The notes below the pieces were generated by a model. The model was not told the origin of the DNA, did not search any database, and was given only the letters and a program-made list of their open reading frames with translations. This document shows positions 1 to 64,000 of a stretch of DNA of 64,000 bases, one piece after another. Origin of the DNA: Thermocoleostomius sinensis A174 (GTDB taxonomy: Bacteria; Cyanobacteriota; Cyanobacteriia; Elainellales; Elainellaceae). A program made the translations under genes and the position numbers. The stretch spans positions 845,026-909,025 of the forward strand of contig NZ_CP113797.1 of the NCBI RefSeq assembly GCF_026802175.1. The letters run 5' to 3'. Position 1 is the first letter of the stretch, and every line of letters begins with the position of its first letter.

Positions 1-440
1 TTATAGTATTGATCCATGCCGCTCCTGATGAGTATAACGACTAAGTTCAAGCAAGCTTCCAGGCAATTAGCTTCTCGCCCAAACTCTCGATCGAGATGAT
101 CCGCTTCTTCTCAATCTACCGCGTTGTTTCGTGAAGTGCCGGGAATTGAGTAGATGAGTGCATGGATGAATCGATAGAAAGACGTGGAAAGTAGATCGGT
201 GCAGATTCTCTATGAGGTTGCACCGTATACTTGACCCCTGCCAACCTCGCTTTATTAGAGCGAGGAGCTACAGGCGATGGGGGAATTCGATGCAACATGA
301 CAAAGACTGGGGATGAGACTGTAGCGATCGCCCTGAATCAACAATCCCTCTTCCAGACGTAGCAACGCAGTCAGAAAGCAGACATCCTAGAATGGAGACA
401 GTGAGATTGTTAAGAACTGTATAGGGTAACGATAGGGTTC
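1..440. other. Intergenic stretch upstream of hslO, no gene seen
   Basis: No convincing reading frame, tRNA or hairpin terminator was found here. A 60-codon minus-strand frame at 116-298 has no ribosome binding site and no recognisable composition, so I treat it as chance. The last 50 bases presumably carry the hslO promoter, but I cannot place -35 and -10 boxes confidently. Confidence 0.5.
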
Positions 441-1343
441 ATGGTAGATCAATTAGTTCGAGCAACGGCGGCGGACGGTGGAATTCGCGCCGTCGGGGTG
501 ATTACAACTCGCCTGGCCGAAGAAGCAAGACAACGCCACCAGCTTTCGTATGTCGCGACGGCTGCATTGGGACGCACGATGTCCGCAGGTTTGCTATTGG
601 CTTCCAGTATGAAGCGATCGGATGCTAGGGTAAATATCCGTGTACGTGGCAATGGCCCCTTGGGCGGTATTTTGGTAGATGCTGGATTAGATGGCACGGT
701 GCGCGGCTATGTGGACAATCCAGATATTGAACTTCCCCCCAACAGCATTGGCAAATTAGACGTGGGCAGGGCTGTAGGGCATGAGGGCTTTCTTTACGTT
801 GTGCGGGATATGGGCTATGGCTATCCCTACTCCAGTACAGTGGAGTTGGTTTCCGGTGAAATTGGTGATGATATTACCCACTACTTAGTTAGCTCTGAAC
901 AAACTCCGTCAGCGCTGATGCTGGGGGTGTTTGTCAGTGCGGAAGGCGTCACCGCATCGGGGGGATTACTGCTTCAAGTGTTGCCCAAAGCTGCCAGAGA
1001 CGAAGCCCTGATTGAAACGCTGGAATCTCGTGTGGCCGCTCTCAAGGGGTTTACTCCGTTGCTGCGGGCTGGCAAAACCCTCCCTCAAATCCTGGACGAT
1101 TTGTTAGGAGACATGGAGCTAGACATTTTACCTGAAACTCAGTTGGTCCGCTTTTACTGTGGTTGCTCGTTCAACCGTGTGTTGGGTGCCTTGAAGATTC
1201 TGGGACAAGCAGAACTGCAAGATATGTTGAATGAGGGCGAAGACGCTGAGGTAACGTGCCACTTTTGCGGCGAGGTGTATAAAGCTAATAGCGACCAACT
1301 TGAGCAACTCTTGCAGGAACTTCGGGCAGAGTCATCGTCTTAG
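441..1343 (+). CDS. hslO: Hsp33 redox-regulated chaperone
   Basis: A 300-aa cytosolic holdase chaperone that is switched on by oxidative unfolding stress. The C-terminal zinc-binding switch is intact: C240 and C242 form the CxC pair (FYCGCSF) and C273 and C276 form the CxxC pair (CHFC). In the family these four cysteines bind zinc when reduced and form disulfides when oxidised. The N-terminal two thirds match the Hsp33 fold, including the GNGPLGG segment near residues 70-76. Length is typical. The ATG at 441 gives a start (MVDQLVRA) normal for cyanobacterial Hsp33. It stands alone, with no co-directional partner closer than 150 nt. The assignment is firm. Confidence 0.96.
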   Translation: MVDQLVRATAADGGIRAVGVITTRLAEEARQRHQLSYVATAALGRTMSAGLLLASSMKRSDARVNIRVRGNGPLGGILVDAGLDGTVRGYVDNPDIELPPNSIGKLDVGRAVGHEGFLYVVRDMGYGYPYSSTVELVSGEIGDDITHYLVSSEQTPSALMLGVFVSAEGVTASGGLLLQVLPKAARDEALIETLESRVAALKGFTPLLRAGKTLPQILDDLLGDMELDILPETQLVRFYCGCSFNRVLGALKILGQAELQDMLNEGEDAEVTCHFCGEVYKANSDQLEQLLQELRAESSS

Positions 1344-1497
1344 ATTCTGGTGGGATTTGTATTGCCCATCCTAAAGATTCTGTAGCGATCGATGGGAAAT
1401 GTCACGATTTTTAACCAATGTGTGCTTGAATTTTTCAGGGTCGTATAACTAGAGAGGGTTGGAAGTGTTCTATTCCAGCCAATTCAGGAGGAAGTTC

Positions 1498-1995
1498 ATG
1501 CAGGTATTGAGGCAGCACATTCGTCAAAGGTCAGGTTGCGCTGTGGTTGCTGTTTTAAGCTTGCTCGTCACAAGCTGCACTGAAAGTCGGGTGGCACAAT
1601 GCCAAAAGCTGATTGATGTGGCCAACCAGGTGGTGACTGATGTTCAAACGGTAGCTCAAAACGCCAGCGCCACCAGTACGAATGGCGATACAGCCAATCG
1701 CAATAACAATAACAGCACTGACAGCGTTGCCGTCATCACCAAAGTCGCAGAAGCCGCAGAAAAGGCCCGCGTCAACATGCAAGCCCTATCACTGGATGAC
1801 GAAACCTTGGTTGGGTTTCAGACTCGTTATGCTGATATGTATACCGAGATTCGCCAAACCACGCGTGATATGTTAGCAGCGGCTGAAGCTAGAGATCAAG
1901 AAGCAGGCAGAGAAGCCTACGATAACTTCAAAACAGCTACCAGTCGCGAGGCTGGACTGGTGGAGGAAATTAATGCCTATTGTGCCACTCGCTAG
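1498..1995 (+). CDS. Small putative lipoprotein, unknown function
   Basis: A 165-aa protein. I chose the ATG at 1498 because a strong AGGAGG lies seven bases upstream; a longer frame to 1459 has no such site. The N-terminus is a lipoprotein signal: basic residues (RQHIRQR), a hydrophobic stretch (AVVAVLSLL) and a lipobox-like LVTSC, so the mature protein would begin at Cys-28 and be membrane anchored. The rest is low in hydrophobics, with an Asn/Thr/Ser-rich linker around residues 55-75 (run NRNNNNS) and helical segments that may form a coiled coil. I do not recognise a family. An envelope role is inferred only from the signal. Confidence 0.7.
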   Translation: MQVLRQHIRQRSGCAVVAVLSLLVTSCTESRVAQCQKLIDVANQVVTDVQTVAQNASATSTNGDTANRNNNNSTDSVAVITKVAEAAEKARVNMQALSLDDETLVGFQTRYADMYTEIRQTTRDMLAAAEARDQEAGREAYDNFKTATSREAGLVEEINAYCATR

Positions 1996-2015
1996 GGATA
2001 GCGCGATCGATTGCC

Positions 2016-2735
2016 CTAGATCGCTCCATACCGGGCAATGGGTGTCAGATGAGACAACGGCTCGTGTGAGTTGATTGGCTCTTGATTAGACAACCAAGCC
2101 CACAGTTGATCACCCCAAGAGAAATGCCACCACTCACGAGGATGCTGGCGAAAACCAGCGAACTCCATGCTGTGCCGTAATAGCTGGCGATGCTGATGGA
2201 ATCTGCTACCCCCCACCTGATCAGCAAAATAATTTGGATAGGAGCGAGGCGTCATCTCGTCGATCGGTGATCCCATATCTACCACTGCGCCGATTGCATC
2301 CACTAACGTCACATCGATCGCAGCCCCGGTACTATGGGGTGGGGGAGTTGTCGGATCAGAACTGGGAACGGCCCAGAATTGATAGACCTGTTGCCAACAG
2401 CGTTCTCGTTGCGCCTCAGTCAATTCATCAAGCCGCAGCCCCTGATCTGCCACGACTTGGGCAAAGCTATAGTTCACCATATACTGCTGCACCGCCAGCG
2501 GCCGGTAGGCATCAAAAATCTGAATTCGCCAGCGAGGACACCGATCTTGCAGCGCAGCTTGAGCCTGTAGCAACCGTTCCACCACCGTTTGGCGTAGGTA
2601 ATAGGGTGATTTATCGCCGTAGGGGGCCCCAGCTTTGACATAGGGATGGGGATGCTCAACAGCAAAGTGATTGCAAGGAATGGCAACGAGTGGTTCTCCA
2701 CACTCCACGATCGGAATTTTTTGATAGGGCTTCAT
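2016..2735 (-). CDS. D-alanyl-D-alanine dipeptidase (VanX/DdpX-like, peptidase M15)
   Basis: A 239-aa zinc peptidase of the M15D family, which hydrolyses the D-Ala-D-Ala dipeptide released in peptidoglycan turnover. The metal and catalytic residues are visible: HSTGAAID gives H134 and D141, EWWHF gives catalytic E201 and zinc ligand H204, and DAYRP gives the conserved R78. I see no signal peptide, so it is probably cytoplasmic and used in wall recycling. No vanA/vanH-type ligase or dehydrogenase is nearby, so glycopeptide resistance is unlikely. The ATG at 2735 gives the start MKPYQKIPI, as in cyanobacterial homologues. The 3' end converges on the lipoprotein gene with a 20-nt gap. Confidence 0.88.
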   Translation of the reverse strand: MKPYQKIPIVECGEPLVAIPCNHFAVEHPHPYVKAGAPYGDKSPYYLRQTVVERLLQAQAALQDRCPRWRIQIFDAYRPLAVQQYMVNYSFAQVVADQGLRLDELTEAQRERCWQQVYQFWAVPSSDPTTPPPHSTGAAIDVTLVDAIGAVVDMGSPIDEMTPRSYPNYFADQVGGSRFHQHRQLLRHSMEFAGFRQHPREWWHFSWGDQLWAWLSNQEPINSHEPLSHLTPIARYGAI

Positions 2736-2813
2736 AGGAGTGATGGAATCATCGACAATTGGTTCGCTGTTTAAGTAAGGGTAGACACGTCAGTACTGCC
2801 CTTGCTTTCATTT

Positions 2814-3353
2814 TTACCCAATCGTTTCTTCCGATTCCCCCATCATCTTGCCCCGAATTGACAGAAAAAACTCAACTTGCACCGCTCCAAATTGAATTAA
2901 ATCGCCATCCTTCAGGGCTGTGCGATCGGCGGGGTTTAGTCGTTGTTCATTCACCCAAGTACCATTTAGGCTACCCAAATCGGTGATGTAGAATCCAGAC
3001 GGATAATGCCCAATGACAGCATGACAACGCGAAACAGACTTATGAGGAACTTGAATGGCACAAACGCGGCTGCGACCAATGAGCCAACTTGACGAAACAG
3101 GTGTCACCTCAGTAACGTGTGGCTCGATCGCGTTGGTGGCCAAGAACGCGACGCAACCTGCCGTCACCGCTTGAATATAGCGCTTCGATCGCTGACAGCG
3201 TTGAGGAGCTTTGAGGACAGGAGCCATAAGGGCAGATACGTCCTCTAACTCATACTCATCAAGCAGCGACTCGGATAATGCTGGCTGGTGTGCCAGTAAC
3301 TGAAAAGACGGATTAGAGCAATTGGATGAAGAATCAGAAGGATTCAATAGCAT
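2814..3353 (-). CDS. FHA-domain protein
   Basis: The C-terminal half of this protein, about 179 aa from the ATG at 3353, is a forkhead-associated domain (roughly residues 85-165). It carries the hallmarks GRSRVCAI, the SVSRCHAVI strand and DLGSLNGTWVNE. FHA domains bind phosphothreonine peptides, so a partner Ser/Thr kinase is expected, but none is in this window. The N-terminal 80 residues are Ser-rich and include a short hydrophobic stretch (AVTAGCVAFLA). The frame stays open upstream to 3530 (ATG also at 3428), but that part does not look coding, so the start is uncertain. The FHA call is firm. Confidence 0.8.
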   Translation of the reverse strand: MLLNPSDSSSNCSNPSFQLLAHQPALSESLLDEYELEDVSALMAPVLKAPQRCQRSKRYIQAVTAGCVAFLATNAIEPHVTEVTPVSSSWLIGRSRVCAIQVPHKSVSRCHAVIGHYPSGFYITDLGSLNGTWVNEQRLNPADRTALKDGDLIQFGAVQVEFFLSIRGKMMGESEETIG

Positions 3354-4546
3354 TTTGTAATAGGGAGGCTGAAAACGTGAATCAATCCAGTGATCGCCTA
3401 GCGATCGATCGAGCACACTCCACTGCATCGAAAAAACCTGGCAATGATTCTTGCGTTTCTTGGCACCTGTCCTTGAAAGGGTTCTTACCTTTGCCAACGG
3501 GTAAATGACCAGATGGATTTGCCCTACCATCGGTTAACTATCTTGGGACTGCGGCACAAGACCGAAATGCGGAAATCACTCTGTTACCTAAGCCCAATAG
3601 AGGCAAATCGCACGAGGGATTGCCCGATTCGGCAAAATTATCTGAATGCAAAAATTGAACCATCACCCTTGGCAGTGCTACCCTGTTTCATCAACGCTAC
3701 TTAGACAGCCAGTCAGCAATCCCTTCTATGAAGAATTGCCACAGAAGAATTGCCACAACCTGTCAAGCAACTTGCCAAGTAGAGTGGAGATACTGCAAGG
3801 GTAATCCTACTTCCGCTAGTTTTGCAACTCTACATTTGGTGGATTTTATCAACACTTTACTAAATGTAAGAAAAGCCAAGTATTGCGTAAACCAGTGAGT
3901 CTAATTGCTTAGTTTGGTGGCAGATCAATCGAGGCAACATCCATGACGTTGACACAACGAACAGTCCTTATCGGCAGAAATTGACGTATGACCTTGATTT
4001 GATTCAGCCATCCCAAACCAGTTTGCCGCCAACTAAAAATTACTAGTTAATCGCTTCGCCAAGGCAGACAAGAAGTTTTACAATAAAAATCGACCTTATT
4101 GACGACTCTGACAGACACTTAGCCAATTCATCTCCAAAAGCATCGGTCAAGTTTTGAATCCTTGAATCGCATCAACACTCAACCGATGATCATCCATTTT
4201 TGCAACCTACTAGGTAGAATTTGACATTGTAAATATGTCAAGACTGATACTGGTTAAGGCTGAAATTGATATGCAATTACTTTGCCTTGTTCGATTGTAT
4301 TGCTCAATTGTCATAAAACAAGTCCCTTAGTTTTTGTTGAGTTGTTGCTTGTCAGAAAGTAATAGAAAAACAATAAACGTTTTGAAACGTGAGCGCCTAT
4401 CAACCTCGTTTGTTTAAAAGCAGAATCTACTGTATTGCTAGGGCTATTCAAACCATCCCCTAGTAACTGCATAATTATCTTAGTTGATTCTTAGTTAACT
4501 GATTATTTTGAAGTATTTAGCCACCTAGCTACGTTTGGGTTTATCT
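3354..4546. other. 1.2-kb AT-rich intergenic region without a gene
   Basis: No frame here has coding-like composition, and I found no tRNA-type T-arm or T-tailed hairpin. AT content rises sharply from about 3,840 to 4,540 compared with the flanking genes. It lies between the divergent FHA gene and the nitrilase gene, so both promoters should be inside it. An unannotated small RNA cannot be excluded. Confidence 0.4.
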
Positions 4547-5362
4547 ATGAAGTCTTACCTTGCTGCTGCTGTGCAAATGACCAGCCTACCGGATCTGTCC
4601 AAAAATCTTGCTCAAGCAGAAGATTGGATTGAGTTGGCGGTGAGGCAAGGAGCCGAGTTGGTCTGTTTACCAGAAAACTTTTCGTTTTTGGGAAGCGAAG
4701 ACGCGAAAATGCTGCAAGCCGAGACGATCGCCCAAAGGAGTGAAAAATTTCTCAAAACGATGGCACAACGCCATCAAATTACCCTGCTAGGTGGTGGTTT
4801 TCCAGTACCAACAGGGCATGGACAGGTCTATAATACGGCGCTACTGGTGGGGCCATCAGGCGAAGAATTAGCCCGCTATGAAAAGGTGCATCTGTTTGAC
4901 GTGAACCTTCCCGATGGCAATACCTATCAAGAGTCCAAGACGGTACTTGCTGGAACCCAATTGCCGCCTGTCTACCCCTCTGACGAGTTTGGTAATTTAG
5001 GACTATCGGTTTGCTATGATGTGCGTTTTCCAGAGCTATATCGCCATCTAGCGCATAAGGGGGCCGAGGTCTTAATTGTTCCAGCCGCCTTTACGGCTTA
5101 CACGGGCAAAGACCACTGGCAGGTGTTGTTGCAAGCGCGGGCGATCGAAAATACTTGCTATGTCATCGCCCCTGCCCAAACTGGGAAACACTTCGGGATT
5201 CGCCAGTCGCATGGCCACGCCATGATCATTGACCCTTGGGGCATTGTTTTAGCCAACGCAGGCGACAAACCCGGTGTGGCGATCGCTGCCATTGCTCCCA
5301 CTCGAATTGAACAAGTGCGTCGCCAAATGCCCTCTCTACAGCATCGAGTGTTTGTCTCGTAA
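4547..5362 (+). CDS. Carbon-nitrogen hydrolase (nitrilase superfamily, Nit-like amidase)
   Basis: A 271-aa cytosolic amidase of the nitrilase superfamily. The Glu-Lys-Cys triad is complete: E43 in CLPENF, K113 in RYEKVHLFDV and C156 in SVCYDVRFPE. The DV(N)LPDG and VCYDVRFPELY contexts resemble the Nit1/Nit2 branch, whose members hydrolyse deaminated glutathione or omega-amides such as 2-oxoglutaramate. The exact substrate cannot be read from sequence. The ATG at 4547 gives MKSYLAAAVQM, the usual family start; an in-frame TTG lies 12 nt upstream. The next gene (ABC ATPase) begins 97 nt downstream on the same strand. Confidence 0.88.
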   Translation: MKSYLAAAVQMTSLPDLSKNLAQAEDWIELAVRQGAELVCLPENFSFLGSEDAKMLQAETIAQRSEKFLKTMAQRHQITLLGGGFPVPTGHGQVYNTALLVGPSGEELARYEKVHLFDVNLPDGNTYQESKTVLAGTQLPPVYPSDEFGNLGLSVCYDVRFPELYRHLAHKGAEVLIVPAAFTAYTGKDHWQVLLQARAIENTCYVIAPAQTGKHFGIRQSHGHAMIIDPWGIVLANAGDKPGVAIAAIAPTRIEQVRRQMPSLQHRVFVS

Positions 5363-5459
5363 AACTCGTCTAAGGAAATTCACACAGTCTGCCCCTTAGG
5401 TTGTCAAGCTAGTGTAACGTAAAGTTAAACGCTTCTGATTTGAAATACTCCTCGTTCTT

Positions 5460-6311
5460 ATGACTGTTGCGGTTTGTCTGCAAAATGTCCACAAGGTTTA
5501 TAACAACGTGCCAGTTGTGAATGACCTTTCTTTGATGATTGAGCCGGGAGAAGTCTTTGGGTTGCTGGGGCCCAATGGAGCCGGAAAATCGACTACGATT
5601 CGTATGTTAACCACGTTGACCCAACCTACCCAAGGAGAGATTGTGGTGGCTGGCTATGATGTGGTGCGGCAACCCTTCGGCGCGAAGAAGCAGATTGGCG
5701 TTGTGCTTCAGCAAACCAGCGTAGACTTGGATCTCAGCGTTTGGGAAAATATGGAGTTTCACGGACGGATGCACCATATCCCCAACTCGATTCGCCAAAA
5801 AGAAATTCAGCGGTGGTTAGAGTATGTGGAGCTAGACGATCGCCGCAATGACCTGGTGAAAACCTTGTCGGGCGGCATGAAGCGTCGCCTACAAATTGCT
5901 AGAGCTTTGCTGCATCGCCCCCAGATTCTATTTCTAGATGAACCAACTGTGGGGCTAGATCCGCAAACCCGCCGTCGGCTATGGGAAATTATCAAAGGCT
6001 TGAATCAACAGGGCATGACAATCTTGTTGACGACCCACTACATGGAAGAGGTGGAATATCTCTGCAACCGCATCGGCATTATGGACAGCGGCAAGCTCAT
6101 TGAAGTTGGTACCCTTGAAGAACTGCGCCAAAAACACGGCGAGGGGTTGCTGATGAAGCAAAACGGCGATCGCTGGGAGTATCACTTTTTCCCAACGCTC
6201 GACGATGCCAAAATCTTCCTCGATCAACAACCAGACAAAACCGGGATGATGGTACGCCCTTCCAACTTAGAAGATATTTTCGTAGAATTGACCGGGAGAA
6301 ATTTGGATTAG
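5460..6311 (+). CDS. ABC transporter ATP-binding protein (DrrA/CcmA type)
   Basis: A 283-aa nucleotide-binding subunit of an ABC exporter. Walker A GPNGAGKST is at 38-46, the signature LSGGM at 136-140, Walker B ILFLDEP at 156-162, and the switch His lies in LLTTHYMEE. The extra C-terminal segment after residue 220 (SNLEDIFVELTGR) is typical of the DrrA/NodI/CcmA family that pairs with ABC-2 permeases for drugs, lipids or polysaccharides. No permease gene is adjacent: the next gene is scpB, 277 nt away. The membrane partner must therefore be encoded elsewhere. Substrate unknown. Confidence 0.9.
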   Translation: MTVAVCLQNVHKVYNNVPVVNDLSLMIEPGEVFGLLGPNGAGKSTTIRMLTTLTQPTQGEIVVAGYDVVRQPFGAKKQIGVVLQQTSVDLDLSVWENMEFHGRMHHIPNSIRQKEIQRWLEYVELDDRRNDLVKTLSGGMKRRLQIARALLHRPQILFLDEPTVGLDPQTRRRLWEIIKGLNQQGMTILLTTHYMEEVEYLCNRIGIMDSGKLIEVGTLEELRQKHGEGLLMKQNGDRWEYHFFPTLDDAKIFLDQQPDKTGMMVRPSNLEDIFVELTGRNLD

Positions 6312-6588
6312 GACTGTGCCACCTGAAATAACCTGAATGGGTCCAAGCGAGTGGGAAGTCAAGCAACGTTCAATTATTGACTTCAACCATCCGCTACACG
6401 AGCGGCATAGTTTATGTAGTAGTGCGATCGGTCGCTGTATTCGCTAAAACTGTTTTCTCATTGATAAATAAAACCAATCGCTCATTCTTGAGAATTCAGC
6501 TATACTCTTCAGGCAATGTTTCACCCTAGCGCTTTGCTTGCGATTTCAAGTGACTTCATCTCTGATTTCTCCGGTTTCTACCTCACCG

Positions 6589-7083
6589 ATGATGCGCCTC
6601 GCCAGCAAAATTGAAGCCATTTTATACCTCAAAGCTCAGCCGCTGACTCTTGCCAAGATTGCCGAGTATGCTAAGTGCGATCGAGATGAGGTAGAAGAAG
6701 GCATCATTGAATTGATGTCAGATTATGCTCACCGCGACAGTGCCCTGGAAGTTGTAGAAACTCCAGAAGGCTACTGCTTGCAACTGCGAGAACCGTTTCA
6801 AGATTTGGTACAAACCTTAATTCCAGTAGACTTGGGGGTTGGTGCTCTGCGGACGCTGGCAGCCATTGCCCTCAAAGGATCGATCGCCCAACCTGAGTTG
6901 GTAGAACTGCGCGGCTCTGGAGCATATCAACATGTGCAAGAACTCGTACAGCTTGGATTTGTGCGTAAACGGCGACAATCGGACGGGCGATCGTATCGGC
7001 TGCAAGTCACCGATAAGTTTTACCAATATTTTCAGGTTGATAAACTTCCTAACCCCTCAGAGCCGCCTGTACCGCCTCTTTAG
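6589..7083 (+). CDS. scpB: Segregation and condensation protein B
   Basis: A 164-aa ScpB, the winged-helix kite subunit that joins ScpA and SMC in the chromosome-condensing complex. Recognition comes from the start MMRLASKIEAILYLKAQPL, the tandem winged-helix layout, and GSGAYQHVQELVQLGFVRKR near residues 105-125. I chose the ATG at 6589; the frame is open to a TTG at 6538, but the extra 17 residues are Ser/Thr-rich and not family-like. No scpA or smc lies in the window, so the complex is encoded at dispersed loci, as is common in cyanobacteria. The extreme C-terminus is proline-rich. Confidence 0.9.
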   Translation: MMRLASKIEAILYLKAQPLTLAKIAEYAKCDRDEVEEGIIELMSDYAHRDSALEVVETPEGYCLQLREPFQDLVQTLIPVDLGVGALRTLAAIALKGSIAQPELVELRGSGAYQHVQELVQLGFVRKRRQSDGRSYRLQVTDKFYQYFQVDKLPNPSEPPVPPL

Positions 7084-7222
7084 CCAGTTTTGGATGACTC
7101 ATGGGGGGGGTGCAATCAGCAAATTAAGAGTGTTAAGTTAGGAGTAACTAGTCGCACTCGCAGACATCGATGTCACAATAGATGAAAGTGTCTGTAACAT
7201 TTTTTAGGAATCCAAGGCTACT

Positions 7223-7597
7223 ATGGTTTTTAACCCTGACAATTTTGAGTTCTTCGGCGGTGAGATCGAAGAGGGTCAGGCGAATAAGTTGTTGAAGTAC
7301 CTTCAGCATCAGTCTCCTGAAATGCTAGCGAGAGTTGCCAGATCCGTTAGCCCTGAAATTAAGCAGATCATCTCCCAGAATGTTCAGGGATTGGTGGGTG
7401 TTTTACCTTCGGAAACCTTTAATGTGCAAATTACGACCGATCGCGAGAATCTAGCTGGTTTGCTAGCCTCTGCCATGATGACAGGCTATTTTCTACGTCG
7501 CATGGAACAACGGATGGAGCTAGAATCCAGCATCAAAGGATCATCGCCTTTAAGCTTCGATGCGAGTGATTTCGATCTGTTTAACACAGACGAGTAG
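7223..7597 (+). CDS. DUF760 family protein
   Basis: A 124-aa soluble protein that I recognise as DUF760, a family shared by cyanobacteria and chloroplasts with no settled biochemical function. Diagnostic stretches are LLKYLQHQSPEMLARVARS near residue 25, the VQGLVGVLPSE segment, and LAGLLASAMMTGYFLRRMEQRMELE near residues 80-105. It is helical and acidic at the C-terminus, with no signal peptide or membrane span. It starts 139 nt after scpB on the same strand but is probably a separate unit. In plants some relatives affect chloroplast proteins; I infer nothing further here. Confidence 0.85.
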   Translation: MVFNPDNFEFFGGEIEEGQANKLLKYLQHQSPEMLARVARSVSPEIKQIISQNVQGLVGVLPSETFNVQITTDRENLAGLLASAMMTGYFLRRMEQRMELESSIKGSSPLSFDASDFDLFNTDE

Positions 7598-7707
7598 GGA
7601 CAGCAAATTCCACAGGTTTTAGGCAGGTAAGTTAGGCGTGGTTACAGTCATGCCAAGCAAATTTGGGTGAAGTAGGGTTTGCCCTCTGTTGTGGGGTGTG
7701 GGGCGGG

Positions 7708-8085
7708 TTATTTGTATCCCCAAGCGGCAATTGCCAAACAGATCCAGCCTGCGAGGAATGCGACCCCGCCGATTGGAGTAATTGCCCCTAACCCCTTGAT
7801 TCCCGTAAAACTGAGGGCATACAGACTGCCACAAAAAATTAGCACCCCAGCAATAAACGCTGCCCCAGAGGCAGATAGCAGGGGCGGCGCAGCTTCGGCA
7901 CGGCTCAATAGTAAGGCTATCAGCAGCAACGCCAGCGCGTGGTACATCTGATAGCGCGTGGCCAGTTCAAAAATTTCTAGCGATCGGTCAGTTAATTTGT
8001 CTTTAAGGGCATGGGAAGCAAAGGCTCCAGCCGCAACTGCCAAGCCACCCAACATGGACCCAATCAGTAAAAAGAGTCTGACCAT
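7708..8085 (-). CDS. DUF423 family small membrane protein
   Basis: A 125-aa inner-membrane protein of the DUF423 (YgdD-like) family, function unknown. Four hydrophobic helices are visible: residues about 3-24 with the characteristic GGLAVAAGAFASHALK, then about 43-61, 68-90 and 98-122. The motif ASHALKDKL followed by FELATRYQMYHALAL is the family signature. The gene lies downstream of chlM on the same strand (46-nt spacer), so the two may be co-transcribed. Length is typical and the ATG start is unambiguous. Confidence 0.88.
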   Translation of the reverse strand: MVRLFLLIGSMLGGLAVAAGAFASHALKDKLTDRSLEIFELATRYQMYHALALLLIALLLSRAEAAPPLLSASGAAFIAGVLIFCGSLYALSFTGIKGLGAITPIGGVAFLAGWICLAIAAWGYK

Positions 8086-8131
8086 TACCCGAATTTCCTA
8101 TCCGCTAATGCTGCCATCCTAGCCCAATTCT

Positions 8132-8818
8132 TTATTCCTTCATAGCTTCCAGCAGTCGTGAAAAATAGAAGCGGGTTTTGGTCATCGCATTGCGTTGTAC
8201 TGTCCAACCGTTTGCTTGCAACGCCTCGACGATCATCGCTTCCCGATGTAGATAAGCGCGAGTGGCCTTGCTGGGGCCAGGAAAGAAGTCACCAATGCGC
8301 TTAAGCAAGCTGTAGCCCAACGTTTTCGGCGCAAAGCTGAGGATGAGGCGATTGGTGGCCAAGTTGCTGAGATGCGCAATCATGCCCATTGCCTGCTCTT
8401 GGGGATAGTGAATCAGCACATCTAGACAAACCACCGTGTGATACTGTCCGCTCAACGATTCCAGATCTTGAACTACAAATGTGAGGTTTTCCGAGCCAAT
8501 ACCAGCAGCCATAGCCCGCTCCTTCGCCTCACCCACCATTTTCTCGGAAATATCGCTGGCATAAACGATGGCTCCTGCTTGTGCCAGCGGTAAACTGAGA
8601 CTACCAACGCCACACCCTGCATCACAGATGGTTAATTCTGCCACATTGCCATCACTTCTGAGCCAGTTCAGCACCGTATCAACCGTCTGCTGATGCCCCT
8701 TGCGGATATCCAATTGCACTTTATTGACATCCCCAGTGCCATAAATTCGTCGCCAGCGATCGAACCCAGTGGCATTAAAGTATTCGCGAACTACAGTTTT
8801 ATCGTCAGTTGCAGTCAT
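8132..8818 (-). CDS. chlM: Magnesium-protoporphyrin IX O-methyltransferase
   Basis: A 228-aa SAM-dependent methyltransferase that esterifies the C13 propionate of Mg-protoporphyrin IX, the committed chlorophyll-branch step after Mg-chelatase. The N-terminal signature VVREYFNATGFDRWRRIYG (residues about 9-27) is specific to ChlM/BchM. The SAM-binding motif I is DAGCGVGSLSLPLA, followed by YASDISEKMV. I chose the ATG at 8818; a TTG nine codons upstream is also open. The protein is expected at the membrane surface with ChlH. The DUF423 gene follows. This is strong evidence that the host is an oxygenic phototroph. Confidence 0.94.
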   Translation of the reverse strand: MTATDDKTVVREYFNATGFDRWRRIYGTGDVNKVQLDIRKGHQQTVDTVLNWLRSDGNVAELTICDAGCGVGSLSLPLAQAGAIVYASDISEKMVGEAKERAMAAGIGSENLTFVVQDLESLSGQYHTVVCLDVLIHYPQEQAMGMIAHLSNLATNRLILSFAPKTLGYSLLKRIGDFFPGPSKATRAYLHREAMIVEALQANGWTVQRNAMTKTRFYFSRLLEAMKE

Positions 8819-8940
8819 AAGATACGGCGTTTGTTGAAGAACCAAAAAATTAAGAAATACTCTTAACGGTAAACGATCGTATTACGATTTCTCACCATTT
8901 ACACAAAAAAGAGGTCGGGAAGTAGAAGTGAAGGGGTAGG

Positions 8941-8977
8941 GGGAGTAAATCAGTCAGCGACTGGTGCATCTACTCCC
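8941..8977. other. Nested stem-loop between chlM and ppk2
   Basis: The outer arms GGGAGTA (8941-8947) and TACTCCC (8971-8977) enclose an inner hairpin CAGTC-AGC-GACTG (8951-8963). Neither strand has a T-tract after it, so it is not a classic terminator. It lies just beyond the 3' end of ppk2 and upstream of chlM, where it could end or process the ppk2 message. Confidence 0.45.
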
Positions 8978-9004
8978 TGTACATGACTTCCGATTCCCAA
9001 TTCC

Positions 9005-9901
9005 CTACTCCTGTTCCAACAACTGCCGGGCTTCTGCAAGAGACTGCTGCTGAGCGTCTGTCACCTCTGGATACTTCAAACCCAGTTTTTCCAGAGTTTC
9101 ATAAATAATAGCTGCTACTACAAGGCGCATATACCATTTGCGATCGGCTGGGATAATGTACCACGGTGCCCAGTCAGTACTGGTATGATTAAATACCTCT
9201 TCAAATGCATTCATATAATCATCCCAATACTGTCGCTCTTTGACATCATTGGCAGAAAACTTCCAGTTTTTCTCCGGTTTATCTAATCGATCTAAAAACC
9301 GTTTCTTCTGTTCTTCTTTCGATATATTCAGGAAAAACTTCAAAATGATGATACCGTTATTGACGAGGTAACGTTCAAAACAATTAATTTCGTCAAATCG
9401 CTGCTGCCAAATATGCTCGTCATGTTTCAGCGATCGAGGTAATTGTTGCCGCTCTAAAAGCTCAGGATGAACGCGAACCACCAGCACTTCTTCATAATAA
9501 GAACGGTTGAAAATACCAATTCGCCCACGTTCTGGCAGTGACTTTGCATAACGCCAGAGATAGTCGTGATCGAGTTCTTCAGCAGAGGGTTGCTTGAAGC
9601 TAAACACTTGACAACCTTGAGGATTAATGCCCGACATTACATGCTTAATCGTGCCATCTTTGCCTGCGGCATCCATTGCTTGAAAAATGCACAACAAAGC
9701 ATAGGTATTCTGGGCATAGAGTTTATCTTGAAATTCTGCCAAGTGTTTCACACCAGCCGCCAATAACTCGCTGGAGCGTTCCTTTAGTTCACTTTTAGAG
9801 AATTTGTGATGTTCCTCTTCAAAACTGCTGATGAAGCGGGGATTATAATCTTTTAATTTGATCTGGCTACCGGGCTTCACTAGAAACGGGTCAAATTTCA
9901 T
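9005..9901 (-). CDS. ppk2: Polyphosphate kinase 2 family protein
   Basis: A 298-aa PPK2, which transfers phosphate between polyphosphate and nucleotides in the cytosol. The P-loop-like QAMDAAGKDGT (74-84), the GINPQGCQVFSFK segment (91-103) and the lid/Walker B region GRIGIFNRSYYEEV (126-139) are all intact, and the C-terminus carries APWYIIPADRKWYMR. The sequence resembles the single-domain class, but the preferred nucleotide (ADP, AMP or GDP) cannot be decided by eye. It starts at an ATG at 9901 and is divergent from murQ across a 239-nt spacer. Its stop codon overlaps a pyrimidine-rich spacer repeat. Confidence 0.92.
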   Translation of the reverse strand: MKFDPFLVKPGSQIKLKDYNPRFISSFEEEHHKFSKSELKERSSELLAAGVKHLAEFQDKLYAQNTYALLCIFQAMDAAGKDGTIKHVMSGINPQGCQVFSFKQPSAEELDHDYLWRYAKSLPERGRIGIFNRSYYEEVLVVRVHPELLERQQLPRSLKHDEHIWQQRFDEINCFERYLVNNGIIILKFFLNISKEEQKKRFLDRLDKPEKNWKFSANDVKERQYWDDYMNAFEEVFNHTSTDWAPWYIIPADRKWYMRLVVAAIIYETLEKLGLKYPEVTDAQQQSLAEARQLLEQE

Positions 9902-10140
9902 ACGAAACTCTCAACTCAACGATCTGACTACGCTGGCAACTCATCATTCGCGATCGAGAAGTGTGGGTTCGGCTGCGCTCAATTCACTCAATGAGGCAGT
10001 CGAATCGCCATGCCTAAACATTGCACAGCTAAATCAGGGATATGTTTTTCACTGTATCGTTGAATGTCGGCGAGAGACGGCCCTTGTGTCAAGGTCGTAA
10101 TATAGTTTGGTACAAAACTACGCAATGGTCGGTACGTCCT

Positions 10141-11079
10141 ATGCTCAATCTCGATCGTCTGTCTACGGAACAGCGCAATCCCAACACGCTACAGATTGAT
10201 CAGGTTTCGACGTTGGAGATGGTTAAACTGATCAACGATGAAGATAAACAAGTGGCGCTGGCTATTGAACACGTATTGCCCACCATTGCTCAGGCGATCG
10301 ACATCATTGCCGTTCAATTAAAACAGGGTGGCAGGTTGATCTATCTAGGAGCGGGAACCAGCGGGCGTTTGGGAATTTTGGATGCTTCAGAATGTCCTCC
10401 CACCTACGGCACCGATCCGAACTTAGTGATTGGGTTAATTGCTGGGGGTGATGCAGCCATTCGCAAAGCGGTAGAAGGGGCAGAAGATAGTCGTGAATTG
10501 GGCGCTAAGGATCTCCTTACACTTGGATTGACAGCGCAGGATGTCGTCGTGGGGCTGGCGGCCAGTGGACGAACGCCCTATGTGATTGGTGGATTGGAAT
10601 ATGCTCAGGACATGGGTGCACAGACAATCGCCATTGCCTGTACCCCCAATTCGGTGATTGGCATGATTGCTCATATTGCCATTGAAGTTTCACCTGGGCC
10701 TGAAGTAATTACGGGTTCAACACGAATGAAAGCTGGAACAGTACAGAAACTGATTTTGAACATGCTTTCGACCGGAGCAATGATTAAAATTGGCAAGGTT
10801 TATAGCAATTTAATGGTTGATGTACAAGCTACAAATCAGAAATTAGTAGAGCGAGCCAAGCGCATTGTCAGCGAAGCAACCGGAGTCGATCGATCGCGGG
10901 CAGAAGCCCTACTGCAATTAACCCACTACGACGTAAAGCTAGCCATTTTGATTGAAAGAACGAATTTACCCTTAGAACAAGCACAAATGATCTTGCAACA
11001 GGCAGATGGATATTTGCAAACAGCGATTGATACCGCTACTGGTAAGCTTACGCTGCACAACCATACCCCAATTGAGTAG
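10141..11079 (+). CDS. murQ: N-acetylmuramic acid 6-phosphate etherase
   Basis: A 312-aa SIS-domain lyase that cleaves the lactyl ether of MurNAc-6-phosphate to give GlcNAc-6-phosphate and D-lactate in peptidoglycan recycling. The signature [20 protein letters not shown] (residues 69-88) and EGAEDS (112-117) are present. E84 and E115 correspond to the two catalytic glutamates of the E. coli enzyme. The second SIS half has [12 protein letters not shown]. The ATG at 10141 gives the normal start [14 protein letters not shown]; the frame is open to 10042, but that part is not family-like. Together with the VanX-like dipeptidase it suggests active wall recycling. Confidence 0.95.
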
Positions 11080-11097
11080 GACAAATCGAACACCGAA

Positions 11098-11153
11098 CAT
11101 CCGATTCTCCATTCCCGACTTCCCAACTCCCGACTCTCCATTTTCCATTCCCT
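11098..11153. repeat. Pyrimidine-rich intergenic spacer repeat
   Basis: Just after the murQ stop lies a run of near-repeats of the form CATTCCCGACT / CCAACTCCCGACT / CCATTCCC. Similar pieces occur at 8982-9012, 47939-47976 and, in opposite orientation, 57518-57546 and 59516-59550. Such C/T-rich spacers are common at gene ends in filamentous cyanobacteria. No function is evident. Confidence 0.5.
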
Positions 11154-11681
11154 GTGCTTCCATCCATCCCCCCCCCTGCCATCAATCATCCCGAATACCT
11201 CAACCACTATCATTGGATGTGCCGAGCGATCGAACTAGCCGCAGCGGCTGGAGACGCTGGAGACGTGCCTGTCGGTGCAGTCATCGTGGCAGATAAACAA
11301 CTCATTGCAGAAGGCGAAAACCGGCGCGAACGGGATCATGATCCCACCGCCCATGCTGAAATTGTGGCACTGCGATCGGCCGGCCGCGCACTCGGAACGT
11401 GGCATCTGGAGCAATGCACTCTGTATGTCACCTTAGAGCCGTGTCCCATGTGTGCTGGCGCGTTAGTGCAAGCCCGATTAGGGTTATTGGTTTATGGAGC
11501 CGATGACCTCAAAGCGGGCGCGATTCGCACGGTGATCAACATTCCCGATGGGGCCAGTTCCAATCACAAATTGCCTGTGATGGGTGGGATTCTGGCATCC
11601 ACCTGTCAGCAGCAATTACAGCAGTGGTTTGCCGCCAGAAGACAAGCGAAACGATCGAATCCTCCCAATCAGCAGAAATGA
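11154..11681 (+). CDS. tadA: tRNA-specific adenosine deaminase
   Basis: A 175-aa zinc deaminase that converts A34 to inosine in the tRNA-Arg(ACG) anticodon. The zinc site is HAEIVAL (H67, catalytic E69) and PCPMCAG (C97, C100), with the family VPVGAVIV strand at 38-45. The C-terminus is an Arg/Lys-rich tail (ARRQAKR). The start used is a GTG at 11154. The next methionine (11217, at MCRAIEL) would remove the N-terminal helix seen in TadA homologues (EYLNHYHWM), so a start upstream of it is needed. The preceding spacer is C/T-rich with no clear ribosome binding site, so the exact start is uncertain. Confidence 0.92.
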   Translation: MLPSIPPPAINHPEYLNHYHWMCRAIELAAAAGDAGDVPVGAVIVADKQLIAEGENRRERDHDPTAHAEIVALRSAGRALGTWHLEQCTLYVTLEPCPMCAGALVQARLGLLVYGADDLKAGAIRTVINIPDGASSNHKLPVMGGILASTCQQQLQQWFAARRQAKRSNPPNQQK

Positions 11682-11704
11682 CAGAGTAATCGTTCCGAGC
11701 GATT

Positions 11705-13831
11705 TCAACCGATCTGCTTTAACACCACAATCGATCGATCGAGCACCGGAATGGGTTTGTCGCTGGTGTACCATAGGCCATTTTCAATCAAACGAGGATG
11801 GCGAGTGTCCACAATCACTTGCCAGTGGCGTGGCTGCAACCCTTCTGGAATCGTAAACTCCAGCATTTCATAGTGGGCATTAAAAAACAGCAAAAAACTG
11901 TCATCCATGATTCGTTCGCCCCGTTCGCCGGGTTCCGCAATTTCTAATCCATTCAACAGAATCGCGATCGCCTTAGCAAACCCATCGTTCCACTGGTGCT
12001 CAGTCATCTCACCACCATCGGGATTAAACCAGGCAATGTCGTGCACTCCCGATCCATGAATAGCGCGGCCTTGAAACCACTTGCGACGGCGAAACACCGG
12101 ATGGAGGCGGCGTAGGGCAATCAATTGACGAGTAAAGTCTAATAGTTCATGATCTTCATTGTTAAGTTGCCAGTTCAACCAAGACACCTCATTGTCTTGG
12201 CAATAGGCATTGTTGTTGCCTTGCTGCGATCGACCCATTTCATCCCCACTGAGGATCATCGGAACCCCTTGAGACAATAGGAGGGTGACTAGGAAATTGC
12301 GCTGTTGCCGTTGCCGCAGAGTTAACACAGCCGGATCTTGAGATTCGCCCTCTTCTCCACAATTCCACGATCGGTTATGACTTTCGCCATCGTGATTATC
12401 TTCCCCATTAGCTTCGTTGTGCTTGTCGTTATAACTAACCAAATCGCGCAGCGTAAAGCCATCATGGGCAGTAACAAAGTTGATGCTAGCACTGGGATTG
12501 CGACCATTGCTTTGATACAAATCCGAGCTACCCGTAAACCGATAGGCAAATTCTGCCAAGCGGCTATCTTCACCACGCCAAAAGTCGCGCACCGTATCGC
12601 GGTATTTACCGTTCCATTCTGACCACAGCAATGGAAATTCGCCCACTTGATAGCCGCCCTCGCCCACATCCCAGGGTTCGGCAATCAGCTTCACGTCCGC
12701 TAAAACCGGATCTTGGTGAATGATATCGAAGAAAGCCGAGAGACGATCGACCGCATACAATTCTCGCGCTAATGCTGATGCCAGATCAAAGCGAAAGCCA
12801 TCGACGTGCATCTCTAGCACCCAATAGCGCAAGCTATCCATGATCAGCTTCAACACCTGAGGATTGCGCACATTCAGGGAATTGCCACAGCCCGTGAAGT
12901 CCATATAGTAGCGAGCATCTCCTTCGACCAAACGATAGTAGGAGGCGTTGTCAATGCCGCGCAAGGATAGGGTAGGGCCCAAATGATTTCCCTCACCTGT
13001 GTGGTTATAGACAACATCTATAATCACCTCAATGCCCGCTTGGTGCAATGCTTTCACCATTTGCTTAAATTCCACCACCTGTTGCCCCTGAACACCGCTG
13101 GAACTGTAGCCAGAGTAGGGGGCAAGATAACCGATCGAATCATATCCCCAATAGTTGCGCAATCCACGCTCAACTAAGTGTCCGGGGTAAGCCAAAAAGT
13201 GATGCACGGGCATCAGTTCAACAGCCGTGATCCCTAACGATTGCAAATGGGAAATGGCCGCCGGATGAGCGAGCCCGGCATAGGTGCCTCGTAACGCTGG
13301 GGGAATATCTGGATGTTGTTGTGTGAACCCTTTCACATGCAGTTCATAAATAATCGTTTCGTGGCGCGGCGTTTGCAACAGCGCATCCTCTTCCCAATCA
13401 AATAGTTCGTCAATGACAACAGCTTTCGGGATCAAGGCAGCGTCATCTTCGTGGGAAAATGAAAGGTCCCGCCCCGGGTCACTCCAGGAATAGCCAAACG
13501 TCGCTTCACCAAACTGCACATCGCCTTCGATCGCTTTAGCATAGGGATCGATCAGCAACTTGTTGGGATTAAAGCGATGCCCCCACTGTGGTTCGTAGGG
13601 GCCATAGACCCGAAAGCCATACCGCTGTCCCGGCCCTACCGAAGGAATATAGCCATGCCAAACAAAATTACTCATCTCCGTCAGCGGCAGTCGGGTTTCT
13701 CGTCCTTGTTTGTCGAACAGGCACAGTTCAACTTTCGTGGCGTGTTCGGAAAACAGGGCAAAGTTGGTTCCTTTCCCATCCCAGGTTGCGCCTAGGGGGT
13801 AAGGTTTACCAGACCAGAGTGATAAGTACAT
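11705..13831 (-). CDS. glgX: Glycogen debranching enzyme (isoamylase type)
   Basis: A 708-aa GH13 enzyme that hydrolyses alpha-1,6 branch linkages of glycogen, acting with phosphorylase in storage-carbon breakdown. An N-terminal CBM48 (residues about 8-100, PYPLGATWDGKGTNFALFSE) precedes the TIM barrel. Catalytic residues are nucleophile D349 in DGFRFDLAS, acid/base E385 in LIAEPWD and D457 in FVTAHDGF; IDVVYNHT is conserved region I. I chose the ATG at 13831 (MYLSLWSGKPY), four codons inside the longest frame, as in cyanobacterial GlgX. It converges on tadA with a 23-nt gap and diverges from the AraC gene. Confidence 0.95.
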   Translation of the reverse strand: MYLSLWSGKPYPLGATWDGKGTNFALFSEHATKVELCLFDKQGRETRLPLTEMSNFVWHGYIPSVGPGQRYGFRVYGPYEPQWGHRFNPNKLLIDPYAKAIEGDVQFGEATFGYSWSDPGRDLSFSHEDDAALIPKAVVIDELFDWEEDALLQTPRHETIIYELHVKGFTQQHPDIPPALRGTYAGLAHPAAISHLQSLGITAVELMPVHHFLAYPGHLVERGLRNYWGYDSIGYLAPYSGYSSSGVQGQQVVEFKQMVKALHQAGIEVIIDVVYNHTGEGNHLGPTLSLRGIDNASYYRLVEGDARYYMDFTGCGNSLNVRNPQVLKLIMDSLRYWVLEMHVDGFRFDLASALARELYAVDRLSAFFDIIHQDPVLADVKLIAEPWDVGEGGYQVGEFPLLWSEWNGKYRDTVRDFWRGEDSRLAEFAYRFTGSSDLYQSNGRNPSASINFVTAHDGFTLRDLVSYNDKHNEANGEDNHDGESHNRSWNCGEEGESQDPAVLTLRQRQQRNFLVTLLLSQGVPMILSGDEMGRSQQGNNNAYCQDNEVSWLNWQLNNEDHELLDFTRQLIALRRLHPVFRRRKWFQGRAIHGSGVHDIAWFNPDGGEMTEHQWNDGFAKAIAILLNGLEIAEPGERGERIMDDSFLLFFNAHYEMLEFTIPEGLQPRHWQVIVDTRHPRLIENGLWYTSDKPIPVLDRSIVVLKQIG

Positions 13832-14033
13832 ATACTCAAGCAATTTGTATGGTTTTGTTAAGGCATTCGTTTCCCCTGATCCTAACTGGCAATGGGCAAG
13901 TTGTCGTCAAGTGTGGCAAACGGCGCGTTTAAGAAGGTATGGGTGAATGGGGATACAATCGAGAAATTTAGGCAAGAAATTCAAGGTTGATAGACCTCAT
14001 CAGAACTCATTAAACCTTACAAAACAGCAGTCT

Positions 14034-14777
14034 ATGGATGCTCTCGAAACAATCATCGGCGAATGTCGAACTTACTCCGATCGAGTTGACACGCATGATC
14101 ACGCTTATGCTCAGTTGTTGTTGCCTCTGTATGGTAGTTTATTTATTCAGACCGAGTTTCAGGAGTTTGAGTTGCAATCATCGCATGTATTCTTTTTGTT
14201 GCCCCATTGTCAACATACGTTTTATGCCAAAGATTGCAACCAATTTCTAGTCTTGGATATTCCTAAATCTAGCATTTTTAATCTCCGTTGTATTCAACAA
14301 AATACTAGCATCAAAACTATTTTAGACGATCGCTGGCAAGCATTGCGTCAATTACTCCTAGCTGAAATTAATCAATCACAGTACTCATTAACAGATTTGT
14401 TTCGTTATGCTGAGCGCTTACTACAACTGAAACCGCAATCGCGATCAATTCAATATCTTCAGGAGAATTATCATCAGTCAATTACATTACCTGAATTAGC
14501 CAAACTTGAAGGATACAACACAACCTATTATTGCGAATGGTTTAAGTTCACGACTGGAAGCACCGTCAAACAGTACATTCAAACATTGCGGTTCGAGCGA
14601 GCAAAGCACTTGCTGCAAGCGACTGATTGGTCTGTCACTCAAATTGCTCATGCGATCGGCTACGAACATCCTGCTTCCTTGACTCGCCTGTTCAGACAGT
14701 TTAGCGCCTTTACTCCACAAGCCTATCGGCAACACAGCCGAAATTCGGCCACCTGTTTCCAAAATTTGGCTAAGTAA
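14034..14777 (+). CDS. AraC family transcriptional regulator
   Basis: A 247-aa regulator. The N-terminal half is a cupin-like sensing domain (residues about 15-95, starting DTHDHAYAQLLLPLYGSL). The C-terminal AraC double helix-turn-helix (about 150-240) shows LPELAKLEGYNTTYYCEWFK for the first HTH and ATDWSVTQIAHAIGYEHPAS for the second, followed by LTRLFRQFSAFTPQAYR. The ATG at 14034 is chosen because upstream residues are not family-like. It lies 122 nt upstream of the EamA exporter on the same strand, so local control of that exporter is plausible but unproven. The ligand is unknown. Confidence 0.85.
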   Translation: MDALETIIGECRTYSDRVDTHDHAYAQLLLPLYGSLFIQTEFQEFELQSSHVFFLLPHCQHTFYAKDCNQFLVLDIPKSSIFNLRCIQQNTSIKTILDDRWQALRQLLLAEINQSQYSLTDLFRYAERLLQLKPQSRSIQYLQENYHQSITLPELAKLEGYNTTYYCEWFKFTTGSTVKQYIQTLRFERAKHLLQATDWSVTQIAHAIGYEHPASLTRLFRQFSAFTPQAYRQHSRNSATCFQNLAK

Positions 14778-14899
14778 GTTGGTCTGTACAAGCTCTACAA
14801 TGCCCATGTCGGTGAAGCTTTGCCGTATTGCTTTAATCATCGCACCGATATCGGCGCCAATGCTTTGTCCCTACGTTTCCGCATTCCCAAAATCTCGCT

Positions 14900-15793
14900 A
14901 TGCTCGATCGATCGCAACGCTTCCGACAACGAGCCACCCTAATTGGCTTCAGTGCTATTCTCATGTGGTCCACCCTGGCTCTACTCACCAAGCTCAGTGG
15001 CAATCTACCTCCCTTTCAACTGACAGCAATGGCATTTACCATCGCAGCGCTGATTGGTGTAGGCGTTTGGTTGAAACAAGGCGGCTCGATCGTCCGTTCC
15101 TTGAAGTTACCGCCCGCCGTGTGGGGACTGGGCATCTTTGGTCTATTTGGCTATCACCTGTTCTATTTCATTGCCCTCCAGCAAGCTCCTGCCGTAGAAG
15201 CTAGCCTGATTGCATACCTGTGGCCGCTGTTGATTGTATTGTTTTCTGCATTGTTGCCGAATGAATCACTGCGCTGGTTTCATGTAGTCGGGGCGATCGC
15301 TGGATTTGTCGGAGCCGCAGTGTTAGTCACCCAAGGACAGGGACTCAGGTTCAGCCCACAGTATAGTTTGGGTTATCTAGCGGCTCTAGGTTGTGCTTTT
15401 ACCTGGTCTAGTTATTCGGTCTTGTCACGGCGATGGGGCAATATTCCCACCCATGCTGTTGGTGGCTTCTGCTTGGTTACAGCCCTACTAGCCTGGCTCT
15501 GTCATTTTGCGTTTGAACGCACGGTGTTCCCCCAAGGTGGTCAATGGTCGGCAATTCTTGGTTTGGGACTAGGCCCAGTGGGGCTGGCGTTTTACACCTG
15601 GGATTATGGCGTCAAACATGGCAATATCAAAAGTCTAGGTGCGTTGTCCTATGCGGCTCCGCTATTGTCTACGGTGCTTTTGGTAGTTTGTGGACTGGCA
15701 GAGGCAAGCTGGCGGCTAGGATTAGCCTGTGTATTGATTGTTGGAGGAGCCGTGTTAGCGGCTGGAAGATGGAGTAATGATGAAAAAAACTAA
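14900..15793 (+). CDS. DMT-superfamily (EamA) exporter, YddG-like
   Basis: A 297-aa inner-membrane transporter with ten predicted hydrophobic helices in two EamA repeats of about 140 aa each. The first begins FSAILMWSTLALLTKLSG, and the second begins LGYLAALGCAFTWSSYSVLSRRW. The pattern resembles YddG, an exporter of aromatic amino acids and paraquat in enterobacteria, but substrate cannot be inferred safely from this. Its last 17 nt overlap the start of the following ybaK-type gene, so the two are translationally coupled. The upstream AraC gene may regulate it. Confidence 0.85.
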   Translation: MLDRSQRFRQRATLIGFSAILMWSTLALLTKLSGNLPPFQLTAMAFTIAALIGVGVWLKQGGSIVRSLKLPPAVWGLGIFGLFGYHLFYFIALQQAPAVEASLIAYLWPLLIVLFSALLPNESLRWFHVVGAIAGFVGAAVLVTQGQGLRFSPQYSLGYLAALGCAFTWSSYSVLSRRWGNIPTHAVGGFCLVTALLAWLCHFAFERTVFPQGGQWSAILGLGLGPVGLAFYTWDYGVKHGNIKSLGALSYAAPLLSTVLLVVCGLAEASWRLGLACVLIVGGAVLAAGRWSNDEKN

Positions 15794-16250
15794 TGCGGTG
15801 CGGCTACTCGATCGCCTCAAGATTGCCTACAACCTGCTGAGCTATGACGTAGATCCGGCGGATTTATCCGCAGAAAGTACAGCCCAAAAACTGGGCTTGC
15901 CCCCAACACAAATCTTTAAAACGCTGGTCGCTAAGGGCGATCGACAAGGGGTATGTCTGGCAGTAATTCCTGGCAATGCTCAGTTAGATTTAAAGGCACT
16001 GGCCGCTCTGAGCGGTAACAAGAGCATCGATCCGGTACCCCTGAAAGATGTGCAACCGTTGACGGGCTACATTCGCGGTGGTGTTACAGCTTTAGCTTGT
16101 AAGAAAGACTATCCAGTATATGTGGATGCAACCATCGAACCATTACCGTGGGTAGCTGTTTCCGCAGGGCAACGCGGACTGATGATTCAATTAACCCCAA
16201 CGGACTATTTGCGCGCGGTGAATGGCACAGTGGGATCGATCGCTCTCTAA
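15777..16250 (+). CDS. ybaK: Cys-tRNA(Pro)/Cys-tRNA(Cys) deacylase (YbaK/EbsC)
   Basis: A 157-aa trans-editing enzyme that hydrolyses Cys-tRNA(Pro) mischarged by prolyl-tRNA synthetase. The family core is clear: NAVRLLDRLKIAYNLLSYD at the N-terminus, GLPPTQIFKTLVAKGD with the essential lysine (IFKTLV), VIPGNAQLDLKALA, and the GYIRGGVTALACKKDYPVYVD glycine loop. The start codon lies inside the end of the exporter gene (17-nt overlap), which ties their translation together; the functional link between exporter and editing enzyme is not obvious. The length is usual for the family. Confidence 0.92.
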   Translation: MMKKTNAVRLLDRLKIAYNLLSYDVDPADLSAESTAQKLGLPPTQIFKTLVAKGDRQGVCLAVIPGNAQLDLKALAALSGNKSIDPVPLKDVQPLTGYIRGGVTALACKKDYPVYVDATIEPLPWVAVSAGQRGLMIQLTPTDYLRAVNGTVGSIAL

Positions 16251-16421
16251 CCCACAGGGTGCCTCTCGGTTGTGCAGCCCTCAACACCTTCCCTTTTTTC
16301 CAACCATGGAAGCCGGGGCAGGGGATGAGGGCAGATACAGCAACCCCAATACGAGCGTGGGAGACATTTAACTTCCGCTTCGATCCTAATACCAATTTAA
16401 ATTGAGAACGTGGCAAATCGG

Positions 16422-16449
16422 GTAAGGGCGATTCGCGAATCACCCTTAC
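16422..16449. repeat. 28-bp near-perfect palindrome
   Basis: Outer arms GTAAGGG and CCCTTAC flank the perfect 12-bp palindrome GATTCGCGAATC, with a single C/A mismatch on either side of the core. It lies in the 314-nt spacer between ybaK and the RTX gene. There is no T-tract on either strand. The form resembles the dispersed GGGCGA...TCGCCC palindromes known from cyanobacterial genomes; only one copy is in this window. Confidence 0.65.
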
Positions 16450-16564
16450 GAGCGGTTCATCTGTCGCAGAGATGGTTTAAAGCGGTATAAGCAAGATCCG
16501 AAATAACTTTTGTAGTGATTGTTTCTTTACTTGTTCAGACCTGTTGATCACAAGGAGAGAGCTT

Positions 16565-17791
16565 ATGCCAGTTTCAATGATAGGGCGAGGACGAAAGAAT
16601 CCATTTGGCTATGTCGATCGCCAAATTACTCGAACAAATGTAACACGAACTTATATTCTTAGAGACATTGACACAAGCTCAACTGGCGTTTCAACCGACA
16701 TTGGTAGTCCGTATGGCTCCAGTTCGGGCGTACAGCTTTATTCGTTGACTACCATTCTCAGCGGTGAACCCGGTGGAATCACCCGGCTACAACTGCGTAG
16801 AATCAACAATACCCAAGAAAATGGCTCTACTTATCTCACCTATGAAGTCAGAGTGACGATCGATCCTCGTTCTCGTCAAACTTCGATGACATTAGGCTCA
16901 ACGATTTCGCCAGAAACGGGATATGCTGGCTTCTATTTCAGTGATTTGGGCATCGGCACAGGAGGTGGAATTGCCATTGCGGGTAACGGCAACATTGTAG
17001 GAACATCAGCCCGAGATGCCCTGATTGGGGGGGATAGCAACGACACGATCGATGGGCGTGGTGGCGCTGACTATATGCGCGGTGGGCGCGGTAATGATAC
17101 TTACATCGTTCGTGACAGCAACACCCAAATCGATGAAACTCCTCAGACAGGCATCGAAACGGTGGTGTCTTATGTCGATTGGGATTTGAGTCGAAAGGTG
17201 ATTGCTCTACCAAAATTTAATGGTGAAACAACCAATAGATTTCAGGTAGAAACAAATGTTGAAACTGGCTTGGATCATCTCACCTTGACGGGTAATGCAG
17301 CGATTAATGGCACAGGCAATAATTTGTCTAACGTCATCAAAGGCAACAACGCCAACAACACCCTGTCGGGGCAAGCCGGCAACGATACCCTAATTGGGGG
17401 CGGTGGAAATGATAGTTTATTCGGTGGTGACGGCAATGATGAACTGAATGGATTTGGTACTGTAGCGAGTACCGTGTCTCAGTTCGACACCCTCAACGGT
17501 GGAGCCGGAAACGATGTATTTGTGTTGGGTGGAACTTGGGGCGTTTCGTATGTCGAACCGGGCGATGGCTATGCCGTGATCAGCGATTGGACAGCGACTC
17601 AAGATCGCATCAAGGTCAAAAATGTGCCCGGCGGCACCTATAGCCTAGAGTTCAAGAGCGTGAGTGGTATTGGCTCTGCTCTGTTGGATACAGAAATCTA
17701 CTTCACCGACTCTCGCGGCTTCAAAGATCGCATTGGCATTATCCAAGACAGTATTAATGTCAACATTGCGCGTGATTTTGTGTTTGTTTAA
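16565..17791 (+). CDS. RTX-type calcium-binding repeat protein
   Basis: A 408-aa protein. The ATG at 16565 is preceded by AAGGAGAG at an ideal distance, which fixes the start (MPVSMIGRGRKN). Glycine-rich nonapeptides of GGxGxDxUx type form two blocks: roughly residues 155-190 (GGDSNDTIDGRGGADYMRGG) and 270-315 (GQAGNDTLIGGGGNDSLFGG, then LNGGAGNDVF). Such repeats bind calcium and fold outside the cell. There is no N-terminal signal peptide, consistent with type I secretion through an uncleaved C-terminal signal, which would lie in the last 60 residues. No T1SS genes are adjacent. The N-terminal 150 residues are unrecognised. It is the first gene of a putative surface-protein block. Confidence 0.85.
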   Translation: MPVSMIGRGRKNPFGYVDRQITRTNVTRTYILRDIDTSSTGVSTDIGSPYGSSSGVQLYSLTTILSGEPGGITRLQLRRINNTQENGSTYLTYEVRVTIDPRSRQTSMTLGSTISPETGYAGFYFSDLGIGTGGGIAIAGNGNIVGTSARDALIGGDSNDTIDGRGGADYMRGGRGNDTYIVRDSNTQIDETPQTGIETVVSYVDWDLSRKVIALPKFNGETTNRFQVETNVETGLDHLTLTGNAAINGTGNNLSNVIKGNNANNTLSGQAGNDTLIGGGGNDSLFGGDGNDELNGFGTVASTVSQFDTLNGGAGNDVFVLGGTWGVSYVEPGDGYAVISDWTATQDRIKVKNVPGGTYSLEFKSVSGIGSALLDTEIYFTDSRGFKDRIGIIQDSINVNIARDFVFV

Positions 17792-18031
17792 GCTCTACAG
17801 CAACGGAGGACAATGGAAGGACTATATTAAAATCGTTAAGCTTCATAGCGGATAAACAGTAACTTCAAGCAATGACCCTAATGGTTCTGTCTATCGCCAG
17901 CTCTAGAGTTAGTGTGTTGGTTTAGAAAGCGAAAGTCACAATTTAATGCGATCGAGCACCTCGTTGAGCCATTTCTCATACAATCGGTGCAAACTGTGCA
18001 ATGGTTCCTGAATAGTTAGCCCGATCGACTC

Positions 18032-20881
18032 ATGAGGTATTCTGCTTTTTATCCCCGTCTGAGTCTTGCGCTCAGCCTTTGCCTAAACATTACCCTTGGG
18101 CTGGAATTGTTTCGCCCTCCAATGGCCCAAGCTCAAGTTCGCGCCGATCGCACTTTGTCTCGTACCTCACAAGTCGATCTAGACGGGAATCGCTGGGTGA
18201 TCACGGAAGGAACACTCAGAGGAACTAATTTGTTTCATAGTTTTGAAGAATTTTCTGTGCCGGAGAATGGGACAGCTTCGTTTCAAGGCATTGATCCAGC
18301 CATTGCTAACATCTTTGCGCGAGTCACAGGACAACTGCGTTCTAATATCAATGGCACGATCGAAGCGTTACAAACCAATGGAGCACTGAGTTCCGCTAAT
18401 CTATTTTTACTAAACCCCAACGGCATTCTGTTTGGGCCCAATGCCCGGCTCAATTTGGGTGGTTCATTTATTGCGACTACAGCCGATCGCATTCAATTTG
18501 CCAATGGGGTACAGTTCAGCGCCAGCACGCCTCAAGATGTTCCCTTGCTAACAGTTAGCACGCCGATTGGGTTGCAGTTTGGCAGCAATCCAGGTCGCAT
18601 TATGAACCGATCGATGGCGCAAAATTTCAGTAGCACTGGCGAGGTTCTGCTTGATCCGTTTGATGGTGAAGCACGCGGTCTCAGAGTGTTGCCAGGTCAA
18701 ACCTTGGCGCTAGTAGGCGGTTCTATCAGGTTACGCGGAGGGGGATTGGTGGCAGGAAGCGAGAACACTGAACCGGGTGGACGGATTGAATTAGCCAGTG
18801 TGGGGGCTAACGAAGTTGTTCGCCTCATTCCTAGCACAATGGGTTGGAGCTTAGGGGTGACGCCCGGGCAGAATTTTGATGATATTCGCTTGTCGCAAGG
18901 GGCAATTGTCAACACCAGCGGCAACAGCGGCGGTGCCATTGTTGTACAGGGTCGCAATATTCGACTAAGTGGCGGTTCGCAGTTCCTGTCCGTGACGCAG
19001 GCGGGCAGGGGTGAGTCTATGATTGTGAATGCCACCGATCGCCTGATCGTCACCGGAGCCTCTGATCAAGGAAATAGTTTGCTGTATACGGAAACCCAAG
19101 CAAGTGGTTCTGCTGGCGACATTCAACTTTCTGCCAGACAACTCCAAATCAGCGATGCCGGGTTTATTACGTCTCTGTCGTCTGGAAGCGGCAAGGGCGG
19201 GGATGTGATGGTGAATGCCGTGGAGACCATTGAGGTGATTGGCAGACCCAGCAGCTTGGTAACGTTGGCCGATGGAGACGGAGCGGCCGGAGATTTACAG
19301 ATTTCCACCCGACAATTGCATATTCTTGAGGGTGGCGAAGTGGGATCGATCGCCAGTGGTACTGGACGCGGCGGGAATGTAATGGTCAACGCTTCAGAGT
19401 CAGTGAATATCATTGGCATTTCTACTGCTCCTGAGTTGACCGATGACGATCGGGGGGGCAATTTGTTGGCCCAAACCCAAGCAAACGGTGAAAATGCGGG
19501 AGCCGCTGGAAATATTACCGTTACAACCGATCGCCTGTTGTTACAAAACGGTGGACAGATTGCATCATCGACTGTAGGCGGTGGGGATGCGGGACGGCTA
19601 ACGGTACGGGCTAGAGACATTGAGTTAACGGGAATTGCGCTAGACGATGACGGGTCTCCGTTTTTGTCGTCGCTGGAAGATGGGAGTTTACCGTATCCCA
19701 GCGGTCTGTTTTCGGGAACCGGGCCGGGATCTACGGGCAGCGGAGGACAGTTGCGCGTGACAGCCGATCGTTTAAGCTTACGCAATGGGGCTGTGCTGCA
19801 AACTAACACCTTTGGCAGTGGCAATGCTGGCAATATGGAAATTCGCGTCAGAGAGTTTATTACAGTCAGCGGTCGTGCTCCGGGTAATTTAATCCCTACC
19901 GGAATTACCGCGATTTCTGGCGGATTTCCTGGATCGGGATTTCGAGAAGTGCGTCGTGCGACAGGCAGCAGCGGTAATATTCAGATTACAACTCAAGATT
20001 TGCGCCTTGAAGACGGGGCAGTCATTGCAACTAGTAGCATTAATCCGGCGGCAGCGGGGGCCGGACAGCTACAAATTCAAGCCCGATCGATCGCCCTCAG
20101 CAACAATGCCCAACTCAACGCTCGCACCGAATCGGGAGGTCGCGACAGTGCCACGATTGATCTACGCGGCTTAGAGCTACTGAGTTTGCAAGGCGGCAGC
20201 CAAATTACCACTCGTGCTGGGATAGAAACTGGCGGCGGCAATGGGGGCACCATTCGCATACAAGCCCGTTACATCGTGGCAGAACCTGTTGGTGATAACG
20301 ATATTTCTGCGGATGCAGGTCAGGGGGATGGAGGAGATGTCGATATTACAGCAAACATTATTGGATTGGTTCAGCAAGATCGCCCCACCTCTCCGCAAAG
20401 TGGGATCACTGCCAGTTCCGAGCAAGGCGTCAGCGGCACAATTACCATCCGTTCACCCGAATTTGACCCCACTCGTGGATTACTAGAATTGCCAACGGAT
20501 ATTGTGGATAGGTCGCGGTTGATTGCTCGAACTTGCCGTCCAGCCAATCCGGATGCTCCTCAAAGCGCGTTTGTCATCACTGGGCGCGGTGGATTGCCCT
20601 CTAGCCCTCGCGATCCGGGCAGCAGCAACCCCGTAGAATCAGATTGGGTGACCCTTCCCCCTCAAACGGAACCGACGGAACTCTCCACAACAACAGCCAT
20701 CTCTCCAGAAACTGCAATGCCAGAATTGGCAACGGGTTCACAGCCTCCTAACTCACAGACAATTGTAGAAGCCCAAGGTTGGCAAATCGGAACACAGGGT
20801 GAGATTGAGTTGGTGGCTTACTCTCAAAATCGCTCGATCGCTCCAGCAATCGAACAAAATCCTCCTTGCCCAACGCCCTAA
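18032..20881 (+). CDS. Two-partner-secretion exoprotein (filamentous hemagglutinin N-terminal domain)
   Basis: A 949-aa secreted protein with a signal peptide (residues 1-35, cleavage likely near PPMAQAQ) and a TPS domain at about 35-270. The TPS hallmarks are NLFHSFEEFSVPENGTASF, ANLFLLNPNGILFGPNARLN and GSFIATTADRI. The rest is a long right-handed beta-helix rich in Gly/Asn/Ser repeats of type GGNVMVNASESVNIIG and GAAGNITVTTDRLLLQNGG. The C-terminal 130 residues are a Pro/Thr-rich tail with two cysteines. Export would need a TpsB outer-membrane partner, which is not in the window. Many cyanobacteria carry such proteins; adhesion is a likely role but unproven. Confidence 0.9.
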   Translation: MRYSAFYPRLSLALSLCLNITLGLELFRPPMAQAQVRADRTLSRTSQVDLDGNRWVITEGTLRGTNLFHSFEEFSVPENGTASFQGIDPAIANIFARVTGQLRSNINGTIEALQTNGALSSANLFLLNPNGILFGPNARLNLGGSFIATTADRIQFANGVQFSASTPQDVPLLTVSTPIGLQFGSNPGRIMNRSMAQNFSSTGEVLLDPFDGEARGLRVLPGQTLALVGGSIRLRGGGLVAGSENTEPGGRIELASVGANEVVRLIPSTMGWSLGVTPGQNFDDIRLSQGAIVNTSGNSGGAIVVQGRNIRLSGGSQFLSVTQAGRGESMIVNATDRLIVTGASDQGNSLLYTETQASGSAGDIQLSARQLQISDAGFITSLSSGSGKGGDVMVNAVETIEVIGRPSSLVTLADGDGAAGDLQISTRQLHILEGGEVGSIASGTGRGGNVMVNASESVNIIGISTAPELTDDDRGGNLLAQTQANGENAGAAGNITVTTDRLLLQNGGQIASSTVGGGDAGRLTVRARDIELTGIALDDDGSPFLSSLEDGSLPYPSGLFSGTGPGSTGSGGQLRVTADRLSLRNGAVLQTNTFGSGNAGNMEIRVREFITVSGRAPGNLIPTGITAISGGFPGSGFREVRRATGSSGNIQITTQDLRLEDGAVIATSSINPAAAGAGQLQIQARSIALSNNAQLNARTESGGRDSATIDLRGLELLSLQGGSQITTRAGIETGGGNGGTIRIQARYIVAEPVGDNDISADAGQGDGGDVDITANIIGLVQQDRPTSPQSGITASSEQGVSGTITIRSPEFDPTRGLLELPTDIVDRSRLIARTCRPANPDAPQSAFVITGRGGLPSSPRDPGSSNPVESDWVTLPPQTEPTELSTTTAISPETAMPELATGSQPPNSQTIVEAQGWQIGTQGEIELVAYSQNRSIAPAIEQNPPCPTP

Positions 20882-20902
20882 GCTTGTCTATCTCGACTCA
20901 AT

Positions 20903-20930
20903 AAAAAACCCCCGCAACGCCTTGCAGGGA
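20903..20930 (-). terminator. Rho-independent terminator of the head-domain array
   Basis: On the minus strand the stem CCCTGCAA / TTGCGGGG (loop GGCG, one G-T pair) is followed directly by TTTTTT. It lies 54 nt beyond the stop of the last array gene and 22 nt beyond the convergent TPS gene. It supports real leftward transcription of the array. Confidence 0.75.
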
Positions 20931-20983
20931 TTGATGAAGCAGTTAAACGTCTGTTGAATGAAGTTTGTAGAGGAAACTTGATC

Positions 20984-22210
20984 CTACATTCGAGTGACTG
21001 AAAGTGTCACTTCGCCTTCGTTGTCCTCTAAATAGGTATCGTAGAAGAAGGCGCAAACAGTAGCTGGTTCCAGCACATCCAGCAGTAACGTGTCACCATA
21101 ACCATTCAGCGACGACCAAGTCGCCCCGACCGTCACACCTGTCTTACGATTGATCACGGTTCCGCCATAAATCCACAGCAGCACGATCGGCTCTCCGGCA
21201 AACCCAGAATTAGCGCGATAGCCAAATGTACCACTCTTGAGCCTAATCGCATAGGTTCCTGGTTGCAATGTCTTAGAAACCGAAACCTCTTGCTCTAATT
21301 TCCGCATCGAGTCTGGATCGATGAAGTAACAGTTGCGCCGGCTATCGATCGTCAAATCTTCACTGTAGGTAGGACCTTCGATCGTCACTACCACTTGTCC
21401 TTCGTTGTCCTCTAGGTAAGTATCAAAGAAGAAGCCGCAGAGGGTGACTGGTTCCAGTACCTCCAGTACCAATGAGTCACCAATTCCATTCAGAGTGGAC
21501 CACGTAGCACCAACCTCAACGCCCGTCTTGCGGTTTACGACCTTGCCACCATAAATCCAAAGGAGAACCAAAGGTTCGCCTTCATGCCCCGACTCGATGC
21601 GATAGTCGAACGCACCGCTCTTGAGTTTGATCGTATAAGTACCAGGTTGCAGCACTCTAGACACTGACGTTTGATGCTGGAGGCGACCCATTGCAGCCGG
21701 GTCAATCAAGAAGCAGTTGCGCCGGCTATGAACAATCAGATCCTCTTCCGAAAAGGACGACTGATACTGCGGTGTCGATTGGGGGCTGGTGGAATAGCCT
21801 TCTACCGTAGCAGTTTGGTATTGAGCGACTGGCTGAGCAATGACTGGTTCAGGTCTAGGCTCATAGGTTGGTTGTTCCGTAGGCTGGTAGGAAACAGCCG
21901 GCTGAGTTGTCGATCGGTACGGTGCTGTGGGGTATGTAACCGTCTGATTGACAGTTGTCTGCGTCGTTGTGGACTGCTCTGTAAAGGGGTTAGACGACAT
22001 AGTTTCGCTCGTAACGGGGCAGGAGAGTCCGGCATCGATCTCTTCTACTTTGCGAACCTTGCGAACCAGGGTAATTTCTTCTTCGCGGCGAATGACGGTG
22101 CGGATAGGAGCTAAGCACACGACATCGCGACGGGCATCCCGTCCAAAACTATCAAAACTCAGGGTGCTGATATCAGTGGGAATGATTGAGGGGTTTGACT
22201 GATCGCTCAT
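20984..22210 (-). CDS. Constant-head protein D: head, Pro/Thr/Gln linker and two tandem ~125-aa beta domains
   Basis: A 408-aa protein of no family I recognise. Residues about 9-77 are the head shared with the next three genes (SFDSFGRDARRDVVCLAP, RREEEITLVRKVRKVEEIDA, GLSCPVTSETMSSNPF). Residues about 78-152 are a Thr/Pro/Gln-rich linker. Then come two tandem repeats, about 156-280 and 284-408. Each contains HSRRNC or DSRRNC, LQPGTY(T/A)I(K/R)LKSG, VLLWIYGG, VGATWS(T/S)LNG and DTYLEDNEG, with alternating hydrophobics typical of beta sandwiches. There is no signal peptide. The ATG at 22210 has GGAGAG upstream. It is the last gene of the array and ends at a terminator. Confidence 0.8.
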   Translation of the reverse strand: MSDQSNPSIIPTDISTLSFDSFGRDARRDVVCLAPIRTVIRREEEITLVRKVRKVEEIDAGLSCPVTSETMSSNPFTEQSTTTQTTVNQTVTYPTAPYRSTTQPAVSYQPTEQPTYEPRPEPVIAQPVAQYQTATVEGYSTSPQSTPQYQSSFSEEDLIVHSRRNCFLIDPAAMGRLQHQTSVSRVLQPGTYTIKLKSGAFDYRIESGHEGEPLVLLWIYGGKVVNRKTGVEVGATWSTLNGIGDSLVLEVLEPVTLCGFFFDTYLEDNEGQVVVTIEGPTYSEDLTIDSRRNCYFIDPDSMRKLEQEVSVSKTLQPGTYAIRLKSGTFGYRANSGFAGEPIVLLWIYGGTVINRKTGVTVGATWSSLNGYGDTLLLDVLEPATVCAFFYDTYLEDNEGEVTLSVTRM

Positions 22211-22231
22211 ATCTCTCTCCAATAGGGACGA

Positions 22232-22507
22232 CTAGATGGCGGCGGCGGGCATAGGTTGGGTATGGGCAGTGGACTGTCCGGCTGGCTCAACTAAGGGATT
22301 GGTAGATAAGGGGGCGCTGCTGATAGGGCAGGAGAGTCCGGCATCGATCTCTTCTACTTTGCGAACCTTGCGAACCAGGGTAATTTCTTCTTCGCGGCGA
22401 ATGACGGTGCGGATAGGAGCTAAGCACACGACATCGCGACGGGCATCCCGTCCAAAACTATCAAAACTCAGGGTGCTGATATCAGTGGGAATGGTTAAAT
22501 CACTCAT
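22232..22507 (-). CDS. Constant-head protein C: head with short variable tail
   Basis: A 91-aa protein from the ATG at 22507 (MSDLTIPTDISTLSFDS). Residues about 5-62 are the shared head. Its 168 nt from 22326 to 22493 are identical, by direct comparison, to 22017-22184 in gene D. After LSCPISSAPLSTNPL the protein departs into a unique Ala/Pro/Gln tail (ending MPAAAI). It ends 21 nt before the ATG of gene D, suggesting co-translation. A T-tailed hairpin lies just upstream of its start. Function unknown; the neighbouring copies and conserved frame argue that it is a real gene. Confidence 0.72.
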   Translation of the reverse strand: MSDLTIPTDISTLSFDSFGRDARRDVVCLAPIRTVIRREEEITLVRKVRKVEEIDAGLSCPISSAPLSTNPLVEPAGQSTAHTQPMPAAAI

Positions 22508-22538
22508 CGCAGAACAAAAAAGCATCAATCTTGAATCT

Positions 22539-22565
22539 GAAAAATGCCACGTATCTTGGTGGCAT
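22539..22565 (-). terminator. Terminator or attenuator inside the head-domain array
   Basis: Read on the minus strand, ATGCCAC and GTGGCAT form a 7-bp stem with an 8-nt loop and are followed by TTTTTC. It lies 107 nt beyond the stop of gene B and only 32 nt before the start of gene C. That leaves little room for a separate promoter, so genes C and D may depend on read-through. Confidence 0.55.
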
Positions 22566-22671
22566 GGAAAAATGATGGTCAGGCATTCGAGATACAATCA
22601 CCAAAATGCCTAAACCACCATTCTCAGCAACCAGCAGCAACCTGATAGTTCAAGTTGCTGTCTCTCAGTTG

Positions 22672-22908
22672 CTATTGCACAAACGGATTAGACGACATGG
22701 TTTCGCTCGTAACGGGGCAGGAGAGTCCGGCATCGATCTCTTCTACTTTGCGAACCTTGCGAACCAGGGTAATCTCTTCTTCGCGGCGAATGACGGTGCG
22801 GATAGGAGCTAAGCACACGACATCGCGACGGGCATCCCGTCCAAAGCTGTCGAAGCTCAGGGCGCTGACATCGGAGGGAATAACATAACCGTTTTGTTGT
22901 TCGCTCAT
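22672..22908 (-). CDS. Constant-head protein B: head only
   Basis: A 78-aa protein from the ATG at 22908, preceded by GGAGAC. It is MSEQQNGYVIPSDVSALS followed by the full head and ends shortly after TMSSNPFVQ, so it is essentially the head domain alone. It differs from protein A at only a few positions near the N-terminus and at one residue in the head (T for V in EEEI(T/V)LV). Two conserved cysteines (VVCLAP and LSCPV) and a highly charged middle segment are present. No signal peptide, no membrane span, no recognised family. Confidence 0.72.
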   Translation of the reverse strand: MSEQQNGYVIPSDVSALSFDSFGRDARRDVVCLAPIRTVIRREEEITLVRKVRKVEEIDAGLSCPVTSETMSSNPFVQ

Positions 22909-22978
22909 GAGAGTCTCCAAGAATATTGCAAGAACTAAGAACTAAATTGCAAAAACTAAATCGTAGGCATTAAGCGAT

Positions 22979-22992
22979 CGCCTTTCGAGGCG
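22979..22992. other. Small stem-loop between array genes A and B
   Basis: CGCCT-TTCG-AGGCG forms a 5-bp stem with a four-base loop, 11 nt beyond the stop of gene A. There is no T-tract. It could be a processing site or a weak pause in the array transcript. Confidence 0.35.
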
Positions 22993-23003
22993 AAATCGAT
23001 CGA

Positions 23004-23240
23004 CTATTGCACAAACGGATTAGACGACATGGTTTCGCTCGTAACGGGGCAGGAGAGTCCGGCATCGATCTCTTCTACTTTGCGAACCTTACGAACCAAC
23101 ACGATCTCCTCTTCGCGGCGAATGACGGTGCGGATAGGAGCTAAGCACACGACATCGCGACGGGCATCCCGTCCAAAGCTGTCGAAGCTCAAAGCATTGA
23201 TATCAGCGGGAACGACATAACCACTTTGCTGTTCGCTCAT
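23004..23240 (-). CDS. Constant-head protein A: head only, promoter-proximal copy
   Basis: A 78-aa protein from the ATG at 23240 (MSEQQSGYVVPADINALS) with a GGAGAC ribosome binding site, the first gene in the transcription order of the array. Its head is the same as in B, C and D apart from the V substitution in EEEIVLV. At DNA level it is the most diverged of the four. Upstream lies a 1.6-kb AT-rich stretch that should hold the promoter. As with its neighbours, no known family is recognised, and function is open: structural head, regulatory peptide and modified-peptide precursor are all conceivable. Confidence 0.72.
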   Translation of the reverse strand: MSEQQSGYVVPADINALSFDSFGRDARRDVVCLAPIRTVIRREEEIVLVRKVRKVEEIDAGLSCPVTSETMSSNPFVQ

Positions 23241-24862
23241 GAGAGTCTCCAAAAACTAACGTTGGCAACTAAATAAAACCGACTAAACAGAACCTGCTTA
23301 GAAAAGCTGAGACAGAACAGAGTTGCAACTCAAGTTGAACAGATTAACCAGTTCAAACCATTGAGCAGGATAGAAGTTGAACGAGCATCACCCTATTTGG
23401 CAACTTTAATTAAAACCAGTAATAGAGTAAATCAATCGTTAAAAATACCCCTTGAAATCTCTGTTCTTTGTAATACCTTTTGGTATTAACAACGATTTAT
23501 AGACTACCCTTTATTTGCTCATTTGTAAACCCTAGTTTTTGATTTCATCTATTAATTTTTTGAGAAATTCCTGGTAGCTAACTTGATCAAATTATCTACA
23601 TAAAAAACTAGATAACAGCGCAATTAATAGGCAATAAAGAGTATTGTGAAAGACGATCGTCAAACAATCAAGCATTCACTGAATCCTCAATATTACCCAC
23701 ACTATTTTATGGGTATTACCGCTATTACCCTTACCAAATGCCGCTTTTGACAACATTTAGTATGTTGAAACTTATGAAATTCCTTTTTACAAATTAACTA
23801 ATCATGAGAATTAATGGCTGGATGAGATCGATTTATATGATCGCCTTCAATGAAGCAAAATATTGACCGTTTGAAGTACATGACAATCTGCTTAAAACCA
23901 GTCAACTGCCTACATGGCTATGTTTCTATTCTTCTTTAATCTCAAATTTTTCAATCTCATATCTATTTCAACCGACATAGCATGATCCACATTCAGTGAT
24001 AATTCACAAGCACACCTTGATCACTCACCAAAGATCACTCACCAAACACCGCACAAACATCGAACTGGGAAATAACTTCGCAGTTCGCTACACACAAGCA
24101 CATGGCTTGCCAATATTTCAACAATTCCTGAGATGTAAACTCTTAGGACAAGAGCTAGGAATGATAAGGAAAATTGACCTAATTATTAAAGTCAAACCCA
24201 AATACTATTGACGATCAACGTTGTTACAATCGCGACTATGTAACAGCCTACCAGGTGCACCTCCATAGAACTTGGAATCTATAGAGGCCATTCATAAATT
24301 CCTGCGATCTACAGCCTTTACAGTCTACAGTTTCGATTCACCACCAATTTTTGTAAGAGTTGTCGATCGAACCAATGAGAACAATGCTTGTCTGGAAACC
24401 CAACTTGATGATTCGCCAGTCAGTTTGTTGTTAGGAAACCCAATTTTCTCTGTCTACTCTGTCTGATGTCTAAGCTGAACCTCACACTCTAGGCGATGAG
24501 CCATGGCTCCAATTAGCGCAAAATCCAGTGAAGACATCCGGAGGAAGCTCGTCTATCTATGTACTGGCTACAGTATCAAATTTTGTTGCCCTTTTGAAGT
24601 TATCTGCTAGACATTTCCAATTTTCTTAATTTTTATCCGTCTAATAATTAGTTTCTGTCGTAAAATCCGTAATTTATTGGCGAGTCTTAGCAAAAACCTG
24701 GGTATTTATAATTGGAGCCTTATCTCTACTCTGTCTACCTATAGTGTGGTTTCGATCGGCAACCGCTTGATTTGGGTTTCGATCGCAATCTCTCCATGGT
24801 CAGCCATCGGGTGCTGTCGCGCTGACCTTTGACATTATTCATCCAAAAGGAGAACCGTCTCT
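23241..24862. other. 1.6-kb AT-rich stretch without a convincing gene
   Basis: Two short plus-strand frames (23,996-24,211 and 24,272-24,466) lack ribosome binding sites and coding-like composition, so I do not call them. The stretch contains hairpins built on TACC/GGTA words: TAATACC-TTTT-GGTATTA at 23,471-23,488 and TACCCA...TGGGTA at 23,694-23,715, with further ATTACC words to about 23,735. It separates the divergent head array and the small gene at 24,863. A regulatory leader or a small RNA is possible. Confidence 0.45.
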
Positions 24863-25096
24863 ATGTTCGAATTCAAGCCACTATTTCAGAGCCGCCATCG
24901 TTATCTTGTCAACTACACCGCCTACGCTGGACACAAGAACGAAATTGAGATTCAAGGCACTCGCTGCCGAGTGATTAGCGATCGGGCTTTAACTGGACAA
25001 GAGATTGCCGAAGAGGTTGCCTATCATATTCGTGAGCAAGATAGCCTGCCCGTTAGTCATATTGTGATCCATTCGCTAGCGCAGCTAGGAGCCTAA
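24863..25096 (+). CDS. Conserved-looking small protein, unknown function
   Basis: A 77-aa soluble protein with a clear AAAGGAG ribosome binding site ahead of the ATG at 24863. It has balanced composition (MFEFKPLFQSRHRYLVNYTAYAGHK at the start in two segments, then GQEIAEEVAYHIREQD), suggesting a small alpha/beta fold. No signal peptide or membrane span. I do not recognise a family. The downstream neighbour is convergent (a pentapeptide protein ending 27 nt away), so context says little. Confidence 0.65.
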   Translation: MFEFKPLFQSRHRYLVNYTAYAGHKNEIEIQGTRCRVISDRALTGQEIAEEVAYHIREQDSLPVSHIVIHSLAQLGA

Positions 25097-25122
25097 TTTC
25101 GGGTTCTTGGTTTTCACGGGAA

Positions 25123-26223
25123 TCATGACTCAAGCCGATCGGGAATGCCCTCGCACCCACCCGGAATTGTGCTGCGAGTTTTTGGCCCACCCCATGCGCA
25201 GCAGTAGTAGCGCTGAGCCGGTGATAGCCGTTTAGCTCCCGTGAAATCTGCCCCCTCGATCACGGCTCCGGTAAACTCACCATTGGCGTAATTGGGTTGA
25301 TGGATGGCAGTGCGGGGGGTTGCAGTGGTTGACTTGCCATAGAAGAAGCGAACGCGGTGTAAGTCGGCTCCGGCAAAGCAGGCCTCAGACAAAATGCTAC
25401 GGGCTAGGTTGGCACGAACTAGGTCACAATGGCTGAGATTGGCGCGGATCAGATTGATATCGCTGAGATCAGTCCACCGTAGATCGGTACCTGCCAAATC
25501 AGCGCCTGCTAGCATCACCCCCAAATGAATGACACGCAACCCAGCCTGCCGATCTTCTGAATAGACTCCCCTGCCGTCTAGAATTGGCCGTCCCAATAAC
25601 TGATCGCGTTTGAGGGGAGTAATTAACCCCGATCGCGACAGAAACCGTAATACCTTCGCTTTGCCACTGGCATCGATACTACTCAAAATGGCAGCAGTCC
25701 GTCCCTCGGCGATGGCTCGTTCCATCGGAAAATCTTCTAACAGTCCATCCTCCGTCAACATGAGTTCTGCAATGCCATCAAAGTAAGCATCTATGGTTTG
25801 CTGTTGAGTGATAGTATTTGAGCGAATGGTCAAATCTTTAGAAATGACATATTGCTGCCAAGAGACATAGACGGCTAGCATAGCGATCAGAATTTGCCCT
25901 AATGCTCCCAAAATCGATCCGAGGGTGCTGACTTTTTGCCAATCTAGCTGCCAAAAAGTAGCGATCGCGCGCTGCCCAATTGGACTCATGAGGAACAAGC
26001 CGCTACTAGCGACAACAATTCCTAGGTGAGCGGCGGTCGATCGCCACTGTGATGGTGTCAGCACATTGCGCAGAGCCGGCAAGCCAACCCGTCCAATGAC
26101 AGCGGTAGATAGGATCAGCGCGATTCCAGTCCCAATTAAGCTGACTCCCGTGTTGCCAGCCAGCCACCCCACTACCGTTAGCGCGATCGCAAACAGAATC
26201 GTTAACTCTACAGCAGCTTTCAT
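25123..26223 (-). CDS. Membrane-anchored pentapeptide-repeat protein
   Basis: A 366-aa protein. The N-terminal 130 residues contain four hydrophobic helices (about 5-22, 26-42, 65-85 and 103-122). A cytosolic helical segment follows at about 130-230. The C-terminal part (about 235-335) has A(D/N)LxX pentapeptide repeats: LAGADLAGTDLRWTDLSDINL, then ANLSHCDLVRANLARSILSE, and a last group FTGAVIEGADFTGA. Pentapeptide repeats fold as a right-handed quadrilateral beta helix, and their cellular role is mostly unknown. The last 30 residues include a CC pair and many Gly/Pro. It lies 86 nt downstream of a second pentapeptide gene on the same strand, so they are probably co-transcribed. Confidence 0.82.
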   Translation of the reverse strand: MKAAVELTILFAIALTVVGWLAGNTGVSLIGTGIALILSTAVIGRVGLPALRNVLTPSQWRSTAAHLGIVVASSGLFLMSPIGQRAIATFWQLDWQKVSTLGSILGALGQILIAMLAVYVSWQQYVISKDLTIRSNTITQQQTIDAYFDGIAELMLTEDGLLEDFPMERAIAEGRTAAILSSIDASGKAKVLRFLSRSGLITPLKRDQLLGRPILDGRGVYSEDRQAGLRVIHLGVMLAGADLAGTDLRWTDLSDINLIRANLSHCDLVRANLARSILSEACFAGADLHRVRFFYGKSTTATPRTAIHQPNYANGEFTGAVIEGADFTGAKRLSPAQRYYCCAWGGPKTRSTIPGGCEGIPDRLES

Positions 26224-26309
26224 AGCAAGGGGCGTATCCCGAATCGAGGAGGAGGTCTCTGCTAGGGCGATCGCTCCCTGAAACTGACTCAGAGAGGACA
26301 GCCGTAAGA

Positions 26310-26729
26310 TTATGGAAATTTTGCCGACTGTTGCTCTGTGCCATCGGGGAGTACCGCTCCCACCAGCAGCGCATCAGTTAATTTGGCATCTTCAAGATTC
26401 GCTTCAAACAAAAATGCATGACTCATGTTTGCCTCCACCAACACCGCACCAACGAGCCGTGCCGAACTCAATTGGCTTTCGGTTAAATTGGCCTTCAGCA
26501 TAAATGCCCGACTTAAGTCAGCCTCGGTCAAGTTCACCCTGGCCAGATTGGCTTCCTGAAAACTGGCTCCACTCAAGTTAGCGCGACTTAAATTGGCTTC
26601 CACCAAGTTGGCGCGATCTAGATTAATGCCGCTTAAGTTGGCTCCTGCCAGCGAAACCCTCGCCAAGTTTACCGCTTCAAAATGACGTTCACCAGCAGCA
26701 TACCGCGCTAAAAGCTCTTCAGCGTTCAT
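26310..26729 (-). CDS. Pentapeptide-repeat protein
   Basis: A 139-aa soluble protein made almost entirely of pentapeptide repeats, from LARVSLAGANLSGINLDRAN to AFLFEANLEDAKLTDALLVG. The ATG at 26729 gives MNAEELLARYAAGERHFEAVNL, a start seen in many cyanobacterial pentapeptide proteins; the frame is open to 26831, but the extra residues are not repeat-like. The right-handed beta helix is predicted from the A(N/D)LXX periodicity. No enzymatic residues are visible. It precedes the membrane-anchored relative and may interact with it (inference). Confidence 0.85.
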   Translation of the reverse strand: MNAEELLARYAAGERHFEAVNLARVSLAGANLSGINLDRANLVEANLSRANLSGASFQEANLARVNLTEADLSRAFMLKANLTESQLSSARLVGAVLVEANMSHAFLFEANLEDAKLTDALLVGAVLPDGTEQQSAKFP

Positions 26730-26891
26730 GTCGATCGTCCTCACAAAACCCAAGATTGAACTGCTAGCTAGAAGCTCTGGCGAAGTTCTGCTAAAAGTTC
26801 TGTTATCCGTTGCATTCGCAGAATGCGTCAATATTATCGAGAATGAGACGATGGCAGGTCAATAGTCTTTGTTTAAAGAGAATAAAGAGAA

Positions 26892-29432
26892 TTATGCCTG
26901 GGTTCGTGCGATCGCGGCTACGACGGTTGCAAATTCTACTGGATGGACGTGTTTTGACAAGTAGACCTGAAATCCCATAGACAGCGCTTGCAGCCGTTCA
27001 TCTTCACTGCTTTTAGTCGTTAAGGCAATCAATGGCAGCGGTCGCCCTTCAGCCGTTGATAGAGCCTTGACTCGCGCAATCAACTCCATATCGCGCTCCG
27101 TCAGCGTTGTGATGTTGATCAGCAGCACATCGGGGCTAAAGTGCTCAACCAGCCCAGCCGCATCGGACACAGAGGCTACTGCAATCACCTCGGCCCCATC
27201 GTTTTCCATCTGCACAGCCAAGGGGTCACGTGAATGAAATTTCGCATCGATCAATAAAACTTGCAGATTGTGTAAGGGGCAAAGCTCGATCATGCTATCG
27301 GTTATGGGATCTGGAACGTTACCTAGACTAGGGTCTGGGTTGCTATCGAGTGGCCCATTCTGATGATGGTTCATCAGTGGATTGGCGTCTGCATGAATTT
27401 TGGCTAGAGGGATTTCAACCGTGAAAGTGGCTCCTTGCCCTTCGCCGTCGCTGACCGCTGCTATCGTCCCCCCATGCAGTTCTACCAAGTGTCGCACCAG
27501 CGTTAAGCCCAGCCCCAACCCTTGCCCCGATCGGGTTGAACTGCCATCGGCTTGACGAAACGGCTCGAACACGTGGGGTAAAAATTCAGGCGTAATCCCC
27601 TGACCTGTATCTTGAATCTGGAGTTGCACCCGATCGTGGATCTGCTGAAGGTAGATGGTAATTTGCCCATGCCGAGGGGTAAACTTCATGGCATTCGACA
27701 GTAAATTCCATACGACTTGTCGCAGGTAGCGCAAATCTCCCCGGACGGGGCCAACGGTTGGGTCTAAATTGAGGCTCAGGTGCAAGTCCTTGGCATCCAT
27801 CGCCAATTTCAGAGATTCCGCCGTCTCTTGAACGATCGAACTCAACCACAGAAAACTTGGTTTCAGTCGAAACTGTCCAGTAATTACCCGCGAAATGGTC
27901 AGCAGATCATAGACAATCTGCGTGAGTGCTTTCGCCTTGCGTTCGATTGCATCCAGGGCTTGATCCAGTGTGCGGGCATTGAAGGAACGCAACCGCAGCA
28001 TTTGAGTCCAACCAACAATGGTATGCAAAGGTGTGCGGAGTTCGTGAGATAGGGTGGTTAAAAACTCATCCTTGAGGCGATTTGATTCTTGCAGTTGTTG
28101 GTAAAGACGGGCATTATCGATCGCCATCGCCGCCCGTTGAGATAAATCCGTTGCCACCGATAGGTCAAGCGGGTCATAGTCGCGATCGGACTCGGCAATG
28201 GCTAACACCATTGTGCCAAGCTTTTGTCCACGCGCAATCAACGGCACAATAATCAACGCCCGAGGAGCTAGTTCGACAGAAATTCTAATGACCCGTGGGT
28301 CTTGAGAAATGGGATGCAGTGTGAGCGGATCGGTCACTAACACCGGACCTGAGGTTTGCAGGGCCCGAGCTAGCAAGTTGTCAGGGGTCTGCATGGAGGT
28401 TTGATATAAATGGCTCAACTCATCCACAAGCGCCTGTTTGTCTGGGTGGCGATGGACGGCTGCCACCTGTTTCAAGACCCCATCCACTTCAAGCTTGTGA
28501 ATCAAGCAAAAGTCTGCCAACACGGGCACGGTTAACCGCGCCACATTACTCAATGTCGTTTCATAATCTAAGGATGATGCCAAAATGTTGCTGGCCTCTG
28601 ACAAAAATGCACATCGCTGATTTGCCAATTCTGCCCGCCGCCGCGCCATTTGCTCTTGTTGTAGCAGTTGATCACAAATGCGCTCGATTTGCTTGCGGGA
28701 TGTGATGTCTTGGAAGTAGGCAGCAATCCCATCTCGGGCTGGATAGAGATTGATCTGAAACCAGCGGTTTAAGGTGGAGCATTCGTATTCAAATTGAGTT
28801 GAGACCCGACTACGAGCGGTTCGATCGCAGTGATAATACAACCGAGTATTCACTACGTGGGGGTACACCTCCCAAACATTTCGTCCTAATAATTCGCTTT
28901 GGTGGCGTTCTAGAATCCGTTCAGCCCGCTGATTGATGTATGTAAATCGCCATTGCCCATCAATCGCGCAAAAGCCGTCGGTAATGCTTTCAAAAATTTC
29001 GGCTAACTCTTCATTGGTAGCTCGCAGCGCTTCCTCGGCTCGGCGACGGCGCGAGGTTTGCTGTTCTAATTGAGTGTGCGTTTGTTGTAGCCTGGCATTG
29101 AGGGCAACTTCGGCTTGCTTCCACTCGGTGATATCTTCATACAGCACCAGCATGCCGATCGGCAAAGGATAGGCCCGTACCCCCAGCCAAACATTCAGTG
29201 GCTCGTAGAAAATCTGAAACCGTGTACTGTCTCCGGTCTCAAAAACAGACTGTAACTTCTGGTAGAACTCAGTTTTCAGCGCTTCCGGGTAAACCTCCCA
29301 GATGGGTTTGCCTAGCAGGTCGGTTGTAGATTGTCCGGCCAGTTGGGCCCCCCGTTGATTAATAAAGGTGATGCGCCAATCGCGATCGTAAATGGCAACA
29401 CCATCGGTGATACTCTCCAGGATTGCCGTCAT
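26892..29432 (-). CDS. Hybrid sensor histidine kinase: PAS-PAS-GAF-HisKA-HATPase-degenerate receiver
   Basis: An 846-aa soluble kinase. PAS1 (about 1-115, [20 protein letters not shown]) and PAS2 (about 145-250) are joined by a coiled coil. A GAF domain (about 285-430) precedes HisKA with the phospho-His in [15 protein letters not shown]. HATPase boxes N ([15 protein letters not shown]-like), G1 (DTGQGI) and G2 (GLGLGL) are intact. The C-terminal receiver-like domain (about 725-845) lacks its phospho-acceptor: the expected Asp after PDVLL is Asn (LLINITT), and the acidic pair is DA rather than DD/ED, while Lys (YLSKH) remains. It is thus a pseudo-receiver. The gene ends the signalling cluster. 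Confidence 0.9.
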
Positions 29433-30063
29433 TGATCATACTCATCTGAAGGTTAATATGTGAAACGATAGTTTTAAATGGGCTAGGGGAAACAGTGAAA
29501 CCCTAGCCTAGAATGAAACCCAGTTCCATATATGCCACATAGACCATTCGGGGCAGGTTGCGATCGCATCTCAAGGGAGAGCGTAATGAAGCAAATTCTA
29601 GAAAGTTTCGGAAGGACTGTGGATAGAAAGTTCTAGAAAAAGTTTCAACTAGTTCAGCGATTATGAATGAACCGCACCCGAATGTAAGCGTTACCCAAAA
29701 GCGCTTGACTCAAGCGGTTACAGGAACGCTGTCGCGTATACCAAAAGTTTTAATATTTGTCGGGGGATTTGCCATCATCCTCTAGAACGAGTCGAACCGT
29801 TGCCAGCCTCCTCCTTAGTAAGTACGACAAATTGTCCGAATTCAAACAAGATGAGAATAAATAACACACAAATCGCTCAGCTTTTTCCACGGTTCATTCC
29901 ATCATTTCGCCATGGCTTTTAGGTACAGTTTCCAGGGTTTGTAAGATTGAGAGAGGGGAGGATCGTTAGAGGATGTGTGAACAGTATCAATGCTGGCTCA
30001 GATAGCCTGCACCCGCCGGAGAGACCCGGAACCTCGCTTCAAACAACCTCTTGTAGAGCGAGG
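29433..30063. other. 631-nt intergenic region between two kinases
   Basis: No gene seen. A small hairpin CGCTTG-ACT-CAAGCG is at 29,702-29,716. A longer stem AACCTCGCT / AGCGAGGTT (30,030-30,038 with 30,057-30,065) overlaps the stop codon of the upstream kinase on the minus strand and may help end its transcript, although it has no T-tract. The promoter for the 846-aa kinase should lie in the left part. Confidence 0.4.
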
Positions 30064-32220
30064 TTAGTGAGAACGAGAGGCTAGTCTGTGGCTCGTGTTC
30101 ATAACTTGGTCGATCGTGTGAATCAACTGATGCACCTCAACGGGTTTGGTAAGATGAGCATCAAACCCCGAAGCTAAGGCTTTCTCCTGCTCTGCTTCAC
30201 CGGAATAGGCAGTGAGAGCAATGGCTGGTAACTGTGCTAGGTGCGGCTTCGATCGAATTTCCTGCATTAACGTGTAGCCATCCTGTCCGGGCATAGCAAT
30301 GTCGCTAATCAACACATCGGGGTTAAATGCTGACAACAGAGTCAGCGCTGCTTGCACTGAAGGCGCAATCTCGATCGTAGCTCCATACTGTTGCAGCACA
30401 AAGCTGAGGAAATCACGAGCGTCTGCTTCGTCTTCCACCAACAAGATATTGATGCCGGATAACGAGACAGACTGAGTTTCTGCCGCAATCGGATCGACCG
30501 TGACAGCCGGTTGAAACGTTTGACGGATTGGTAATTTGACGGTAAAAGTGGCTCCTTGTCCCTCTCCATCACTAGCCGCTTCGACCGTGCCCCCATGCAG
30601 TTCGACTAGATGTTGCACAATGGCTAAGCCCAATCCCAGCCCATTGTGAGAGCGCGTGATGGTACTGTCAGCCTGGCGAAATCGATCGAACACATGCGGC
30701 AAGAACTCTGGGCTAATGCCAATGCCGGTGTCGGTGATCGTAATCTGCATATGACCAGTTTCTTGGACTGACGAGGAACGATCGGGCGGTGGAAGGGAGG
30801 CGGTGGTTAAGGCTGATTGAGTGTCTGGTGATGCGTTACTTAAGGAATCATTGGTTGCTGCTGGCGATGGGGACTGGTCTGAGGAGAAGCAGTCTAGCCG
30901 CACCGTCACCCGTCCCGCTTCGGGCGTGAACTTAATAGCATTCGACAGTAAATTCCAGACGACCTGCTGCAACCGCACCGCATCTCCCCAAGTGTGGTAA
31001 GCCGACTCCGAGGTTAAAAAGTTCAGATCGATCGATTTTGCTTCGGCTTGGGGGCGCACCGAATCGATGGCTGCTTCAATCACGGATACCAAATTCACAG
31101 GTAGCCAGTTCAGTTGTAGCTTGCCACGAATAATTTTTGACACATCGAGAATGTCTTCAATCAGTTGGGATTGGGCTGTAGCATTGCGCTCAATAGTCTC
31201 CAAGGCCCGATCGATGGTTTTTTGATCGAGCTTACGAGTTCGCAGAAGCCGTGACCAGCCCAGCATGGCATTGAGGGGGGTACGTAGCTCGTGGGATAGC
31301 ACCGCTAGAAATTCATCCTTCATGCGGTTGGCGGTTTCAGCCTCGCGGCGGGCAATTTGTTCGCGCAGCATTTGTTCACGTACCAGATCTGCCTGTTTGC
31401 GAGCCGTAATGTCTTCGATCGTGCCCACATGGCCAATCAGTTCACCGTGGGCTGAATACATGGGAGAAGTGCGCACATGGGTCCAACGTACCGCCCCTGT
31501 GGGTGGTTGAAATCGATACTCATGGGTCAGTTCTTTCGACTCTTGAATGTACCGTTTCCAAGCCGCCACTGCCCGATCGCGATCGTCTGGGTGCAAAAAC
31601 TGTAGCCATCCTTCGCCTAGCCCTTCTTCGGCAGTAAACCCACAAATTTCTTGACAGCGAGGATTGGTATAGGTGCATTGCCCATCGATATCCAGCAGAA
31701 AAATGCCAACTGGCGAACAACTGCTGAGCAGGCGAAATCGTTCCTCGCTTTGGCGAAGTTGGGCATTCATGCGCTTCAGTTGAGCCGACTGTCGCTCTAC
31801 TTCTAGGCGCTGCTGTTTGATCATTTCGGTTTTACGGAACAGATCCACAAACACCGTCACCTTCGAGGAAAGAATGATCGGGTCGATCGGTTTGTGAAGA
31901 TAATCGACTGCCCCCAACGAATATCCCTTAAACATAAGGTCATCGCTAGTGCTAAATGCCGTCAGAAAGATAATCGGGGTTTGTCGAGAGCGCGATCGAT
32001 TGCGAATTAAGTTTGCCGTCTCAAAGCCGTTCATTCCCGGCATCTGCACATCTAGCAGAATGACTGCAAAATCTTGATGCAGCAAACAGCGCAGGGCTTC
32101 TTCCCCAGAATTTGCCTTCACCAAATTTTCTCCCAGGCTGCTTAAGACGGCTTCAAGGGCGAGTAGATTTTCGGGATGATTGTCAACCAGAAGGATGTTG
32201 ACTTTAGGATCTGAGGACAT
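30064..32220 (-). CDS. Hybrid histidine kinase: REC-PAS-HisKA-HATPase-REC
   Basis: A 718-aa soluble kinase. The N-terminal receiver (about 8-125) has VDNHPEN, the acceptor in VILLDVQMPG and LHKPID. A coiled coil leads to a PAS/PAC unit (about 160-285, GFTAEEGLGEGWLQFLHPDD). HisKA follows with [17 protein letters not shown] and HATPase with [22 protein letters not shown] and GLGLGLAIVQHL, interrupted by a Ser-rich insert (about 455-490). The C-terminal receiver (about 595-710) has VEDEAD, LISDIAMPGQDG and LTKPVE. Both receivers look active. It begins 3 nt after the CheB gene, so it belongs to the cheR-cheB transcript. Confidence 0.93.
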   Translation of the reverse strand: MSSDPKVNILLVDNHPENLLALEAVLSSLGENLVKANSGEEALRCLLHQDFAVILLDVQMPGMNGFETANLIRNRSRSRQTPIIFLTAFSTSDDLMFKGYSLGAVDYLHKPIDPIILSSKVTVFVDLFRKTEMIKQQRLEVERQSAQLKRMNAQLRQSEERFRLLSSCSPVGIFLLDIDGQCTYTNPRCQEICGFTAEEGLGEGWLQFLHPDDRDRAVAAWKRYIQESKELTHEYRFQPPTGAVRWTHVRTSPMYSAHGELIGHVGTIEDITARKQADLVREQMLREQIARREAETANRMKDEFLAVLSHELRTPLNAMLGWSRLLRTRKLDQKTIDRALETIERNATAQSQLIEDILDVSKIIRGKLQLNWLPVNLVSVIEAAIDSVRPQAEAKSIDLNFLTSESAYHTWGDAVRLQQVVWNLLSNAIKFTPEAGRVTVRLDCFSSDQSPSPAATNDSLSNASPDTQSALTTASLPPPDRSSSVQETGHMQITITDTGIGISPEFLPHVFDRFRQADSTITRSHNGLGLGLAIVQHLVELHGGTVEAASDGEGQGATFTVKLPIRQTFQPAVTVDPIAAETQSVSLSGINILLVEDEADARDFLSFVLQQYGATIEIAPSVQAALTLLSAFNPDVLISDIAMPGQDGYTLMQEIRSKPHLAQLPAIALTAYSGEAEQEKALASGFDAHLTKPVEVHQLIHTIDQVMNTSHRLASRSH

Positions 32221-32223
32221 GAG

Positions 32224-32805
32224 CTATCTCCGAACAGAAAAACAGAGATGCGTGAGGTAAGGCGCAATGTCAGACAACGGTAAGATTTGATCGACGGGTA
32301 TCGATTGAATGGCGGCTTGGGGCATGGTCGCATTTTCAGCCGTTGTTGGATCTTGCACGATCGTATGGCCATTAACCGCTGCAATCCGGGCTAGGCCCTG
32401 AACGCCATCGCGGTTGGCTCCTGTGAGTAGCACCCCGACCGTCCGTTCATGATAGCTATCGGCGGCCGATTCAAACAGCACATCGATCGACGGGCGAGCA
32501 TAAGACACAGGCTCGTCTGTAGACAAGGACAGATAGCCTGGCTCAACGAGCAGGTGATAATCGGGTGGTGCGAGGTAGACATGACCCGGATGAAGCAGGT
32601 CTTTATCTTCGGCTTCTTTGATGGGCATGGAACTGTGCTGTTGTAAAAATTGACTTAATTGGGCGTTCGACTCTTTGTGACGATGCTGAGCAATGGCGAT
32701 CGCCGCTGGAAACTGGTGGCTTAAGTTGCGAAGGATGACCTGTAATGCCGATAGCCCTCCTAACGATGTTCCAATTACCACAATTTCAACGGCTTCCACT
32801 GCCAT
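32224..32805 (-). CDS. cheB: CheB-type protein-glutamate methylesterase, catalytic domain only
   Basis: A 193-aa stand-alone CheB catalytic domain. The Ser-His-Asp triad is visible: GTSLGGL (Ser), AQHRHKE (His) and LLTGANRDGV (Asp). The normal N-terminal receiver is missing, so activity is not controlled by phosphorylation in cis; the REC-bearing kinase encoded immediately downstream could do this in trans (inference). Its ATG overlaps the cheR stop by one nucleotide. CheB removes methyl groups from chemoreceptor glutamates, but no chemoreceptor is in this window. Confidence 0.9.
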   Translation of the reverse strand: MAVEAVEIVVIGTSLGGLSALQVILRNLSHQFPAAIAIAQHRHKESNAQLSQFLQQHSSMPIKEAEDKDLLHPGHVYLAPPDYHLLVEPGYLSLSTDEPVSYARPSIDVLFESAADSYHERTVGVLLTGANRDGVQGLARIAAVNGHTIVQDPTTAENATMPQAAIQSIPVDQILPLSDIAPYLTHLCFSVRR

Positions 32806-33659
32806 CAGTGCAACCTCCGATACAGCCGATTGTCCCGATCGAGTTCTTCGTAGTGCTGTTCAAACGGCGTGAGTTTCAGCGTTTCTTGCCGCCCTAAACC
32901 CAAGATCCCAAACGAGCACAAACTGTCATAAAACAATTGATGCACTCGTTTTTGCAGGGTGGAATTAAAGTAGATCAAAACGTTACGACAGAGAATAACG
33001 TTGAATTCATTGAAGGAGTTATCCGTGGCTAAATTATGTTGCGAAAACACAACGTTTTCTTTAAGAAACGATCGAAAAATGGCATTTTCATAAGCGGCTG
33101 TATAGTATTCCGAAAACGATCGGGTTCCACCCGCGCGAAGATACAAATGCGTATATTCCTGCATCAGCCTTAGGGAATATATTCCACTTTTGGCTTGTTG
33201 CAAAACATAGTCATTCATATCTGTGGCGTAGATGCGGCAGCGGTGATATAACCCTTCTTCGTGCAGCAAGATTGCCATCGAGTACACTTCTTGCCCCGTA
33301 GAGCAACCAGCATGCCAGATACGAATGAAAGGATAGGTACGCAAGAGTGGAACGACTCGTCGCCGAAAGGTGACAAAAAAACTGGGATCTCGAAACATTG
33401 CAGTGACGTGAACGGTTAACCCAATTAAAAACCGTTCTAGACAGTTAGCATCATGCAAAATCCGATCCTGCAAGGCAGAAATTGTGCTGACTTCCTCAGA
33501 TTGCATAATTCGGCGCACCCGTCGTTTTAAGGAAGCGAGAGCATAATCGCGAAAGTCAAATCCATAGTACTGATAAATCCCCTCCAACAGCAGTTGAATT
33601 TCAATGTCCTCTAAGGTAGATTTAGCTGCTGGCATGACTGGAATGAGAGGAATGGACAT
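32805..33659 (-). CDS. cheR: CheR-type protein-glutamate O-methyltransferase
   Basis: A 284-aa SAM-dependent methyltransferase that esterifies glutamates of sensory proteins. The N-terminal helical domain (about 15-85) ends in LTVHVTAMFRDPSFF, the CheR signature. The SAM site is IWHAGCSTGQEVYSMAILL (about 113-131), followed by RIYATDMND and FNVILCRNVLIYF. The C-terminus closes with RLYRRLH. It lies 227 nt downstream of the CHASE3 kinase on the same strand and is translationally coupled to CheB. The pair may adapt one of the neighbouring kinases rather than a classic MCP; that is inference from context. Confidence 0.92.
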   Translation of the reverse strand: MSIPLIPVMPAAKSTLEDIEIQLLLEGIYQYYGFDFRDYALASLKRRVRRIMQSEEVSTISALQDRILHDANCLERFLIGLTVHVTAMFRDPSFFVTFRRRVVPLLRTYPFIRIWHAGCSTGQEVYSMAILLHEEGLYHRCRIYATDMNDYVLQQAKSGIYSLRLMQEYTHLYLRAGGTRSFSEYYTAAYENAIFRSFLKENVVFSQHNLATDNSFNEFNVILCRNVLIYFNSTLQKRVHQLFYDSLCSFGILGLGRQETLKLTPFEQHYEELDRDNRLYRRLH

Positions 33660-33886
33660 GGAGAGTAACAGCAGTCAGGAGAACGAAACCAGTCGGATTG
33701 AGCACACCGATTTTCGCAAATTTAAAATCCCGGTTCGTTTAGCTTAATCCGTTAGAGTCTAGATAAAAACTATCAGAAGGCTGATTTTTGCGTTGAGGGT
33801 TTTATTCATTTTCATAGATCGGTGTTGATGGGTTGGTTTTAGTAGGGTTTGGTTGGAATGGAGATGGCGAGGGATAATTAATCCCA

Positions 33887-36800
33887 TTAGTGATACAGCC
33901 AAACCCGCAGCAGCGATAATAATTGCTCGGTATCAACTGGTTTGGTGATGTAATCCGAGGCTCCGACGTCTAAACATTTCTCGCGATCGCCCTGCATCGC
34001 CTTTGCGGTCAGTGCCACGATTGGTAACGACTTCAATTCCTCCATTTGGCGAATGGCACTTATTGCTTCATAACCATCCATTTCCGGCATCATGATGTCC
34101 ATTAGTACTAAATCAATATCGGGGTTAGCTTGCAGTAGACTAATGCCATCACGGCCGTTTTCGGCATATCGGACGTGCATTTGATATTGTTCTAGCAGAC
34201 TTGTCAGGGCAAAGATATTGCGCACATCATCGTCTACAATCAACACAGTTTTTCCAACAAGGATGGGGTCTTGTTGCTGAGACTGTTGCAACATTTGCCG
34301 TTGTGAATCCGGTAAGTTTGCTTGAATACGATGCAAAAACAGTGCGGTTTCATCGAGGAGGCGTTCTGGTGACTGCACATCTTTTACGATAATGGTGTCT
34401 GAAAGCTGCCGCAGCCGTGTTTCCTCGGAGGCTGTCAGTTGCCGACCTGTGTAGATAATGATGGGCAAGTAAGCAAGATCTGCTTGTTGCTTGATTTGCT
34501 CAATTAGGGCAAACCCATCTACGTCCGGTAAACCCAGGTCTAACACCATACAATCAAACCGATCGGACTTCAGTGCAGCCAAGGCTTCGGCTCCGCTCCC
34601 CACGGCTGTACTTTGAACATCGCCGTTGCCAATCAATTCAACAATGCTGCGTCGCTGCCGTTCATCATCTTCAACAATCAGCAAGTTTTTGACCGGCCGC
34701 TCGACAAAATCTCGAAGCCCCATGAGGGTTTGGGTTAGTTCTTCACGGCTGATGGGTTTTTGCAAATGCGCGATCGCCCCCAGTTGCAGGCTGCGTTGTC
34801 GGCCTTCTTCTACCGACATGATGTGAACAGGAATATGGCGTAGCGTCGGATTATGCTTAAGTTGATCTAACACCATCCAACCGTCATAGTCTGGCAGGCG
34901 GACATCCAGCATAATCGCGTCTGGGTTAAACGCTTTGGCTAGCGCCAGTCCGTGGCTGCCACGAGTTGTGACGATGCCCTTAAAGCCCTGTTGACGAGCC
35001 AGATCCAGCAGCACTTGCGCAAACTTGAGATCATCTTCAATAATTAGCAGGATTTGATCGTTAGCGGTAATGGAATGGCGATCGTCTGGGATTTCAGCCG
35101 TTTCTTGCAGGGCTGTGGTTGGGTGAATTGGTTGGGGTGGAAGGGCAGGGGCCTCGGAGGGGACGGGCGAAACCGTTGCCAGCGGTTGTGGCAAATTCGA
35201 CTGAGGCAAGTAGAGGGTAAAGGTGCTGCCCTTGCCTACTTCACTTTCTAGCCGAATTTCTCCTCCCAAGAGATGGGCAATTTTGCGGCTGATGGATAAC
35301 CCCAACCCAGTGCCATCATACTTACGCGATGTGGTGCCGTCTCCCTGTTGAAAGGCTTCAAAAATGACCTCGTGTTGATGGGGCGCAATGCCGATCCCGG
35401 TATCCTGTACGGCGAAGGCAATTACCCGATCGGCCGATTGAAGAGAGTCTCGATCGGGACTCCACCCATCACGGGCTGGATAGACCCGCAACTGCACCTG
35501 TCCTTGTTCCGTGAACTTAAATGCATTAGCCAGTAGATTTTTCAAGACCTGCTGAAGCCGCTTTGAGTCAACATAAAGTGTTGAGGGCAAGTGGCTATCT
35601 AGATGGAGATGAAAGTCTAGATGACGCGCATTGGCAACTTCACGAAAGGTTCGCTCGAGTTGGGCACAGAGATCGGGCAATGATGTCTTGCTGGGTTCGA
35701 TGATCATCGTGCCAGAATCAATTTTGGCTAGATCCAGCACATCGTTAATGAGTGACAGTAAATCGGTTCCTGCTTCATAAACCGTGCGAGCATATTCCAC
35801 TTGTTTGTCAGTGAGATTGCCCTCATTGTTTTCTGACAGCAGCCGTGCCAGAATTAACAAGCTATTCAATGGCGTTCGCAACTCGTGCGACATATTAGCT
35901 AAAAATTCCGATTTGTATTTGGAACTAAGAGCTAATTGTTCGACCTTGAGTTCAATATCCTGTCGAGCTTGTTCTAGGGCTAGATTTTTCTGTTCAACTT
36001 CTCGGTTTCGCAGCGTCAATAATTCTGATTTCTCTTCTAGTTCCTCATTCAGTTGCTGTAACTCTTCGTTGCTTTGCCGCAGTTCTTCCTGTTGTTGCCG
36101 TAATAGTTCTTCTGAACGCTGAAGCGATCGGGTCTGCTCTTCTAGGCGTTGATAGCTCTCGGTGAGTTCTTCCTGTTGTACTTGTAGCTCTTCTGTGAAT
36201 CCTTGGGATTGCTTTAATAGCTCTTCAGTTCGCATCGTTGCCGAAATTGAATTAAACAAAATGGCGATGCTATCTGCTAACTGATCGAGGAATTGTAGGT
36301 GAATTCGATCGAACACATATAAAGACGCCAATTCGATGACTGCAACGACTTGATCTTCAAACACCGCTGGTAAGACAACGAGATTAAGTGGAGTAGCTTC
36401 CCCAAGACCAGAACTGATTTTGATATAGTCTGCTGGCACTTGGGTAAGCAAGATCCGCTGTTTTTCAAGGGCACATTGCCCCACCAATCCTTCTCCAATT
36501 TGAAACCGATTCGCTAAGTGTTTGCGCTCTTGATAGGCATAGGTGCTGAGCAATTTCAGGTAAGCTGGTTGATCGGCATCTTCCATCATTAGGTAAAACA
36601 AGCCCTGTTGGGCATTTACCAAGGGAGCTAGCTGCGACAAAATCGATCGGGCTGCCGTGTCTAGGTTGCGCTGTCCCTGAAGCAATTGAACAAAGTGATT
36701 GAGGTTGGTTTTAAGCCAGTCTTGTTCTTGGTTTTTTTGGGTTGTTTCTCGTAAATTGATTAACATCTGATCAAAGGCTTGAGCCAATTGACCTACCTCA

Positions 36801-37516
36801 TCGTGACGATTGGGTACAGGTAAACGCACCGAGAGATCGCCAGCGGCCACGCGCTCAGTAGCGGCGGACAATTTACGCAGGGGGTTCGAGATATTACGAG
36901 CCAACACCAAGCCAATCAAGCTGAGAAGGATGGCATACAGCGGAATTCCAATCGTGAGGGCATACACCATTCGTCGCGAGGATGCATTGGTTGCCTGCGA
37001 TCGTTCTTGTAGCAATCGTTGTTCCTCGGCTCCCATCTCTTGCACAATTTGGCGGACAGAAGCCATGGCTTGCCGGCCTTGTTCTAGCAACGGGGCCAAG
37101 CTGTCAACCGAGTCAGTTGTGTTGCGAATTTCAATAGCGTCTTGCAGAATTCCCAGTCGCCGCTTGATTACCGATTCTAAATCGTTCAACCGCGCCTGTT
37201 GCTCTGGATTATCTTGAACCAATGGACGTAGATCGCGGATTTGCTCGTCAACGACCTCTACCGCTGTGGTGTACGGCTCAAGAAAGCGTTCATCTTCTGT
37301 GAGGAGGTATCCCCGTTGTCCCGTCTCGGCATTGATGACCGTTACCAACAAGCTTTCTAGCTTGGACAATACTTCATAGGTGTGGGTTTCCCAACGCGAT
37401 CGGTTTACCAATTGCAGCGCACTGGTGTAAAATAGCAGCCCCAAGGCACTAAATAGCAATACGCCCAGAGCAACGCTCAATCCAATCTTAGAACCGATTT
37501 TTAACCGACGCAGCAT
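33887..37516 (-). CDS. Membrane hybrid histidine kinase: CHASE3-HAMP-GAF-HisKA-HATPase-REC-REC-REC
   Basis: A 1209-aa inner-membrane sensor. TM1 (IGLSVALGVLLFSALGLLFY) and TM2 (ALTIGIPLYAILLSLIGLVL) bracket a periplasmic CHASE3 domain (INAETGQRGYLLTEDERFLE). HAMP (NPLRKLSAATERVAAGDLS) and GAF follow, then a long Glu/Gln-rich coiled coil. HisKA has [14 protein letters not shown] and HATPase has [15 protein letters not shown]. Three receivers follow: acceptors in [18 protein letters not shown] and [12 protein letters not shown], each with a conserved Lys. I prefer the ATG at 37516 (MLRRLKIGSKIGL); a TTG at 37558 is also open. It starts 57 nt after the HAMP-array kinase, with which it shares everything from GAF onward. 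Confidence 0.93.
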   Translation of the reverse strand: MLRRLKIGSKIGLSVALGVLLFSALGLLFYTSALQLVNRSRWETHTYEVLSKLESLLVTVINAETGQRGYLLTEDERFLEPYTTAVEVVDEQIRDLRPLVQDNPEQQARLNDLESVIKRRLGILQDAIEIRNTTDSVDSLAPLLEQGRQAMASVRQIVQEMGAEEQRLLQERSQATNASSRRMVYALTIGIPLYAILLSLIGLVLARNISNPLRKLSAATERVAAGDLSVRLPVPNRHDEVGQLAQAFDQMLINLRETTQKNQEQDWLKTNLNHFVQLLQGQRNLDTAARSILSQLAPLVNAQQGLFYLMMEDADQPAYLKLLSTYAYQERKHLANRFQIGEGLVGQCALEKQRILLTQVPADYIKISSGLGEATPLNLVVLPAVFEDQVVAVIELASLYVFDRIHLQFLDQLADSIAILFNSISATMRTEELLKQSQGFTEELQVQQEELTESYQRLEEQTRSLQRSEELLRQQQEELRQSNEELQQLNEELEEKSELLTLRNREVEQKNLALEQARQDIELKVEQLALSSKYKSEFLANMSHELRTPLNSLLILARLLSENNEGNLTDKQVEYARTVYEAGTDLLSLINDVLDLAKIDSGTMIIEPSKTSLPDLCAQLERTFREVANARHLDFHLHLDSHLPSTLYVDSKRLQQVLKNLLANAFKFTEQGQVQLRVYPARDGWSPDRDSLQSADRVIAFAVQDTGIGIAPHQHEVIFEAFQQGDGTTSRKYDGTGLGLSISRKIAHLLGGEIRLESEVGKGSTFTLYLPQSNLPQPLATVSPVPSEAPALPPQPIHPTTALQETAEIPDDRHSITANDQILLIIEDDLKFAQVLLDLARQQGFKGIVTTRGSHGLALAKAFNPDAIMLDVRLPDYDGWMVLDQLKHNPTLRHIPVHIMSVEEGRQRSLQLGAIAHLQKPISREELTQTLMGLRDFVERPVKNLLIVEDDERQRRSIVELIGNGDVQSTAVGSGAEALAALKSDRFDCMVLDLGLPDVDGFALIEQIKQQADLAYLPIIIYTGRQLTASEETRLRQLSDTIIVKDVQSPERLLDETALFLHRIQANLPDSQRQMLQQSQQQDPILVGKTVLIVDDDVRNIFALTSLLEQYQMHVRYAENGRDGISLLQANPDIDLVLMDIMMPEMDGYEAISAIRQMEELKSLPIVALTAKAMQGDREKCLDVGASDYITKPVDTEQLLSLLRVWLYH

Positions 37517-37573
37517 GAGTAATACAAACGTGAGTGCTCCGTTGAGAGCAGGATTCAATTTTCTAGTTTATCG

Positions 37574-40500
37574 CTAGCGGTACAACCAAACTCGCATCAA
37601 CGATAGCAGTTGCTCAATGTCTACTGGTTTAGTGATGTAATCGGACGCTCCTGCTTCAATGCATTTTTCGCGATCGCCCTGCATCGCTTTGGCCGTTAGA
37701 GCAATGATGGGAACTTCGGCAAACGCTTCCATCTGGCGAATTGCCTGCATGGTTTCGTATCCATCCATTTCTGGCATCATAATATCCATCAGCACCAAGT
37801 GAATGCCTGGGGTGCTTTGCAACATGCGAATGCCATCTCGACCATTTTCAGCATAAAACACCTGCATTTGATACTGTTCCAACATACTGGTGAGGGCAAA
37901 GATATTGCGAACATCATCATCGACAATCAATACCCGTTTGCCGACCAACACGGGGTCATTTTGCTGTAACTGCTCCAGCAGCGACTGCTTGGCTTCTGGT
38001 AAGTTAGCTTGAACGCGATGTAAAAACAGCGTGGTTTCATCGAGGAGACGTTCAGGTGACTGCACATCTTTGACAATGATGCTCTCTGATACGCGCCGCA
38101 ACTGGGTTTCCTCTTGAGGCGTTAGTTCTTTGCCGGTATAAACAATAATGGGCAAATAGTTCAAGTTTGGGTCTTGTTTGATTTGCTCCAGTAGATCAAA
38201 TCCATTCATATCTGGCAGTCCCAAATCCAGGACCATGCAATCGAAATGTTCCGATCGCAGTGCCTTCAAGGCGTCTGCTCCGGTTCCCACTGCCAGTGTT
38301 GAAACATCGCCATTACCAATCAACTCCATCAAGCTCTGGCGTTGTAGTTCATCGTCTTCGACAATCAACAGGTTTTTGACTGGACGTTCTACGAATTGTT
38401 TGATGGCATTCAGAGCATTCAAGAGGGCTTCATTGCCGACTGGTTTTTGTAAATAAGCAATGGCTCCTCGCTGTAAGCTGCGCTGAAGCCCTTCTTCCAC
38501 CGACATAATGTGTACCGGAATGTGGCGAGTTGTCGGATTGTGCTTGAGCCGATCGAGCACCATCCAACCATCCATCACAGGTAAGCGAATATCTAACACA
38601 ATGGCAGAGGGTTTGAACTCTTGCGCTAGTGCCAAGCCGACATCGCCCCGCAGCGCCACCAACCCCTTGAAGCCTTGTTCGCGTACCAAGTCCAACAGAA
38701 TGCGAGCAAAGTTGAGATCATCTTCAATAATTAATAGCGATCGATCGCCAGGTTGAATTACAGCCCGATCATCCGCAAGCTCGTTCTGCATGAACTGATC
38801 TATTGGTTGAGACACAGGAGAAGTGGCAGAGGACGGTTCCACAGACGCTCGACGAAAGACGCGATGGGTTTCCGATCGGGCTTTTGAGGGTATCGTCAGT
38901 GGATAGGATTGCGGCAAATACAGTGTAAAGGTACTGCCCTGTCCTAGTTCGCTGGTCAGACGAATTTCACCGCCTAGCAGATGTGCAATTTCGCGGCTAA
39001 TCGACAATCCCAAGCCAGTGCCACCAAAACGTCGGCTAGTGGTACCATCCGCCTGCTGAAAGGCTTCAAAAATAAGTTGCTGTTTGTCTGAGGCGATACC
39101 AATGCCTGTATCTTGTACGCTGAAGGCAATGACGCGATCGGCTTGGTTCAAGGTTTCTTGATCACGGGACCAACCGTGGGTGGCAAGGCTCACATCCAAC
39201 GTTACCTGACCTTGTTCGGTAAATTTGAAGGCATTCGCCAACAAGTTTTTCAGGACTTGCTGAAGCCGCTTCGAGTCGGTTTGGATGGTGGGTGGTAGGT
39301 TAGGGTCAAACTGAAGCACAAACTCCAAGTGTTTATCGTGGGCAATTTGGCTAAAGGTGCGCTCCATTTGTTCTCGCAAGTCGCGGAACTGCACCGCACT
39401 TAGATCGATCGACATCGTGCCCGACTCAATCTTCGCTAGATCTAAAATGTCATTGATCAACAACAGCAAATCATTTCCAGCCGAAAAAATTGTGCGGGCA
39501 TATTCGACTTGTTTGTCAGTTAAATTCCGATCGCCGTTCTCTGACAAAAGTCTTGCCAAAATCAATAAGCTGTTTAAAGGCGTTCGCAGTTCATGTGACA
39601 TGTTGGCTAAAAATTCCGACTTATATTTTGAAGTCAGTGCCAACTGTTCGGCTTTTTCTTCTAGCGATCGTTTCGCATATTCAATCTCACGATTTTTCCG
39701 CTCAACTTCGCGGTTTTGTATCGCTAATAGTTCCGCTTTTTCTTCTAACTCTTCGTTGGTTTGTTGTAATTGTTCTTGCTGATTCTTCAATAATTCTTCA
39801 GATGCTTTCAGCGTTTGCGCTTGCTGCTCTAGGCGTTTGTTGGTTTCGGTCAGTTCTTTTTGTTGAGTTTGCAGTTCTTCTGCCAATGACTGGGATTGCT
39901 TCAGCAGTTCTTCGGTGCGCATACTAGCGGCGATCGTATTCAGCACAATGGCAATACTTTCAGTCAGTTGATCAAAGAAGGTGAGATGAATTTCGCTGAA
40001 GCGCTGAAACGAAGCCAGTTCAATGACGGCTGTCACCTGCCCTTCAAACAACACCGGCAACACAACCGCATTTAAAGGCGTCGCTTCGCCCAGTCCAGAA
40101 CTGATCTTAATGTAGTCAGAGGGAACGTCTGTTAGTAGAATGCGCTCCTTCTCTAGGGCACATTGTCCCACCAAACCTTCACCCACGTGAAAGCGATTGG
40201 ACAGATGTTTACGCTCTCGGTAGGCATAGGTGCTGAGCAACTTCAGGTAAGGAGCATGATCTTCGCTACTCTCCATCAAGTAGAAGACACCGTGCTGAGC
40301 AGATACAAGGGGAGCAAGTTCGGACAGAATCAACCGAGAGACCGTTTCAAGATCGCGCTGTCCTTGCAACATACGAGTGAATTTAGCGAGGTTCGTTTTC
40401 AGCCAGTCTTGCTCGGTATTCTTTTGCGTTGTTTCCCGCAAGTTAGCAATCATTAAGTTGACATTATCCTTGAGGATCGCCACTTCGCCCTGCGCTTCCA

Positions 40501-43108
40501 CGGCGATTGATCGAGTCAAATCGCCCTTAGTAACAGCCGTCGCTACTTCCGCGATCGCCCGGACTTGGGTCGTCAAGTTGGCAGCCAGTTCATTGACGTT
40601 ATCAGTGAGATCACGCCAGGTTCCAGATGCGCCCGGCACTTTCGCCTGACCGCCCAGCTTACCCTCAATACCCACTTCTCGCGCCACCGTCGTCACCTGT
40701 TCCGCAAACGTTGCCAGTGTTTCAATCATTTCGTTGATCGTATCTGCCAGCGTTTCAATTTCGCCCTTAGCTTCTAGCATTAGCTTCTGTTTCAAATTTC
40801 CGTTGGCCACTGCCGTCACCACTTTGGCAATGCCCCGGACTTGGGCTGTCAAGTTCCCCGCCATGAGGTTGACCGAATCGGTGAGGTCTTTCCAGGTGCC
40901 TGCCACGCCTTTGACATCGGCTTGCCCCCCCAAAATTCCCTCAGACCCCACCTCTCGCGCCACCCGGGTCACTTCCGAAGCAAACGAGTTCAACTGATCC
41001 ACCATGGTGTTAATGGTGTTCTTCAACTCCAGGATTTCGCCCTTGACATCTACGGTGATTTTCTTCGATAAATCCCCATTCGCTACAGCGGTTGTCACTT
41101 CCGCAATGCCCCGGACTTGGGCTGTCAAGTTCCCCGCCATGAGGTTGACCGAATCGGTGAGGTCTTTCCAGGTGCCTGCCACGCCTTTGACATCGGCTTG
41201 CCCCCCCAAAATTCCCTCAGACCCCACCTCTCGCGCCACCCGGGTCACTTCCGAAGCAAACGAGTTCAACTGATCCACCATGGTGTTAATGGTGTTCTTC
41301 AACTCCAGGATTTCGCCCTTGACATCTACAGTAATCTTCTTCGATAAATCCCCGTTCGCCACGGCTTTTGTCACTTCAGCAATGTTGCGCACCTGTCCAG
41401 TCAGATTGCCCGCCATCGAGTTGACATTATCCGTCAGGTCTTTCCAGATTCCTGCTACGCCACGCACATAGGCCTGCACGCCCAGCTTGCCTTCCGACCC
41501 CACTTCCCGTGCCACGCGCGTTACCTCTGAGGCAAAAGCGCTGAGTTGATCCACCATGGTGTTAATGGTGTTCTTCAACTCTAGGATTTCGCCCTTGACA
41601 TCTACGGTGATTTTCTTCGATAAATCCCCATTCGCTACAGCGGTTGTCACTTCCGCAATGCCCCGGACTTGGGCTGTCAAGTTCCCCGCCATGAGGTTGA
41701 CCGAATCGGTGAGGTCTTTCCAGGTGCCTGCCACGCCTTTGACATCGGCTTGCCCCCCCAAAATTCCCTCAGACCCCACCTCTCGCGCCACCCGGGTCAC
41801 TTCCGAAGCAAACGAGTTCAACTGATCCACCATGGTGTTAATGGTGTTCTTCAACTCCAGGATTTCGCCCTTGACATCTACAGTAATCTTCTTCGATAAA
41901 TCCCCGTTCGCCACGGCTGTCGTGACGGTAGCAATGTTGCGCACCTGCGCCGTTAAGCTACCTGCCATAAAGTTCACTGAATCGGTGAGGTCTTTCCAGG
42001 TACCTGCCACGCCACGCACGTCTGCCTGCACGCCCAGCTTGCCTTCCGACCCCACTTCCCGTGCCACGCGCGTTACCTCTGAGGCAAAAGCGCTGAGTTG
42101 ATCCACCATGGTGTTAATGGTGTTCTTCAACTCTAGGATTTCGCCCTTGACTTGAACTGTAATTTTCTTGGACAAGTCACCGTTGGCGATCGCCGTTGCC
42201 ACTTCAGCAATGTTGCGCACCTGTCCAGTCAGATTGCCCGCCATCGAGTTGACATTATCCGTCAGGTCTTTCCAAGTGCCCGCCACACCGGGTACTTCTG
42301 CTTGTACTCCCAGCTTGCCTTCAGTGCCCACTTCCCGCGCCACGCGCGTTACCTCTGAGGCAAACGAGTTTAACTGATCCACCATGATGTTAATGGTGTT
42401 CTTCAACTCTAGGATTTCGCCGCGCACGTTCACCGTAATTTTCTTGGACAAGTCACCGTTGGCGATCGCCGTTGCCACTTCAGCAATGTTGCGCACCTGT
42501 CCAGTCAGATTGCCCGCCATCGAGTTGACATTATCCGTCAGGTCTTTCCAAGTGCCCGCCACACCGGGTACTTCTGCTTGTACTCCCAGCTTGCCTTCAG
42601 TGCCCACTTCCCGCGCCACGCGCGTTACCTCTGAGGCAAACGAGTTTAACTGATCCACCATCGTGTTAACAATATGAGTGGTTTGCAGGAACTCGCCCCG
42701 TAAGGGTCGCCCATCAATTTCGGTGGCGATCGTTTGCGTTAAATCTCCGTTGGCAACTGCCCGAATGACCCGTGTGGTTTCCGTCATCGGTTGCACCAGA
42801 TCGGTGATCACCATATTCACTGAGTCAATGCAAGCCCGCCACGATCCCTTCGCACCGCTGCCCAACGTGGCACGTTCATTGATTTTGCCTTCCTTCCCCA
42901 CCACCGTACTGATGCGCTCTAGCTCCGCTGTCATCTGTTCATTGCGTTCAATGATGTCATTGAGCGTATCAGCAATCTTGCCTGCAATCCCCACTTGGTC
43001 ACTGGGCATTCGGACTGAGAAATTGCCTTTTTTAACGTCTGTCAACGTCCGTAGCAGTTGTTTGAGGTCAAGGCTATCGGTATCTGGAGTGGCTTGAGCG
43101 GTTGACAT
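37574..43108 (-). CDS. Giant soluble hybrid histidine kinase with tandem HAMP array, GAF, HisKA, HATPase and three receivers
   Basis: An 1844-aa kinase with no membrane span. Residues about 15-900 form roughly ten HAMP-type units; seven (205-848) are in exact 92-aa register, with the motif (V/A)[27 protein letters not shown] and VAREVGxEGxLG in each. GAF (about 910-1065) and a Glu/Gln coiled coil follow. Then come HisKA ([14 protein letters not shown]), HATPase ([15 protein letters not shown]) and three receivers with acceptors in [24 protein letters not shown] and [16 protein letters not shown]-array kinases of this type include fungal group III osmosensors and bacterial relatives. It is the first gene of the signalling transcript. 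Ligand unknown. Confidence 0.94.
40565..42496. repeat. 276-bp tandem repeats encoding HAMP units
   Basis: Seven consecutive 276-bp units inside the giant kinase gene encode 92 aa each. The inner four (40,841-41,944) are nearly identical at DNA level: for example the word ATGGTGTTAATGGTGTTCTT recurs at 276-nt steps around 41,280, 41,556 and 41,832. The outer units are more diverged, as expected if internal duplication and gene conversion act in the centre. Short-read assemblies can collapse such a region. Confidence 0.9.
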
Positions 43109-43305
43109 TGGAAAACCTTCAAAGGATAGGTTGACGCAGGGGATCGGTGTAGTGCGAGAGTGGAATCTCTAAAACTAAGCAAAGAAATTTAAGACGATCG
43201 CCATCACTCGATAGAGGTGTGCCTAGACAATGCCACAGCATAACCCTCTACTTATAGATAGATTCCTAAATAGTTCATTATATGAGTGATAAATCAAGCG
43301 CGGCT

Positions 43306-43323
43306 CTCTATCTTGAGATAGAG
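43306..43323. other. Perfect 8-bp stem hairpin in the kinase leader region
   Basis: CTCTATCT-TG-AGATAGAG is a perfect inverted repeat with a two-base centre. It lies in the 254-nt spacer between the end of the last glycosyltransferase gene and the start of the giant kinase, both on the minus strand. It has no T-tract. It could be a regulator binding site or the terminator stem of the glycosyltransferase operon. Confidence 0.4.
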
Positions 43324-43362
43324 TCCTGTAATAGCCACAGCCTTGTAGTCTACCAACTGGTT

Positions 43363-44304
43363 CTATTTTGACGATTGTGAATGATGAATCATCCCTAGCA
43401 TGTTCCTAAACGATTGCTTCCTTTGCTGGCGTTGTTCCCAAAAAAATCCTGCGACGTTCGCCACCTGAGACACAATGAACAGTATGCTGAGGAGTAAACG
43501 CGATTGTGACGTAGGCTGCGAGAACGGGTAGATTAGCAAGTGATAGTAAAACGACCACGGTTCCACGCGAATTTTGCCAGCCGATCGCTGGGCCCGCAGT
43601 TGATGAAAATGATAAGCTCCGCGTCCATAGTTAACGTGTTGTCGCCAAAATTTCTTCAGTGTTAACTCATGGGCATGGTGAATCTGTGCGGCGGGTACGT
43701 AGCGCATGGTGTGGCCGTGGTGCAACAACCGATCGCACAGTTCCCGATCTTCGCCGGCCGCTAGCGGAAACGTCGTGTCAAACCTGCCGATGCTATGAAA
43801 CAGATGCGTAGGCAAGGCAAAATTGTTGGAGGCAAAAAACTGAGCCTGATCAACCTGAGCATTGTAATAGTCGTATAGGTAATCAATCAGCAATTGGCTT
43901 GCCGTTGAATAAAGGTTATGCGGCAGTGCATTCAACGCTCGTCCACCCACGATCGAGTCTGGATACTTTGTAAAATGAGCTTCTAATACTTGCAACCAGT
44001 CTGGCAACGGGGCACAGTCATCATCGGTAAACACGAGATATTGCCCTTGGGCCTGAGTTGCACCCACATTGCGGGCTGTAGCGGGTCCCGCATTGGCTTG
44101 TTGAATCAATGTGAGATTAAGCGATTCCTGAAAGGGAACGGTTGTTGGTTGAATCGGAGGATGACTGCCATCGTCTACGACCACAACTTCAAATCGATCG
44201 CGCGGATACTCTAACTGAGTAATGGCAGTTAAACACTTGGCTAAGCGATCGGGACGATTGTACGTGGGAATGACGATAGAGAAAAGCAGGTGATCTGAAA
44301 TCAT
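43363..44304 (-). CDS. Glycosyltransferase family 2
   Basis: A 313-aa GT-A fold transferase. The N-terminal FSIVIPTYNRPDRLAKCL, nucleotide-binding VVVDDGSHPP, metal-binding FTDDDCAPLPDWL and the later AAGEDRELCDRL (catalytic-base region) are in family order. A hydrophobic segment near residues 265-285 (LLLSILFIVSQVANVAGFF) could anchor it to the membrane. I chose the ATG at 44304; the frame extends 21 codons upstream without family resemblance. It is the last gene of a minus-strand series of glycosyltransferases that likely builds a surface polysaccharide or glycolipid. Donor and acceptor are unknown. Confidence 0.88.
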   Translation of the reverse strand: MISDHLLFSIVIPTYNRPDRLAKCLTAITQLEYPRDRFEVVVVDDGSHPPIQPTTVPFQESLNLTLIQQANAGPATARNVGATQAQGQYLVFTDDDCAPLPDWLQVLEAHFTKYPDSIVGGRALNALPHNLYSTASQLLIDYLYDYYNAQVDQAQFFASNNFALPTHLFHSIGRFDTTFPLAAGEDRELCDRLLHHGHTMRYVPAAQIHHAHELTLKKFWRQHVNYGRGAYHFHQLRAQRSAGKIRVEPWSFYYHLLIYPFSQPTSQSRLLLSILFIVSQVANVAGFFWEQRQQRKQSFRNMLGMIHHSQSSK

Positions 44305-44422
44305 TGGTAAAGGCGAGTGAAACAATAAAGGTAATAGATAGTGAATCAAATGCCCGCATTCGCCCAAAATAACGAATCAGCTTGGCAACCCCAAGTGTGA
44401 ATGGCTGACCCAATCATCACAA

Positions 44423-45463
44423 CTATTTTGAATGACTAATCAAAGACGTGGTAGTCGTCTGAGAAGAGATATCATGCGATCGATACTTTTGGGTTTGCCT
44501 AGCGTGGCGATCAGTCAGATACCGATTCAGCAGATGCTCTAAGCGCATCAGTCCCTGTGATAGCAAGCCACTGCCAATTCCAAACGTTGCGCGTTTCACA
44601 AATGGATCAATAATTGTGCCATAGCGTCGCCAGCCTAGTTTTTTGTATTTTGCTTGAAAATAACCATCTTCTGCTAAATTCCATTTTTCGCGGAGGCGTT
44701 GCAAACTGCTCAGCGTCCAAGCATCACTCCAGCGCAGCATGTAATAGTGTAAATCGCTCCATTCTAGGGGCGGTCCCGGCACATAGGTCACTAAACTCGC
44801 GGGTTCAAAATAGACTGTGCCGCCCGCTTCCCGGACGGTCATACAAAAGTCTAAATGCTCTTTAGTGTTGAGCATTTGTTCATCTAGTTGTCCAATACGA
44901 TCGAAAATCTCAGTGCGCACCAACACACAGTGAAATTCTGCCAGTTCTGTTTGTTGACGCTCTAAATCCTGGCGCAAGGCTGACACCTGCTGTCCTTGAC
45001 TATACATCTTCTCGCGAATCCGTCGTCGCCCAGTATTATCTTGCCAAACGTGCGATTGTCCGCCTGCAAAATGCACAATTTCATGAACAGGTTCGTTTTG
45101 ACACATCAATGGCCCAACGACAGTGGCACCAGTCTCTTCGGCACATTGTACTAATGCCTCTAACCAACCGGGGGACACAATCACATCATTGTCTACAAAC
45201 ACCAAATATTTTGTCTTCACCTGTGCCAAACCAATATTACGTGCCTGGTTCGGATAAAGGTAATATTCAGTACGAATTAAATGAAAGTTTTTTTCTTGGG
45301 ATTTTTGTTTTAAATAGTGTTGAACGTTCGCAGGTGAATTGCCATCAACGTATACCAATTGAAACGGCAACGTTGTATATTGATAAATACTTTCGAGGGA
45401 TGCTTGAGCACAGCTAAATCGTTCGCGTGGCACAACAACGAGGGTTACTAATAGTTCATTCAT
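44423..45463 (-). CDS. Glycosyltransferase family 2
   Basis: A 346-aa transferase whose ATG at 45463 is fixed by an AAGGAG site seven bases upstream. The GT-A core shows LLVTLVVVPRERFSCAQASL, LVYVDGNSP, YLYPNQARNIGLAQVKTKY and the metal-site LVFVDNDVIVSPGWLEAL (DND). Later, NTKEHLDFCMTVREAGG is the acceptor-side acid motif. The C-terminal 80 residues are basic. It lies between a GT2 and a GT4 gene with gaps of 118 and 86 nt, consistent with one operon. The specific linkage it makes cannot be inferred. Confidence 0.86.
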   Translation of the reverse strand: MNELLVTLVVVPRERFSCAQASLESIYQYTTLPFQLVYVDGNSPANVQHYLKQKSQEKNFHLIRTEYYLYPNQARNIGLAQVKTKYLVFVDNDVIVSPGWLEALVQCAEETGATVVGPLMCQNEPVHEIVHFAGGQSHVWQDNTGRRRIREKMYSQGQQVSALRQDLERQQTELAEFHCVLVRTEIFDRIGQLDEQMLNTKEHLDFCMTVREAGGTVYFEPASLVTYVPGPPLEWSDLHYYMLRWSDAWTLSSLQRLREKWNLAEDGYFQAKYKKLGWRRYGTIIDPFVKRATFGIGSGLLSQGLMRLEHLLNRYLTDRHARQTQKYRSHDISSQTTTTSLISHSK

Positions 45464-45549
45464 CGTTCTTACTCCTTGTAAAAGATTGATCTCACTATGT
45501 TCTTTAGTAGATTTCAAACTGAAGGTCACTGATTCATATTGGAATAATC

Positions 45550-46785
45550 CTATTGGTTAGAAGTAGATTGAAGTACCTGTTGGTAAATGGAAACTAGGCG
45601 ATCGTTAAGGGACTGTAAATCAAAATGAGTTTCTACGTACCTGCGCCCCGCCTGCCCCATTGCCGCCCAGCGATCGGGGTGCTCCACTAAATACCCTAAT
45701 GTTTCAGCTAGGGCATTGACATCACGTTCTGGAACCAACAGTCCTGATACACCATCTTCGACCAGTTCGGGAATGCCACCATGATATGTACTGACCACTG
45801 GTAAACCCATGGCCATCGCTTCTTTCAAGACATTAATCGGTGCATCTTGATCCCCGGTATCAGCGGTAATGCTGGGGGCAATAAAAAGGTGGGTTTGATC
45901 CAAAATCTCGATGATCTCTTGCTCGTTCTTCCACCCCACGAGTTTCACAACGGTGCTCAGGTTGAGGGCTTGAATCAGATGTTCCAACGAGTGCCGCAGC
46001 GGCCCGTCGCCAATAATGGTGTACTCCAAGTTGGGATACTGCTCTATTCGCTGAGCGATCGCTCGAATCACATACTCAATTCCTTTTTTTTCTACTAACC
46101 GCCCTGTAGTTGCTAGGCGAATCGGTTCGGCAGGTTGAAGATAGCGGGGCTTAAAGGTAAATTTATGTACATCCAGCCCAGAAAAATGCACCAAAATTCG
46201 GTCAGGATCACAACCTAACTGAATAGCTTTTTGTCGAAAGAATTCGCAGTTCGCTAAAAAGAAATCTCCTTGTTGGAACAGTTCGTGATACACTGTTTCG
46301 CCACGTTCTTTCACAAATTGACTAATATCATGCCCTCGAAACATCGTGATCAGTTTTGCCTGAGGAGCGTTCACTGCTCGAAACCAAAGGCCGCGAAATC
46401 CTTGTGTGCCAAACTGACAGTGAACAATATCATAAGGCTGTGTCATAGACGGTGCTATGCTGTAAAACAATCGCAGTGAAGCGGCTAACAGTCCATATTG
46501 AAACACATTGAGCGATCGCAGCCACCGTCTTGGAGTATAACCCTGGAACAGTAACAGAACACCCTTCAGAACTCGCACTAACCCGTGAGTCGGAATCGGT
46601 GTTAAGTAATAGGTTCGCTGCAACAACTGATACTTTTCTACATCGGGGTGCAGTTTCGCTGTTTCGCCTTCATATTCAGCGTAGATATCTACCTCATGCC
46701 CACGATCGATCAATCCTGTAATTTGATTGAGGATGAAAGTTTCTGATAGGCGAGGAAAATGACCAACGATGAAGGCAACTCTCAT
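45550..46785 (-). CDS. Glycosyltransferase family 4
   Basis: A 411-aa GT-B fold retaining transferase. The N-terminus MRVAFIVGHFPRLSETFILNQI is a common start in colanic-acid type GT4 enzymes, and the ATG at 46785 is chosen for that reason. The donor-binding half contains TTGRLVEKKGIEYVIRAI, IIGDGPLRHSLE, FIAPS and the KEAMAMGLPVVSTYHGGIPE stretch with the conserved glutamate. The sequence resembles WcaL/ExoL-like exopolysaccharide transferases. It is in the middle of the glycan operon, with 102 nt to the preceding GT2. Confidence 0.9.
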   Translation of the reverse strand: MRVAFIVGHFPRLSETFILNQITGLIDRGHEVDIYAEYEGETAKLHPDVEKYQLLQRTYYLTPIPTHGLVRVLKGVLLLFQGYTPRRWLRSLNVFQYGLLAASLRLFYSIAPSMTQPYDIVHCQFGTQGFRGLWFRAVNAPQAKLITMFRGHDISQFVKERGETVYHELFQQGDFFLANCEFFRQKAIQLGCDPDRILVHFSGLDVHKFTFKPRYLQPAEPIRLATTGRLVEKKGIEYVIRAIAQRIEQYPNLEYTIIGDGPLRHSLEHLIQALNLSTVVKLVGWKNEQEIIEILDQTHLFIAPSITADTGDQDAPINVLKEAMAMGLPVVSTYHGGIPELVEDGVSGLLVPERDVNALAETLGYLVEHPDRWAAMGQAGRRYVETHFDLQSLNDRLVSIYQQVLQSTSNQ

Positions 46786-46887
46786 AATCACACAGCCATA
46801 ATTACACAGCGCAACTAAAAGATAAGACAAATCGTGCAAACAGTAATGCTAACCACAATAGCAGTAAGACAATCAGCGGTTCTAAAC

Positions 46888-47820
46888 TTATCCTCTGGTA
46901 GATATCCCTCCTAATTTCAGCCGAATCTTTTCAGCCGCTCGCACATAGCGGACAAACGAATTAATGAGATAGATATTGATTTTTTGATCGAAAGTGTCTA
47001 ATTTTGGATCAAAAAAGATATCTGCTACCGATAACAGCGGTGTAGCCAAATCTTCCAACACGCTGCGCACAAACAACTTATTGCGCTGAACGGCTGTGCC
47101 GCATCGTTGAATTTGAGCATCATAAATGCCGCCTGCCAAACGCACGGTGCGTTTATAAAGCTGCGCAAATGAATGTCGGGCTGGATGGTCAATGCAAACA
47201 TCATCGGCATACAGTTGCTTGTAACCGTGGGCATGAATGCGGCGTCCCCACTCAAAATCTCCATTCGATTTAAGCGAAGCATCAAAGACTCCGACGCGAT
47301 CGATCACTTGCTTAAAGGTAAACACATTTGCCGTCGAGCCATAGTTGTACAGTTCCAGATGTTCCTTTTGCTGAAACGCCATGACCTTTTCATACTGTTC
47401 TACCAGCGTCAGTCGATCGGGGTTTTGAAAAAAGATATTGATGCGCCCTACCAACAGCCCGCAATCTGGGTGGTTTTGCAAATGGGCTACCCCTCTTTCC
47501 AACCAGTCTGGGGCGGGGATGCAATCGGCATCGGTGAAGGCAATGATTGCTCCTTTGGCTAGGGAGATCCCTTTGTTGCGAGCCGCATAAGACCCTGGTT
47601 GCGCTTCCTGAGCCACGATCGCCTGCCCGCATTCTGCCACCGCTGCCTGAACCGCCTCTGCTCGATCGGAGCCATTGTCTACGACAATCACCTCATAGTT
47701 TGCCCGAGGATAGGTTTGCTGTTCCAGCGCTCGCAAACAAAGCTGTAGGGAATCTGCGTCATTGAATACCGGAATCACTACCGACACAAACGGCTGCATT
47801 GGCTCCAGAGTCGGCTCCAT
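46888..47820 (-). CDS. Glycosyltransferase family 2 (tandem paralogue 1)
   Basis: A 310-aa GT-A transferase with an AAGGAGAGG site ahead of the ATG at 47820. Core motifs are VSVVIPVFNDADSLQLCLRA, VIVVDNGSDRA, YAARNKGISLAKG and FTDADCIPAPDWLERG (DAD metal site). The KSNGDFEWGRRIHAHG motif supplies the acidic acceptor-side residues. It is very similar in layout and motifs to the next gene (47968-48948), so the two arose by tandem duplication. The C-terminus ends in KIRLKLGGIS, almost the same as its neighbour's. Confidence 0.88.
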   Translation of the reverse strand: MEPTLEPMQPFVSVVIPVFNDADSLQLCLRALEQQTYPRANYEVIVVDNGSDRAEAVQAAVAECGQAIVAQEAQPGSYAARNKGISLAKGAIIAFTDADCIPAPDWLERGVAHLQNHPDCGLLVGRINIFFQNPDRLTLVEQYEKVMAFQQKEHLELYNYGSTANVFTFKQVIDRVGVFDASLKSNGDFEWGRRIHAHGYKQLYADDVCIDHPARHSFAQLYKRTVRLAGGIYDAQIQRCGTAVQRNKLFVRSVLEDLATPLLSVADIFFDPKLDTFDQKINIYLINSFVRYVRAAEKIRLKLGGISTRG

Positions 47821-47967
47821 GCTTCCTCTCCTTCAATCAATACAAACTGATGCATAATGATTCCTGCTTTTCTTGATTCAACCGCTCACCGAGAGCGAAT
47901 CCTCCAACGAACCATTTCTCTCCGACTCCTATGGAACGCTTGCTCCCAATTGCCAAACTCCCAACCC

Positions 47968-48948
47968 CTAATCCCGCATGGACGTACCGCCCAGTTTCAA
48001 GCGGATCAGTTCACCCGCGCTGACATAGCGCACAAACACCATCACAGCAGATACTTGCAGCTTTTGCTTCCATCCTGGCAGTGGAGAATGGAAAAATATG
48101 CGTCGCACAAAGTTCACCGGAGGCACTAGGTTCTCGAGTAACTGCTTAGCATAGACGCGATTGCGATCGATCGCCGAGTCACCCTGTCGTTGATAGAGGT
48201 CATATAGTCCTCCTGCCAAGCGCACCGTTCGCTTAAACAATTGGCTCCAAGAGTACCGTGCCGGATGGGATACCTGGGCATCGTCAGCATACGCTAGTTG
48301 ATAGCCATGGGCGGCGACGCGCTGACCCCATTCAATATCTCCGCTCGACTTTAAATCGGCTTCAAATCCGCCCACTTGTTCCAGCACCCGCTTGAAGGTA
48401 AAAACATTGGCGGTGGCCGCGTACTGGTGACGCTCTATGAGTTCCTGTTGCGGAAAGGCAGTGATACTTTCATATAACTCAACCGCCGTGGCACGATCGG
48501 GCTGACGAAAGAAAATTTCCACTCGACCGCCTACTAATCCACAGTTGGGCACCCTGAGGAGAGTATGAACTCCTGCTTCTAGCCAATCGGGCGCAGGTAC
48601 ACAGTCTGCATCGGTAAAGGCAATCACCTCACCAGTTGCCAGCGTAATGCCCTTGTTGCGAGCCGCAAAAGAACTGGGATAGCTTTCGTAGGCGGCGATC
48701 GATCGTTCAAATGTTTGCCTAAAGTCAGCGACCACCGCGGCCGTATCCTCTACCGCGTCCGAGCCATTGTCTACCACAATAATTTCATAGTAGGAGGCTG
48801 GATAAGTTTGCTGAGCTAGGGCCTGGAGGCAAAGCCGTAATCGTTTGGCGTCATTGAGAACCGGAATAATGACAGAAACGAATGGCACTGTTGGCTCTGA
48901 TGGTGTATTGGCAGGAACCACCTCGGCACTTGGAGATGGATTATTCAT
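47968..48948 (-). CDS. Glycosyltransferase family 2 (tandem paralogue 2)
   Basis: A 326-aa GT-A transferase. After a 22-residue Pro/Ser-rich N-terminus come VSVIIPVLNDAKRLRLCLQA, IIVVDNGSDAV, FAARNKGITLATG and FTDADCVPAPDWLEAG; KSSGDIEWGQRVAAHG matches the acceptor motif of its paralogue. A hydrophobic stretch near the C-terminus (LQVSAVMVFVRYVSAGEL) is shared with the paralogue and may contact the membrane. The pyrimidine-rich spacer repeat abuts its 3' end. The duplicated pair may add two similar sugars in sequence (inference). Confidence 0.88.
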   Translation of the reverse strand: MNNPSPSAEVVPANTPSEPTVPFVSVIIPVLNDAKRLRLCLQALAQQTYPASYYEIIVVDNGSDAVEDTAAVVADFRQTFERSIAAYESYPSSFAARNKGITLATGEVIAFTDADCVPAPDWLEAGVHTLLRVPNCGLVGGRVEIFFRQPDRATAVELYESITAFPQQELIERHQYAATANVFTFKRVLEQVGGFEADLKSSGDIEWGQRVAAHGYQLAYADDAQVSHPARYSWSQLFKRTVRLAGGLYDLYQRQGDSAIDRNRVYAKQLLENLVPPVNFVRRIFFHSPLPGWKQKLQVSAVMVFVRYVSAGELIRLKLGGTSMRD

Positions 48949-49036
48949 CGTTTTTGCCTCATCAACGTATGAACATCCAGTAAAAATGAACTACGAACTA
49001 GCGAAGACATTAGAGTGTTAACTTAAGAGTGTTCAC

Positions 49037-50539
49037 TTAGGATGCTGCTGGTTCTAACTGTGCCGCTTGGGTAGGGCTTTCCTGCGGTTTCATCTCGTCC
49101 CGGGTGAACTCTTCATGATATGAGCGTTCGGTGTTAACATCCCAGAGGTTGTGATCTTCGCCCAGAATGTTTTTCACCGCCAACATCGCTGTCAGCATCG
49201 AGTGATCTTGGTTATTGTATCGGTGCATTCCGTTGCGTCCCACCGTTTGCAAGTTCTCGAAGGTTTCCAGGTACTCTTGAATCACCTTCAAGTGCTTGCG
49301 ATACTCACCGTCATATACAGGATAGGCTTTATGCTGCCGAATCACTGTGCCGTCTTGAATTAAAGAGAGCTTATCAACCAACCCTAAATCAACAGCTTCA
49401 CGGCTGGCCAGTTTGATTAACTCAGGTTCCGTCATTTCCCACGTGGCATCCCCTTCGCTACAGAAATATTCCATTCCTAGACAAGTTTTGCCCTCATCGG
49501 GAACCATCGCCGGACTCCAATTCTTAAAGTTTTGAATCCGTCCCACCTTAAACTCTGGGCTATGGATGTAAATCCAGTTATCAGGGAAGAGATTGTCTTG
49601 GTCAATAATCAACGACACAATCAAAAAATCGCGATACTTGAGACCTTTCGCCGCTTCTAGTACAGGTGCCGGAGGAGCAGGGTGCATTTTACGCAGCAGC
49701 GCTGTGACGGGCAAACTAGAAATGAATTGATCGCCCGTTAGCTCAAGCATGCGATCGCCCTGTTTAGCAATCACTCGCGTGATGCGCTTTCCATCACGCT
49801 CTACCCGCACTACCTCTGTATGCAAGTGCACTGGCGATCCGTTGCTGTCTAGAATTTCTTGACAGCGTTCCCACATCATGCCAGGTCCCAAGATTGGATA
49901 GTCGAATTCCTTGATCAAGCTTTTGGCATTTTGGCTACCAAATACAGCATTAATGACTGCCCGCTTTAACGACATGCCTTGAATTCGCTGAGCCGCCCAA
50001 TCGGCGCGAATTTTACTGCAAGGAATGCCCCATACTTTTTCAGTGTAGGTCTTGAAAAAAGTACGATACAGGCGCTCGCCAAAACAGTCAATTACCCATT
50101 CTTCAAAACTTTCTGGCTCACGTCTTAGCCCTAGTCTAGCCTTGAGTTTGGCTTCTAGATAACTCACCAGAATCAAAAAGCTTTGAGCAATCCCCAAGTT
50201 CCTCAATGTATTGAACAGCGATAGGGGATAGTCATAAAACTTCCCCTGATAGTAGATCCGCGAGAGCCGAGGGACCTTGATAAACTCATCGCCTAGAATC
50301 TCTTTCCAGAATTTTTGAACCGCATCCACCTTGGTGAAAAACCGATGTCCACCAATATCAAATCGATAGCCTTTATAAACTTCGGTGCGGGAAATACCAC
50401 CAACTTTGTCTGCCTTTTCTAGGACGATCGACTGCATCCCTTGCTTAAAGAGTTCATAGGCAGCGGTTAAACCAGCCGGGCCAGCCCCAAGAACAACTAC
50501 TGGATAATGATCTTTCACTGCGCCTCCCAATCTTTGCAT
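49037..50539 (-). CDS. FAD-dependent oxidoreductase, UGM/protoporphyrinogen-oxidase-like
   Basis: A 500-aa flavoprotein. The Rossmann motif VVVLGAGPAGLTAAYELFKQG (about 14-34), the second FAD motif EKADKVGGISRTEVYKG, and GYRFDIGGHRFFT are diagnostic of the amine-oxidase/UDP-galactopyranose mutase group. The protein-specific middle (WGIPCSKIRADWAAQRIQGM) is typical of a bacterial branch found within polysaccharide loci. Placement inside a glycosyltransferase operon suggests sugar-nucleotide or polyprenyl-sugar chemistry rather than heme synthesis, but the substrate is not decided by sequence. No signal peptide; a helical segment near 115-130 is hydrophobic (AQSFLILVSYLEAKL). Confidence 0.85.
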   Translation of the reverse strand: MQRLGGAVKDHYPVVVLGAGPAGLTAAYELFKQGMQSIVLEKADKVGGISRTEVYKGYRFDIGGHRFFTKVDAVQKFWKEILGDEFIKVPRLSRIYYQGKFYDYPLSLFNTLRNLGIAQSFLILVSYLEAKLKARLGLRREPESFEEWVIDCFGERLYRTFFKTYTEKVWGIPCSKIRADWAAQRIQGMSLKRAVINAVFGSQNAKSLIKEFDYPILGPGMMWERCQEILDSNGSPVHLHTEVVRVERDGKRITRVIAKQGDRMLELTGDQFISSLPVTALLRKMHPAPPAPVLEAAKGLKYRDFLIVSLIIDQDNLFPDNWIYIHSPEFKVGRIQNFKNWSPAMVPDEGKTCLGMEYFCSEGDATWEMTEPELIKLASREAVDLGLVDKLSLIQDGTVIRQHKAYPVYDGEYRKHLKVIQEYLETFENLQTVGRNGMHRYNNQDHSMLTAMLAVKNILGEDHNLWDVNTERSYHEEFTRDEMKPQESPTQAAQLEPAAS

Positions 50540-50646
50540 AGATTAAGTATCAGGTAATGCTGCTAACCAGCGTTAAGGAAATTGTGAGCGTTAAACTCAA
50601 ATAAACAAAGTGAGATCTACACTCAACTCGATGATTTATTCAGGGA

Positions 50647-51678
50647 TTAGTTAGATGATTGAACTCGCAGTTGATGAAGACCGATCGACTGCATCCAGTG
50701 ACGAATCAACCCAATGCCAAACGCCAAACCGCTATAGCCATAGTAAAGCCAGTGCCAAGGAACCACTTGTAGAGCAAATAACACCCCCCGCTTTCGATAA
50801 AAAAACTGATAAACAGGCCAATTAAGCACACCTAGCGCCACAAGCAACAGCAGGGCAATTGCCAAGGCCATTGGCAACCACCAAGCAACCATCGCGGTCA
50901 GAAGTGCACTAAACAACAAGAGAACGCTGACGCGACTGGAAACTTGTAGGTTTAGATCGTTAGTCATTTGACGCTCTTGCAATAACAAGGCTGTCCAGGG
51001 TAGGGCCCGGTAGAAAATATCTGCCCGCAGCATGGAAACAACATCCCAGCGCTTGAGATGTTTTACCTGAATAGACTTGTGCAGTTCAATTTTGTGCCCG
51101 GCTTTCCGTAACCGATAGCCTAATTCAATATCCTCAATGCAAGGTCGCCGATAGTGCTCATTAAACCCACCAATCGCCAGAAACACCTCACGACGAATAG
51201 CACCACAAGCACCCCAGAAGGTAAAAGCGTCGCGCTGTCCGGTTTGATGAACGTAGTGATGCAGCAAGTTGCGATATTGCGAAAGAAAATTCGCGGCTCC
51301 AGGAGCATCGTCGTAAGAGCCAATCAAAGCGGCTAGCGATAAATCCTGCTCAAAGGCCGAGGCTACTTGCTCGATCGTCTCTGGGCGGATTTCTACATCG
51401 GCATCCACAAAGAAGAGAATGTCTCCTTTTGCCACGCGGGCACCCACATTCCGCGCCTTAGCTGGCCCTCCAGAAACTGGCAATTGAATCACAGTCGCTC
51501 CAAATTGCTCAGCCAGAGAGCCAGACCCGTCGGTATCACCATCGGCTACGACAATAACTTCCAATGGGGCTGGTGAAGCCTGACGGATCTGAGTTAAACA
51601 CCTTCGGAAACTCTCTCCCCCGTTGTATACGGGTATAACTACTGAAACACCTAATTGTGAAGTTTTGCCGAAGCTCAT
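50647..51678 (-). CDS. Membrane-associated glycosyltransferase family 2
   Basis: A 343-aa transferase, first gene of the glycan operon. The GT-A core has VSVVIPVYNGGESFRRCL, VIVVADGDTDGS, GGPAKARNVGARVAKG and FFVDADVEIRPE (DAD); the acceptor motif CIEDIELGYRLRKAGH is strongly conserved. Two or three hydrophobic helices occupy about 240-290 (VLLLFSALLTAMVAWWLPMA and following), so the enzyme is membrane bound and probably faces the cytoplasm, working on a lipid-linked acceptor. The upstream 0.8-kb spacer should hold the operon promoter. Confidence 0.88.
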   Translation of the reverse strand: MSFGKTSQLGVSVVIPVYNGGESFRRCLTQIRQASPAPLEVIVVADGDTDGSGSLAEQFGATVIQLPVSGGPAKARNVGARVAKGDILFFVDADVEIRPETIEQVASAFEQDLSLAALIGSYDDAPGAANFLSQYRNLLHHYVHQTGQRDAFTFWGACGAIRREVFLAIGGFNEHYRRPCIEDIELGYRLRKAGHKIELHKSIQVKHLKRWDVVSMLRADIFYRALPWTALLLQERQMTNDLNLQVSSRVSVLLLFSALLTAMVAWWLPMALAIALLLLVALGVLNWPVYQFFYRKRGVLFALQVVPWHWLYYGYSGLAFGIGLIRHWMQSIGLHQLRVQSSN

Positions 51679-52467
51679 TGGTTACTTCTCAGCCCTTTCA
51701 GTATTTACGCTGCATTCTTCATGAATCGTAAAGGGAAATCCTGAAAAAAATAAGTGAACCTGTTTGTACTTCACTGGAAATTTAATCAGTCGCCCTCTTT
51801 CTAAGCTGGTATTCATGAGAAAATTCTCATCTTTTTCTCATGATTTTTCTGTTCAAATATGTGTCAAAACTCAATCACCACCTTGCTGATTTCAGTCTTT
51901 AGTGATGCCGGTCACAATCCCTTGGCTGCTGACAAGCATAGCAAGCGATCGCCTCTACTTACACCCCCAGATCAGCCGAGTAATTTGGTGCAAATATCTG
52001 TCTAACGGTAGATTGATTTATTGAGGTATTTAACTGTTTGAGCAGCTAAGTTTTTAATCTCACTCCTACGTCATTCAAGCTACTAATTAAACGAATCAAA
52101 TCGTTGCGATCGCTTGAATCAATTTAGGATGAGATGTTGCGGTTTTTGGCATAGAAATCTGCGCTAAATGACTAAAGTTTCTGTTGCTTACACTACTTCA
52201 GTCCTATAAAGAAACTGTAAAGTTAGTCTGGAAGGCTGCTAAAATCCCTGGGGGCATTTATACTAGCAACGCGAAGTCGAAGCGAACTGCAACCCTTTCG
52301 GCTCTGGTCAACGCTTTGCTACCATTCGATACATTTGCCAGTAACCGGTATGTACACCGAAGTTTTGCCTGCCAAATGGCATGACACTAAGGTCTGACCA
52401 CCAGACTTCTCTGATTTGGGTGAACTTGGTGCGTTTAAACTTGATGCCTTTGTAGCTCCATGCGTCT
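51679..52467. other. 789-nt divergent spacer between glycan operon and membrane protein
   Basis: No gene is called. The left half is AT-rich with TTTTTCTCATGATTTTTC near 51,830 and probably carries the operon promoter. On the minus strand at 52,308-52,460 the translation (TQIREVWWSDLSV, GVHTGYWQMYR) looks more protein-like than chance, but it has no start site and runs into the following gene; it could be a decayed gene end. Confidence 0.4.
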
Positions 52468-54261
52468 ATGTTGTATTTCGCCACTATCTGGACTCTTCTA
52501 TTACTTGTTTGTGGGGTCATAGGAACAGGATTGCGACACTGGAGCCGGAGCAATGCGTTTGTCCGTGTCGGCGATCGGCTCATAATCTCTCAGTGGCTTG
52601 GCGTCATTGTACTGGCTGTTACTTTGCTGGCGGTGTCATTGCTGGCTCCGCTTTCGTTGCCGATCGGCGTTCTTGTTGCCAGTGTTCTATGCAGCCTAGC
52701 CTTAATGTCTCCATCTGCTCGTCTAGAATTATTGGGTCAATTTCAGCAACTCAAAGGAGTTATTTTACTAGGCTACAGTGCCGTTGTTCTCTCCTTGGCA
52801 GCCTTGCTTACTCGTCCTGTCACTTGGTTGGACACAGGACTGTATCACTACAGTGCGATTCAGTGGTTGGCTCAGTATGGCAGCGTCACAGGCGTAGCGC
52901 TGATCTTCAACAACTTGGGGTTTGTTTCCGCTTGGTTTGCTCTCTCGGCTCCACTCAATCCAGCCATTTTGGGCGCACGAGGGGCGGCTGTACTAGGAGG
53001 ATTTGTGCTGTTGTTGGCGGTTTTGCACTGGCTCGTTTGTCTGCTGCAATGGATTGACAATTGTGGTCAAGCTAGCGATCGATTTGGTCTCATTTTTTTG
53101 TCGCTGTTGTTACCGATTGTCTTGTTGTTTCGGTTGTTTACCCAAATTTTGGTGTCTCCTTCGCCTGACATGCCCGTGGCGTTTTTGATTGGCATAGTGC
53201 CATGGGCGATTTTGGTGATAGACAATGCCGAGATCAAACCAGAACCACCGAGGCGACGAACTAACCATGCGGCGATCATTCCATTGATTCTATCAGTGGG
53301 GGCTATGACCATTAAACTCACTACCTTCCCGCTGTTGGTCATTGGTAGCCTTTACTACTTGACGCGCAATTTTCGATCGGGTCGGCAGCTTGGAGTTGGA
53401 GGGGTCGTGGCGGGTCTCTTGCTGGCTCCGATGCTCCTAGCGGGAATTAAAATGTCTGGCTGTCCACTCTATCCGTCGTCGGTTCTCTGTTTCGACTTAC
53501 CCTGGTTGCCCTCTCTAGAAAAAATTACTGAAGTAGAACGAGGAACCCACGGTTGGACAACGTGGTTTGGCTCTCCTCCAGACAACGAGAACCCGTGGCT
53601 CTGGCTATTGAGAAGTTGGCTACAGTCAGAGCGTAGCAACTTGGGCATCGTTCTACTGTCGCTGCTGTCAGCGACTGCGATCGTCGTCTCTCTAAAACCA
53701 CTGCTTGAAAGCTCCGTTCGTGGTAAATATTGGGTGCTAGCAACTGGAACTCTGGGATTTAGTTTTTTGATGGCAACGGCTCCGTTTCTTCGCTTTGCCC
53801 TTCCCTACTTGCTGGTTTTGCCATCCCTAGTCTTGCTAATTTGGTATGAACGCATCTTTCCTCGCGCTGCATTGTCTGGCGATGAATCTGGTGTGGCTCT
53901 TCAATACTTTTTCGTTCCTCCCTCCGTTTCTTCCTCTTACCTATCCAGGCTGCTAGGGATTCCTCATCAAATCATCGTCAGTATAGCCTTAGCGGTCATA
54001 GCTGTGGTACTCACCATTTTTTTGCAACGAAATCCAATCGCTCACGTGTTTCTACCGCCGCCAATGAGAACTACGGCTTTCGTTACCAAACAAGTCAATG
54101 ACATTACCTATTTCTCTCCTGAAGTTACAGGCGAAGTTTGTTGGGATATTCCGTTACCATGCGGCTTCATTATTGATCCGGATGTGCGATTGCGAAATCC
54201 CGATCGGGGTGTATCCAGTGGATTCGTGCGTGACCAAACTATTCGCGTTGAAGACTATTAG
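52468..54261 (+). CDS. Polytopic membrane protein, possible GT-C-like enzyme
   Basis: A 597-aa integral membrane protein with about 12-13 hydrophobic helices between residues 1 and 525 and a short soluble C-terminus rich in Cys/Pro (EVCWDIPLPCGF). The short loops and the acidic motif RPVTWLDTGLYHYSAIQWL after helix 4 resemble large multi-pass glycan enzymes (GT-C fold) and the LIC_10190-type family. Position beside the glycosyltransferase operon, in divergent orientation, fits export, modification or polymerisation of the product. It has no recognisable flippase or ligase signature, so the function remains open. Confidence 0.75.
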   Translation: MLYFATIWTLLLLVCGVIGTGLRHWSRSNAFVRVGDRLIISQWLGVIVLAVTLLAVSLLAPLSLPIGVLVASVLCSLALMSPSARLELLGQFQQLKGVILLGYSAVVLSLAALLTRPVTWLDTGLYHYSAIQWLAQYGSVTGVALIFNNLGFVSAWFALSAPLNPAILGARGAAVLGGFVLLLAVLHWLVCLLQWIDNCGQASDRFGLIFLSLLLPIVLLFRLFTQILVSPSPDMPVAFLIGIVPWAILVIDNAEIKPEPPRRRTNHAAIIPLILSVGAMTIKLTTFPLLVIGSLYYLTRNFRSGRQLGVGGVVAGLLLAPMLLAGIKMSGCPLYPSSVLCFDLPWLPSLEKITEVERGTHGWTTWFGSPPDNENPWLWLLRSWLQSERSNLGIVLLSLLSATAIVVSLKPLLESSVRGKYWVLATGTLGFSFLMATAPFLRFALPYLLVLPSLVLLIWYERIFPRAALSGDESGVALQYFFVPPSVSSSYLSRLLGIPHQIIVSIALAVIAVVLTIFLQRNPIAHVFLPPPMRTTAFVTKQVNDITYFSPEVTGEVCWDIPLPCGFIIDPDVRLRNPDRGVSSGFVRDQTIRVEDY

Positions 54262-54420
54262 TGAAAGTAGTGAAAGACAATCTGGCGCTGACCAGGGGTG
54301 AATTACCCTCCCGTTGTCCTCCATTGCCGTCGTTCATTTGTTTTGATAGCTGAGACAGTATTCTTGGGCACTCTAGCTACAGAAACTACGGAAACGTGCT
54401 GGAGCGGCTGTCAAAGCAAC

Positions 54421-55947
54421 ATGCTGGCTAAAATTTGGAGTGCTTCGTTGATTGGCATTGAGGCCGTCAAAGTAGGGGTGGAGATTGATATTGCAGGCGG
54501 CTTACCCGGCATTGTGGTGGTGGGTTTGCCTGATACGGCCGTGCAAGAAAGCCGCGAACGAGTGAAAGCTGCTTTGAAAAATGCGGGCTATGCTGTGCCA
54601 ATGCGGAAAATTGTCATTAACCTAACCCCAGCCGATCTGCGCAAAGAGGGTCCCAGCTTCGATCTTCCCATTGCTATTGGTATTCTTGCTGCTTCTGAAC
54701 AAGTCAACACGCAACCACTAGAAGACTATCTGTTTCTTGGTGAAGTTTCGCTAGATGGTGGACTGCGACCAGTTGCAGGGGTGTTAGCCATTGCCGCAAC
54801 AGCCCAACGGCTTGGTATCAAGAGTTTGATTGTTCCGGCAGATAACGCTGGCGAAGCCGCTGTTGTTCAAGGCTTGGCTGTCTATGGTTTTCCGCATCTG
54901 TTAGAAGTGGCTGATTTTTTGAACAATCCCAACCGCTATCAACCCATCCAAGTTAACGGAGTAGAAGAACTGCATCGATCGCGCTTCCCCAGTTTAGACC
55001 TCAAAGATGTGAAGGGCCAAAGCTATGCCCGTCGCGCCCTCGAAATTGCCGCCGCTGGTGGGCATAACTTGATCTTTGTCGGCCCGCCTGGCAGCGGTAA
55101 AACCATGCTGGCCCGCAGACTACCGGGGATTTTGCCACCGCTGACGTTCGAGGAGGCGTTGGAAGTAACTCAAATTCACTCAGTCGCGGGTTTGTTAAAG
55201 GATAAGGGATCGTTAATGGGCGATCGACCCTTTCGCAGTCCACACCATTCTGCCTCTGGGCCGTCGTTGGTAGGTGGAGGAAGTTTTCCTAAACCAGGCG
55301 AAATTTCTTTAGCTCATCGAGGAATCTTGTTTTTAGATGAACTCACAGAGTTTAAGCGAGACGTGCTGGAATTTCTGCGCCAGCCCCTCGAAGACGGACA
55401 CGTCACTATTTCTCGTACCCGCCAGTCGGTTTCCTTTCCAGCCAAGTTTACCCTTGTTGCCAGCACAAACCCGTGTCCCTGTGGTTACTTTGGCGATTTG
55501 GTACAGCCCTGTACCTGTACCCCCCGCAGCCGAGAGCAGTATTGGGCCAAGCTGTCGGGTCCATTGATGGATCGTATCGATCTACATATTATTGTCAGTC
55601 GCTTGAAACCGGAGGAAATCACACAATCGACTGGGGGTGAAGATTCCCTAACAGTTCGACAACGAGTGGAAGCTGCTCGACAACGGGCGCACGATCGACT
55701 TCAAACGGATTCGCTACACTGTAATGCCGAAATGCAAAGTCGCCATATTCGCCAGTGGTGTCAACTGGACGACGCCACCCGCAATTTGCTGGAAGGGGCA
55801 ATCCGCAAACTGGGGCTTTCTGCCCGCGCCACCGATCGCATTCTGAAAGTGTCGCGCACCATTGCCGATCTGGCTGAACAGGACACTATTCAAATGCCGC
55901 ATGTAGCCGAGGCGATCCAGTATCGCACGATCGATCGCGTGCAGTAA
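54421..55947 (+). CDS. comM: YifB/ComM family Mg-chelatase-like AAA+ ATPase
   Basis: A 508-aa AAA+ protein. The N-terminal Lon-substrate-binding-like domain opens with MLAKIWSASLIGIEAVKV and carries GLPGIVVVGLPDTAVQESRERV. The ATPase core has Walker A GPPGSGKTML, Walker B ILFLDELTEF and the sensor region STNPCPCGYFGD. The C-terminal Mg-chelatase domain includes LSGPLMDRIDLHI. ComM in naturally competent bacteria is a hexameric helicase that promotes branch migration during integration of transformed DNA. The ATG at 54421 matches the family start; a GTG 41 codons upstream is open but not family-like. No partner gene is adjacent. Confidence 0.93.
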   Translation: MLAKIWSASLIGIEAVKVGVEIDIAGGLPGIVVVGLPDTAVQESRERVKAALKNAGYAVPMRKIVINLTPADLRKEGPSFDLPIAIGILAASEQVNTQPLEDYLFLGEVSLDGGLRPVAGVLAIAATAQRLGIKSLIVPADNAGEAAVVQGLAVYGFPHLLEVADFLNNPNRYQPIQVNGVEELHRSRFPSLDLKDVKGQSYARRALEIAAAGGHNLIFVGPPGSGKTMLARRLPGILPPLTFEEALEVTQIHSVAGLLKDKGSLMGDRPFRSPHHSASGPSLVGGGSFPKPGEISLAHRGILFLDELTEFKRDVLEFLRQPLEDGHVTISRTRQSVSFPAKFTLVASTNPCPCGYFGDLVQPCTCTPRSREQYWAKLSGPLMDRIDLHIIVSRLKPEEITQSTGGEDSLTVRQRVEAARQRAHDRLQTDSLHCNAEMQSRHIRQWCQLDDATRNLLEGAIRKLGLSARATDRILKVSRTIADLAEQDTIQMPHVAEAIQYRTIDRVQ

Positions 55948-56081
55948 TGGCGTCTAGGGGTAGATTTGGAGCAGATGGGTGGACAGGTAGAACCTGACCT
56001 CAAAGACTGTTATGCAATCTTGACCAGCAAATTGCGCTGTTTGCTTCCATCTTCGGGAGGTTTGTTGGAAAATAGGAGATA

Positions 56082-56112
56082 TCCTGAGGACAGTCCAGAG
56101 GATAACAGGACA
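56082..56112 (+). repeat. 12-bp repeat cluster 1 (leader of the HTH gene)
   Basis: Tandem dodecamers TCCTGAGGACAG (56,082-56,093) and TCCAGAGGATAA (56,094-56,105) are followed by a partial unit CAGGACAA. The last AGGA sits at ribosome-binding distance from the ATG at 56,116. The same unit recurs in the gene and downstream of it. Confidence 0.8.
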
Positions 56113-56115
56113 ACA

Positions 56116-56688
56116 ATGGGCAACGGGGAGATCAATCGGCTACCTGTCAATCAATTAGCAGATCGATATAAAGTAGCGCGTAGTGCGATTTATACCAGAC
56201 TGAACGCGCTAAACATTGAGCCGGAAAAAGTCGGCAATCGGGCTTACATCAATAGTGAGCAATTACAGCTATTGGACGATTTGCACCGCTATCTGCAAAG
56301 TGGCGGACAAACGGCAGAATTTTTGGAGATGAGGGGGCTTGAAAAAGCCGAAGACAAATCCGAATTGTCCTCTGGACTGTCCTCTGGACTCAATGTGAAT
56401 CAACCGGACATTATCCGCTTAGTAGCGATGATTGCTTCGGAGATTGCCGCCAAATTTCAGCCACCTCCAGCAGAGCGCGATCGGTTTGCCTATTTTGAAA
56501 CCCTGGAACGGGCGGCTCGTAACGGTTGGTTGTTACGATCGTCAGAAGTGGCGTATTTACTAGAGTTACCCGAATCTGAACTGCGACACTATGGCGATCG
56601 GTTCTCGGAAGCAGGCTTTATGTTCACCAAAGCGGGCTATCGATCGCGAGGAGAGGTAGCCTGGAGAGTCTCTAAACCCTTACAATGA
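56116..56688 (+). CDS. Helix-turn-helix protein with repeat-encoded linker
   Basis: A 190-aa probable DNA-binding protein. A helix-turn-helix lies at about 9-35 (LPVNQLADRYKVARSAIYTR), followed by a MerR/excisionase-like wing (GNRAYINSEQLQLLDDLHRYL). A linker at 85-92 reads SSGLSSGL and is encoded by two copies of the 12-bp repeat found also upstream and downstream. The C-terminal half (about 97-190) is helical and contains a second possible HTH (SSEVAYLLELPESELRHYG). The ATG at 56116 has AGGA upstream, supplied by the repeat; a longer frame to 55966 is possible. I do not recognise a named family. Autoregulation through the repeats is a hypothesis. Confidence 0.75.
   Translation: MGNGEINRLPVNQLADRYKVARSAIYTRLNALNIEPEKVGNRAYINSEQLQLLDDLHRYLQSGGQTAEFLEMRGLEKAEDKSELSSGLSSGLNVNQPDIIRLVAMIASEIAAKFQPPPAERDRFAYFETLERAARNGWLLRSSEVAYLLELPESELRHYGDRFSEAGFMFTKAGYRSRGEVAWRVSKPLQ
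56365..56388 (-). repeat. 12-bp repeat cluster 2 (inside the HTH gene)
   Basis: On the minus strand this is TCCAGAGGACAG (56,388-56,377) followed by TCCAGAGGACAA (56,376-56,365). On the plus strand it encodes the linker SSGLSSGL, keeping the reading frame because the unit is a multiple of three. Confidence 0.85.
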
Positions 56689-56713
56689 AAAAAGCCAGCG
56701 GTGCAAGCTGGCT
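56687..56713 (-). terminator. Terminator for the minus-strand gene at 57,013
   Basis: On the minus strand AGCCAGC and GCTGGCT form a 7-bp stem with a 7-nt loop, followed by TTTTTT reaching the stop region of the convergent HTH gene. On the plus strand no T-tract follows the stem, so it serves leftward transcription only. Confidence 0.6.
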
Positions 56714-57012
56714 CGATAGGATGACATACGATTACTAAGTTAAATTGTGTTCTGTTTCGTTAGCGTCGTTGACGGTGATGTTGGTGTTAGCACTGGCATC
56801 ACCTCAATTTTTGGGTGATGGACTGTTAGCCGCTCTGGCAATGTGCGCCAGCGGGAGTTTACCTACCAGCGGAAGCGTTTCTCCCTAGACCCTTCAGCCT
56901 TTCTGGATTTAGTTTAGCATGTCCACAGGACAATCCGCAGGACAATCCGCAGGACAATATAAATTTTTTTGCTTCTAGGGATTTCTTGCAGGTTAATCGT
57001 AGTAGCAAGTCC
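56689..57012. other. 324-nt structured spacer
   Basis: No gene seen. Besides the terminator and repeat cluster 3 it holds a hairpin CATCACC...GGTGATG (56,797-56,803 with 56,814-56,820; T-rich loop) and an imperfect stem CGCT/AGCG plus GGC/GCC (56,831-56,853). The density of hairpins is high for this window, so a structured RNA is possible. Confidence 0.4.
56922..56957 (+). repeat. 12-bp repeat cluster 3 (downstream of the HTH gene)
   Basis: Three perfect-register units: TCCACAGGACAA (56,922-56,933), TCCGCAGGACAA (56,934-56,945) and TCCGCAGGACAA (56,946-56,957), followed by TATAAATTTTTTT. They match the units in clusters 1 and 2 (consensus TCC-N-S-AGGACAR). Confidence 0.88.
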
Positions 57013-57354
57013 TTAGGGCGCGGCTTCTTCTGGAAAAAACTGGTCATAGCGATCTAGCCACAGTTTCAAACGAGTCAATAATCGGGTGGTTTGCCCAATA
57101 TCAATCGCTCTCGATGGAGTAGGCTGCTCAAAGTTAGGTTCATCCTGCCATTGAGCAACAGATTCAACCTCGATCGCATGGGCTGGTGTGTTGCTTGAAT
57201 TCGGTTCTAGATAGTTTTCCTCATTGTTGGTCGAACACGACCGAGCGGTTGTACAGGGAGTCGCTGAAGCAGAAAGGCTCAAGGTCGCAATGGGAGCTAG
57301 CCACACAACCAGCAACGTCAGTAGAAACCAGGGGCAAAAATAACGGCGAGCCAT
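57013..57354 (-). CDS. Small secreted protein, unknown function
   Basis: A 113-aa protein with a clear N-terminal signal: MARRYFCPWFLLTLLVVWLA, then polar residues with a likely cleavage near LSASATP. The mature part is acidic and Asn/Glu/Pro-rich and ends in a short helix (TRLLTRLKLWLDRYDQFF). No known family. The ATG at 57354 lacks a strong ribosome binding site. A T-tailed hairpin downstream (56,687-56,713) supports it as an expressed gene. It might instead be a lipoprotein, but no lipobox cysteine is well placed. Confidence 0.55.
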   Translation of the reverse strand: MARRYFCPWFLLTLLVVWLAPIATLSLSASATPCTTARSCSTNNEENYLEPNSSNTPAHAIEVESVAQWQDEPNFEQPTPSRAIDIGQTTRLLTRLKLWLDRYDQFFPEEAAP

Positions 57355-57751
57355 GAGTTAATAGGGTTGCTAAAAAATGAAAAAGAATGAAAAAAGAATA
57401 GTTGCCTAACACCAAATACTGAAGGGGGCTACCTTTAAACATCTACGTAACGGTTGCCAATTCCGCATAGCACTGATAGCAGGATTGCTTATTCACCTAC
57501 ATGTTGGTTTCGTTAGAGATTGGCAATTGGGGGTTGGGGGTAGGATAACATAAGCCATTAGCCGCGGAAGGTGCTGTTAGCGTCAGCAAAACGCACCACC
57601 GAGTCAGATGCCTTGAATGAAGACAACACGAATAAGAACTGGAACATGGTTTGTTAAAGAATTTTGAGCCAGTGGGCATACTGCTAGTACCCATCCACTA
57701 GCCGGATATTGAAGAATCAACCAGACGCCACTGAATAGGCACTATTTAACC
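57355..57751. other. 397-nt spacer
   Basis: No gene is called. It contains a G-rich spacer-repeat copy near 57,518-57,546 and a weak inverted repeat GGTGC...GCACC near 57,568-57,597. It is the divergent promoter region for the small secreted protein and the lysozyme gene; boxes cannot be placed with confidence. Confidence 0.35.
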
Positions 57752-59515
57752 ATGTCCCAAGTTCTAACCTCTGTTATCCTGCAATCCGATCGGCTAGCTG
57801 AATATACGCTCCAGATTGTTGAAGATACGTGGCTGAAACAAACACCTGTTCACAGCGATCGCTTAACTGATTCACAAAAGCAATTTGTTAGAACTGGAAC
57901 TGTCTATTCTGTCAGCAACGTCCAGTTGGTTGAGGACGATCACATCAAGATCACCTTTAATACCGATAAAACTGAAAGGGATGTCCAAAATCAGGGGTTA
58001 GACACGTGGTATGTGAATTGGCCGACTGTGCAACTCTGGAAAGATGGGCAAATTGTGTCACAGGAGCAACTGGCAAGTATGACCTTTTCACCGTCATCTC
58101 CGTCTGGGTCGATCGTCTCTACCTATACCCTGAAAATCGTTGAAGATACGTGGTTGAAGCAAAGTACAGCCCAGGGCGCAACGCTGCCAGATGATCAACG
58201 ACAATTTATCAGAGCAGGGACGGTGCTTCCAGTTTCCAGTTTTCAGCAAGTCGAGAATGATCACTTGCGGGTGGCCTTTGGATTAGATGCGCAGGGAAAC
58301 CAAATTTCCTTCAAGGGCCGCAACACCTGGTACGTCTATCGTCTAGCGGTGCAGCTTTTGAGAAACGGACAGGTAATTGTGGGAATTGCCAATCCGCCGC
58401 TGCCAACACCAAGACCAACCCCAACGCCTGCCCTAACTGCATCCTACAGCGTGAGGCTGCTTTCAGATACCTGGCTGAAACAAAGCACCGCTCAAGGATC
58501 AAGCTTGCCAGATGCACAACGTCAGTTTATCAGTGGCAGCACGATCTTGCCGATCGCCAGCTATGCTACAGCCGCAAACAATCACCTAAGAATCACCCTA
58601 GGACGCAATAATCAGGGGGAACAACTGCAATTTAAGGAGCGCAACACTTGGTATGTTTATCGTCCTGTTGTGCAGGTTTTGCGCGATGGCCGAGTCATTC
58701 TGGGCCCAACCAATCCACCGCCTACTCCCCGCCCCACCCCAAATCCCATCCCCAGCCCTAGCCCCGTCCCAATGCAATCACCCTACTCGTTCCGAGCCAC
58801 GATCGATACGTGGCTGAAGCAAAGTACGGCTCAAAGCACGGCATTATCCGATGACCAAAAGCAGTTGATTAATGCGGGAACTGTCCTGCCGCTGGCAGCC
58901 TTTCAATCGGCTCCAGATAATCATTTGAGAATTACATTAGGAGTTGACACACAGGGCAATCAGGTGCAGTTTAAGGGCCGCAATACCTGGTTTGTCTATC
59001 GCCCGGCAATTCAATTACTTCAAAATGGCAGACCGATCGATTCCCCCACGCCTTCGCCTACCGGAAGACGCCAAATTAACGCAGACGGGTTGCGGCTGCT
59101 GAAATCGTTTGAAGGGCTGCGGCTAGAAGCTTATCAAGATCCGGTGGGGGTTTGGACGATCGGCTATGGCACAACCACAGGCGTTCGCCCCGGCATGGTA
59201 ATTACTGAGGCAGAAGCAGAATCCTTATTGCGGCGAGATTTGGCACGATTTGAAAATGCGGTTGCCGATTTGGTCAATGTGCCGGTCAACGACAATCAAT
59301 TTTCGGCGCTGGTGTCGTTTACTTACAACGTGGGCGAAGGAGCACTGGCCAGTTCAACCCTGTTGCGTTTGTTAAATCAACGAGATTATTCGGGCGCGGC
59401 TGACCAGCTTTTGCGTTGGAATCGGGCGGGTGGTGCTGAATTGCCTGGTTTAACCCGCCGCAGACGAGCCGAACGTGCCTTGTTTCTGGGACAGGACTAC
59501 ACTGTGTTTCTTTAA
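57752..59515 (+). CDS. GH24 phage-type lysozyme with four N-terminal repeat domains
   Basis: A 587-aa protein. Four similar repeats of about 95 aa lie at roughly 16-105, 124-212, 232-320 and 345-430. Each runs from (E/S/I)DTWLKQ(S/T) through LPDDQRQFIRAGTVLP, NHLRITLG and KGRNTWYVYRP to a short QLLRNGQ end. Pro/Thr linkers separate repeats 2, 3 and 4. The C-terminal domain (442-585) is a T4-type lysozyme: E454 and D463 are nine residues apart as in T4 E11/D20, followed by the GYGTT threonine. It would cleave the MurNAc-GlcNAc bond of peptidoglycan. No signal peptide is seen, so the export route is unclear. The repeats resemble SH3-like binding modules. Confidence 0.87.
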   Translation: MSQVLTSVILQSDRLAEYTLQIVEDTWLKQTPVHSDRLTDSQKQFVRTGTVYSVSNVQLVEDDHIKITFNTDKTERDVQNQGLDTWYVNWPTVQLWKDGQIVSQEQLASMTFSPSSPSGSIVSTYTLKIVEDTWLKQSTAQGATLPDDQRQFIRAGTVLPVSSFQQVENDHLRVAFGLDAQGNQISFKGRNTWYVYRLAVQLLRNGQVIVGIANPPLPTPRPTPTPALTASYSVRLLSDTWLKQSTAQGSSLPDAQRQFISGSTILPIASYATAANNHLRITLGRNNQGEQLQFKERNTWYVYRPVVQVLRDGRVILGPTNPPPTPRPTPNPIPSPSPVPMQSPYSFRATIDTWLKQSTAQSTALSDDQKQLINAGTVLPLAAFQSAPDNHLRITLGVDTQGNQVQFKGRNTWFVYRPAIQLLQNGRPIDSPTPSPTGRRQINADGLRLLKSFEGLRLEAYQDPVGVWTIGYGTTTGVRPGMVITEAEAESLLRRDLARFENAVADLVNVPVNDNQFSALVSFTYNVGEGALASSTLLRLLNQRDYSGAADQLLRWNRAGGAELPGLTRRRRAERALFLGQDYTVFL

Positions 59516-59660
59516 TGGGGAATGGGGAATAGGGAATAAGGAGGGGTAGGCTTGGGAAAATGGCTGACTGAGGTGTGGAGGCATTTATCCTTTTTCTGGG
59601 CTGATTTTATATTTTCTGGGATAATTTGCTTACTGATTTCTCACGTTTAGGAGCTTTGCT

Positions 59661-60353
59661 ATGTCTCTTCGCCAAACCCTAGAAGCGATCGTCGCCCAGA
59701 AGCATTTGCTCACTCATCCGTTTTATGTGGCGTGGACGGAGGGCAAGCTCGATCGCGATCACCTCAAAGAATATGCCAAGCAATATTTCCATCATGTGTT
59801 GGCATTTCCGACCTACATCAGTGCCATTCACTACAACACGCCTCATTTGGCGGTGCGGCAAGAACTGCTGGAAAACTTGATTGGAGAAGAACGAGGTGAG
59901 AAGAATCATCCAGCCCTATGGCGCAATTTTGCCTTGGCGCTGGGTGCAACCGAGGCAGAACTGGAGACGGGACCACTGCTGGATACCACAGCTAATTTGA
60001 TTGAAACCTTTCGCGATCGGTGTTTAAACTCGCCGTTCTATGCCGGGTTAGCGGCTCTCTATGCTTATGAGTCTCAAGTTCCTGAAGTAGCGAAGGTAAA
60101 GATTGAGGGCTTGCAGCAGTTCTATGGCATGAGTAATCCGACCGATTACGAGTTTTTCACGGTGCACCAAGAAGCGGATGTCTACCACACGGAAGCAACA
60201 GTGCAACTCATTGAAGCTCATGCCACGACCGAGGCTCAACAGGCAGAAGCAGCGGCAGTCGCTCAAGCGGCGGTGGATGCGCTGTGGTCGTTCTTAGATG
60301 GCATCTATGAAACCTACTGTCAAGATGTCAAGGCGGAGGCAATAGCTGTTTAG
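59661..60353 (+). CDS. CADD-like heme-oxygenase-fold protein (putative pABA synthesis)
   Basis: A 230-aa alpha-helical protein of the TenA/PqqC-like fold, close to Chlamydia CADD (CT610). The shared core includes KHLLTHPFYVAW (with Tyr-22, matching the tyrosine that CADD is known to sacrifice for p-aminobenzoate), YFHHVLAFPTYISAIH, EERGEKNHPALW, ALYAYESQVPEVAKVKIEGL and FFTVHQEADVYH. The His/Glu di-metal ligands appear intact. In Chlamydia the protein supplies pABA for folate. Here the likely role is the same, but no folate genes are adjacent. An ATG at 59661 has GGAG upstream. Confidence 0.88.
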   Translation: MSLRQTLEAIVAQKHLLTHPFYVAWTEGKLDRDHLKEYAKQYFHHVLAFPTYISAIHYNTPHLAVRQELLENLIGEERGEKNHPALWRNFALALGATEAELETGPLLDTTANLIETFRDRCLNSPFYAGLAALYAYESQVPEVAKVKIEGLQQFYGMSNPTDYEFFTVHQEADVYHTEATVQLIEAHATTEAQQAEAAAVAQAAVDALWSFLDGIYETYCQDVKAEAIAV

Positions 60354-60413
60354 AGAGGAGCGGTTTTCGAGTTGCCCTGATGGCTTAATTCAAGGAGTTA
60401 AAGCGGTTATCAA

Positions 60414-60482
60414 TGTCAGGAGAAGATGAAAAAAGGGCTGTTGTTTGCAAGTAAGAATGGAATCCACAGCCCTCTCCTGACA
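60414..60482 (-). terminator. Terminator of the map gene inside a longer inverted repeat
   Basis: Read on the minus strand, AGGGCTGT and ACAGCCCT (8-bp stem) are followed by TTTTTTC, a good terminator 88 nt past the map stop. Around it lies a second, outer pair TGTCAGGAGA / TCTCCTGACA (10 bp), so the whole unit is a nested inverted repeat. It is in the convergent space between the CADD-like gene and map. Confidence 0.7.
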
Positions 60483-60560
60483 TTATCCTGCGAGAAATTC
60501 TTGATTCCGTCAAAAGACAGGCTGTCAAAGATCGTCGTTAGAAATCGTAACAGCCCATGG

Positions 60561-61343
60561 TTAAGCCGTAGGAACGAGAGCAGAGTCTAGGGTCAGGATT
60601 TCTACGCCATCGTCTGTCACCGCGATCGTATGTTCAAACTGAGCAGACAGCTTGCGATCTTTAGTGACAGCCGTCCACTTATCTGCCAACACTTCCACCT
60701 CCCAAGTGCCTTCGTTAATCATTGGCTCGATCGTGAAAACCATCCCCGATCGCAGCTTTTTGCCCTTGCCGCGAGTGCCATAATGAGGGATCTGAGGAGC
60801 CGTATGGAAAATTCGCCCAACTCCATGCCCAACAAAATCTCGCACGACCGAAAAGCCATGGGCTTCGGCATATTCTTGAATGGCTGCACCAATATCCCCC
60901 ACTCTGGCTCCGGGTTTTACCTGCTTAATGCCGCGCCACAAACATTCCTCTGTCACCTCAACGAGTTTGCGCGCTAAGGGAGATGGTTCTCCAACAAAAA
61001 AAGTTTTAGACGTGTCACCGTGGTAGCCATCGAGCAAGGGCGTCACGTCAATATTGATGATGTCACCGTCGCGTAAAATTTGTTTAGCGTTGGGAATGCC
61101 GTGGCAGACGACTTCGTTGACGCTTGTGCAAATCGATTTGGGAAAGCCGTGATAGCCCAAGGGCGCGCTTTTAGCATTGTGTTGCTGAGTCCATGCCTCG
61201 GCTGCATCGTTTAACTCTAAGGTTGATACACCTGGCTTCACCATCGGTTCTAGGTACTTGAGGAGTTCGGCTGCTAAACGCCCCGCCTGCCGCATTTTTT
61301 CCAGTTCCCGCTTCGATAGCAGGACGATCGGTTCGTTGTCCAT
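60561..61343 (-). CDS. map: Type I methionine aminopeptidase
   Basis: A 260-aa metallopeptidase that removes initiator methionine from nascent proteins. All five metal ligands are visible: INIDVTPLLDGYHGDTSKT (two Asp), GHGVGRIFHTAP (His), VFTIEPMIN (Glu) and AQFEHTIAVT (Glu). The substrate-pocket sequence GYHGFPKSICTSVNEVVCHG is characteristic of type I enzymes. The start MDNEPIVLLSKRELEKMR fits the family. It stands alone and ends in a T-tailed hairpin. Confidence 0.95.
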   Translation of the reverse strand: MDNEPIVLLSKRELEKMRQAGRLAAELLKYLEPMVKPGVSTLELNDAAEAWTQQHNAKSAPLGYHGFPKSICTSVNEVVCHGIPNAKQILRDGDIINIDVTPLLDGYHGDTSKTFFVGEPSPLARKLVEVTEECLWRGIKQVKPGARVGDIGAAIQEYAEAHGFSVVRDFVGHGVGRIFHTAPQIPHYGTRGKGKKLRSGMVFTIEPMINEGTWEVEVLADKWTAVTKDRKLSAQFEHTIAVTDDGVEILTLDSALVPTA

Positions 61344-61460
61344 GTATGGCTATGTTGCTCTACGTTTCATTCTACTTCTACCTATACCTACTTTAGATGA
61401 AGTCAGGAAGTGTGCGTCGGTCTAATGACCGAGGGTAGCGCCAAGGGTTACAATCGCCTC

Positions 61461-61928
61461 TTAACCAAGTTCAGTGAACTCAAACACATCGTATGCGCTA
61501 CCCCGCAGCACCGATTCCGTATGTTTTCCCTGCAATCGCTTATTTAGGATTTTTTCTAGAGCACCCCAAACGGCTCCTAGGGTAAACGTACATTGACGAG
61601 TAGATCCCTGTGGTTCGCCTGCCGAACAGATCGTCTCTTTGACATAGACTTTAATGCAAGTACCATCCTGGACGATTTTTTCAATAATCAGCAAGCGAGT
61701 TCCTTCAGGGCCCAAAGCCTGAGACAAAGCTTGTGTGACGGTTTCAAAGTCTGTTACTCCCACAAGCCCTAGAGACTCTGCTAATTTTTTGCCACGGGTA
61801 CGACCAGCGGCAATTAATGAAATGGCGGTGGCTTTCTCACCTAGCGCATCTTCCATTCCCGTAATAATCGCTTTGAGGCAAACGATGCTGCTGAAGTCTC
61901 CCAACTGTTCGCGTAGTCGTTCAGACAT
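61461..61928 (-). CDS. Unrecognised 155-aa soluble protein, possibly V4R-like
   Basis: The ATG at 61928 is preceded by AGGGAG at good spacing, giving MSERLREQLGDFSSIVCLKA; the frame also runs upstream to 62015 without family resemblance. The protein has an alpha/beta pattern: a Gly-rich helix region (MEDALGEKATAISLIAAGRTRGKKLAESLGL) in the first half and a hydrophobic strand-helix part later (TRLLIIEKIVQDGTCIKVYV). Two Cys (ICSAGEP and RQCTF) are near the strands. Its shape recalls V4R/XylR ligand-binding domains, but I cannot confirm this. No partner is adjacent. Confidence 0.65.
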   Translation of the reverse strand: MSERLREQLGDFSSIVCLKAIITGMEDALGEKATAISLIAAGRTRGKKLAESLGLVGVTDFETVTQALSQALGPEGTRLLIIEKIVQDGTCIKVYVKETICSAGEPQGSTRQCTFTLGAVWGALEKILNKRLQGKHTESVLRGSAYDVFEFTELG

Positions 61929-62246
61929 TGAGAACTCCCTTGAGTGGATAGAAAAGTCCATAGAGACGCTTGATAACCAAGCTTCACCTACCTTGACAAT
62001 GGACTCGGTCAACACTCCGGAGAAAAAATCTTAAGAAACCAATGAAACAATGGAGAAGACTTAATCTTTGTTAGTTTGTTGGAATATGAGTGGTGGGATG
62101 TGGTCGCTCTCTAGGTGCTCCGTCTTGACTTGCCAAAAGACACCCCGATCGAGGTGTCCTGTTTAGCTAACTCATTTTTGCTGTAACCGATTCAAGTGCC
62201 TCTCAGAAAGTGGGTGTGAACCACGATTGAGGACTTTAATACAGCT
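61929..62246. other. 318-nt spacer with a terminator
   Basis: No gene seen. It carries the GT4 terminator described at 62,133-62,158 and the promoter region of the 155-aa protein gene. Confidence 0.5.
62133..62158 (-). terminator. Terminator of the GT4 glycosyltransferase gene
   Basis: On the minus strand GACACC-TCGATCGG-GGTGTC is followed by TTTTGG. The stem includes a CGATCG core, so the loop can pair further. It lies 89 nt beyond the stop of the gene at 62,247. Confidence 0.6.
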
Positions 62247-63731
62247 TTAAGAGGCTTTAACCAAATTCTCTGCACGAACCGCAGCAGTGGCGATATTTTC
62301 GGGAGTTGCCGCCATTGGATCTAGAGCCGTGAAGGCGGATGGTGCCAATAGGGATTGGGCCATGAGGCGTCGGTATAGGTCACTGAGTTGAACCGCAACG
62401 CCTGTCCAACTAAAGTTTTGCTGTACCCGTGCCGACGCCTGTCGCCGCACCTTGCGAACCCAAATGTCGTCCGTCAAAATTCGTTCGATCGCATTGGCAA
62501 AGGCAGTCCCATCTTGGGGAGGAACCAACAGCCCTGTTTCTTCCGGTACAACTGTAAACTTCAACCCACCCACATCCGAGGCAACAACGGGTGTGCCGCA
62601 CGCCATTGCTTCAATGGCAACTAATCCAAACGGCTCGTAGTGGCTGGGAATAACACAGACATCGGCGGCTGTGTAGTACAGTGGCAGACGATCGTGTCCA
62701 ATTTGTCCGGCAAATAAGGTTTGGTCTGTAAGGCCCAAATCTCGCACAATTTGTTCAATTCGCTGGCGCTCTTGACCGTCTGATTGGGCTGGGTCGCTAC
62801 CTCCTACAATCACTAACCGCAAGGTTGGTAAAGGCAAGCTCGGATTGAGAATCAAGGTATCGAGATCCGTTGCCCAGTTGGCTTCTAATTGCTGCTTGAC
62901 TTGAGCGAAGGCCCGTACCAGGGTCTCAATACCCTTACGCCGATCGAACCGTCCTACGTACAGTACAATTTTTTCGTGGGGCTGAAAGCCCAATGCAACT
63001 CTTGCTTCCGACTGAGGCATGACATGAAATTTGTCAATGTCTGTCCCACAGGGAATGACTTCGATATACCCCTGTTGGGATACGAGCGATCGCAAATGCT
63101 CTTTTTCTTGAGGGCTAGTTGCAACAATGCAATTAGCTTGTTCTAGAATTTGTTTCTCTACTGCCAACCGGGTTTCAGCGATCGCAGGCTTTTCAGCAAC
63201 AGCGCGATACTTTACTGCCCCTAACGAGTGATAAGTATGCACTAATTGAATGTTGCTTTGCTGTCTAAGCTGTAAGCCAATCCAGGCTGACATCCAATAA
63301 TTGGTATGAATGAGAGGATAATTCGTTCCTTCCTTCGCTTGAAACTTTTGAAAGGCTTCAACAAACTCTGGTAGATACTGAAATAACTGATCGCGAGGGA
63401 CAAAGGATTCAGGTCCAGCCTGCAACCGAATCGTCCGACAATGGAGCGAGTGCTGGACAATCGCAGGGTCATCTGGATGACTTTTGCGGGTGAACATGTC
63501 CACTTGCCAGCCCAATTTAGCTAAGGCTTCTCCCACTTGACGAACATAAACGTTTTGTCCACCCGCTTCTTCTCGACCAATTTCAGCGGCTGGATCGCCA
63601 TGATCGGAAATTAGGGCGATCGCCTGGCGATTTGGAATGGCTCGCTTACTGACTGCAAAAGAAGAGGATGGCAGCACAGAAGCCTTAGGGGTTGAAATAG
63701 ATGCAAGGGACTGTGCATCAGAGTGTGACAT
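62247..63731 (-). CDS. Glycosyltransferase family 4, sucrose-phosphate-synthase-like
   Basis: A 494-aa GT-B transferase. The N-terminal domain has the sucrose-synthase-group motif REEAGGQNVYVRQVGEALAKLG and the donor domain has YVGRFDRRKGIETLVRAFAQ and EPFGLVAIEAMACGTPVV with the paired catalytic glutamates (E-x7-E). A 35-residue Ser-rich N-terminal tail and a 30-residue Ala/Pro C-terminal tail flank the core. The ATG at 63731 has GAGG upstream. Related cyanobacterial proteins are annotated as SPS-like or mannosyl transferases. It has no adjacent sucrose-phosphatase gene, so sucrose synthesis is not established. Confidence 0.88.
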   Translation of the reverse strand: MSHSDAQSLASISTPKASVLPSSSFAVSKRAIPNRQAIALISDHGDPAAEIGREEAGGQNVYVRQVGEALAKLGWQVDMFTRKSHPDDPAIVQHSLHCRTIRLQAGPESFVPRDQLFQYLPEFVEAFQKFQAKEGTNYPLIHTNYWMSAWIGLQLRQQSNIQLVHTYHSLGAVKYRAVAEKPAIAETRLAVEKQILEQANCIVATSPQEKEHLRSLVSQQGYIEVIPCGTDIDKFHVMPQSEARVALGFQPHEKIVLYVGRFDRRKGIETLVRAFAQVKQQLEANWATDLDTLILNPSLPLPTLRLVIVGGSDPAQSDGQERQRIEQIVRDLGLTDQTLFAGQIGHDRLPLYYTAADVCVIPSHYEPFGLVAIEAMACGTPVVASDVGGLKFTVVPEETGLLVPPQDGTAFANAIERILTDDIWVRKVRRQASARVQQNFSWTGVAVQLSDLYRRLMAQSLLAPSAFTALDPMAATPENIATAAVRAENLVKAS

Positions 63732-64000
63732 ATTCTTACCTCATTATGTTTGAGATCGGTATGCCATAGAGACACAGAGACTGAGTCGGGTTTAACCTTT
63801 CACTTGCTTTCAACGAAACTGGCTTACCACTTCCGTTGCAGAAGCTGCCATCAATCACAGAAAGCAGGACAAGATGGGTTAAACCATTAATTCGCTTGCA
63901 GGTCAAGTCCAGGGTCAAGTTGATGTCTAAGGTCCTACTGGCAAAGTCTGAACTGGATCTATGGACTAGCTGTGTTAGTTACTAGAGTTTCCGATACTGG

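Follow-up and report, generated by a model that had tools for sequence, protein, structure and literature searches.

This locus raises the question of what a nearly invariant protein head, shared by four adjacent genes that otherwise end differently, might do. In the window (the whole stretch of DNA that was analyzed, 64,000 nucleotides), four consecutive open reading frames on the minus strand (20984-23240) have the head in common, as the original prediction had described. Gene 1 (23004..23240) and gene 2 (22672..22908) encode head-only proteins of 78 aa, gene 3 (22232..22507) a head with a short Ala/Pro/Gln tail (91 aa), and gene 4 (20984..22210) a protein of 408 aa that matches both our HEAD and REP2 profiles. 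The 37-residue core of the head (DVVC...SCP), defined on 59 heads, occupies positions 23046..23156, 22714..22824, 22325..22435 and 22016..22126 of genes 1 to 4, respectively, all on the minus strand. The composition proposed for gene 4 is borne out by its translation and by the AF2 model: the head is followed by a Pro/Gln/Thr-rich linker of about 75 residues (77-152; 21755..21982) and by two beta-rich repeat units of about 125 aa (residues 153-279, 21374..21754, and residues 280-408, 20987..21373; boundaries approximate). The two 78-aa proteins are indeed short and head-only, but they do not stop right after the head as had been thought, since 13 further residues (VTSETMSSNPFVQ) follow it. Similarly, ribosome binding sites had been proposed for all four genes, and a clear GGAG was seen by eye upstream of genes 1 (23247-23250), 2 (22915-22918) and 4 (22217-22220), but not of gene 3.

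The array ends, as predicted, in a T-tailed hairpin of 11 pairs on the minus strand that resembles an intrinsic terminator (20907..20932); five terminator-like sites were found against 2.8 expected in shuffled sequences, and this hairpin has the longest stem. The number of promoter-like sites around the array does not exceed that in shuffles, and no RNA element matching Rfam was found around the array, including positions 23241-24000. The latter region, upstream of the array, is long and AT-rich, and its minus strand shows no obvious genes. On the plus strand, a gene convergent with the array (18032-20881) encodes a protein of 949 aa that contains a TPS secretion domain; this gene is not among the conserved neighbors of head loci. 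Long antisense open frames overlap the heads in the window (22232-22613, plus strand, and in the other head genes) and are met again at other loci; they most likely arise as a side effect of codon use in strongly conserved sequence.

The four array proteins differ by a single residue over the 49-residue stretch LSFDSF...GLSCP (LSFDSFGRDARRDVVCLAPIRTVIRREEEITLVRKVRKVEEIDAGLSCP), and the corresponding DNA differs among the four genes at 1-14 of 147 bases, mostly synonymously. Near identity in protein together with mostly synonymous change in DNA reveals true paralogy rather than chance resemblance. A fifth head-only gene, an orphan about 2.4 Mb from the array in the same genome, differs from the array copies at 34-42 of the 147 bases, again mostly at synonymous sites. 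Because the array copies are far closer to each other than to this fifth copy, they are either recent or homogenized. Gene 4 is a mosaic of gene-3-like and gene-1/2-like sequence: of the 13 sites at alignment positions 24-135 that distinguish genes 2 and 3, it shares 12 with gene 3, whereas at positions 195-219 all 13 distinguishing sites match gene 2. The simplest reading of this pattern is that recombination occurred inside the array. Across 205 pairs of heads the median dN/dS is 0.11, a value that points to strong purifying selection on the protein sequence.

Heads were found in 20 scattered cyanobacterial genomes, with Scytonema sp. NIES-4073 and Microcoleus sp. FACHB-1515 among the carriers, and the comparison covered 59 head proteins. 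All 59 have a core (consensus DIVCVAPVRTIVRREEEIVLIRRVRKVEEIDASPACP) of exactly 37 residues, with no insertion or deletion; it contains 14 invariant positions, among them two cysteines that are kept in every protein. Its position in the protein is not fixed: the head stands alone in 32 proteins, is N-terminal in 10, C-terminal in 16 and internal in one. Without exception, each protein carries one head. The head is rare and its distribution patchy (10 of 390 genomes of the class, and 3 of 65 genomes of one order); a scan with the head pattern of 84,980 bacterial and archaeal species, each represented by one genome, recovered 24 loci, all of them cyanobacterial. The earlier statement that no family could be recognized holds for the head, for which no convincing match was obtained: Pfam returned no family up to an E-value of 1 for three head-only proteins and for P0001, a profile search of the PDB returned nothing, and the best PHROG match (E 0.016) was not convincing. 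The sole NCBIfam match, to CbbX at an E-value of 0.16, was judged to be due to chance. Literature searches returned nothing on this gene set. The head is a real, undescribed modular tag. A mobile or phage origin was considered and rejected, as the head is absent from the viral contigs, plasmids and phages searched. Membership in a known defense system was also rejected; the only PADLOC matches were generic TPR ones and, near one contig, JAB and E2 genes. At one locus, a JAB-domain gene and a gene weakly similar to E2 conjugating enzymes lie directly downstream of a PA14-head gene (L080:1291-2702).

That a conserved head on differing tails forms a modular system, as had been suggested, is strongly supported by the presence of at least five tail types in the 20 genomes: a LecA-type lectin, PA14/fibro-slime, VWA, DUF4394/DUF6923 propellers, and the two-repeat domain of the window. 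Up to four architectures occur in one genome, for example in Lyngbya aestuarii. Several of the tails, by contrast, belong to known folds. The LecA-type tail (L064, L066, L068-L071, L077 and L079) is predicted, from the confident tail part of the model, to have the LecA jelly-roll fold; it resembles the LecA (PA-IL) family members LecA, PllA and EclA at a Foldseek probability of 0.93-1.00 (0.96-1.00 for 1l7l, 2vxj, 5ofz and 6ygq), with a modest target TM of 0.46-0.61 and a sequence identity of about 17-22%, and differs from them in carrying a head. Its motifs WNYG and D...DN are conserved, and eight sequences share the Y of WNYG, the D of ND, and DN without exception. We take these residues to be the LecA calcium site, as mapped with the help of an alignment with PllA. 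The LecA-type tails are predicted lectins, and galactoside binding by them is putative. A survey of cyanobacterial lectins mentions neither LecA nor PA14 (PMC10655256). The VWA tail matches Pfam weakly and has an intact DxSxS metal motif. In its AF2 model the two-repeat domain forms two beta-rich units, with a confident mean pLDDT of 86.6 across both, and no convincing structural relative of it was found in the PDB or among viral models.

Tails that are tagged separately in one species are fused in another. In Lyngbya aestuarii (L062) the VWA, two-repeat and propeller modules are encoded as three separate chains with one head each. VWA is joined to the propeller in a single chain in Coleofasciculus LEGE 07092 (L075) and in Zarconia (L078), the propeller is joined to the two-repeat domain in L067, and in Coleofasciculus S288 (L066) a single chain of 1081 aa unites VWA, propeller, two-repeat and LecA modules with one head. 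The observation that modules which are separate and tagged in Lyngbya are fused in a one-head protein in Coleofasciculus suggests that the head can substitute for covalent fusion. A head that gathers modules is needed only once per chain, which matches the single head observed in every protein. Head-only proteins are also present in 17 of the 18 genomes that encode a tagged protein, the exception being an incomplete MAG; two genomes have only head-only genes, on short contigs. Heads with different tails in one genome are more similar to each other (0.876) than heads with the same tail in different genomes (0.807), and in none of 500 trials with shuffled genome labels was the observed within-genome similarity reached, although common ancestry and gene conversion both contribute to it as confounding factors. 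Repeat-domain genes that are themselves headless lie beside heads in L058, L060, L061 and L068-L070; tagging is therefore not obligatory.

Our best explanation, to which we give an even chance, is that the head is a homotypic co-assembly tag used together with head-only filler subunits. The 37-residue core would have little stable structure as a monomer and would take on order when it pairs with other heads or with a single common hub. The head-only proteins would then act as filler, and head-tagged proteins would bring binding modules (LecA-type lectin, PA14, VWA, propeller, two-repeat) into the same complex, which may be cytoplasmic or released by a non-classical route and whose purpose may be multivalent binding. 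The array in the window would supply three head-only subunits and one subunit that shows paired repeat domains. When a head-lectin protein was modeled with AF2, its head came out without secondary structure, at a pLDDT of about 40; because the head alignment is shallow and highly conserved, this low value is weak evidence for folding on assembly. Judged from the tails, one would most naturally think of multivalent lectin or adhesive complexes. Of the roles listed in the original prediction, assembly fits best, whereas bait and cargo proteins find no specific support, and a delivery or processing leader is disfavored by heads that are C-terminal or internal and by the lack of any visible secretory feature. 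If the tag does assemble modules, it would represent a new family of assembly tags that are small and portable, the natural swaps between tagged and fused modules would make domain co-operation directly testable, and several groups of orphan cyanobacterial proteins would be explained together. It would also provide a context for cyanobacterial LecA-type lectins and a compact candidate for multivalent displays.

An alternative explanation takes the head for a redox-switched docking peptide: its cysteines would be targets of the dedicated neighboring thioredoxin, and the head-only proteins would be free regulators or competitors instead of building blocks. Both head cysteines are invariant in 59 of 59 proteins, and a thioredoxin-family gene is found in 11 head clusters, where very few would be expected by chance (the genome of the window has eight thioredoxin-like matches in 5.8 Mb). 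The active sites of these neighbors are atypical: they read CGYC, CGSC, CEYC, CSYC, or the single-cysteine forms CPYS and CSSS, and never the usual CGPC. Against this explanation, the array in the window has no thioredoxin beside it, the nearest relative in its own genome being located at 2.83 Mb, and several further loci also lack this neighbor, although some of their contigs are short. A redox link between heads and thioredoxin is plausible but unproven, and we consider the docking explanation unlikely. Two of the thioredoxin-like proteins beside heads (L062:15233-15550 and L072:13471-13791) have lost the second active-site cysteine (CPYS, CSSS). The cysteines may also be combined with the co-assembly tag: that the two invariant residues and an adjoining atypical thioredoxin make assembly redox-dependent is a more speculative addition. 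In its most elaborate form, which we advance only tentatively and think improbable, this would be a previously undescribed, redox-gated and self-assembling scaffold confined to cyanobacteria, in which a 37-residue tag without a monomer fold polymerizes with head-only subunits into a particle or fiber showing interchangeable lectin, PA14, VWA and propeller modules, while a dedicated atypical thioredoxin controls the disulfides.

Rather doubtful, too, is the proposal that the head serves as an address or export signal, directing modules to one place, be it a secretion route, a membrane or a compartment. Several tails are like adhesive or sugar-binding domains, which are usually extracellular, and a TPR protein with a hydrophobic N-terminus that adjoins eight head clusters could be a membrane receptor. 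Nevertheless, the head varies in position (N-terminal, C-terminal, internal), the 32 head-only proteins carry no cargo, and no conserved transporter was found among the neighbor clusters inspected. Hydropathy also revealed no signal-like or membrane-spanning segment in the 59 head proteins (maximum 19-residue value 1.5), and a single head per fused set of modules is no more expected for an address than for assembly. Very unlikely, in our estimate, is an amyloid-type signaling or storage motif that templates beta-fibers between small and large proteins. The head is short, modular and rich in beta-branched residues, has no predicted monomer fold, and resembles bacterial amyloid signaling motifs in that a short motif occurs across different architectures (PMC7889193, PMC8086366); but it differs from them in its very high charge, with invariant R, E and K positions, in its fixed length, and in that no NLR-type receptor is fused to heads or conserved beside them. 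An internal two-fold repeat in the head was tried as well, and the pseudo-repeat is not significant (p 0.065). Short tandem genes with cysteines, recently homogenized in the window, could finally suggest a RiPP leader or mere recent gene duplication without a shared role. This reading is hardly credible and already contradicted by the comparative data: no modification enzyme occurs among the conserved neighbors, heads are fused at either end to folded tails of 200-1000 aa, and purifying selection is strong.

Among known systems, the closest comparison is with the effector-associated domains (EADs), small non-enzymatic modules of conflict systems in multicellular bacteria that are prominent in filamentous cyanobacteria (Kaur et al. 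2020, PMC7159879). As with the head, several copies per genome are attached to different domains, adjacent copies are most alike, and homotypic pairing has been proposed (PMC7159879). The head differs from EADs in having a 37-residue core without a predicted autonomous fold, two invariant cysteines and many head-only genes, and its proteins carry lectin, PA14 and propeller tails rather than catalytic effectors. An EAD would be expected to be linked to an NTPase core system (MoxR-vWA, STAND or GTPase). The gene clusters inspected because at least three head loci have them in common were TPR, thioredoxin, Tle1-like and repeat-domain genes; a VWA is present, but no MoxR or STAND partner was seen. 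Pfam includes EAD models, and since there is no profile match, no NTPase core in the neighborhood of heads and no predicted autonomous fold, we do not file the head as an EAD; by analogy, it may work like one. CP12-like proteins are small, cysteine-containing, disordered regulators of about 75 aa with little monomer structure and a link to thioredoxin, and they occur alone and fused. The head has one cysteine at each end of the core instead of two pairs, its sequence is unrelated, and Pfam found no CP12 signature in it. CP12, RiPP precursors, amyloid signaling motifs and export leaders all fit less well. Small cysteine-bearing subunits that build a multimer, as proposed here for the head, are known from Ena, the disulfide-linked endospore appendages (PMC8619143); Ena models are also weak Foldseek matches (probability 0.41-0.66), though of the jelly roll of the LecA tail and not of the head, and homology is not implied.

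Some neighbors and tail domains also occur without heads. A Tle1-like (DUF2235) hydrolase, itself headless, is found in three head clusters (L066:3993-5021, L075:14442-15488 and L078:10536-11570). The two-repeat domain is also widespread where heads are absent (42 of 291 genomes). In the genome of the window, the repeat unit of gene 4 also exists as a stand-alone, single-unit protein of about 131 aa (L105:5156-5551; C1, about 533-537 kb), next to a gene that combines a PBP (PstS-like), three DUF4912 domains and the unit (L105:5715-8645). The PBP protein has a hydrophobic segment with the unit on its far side, an arrangement that hints at, without proving, a cytoplasmic location of the unit. 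This headless gene pair is widespread in cyanobacteria and was also seen in L109 and L112. Headless proteins of 850-1140 aa in L106, L107, L110 and L111 join the two-repeat domain to a long repetitive C-terminal extension, in L107 and L111 together with a propeller; the extension is probably coiled-coil and ends in a conserved NWTLEQLxxLQxCLTDRQAL motif.
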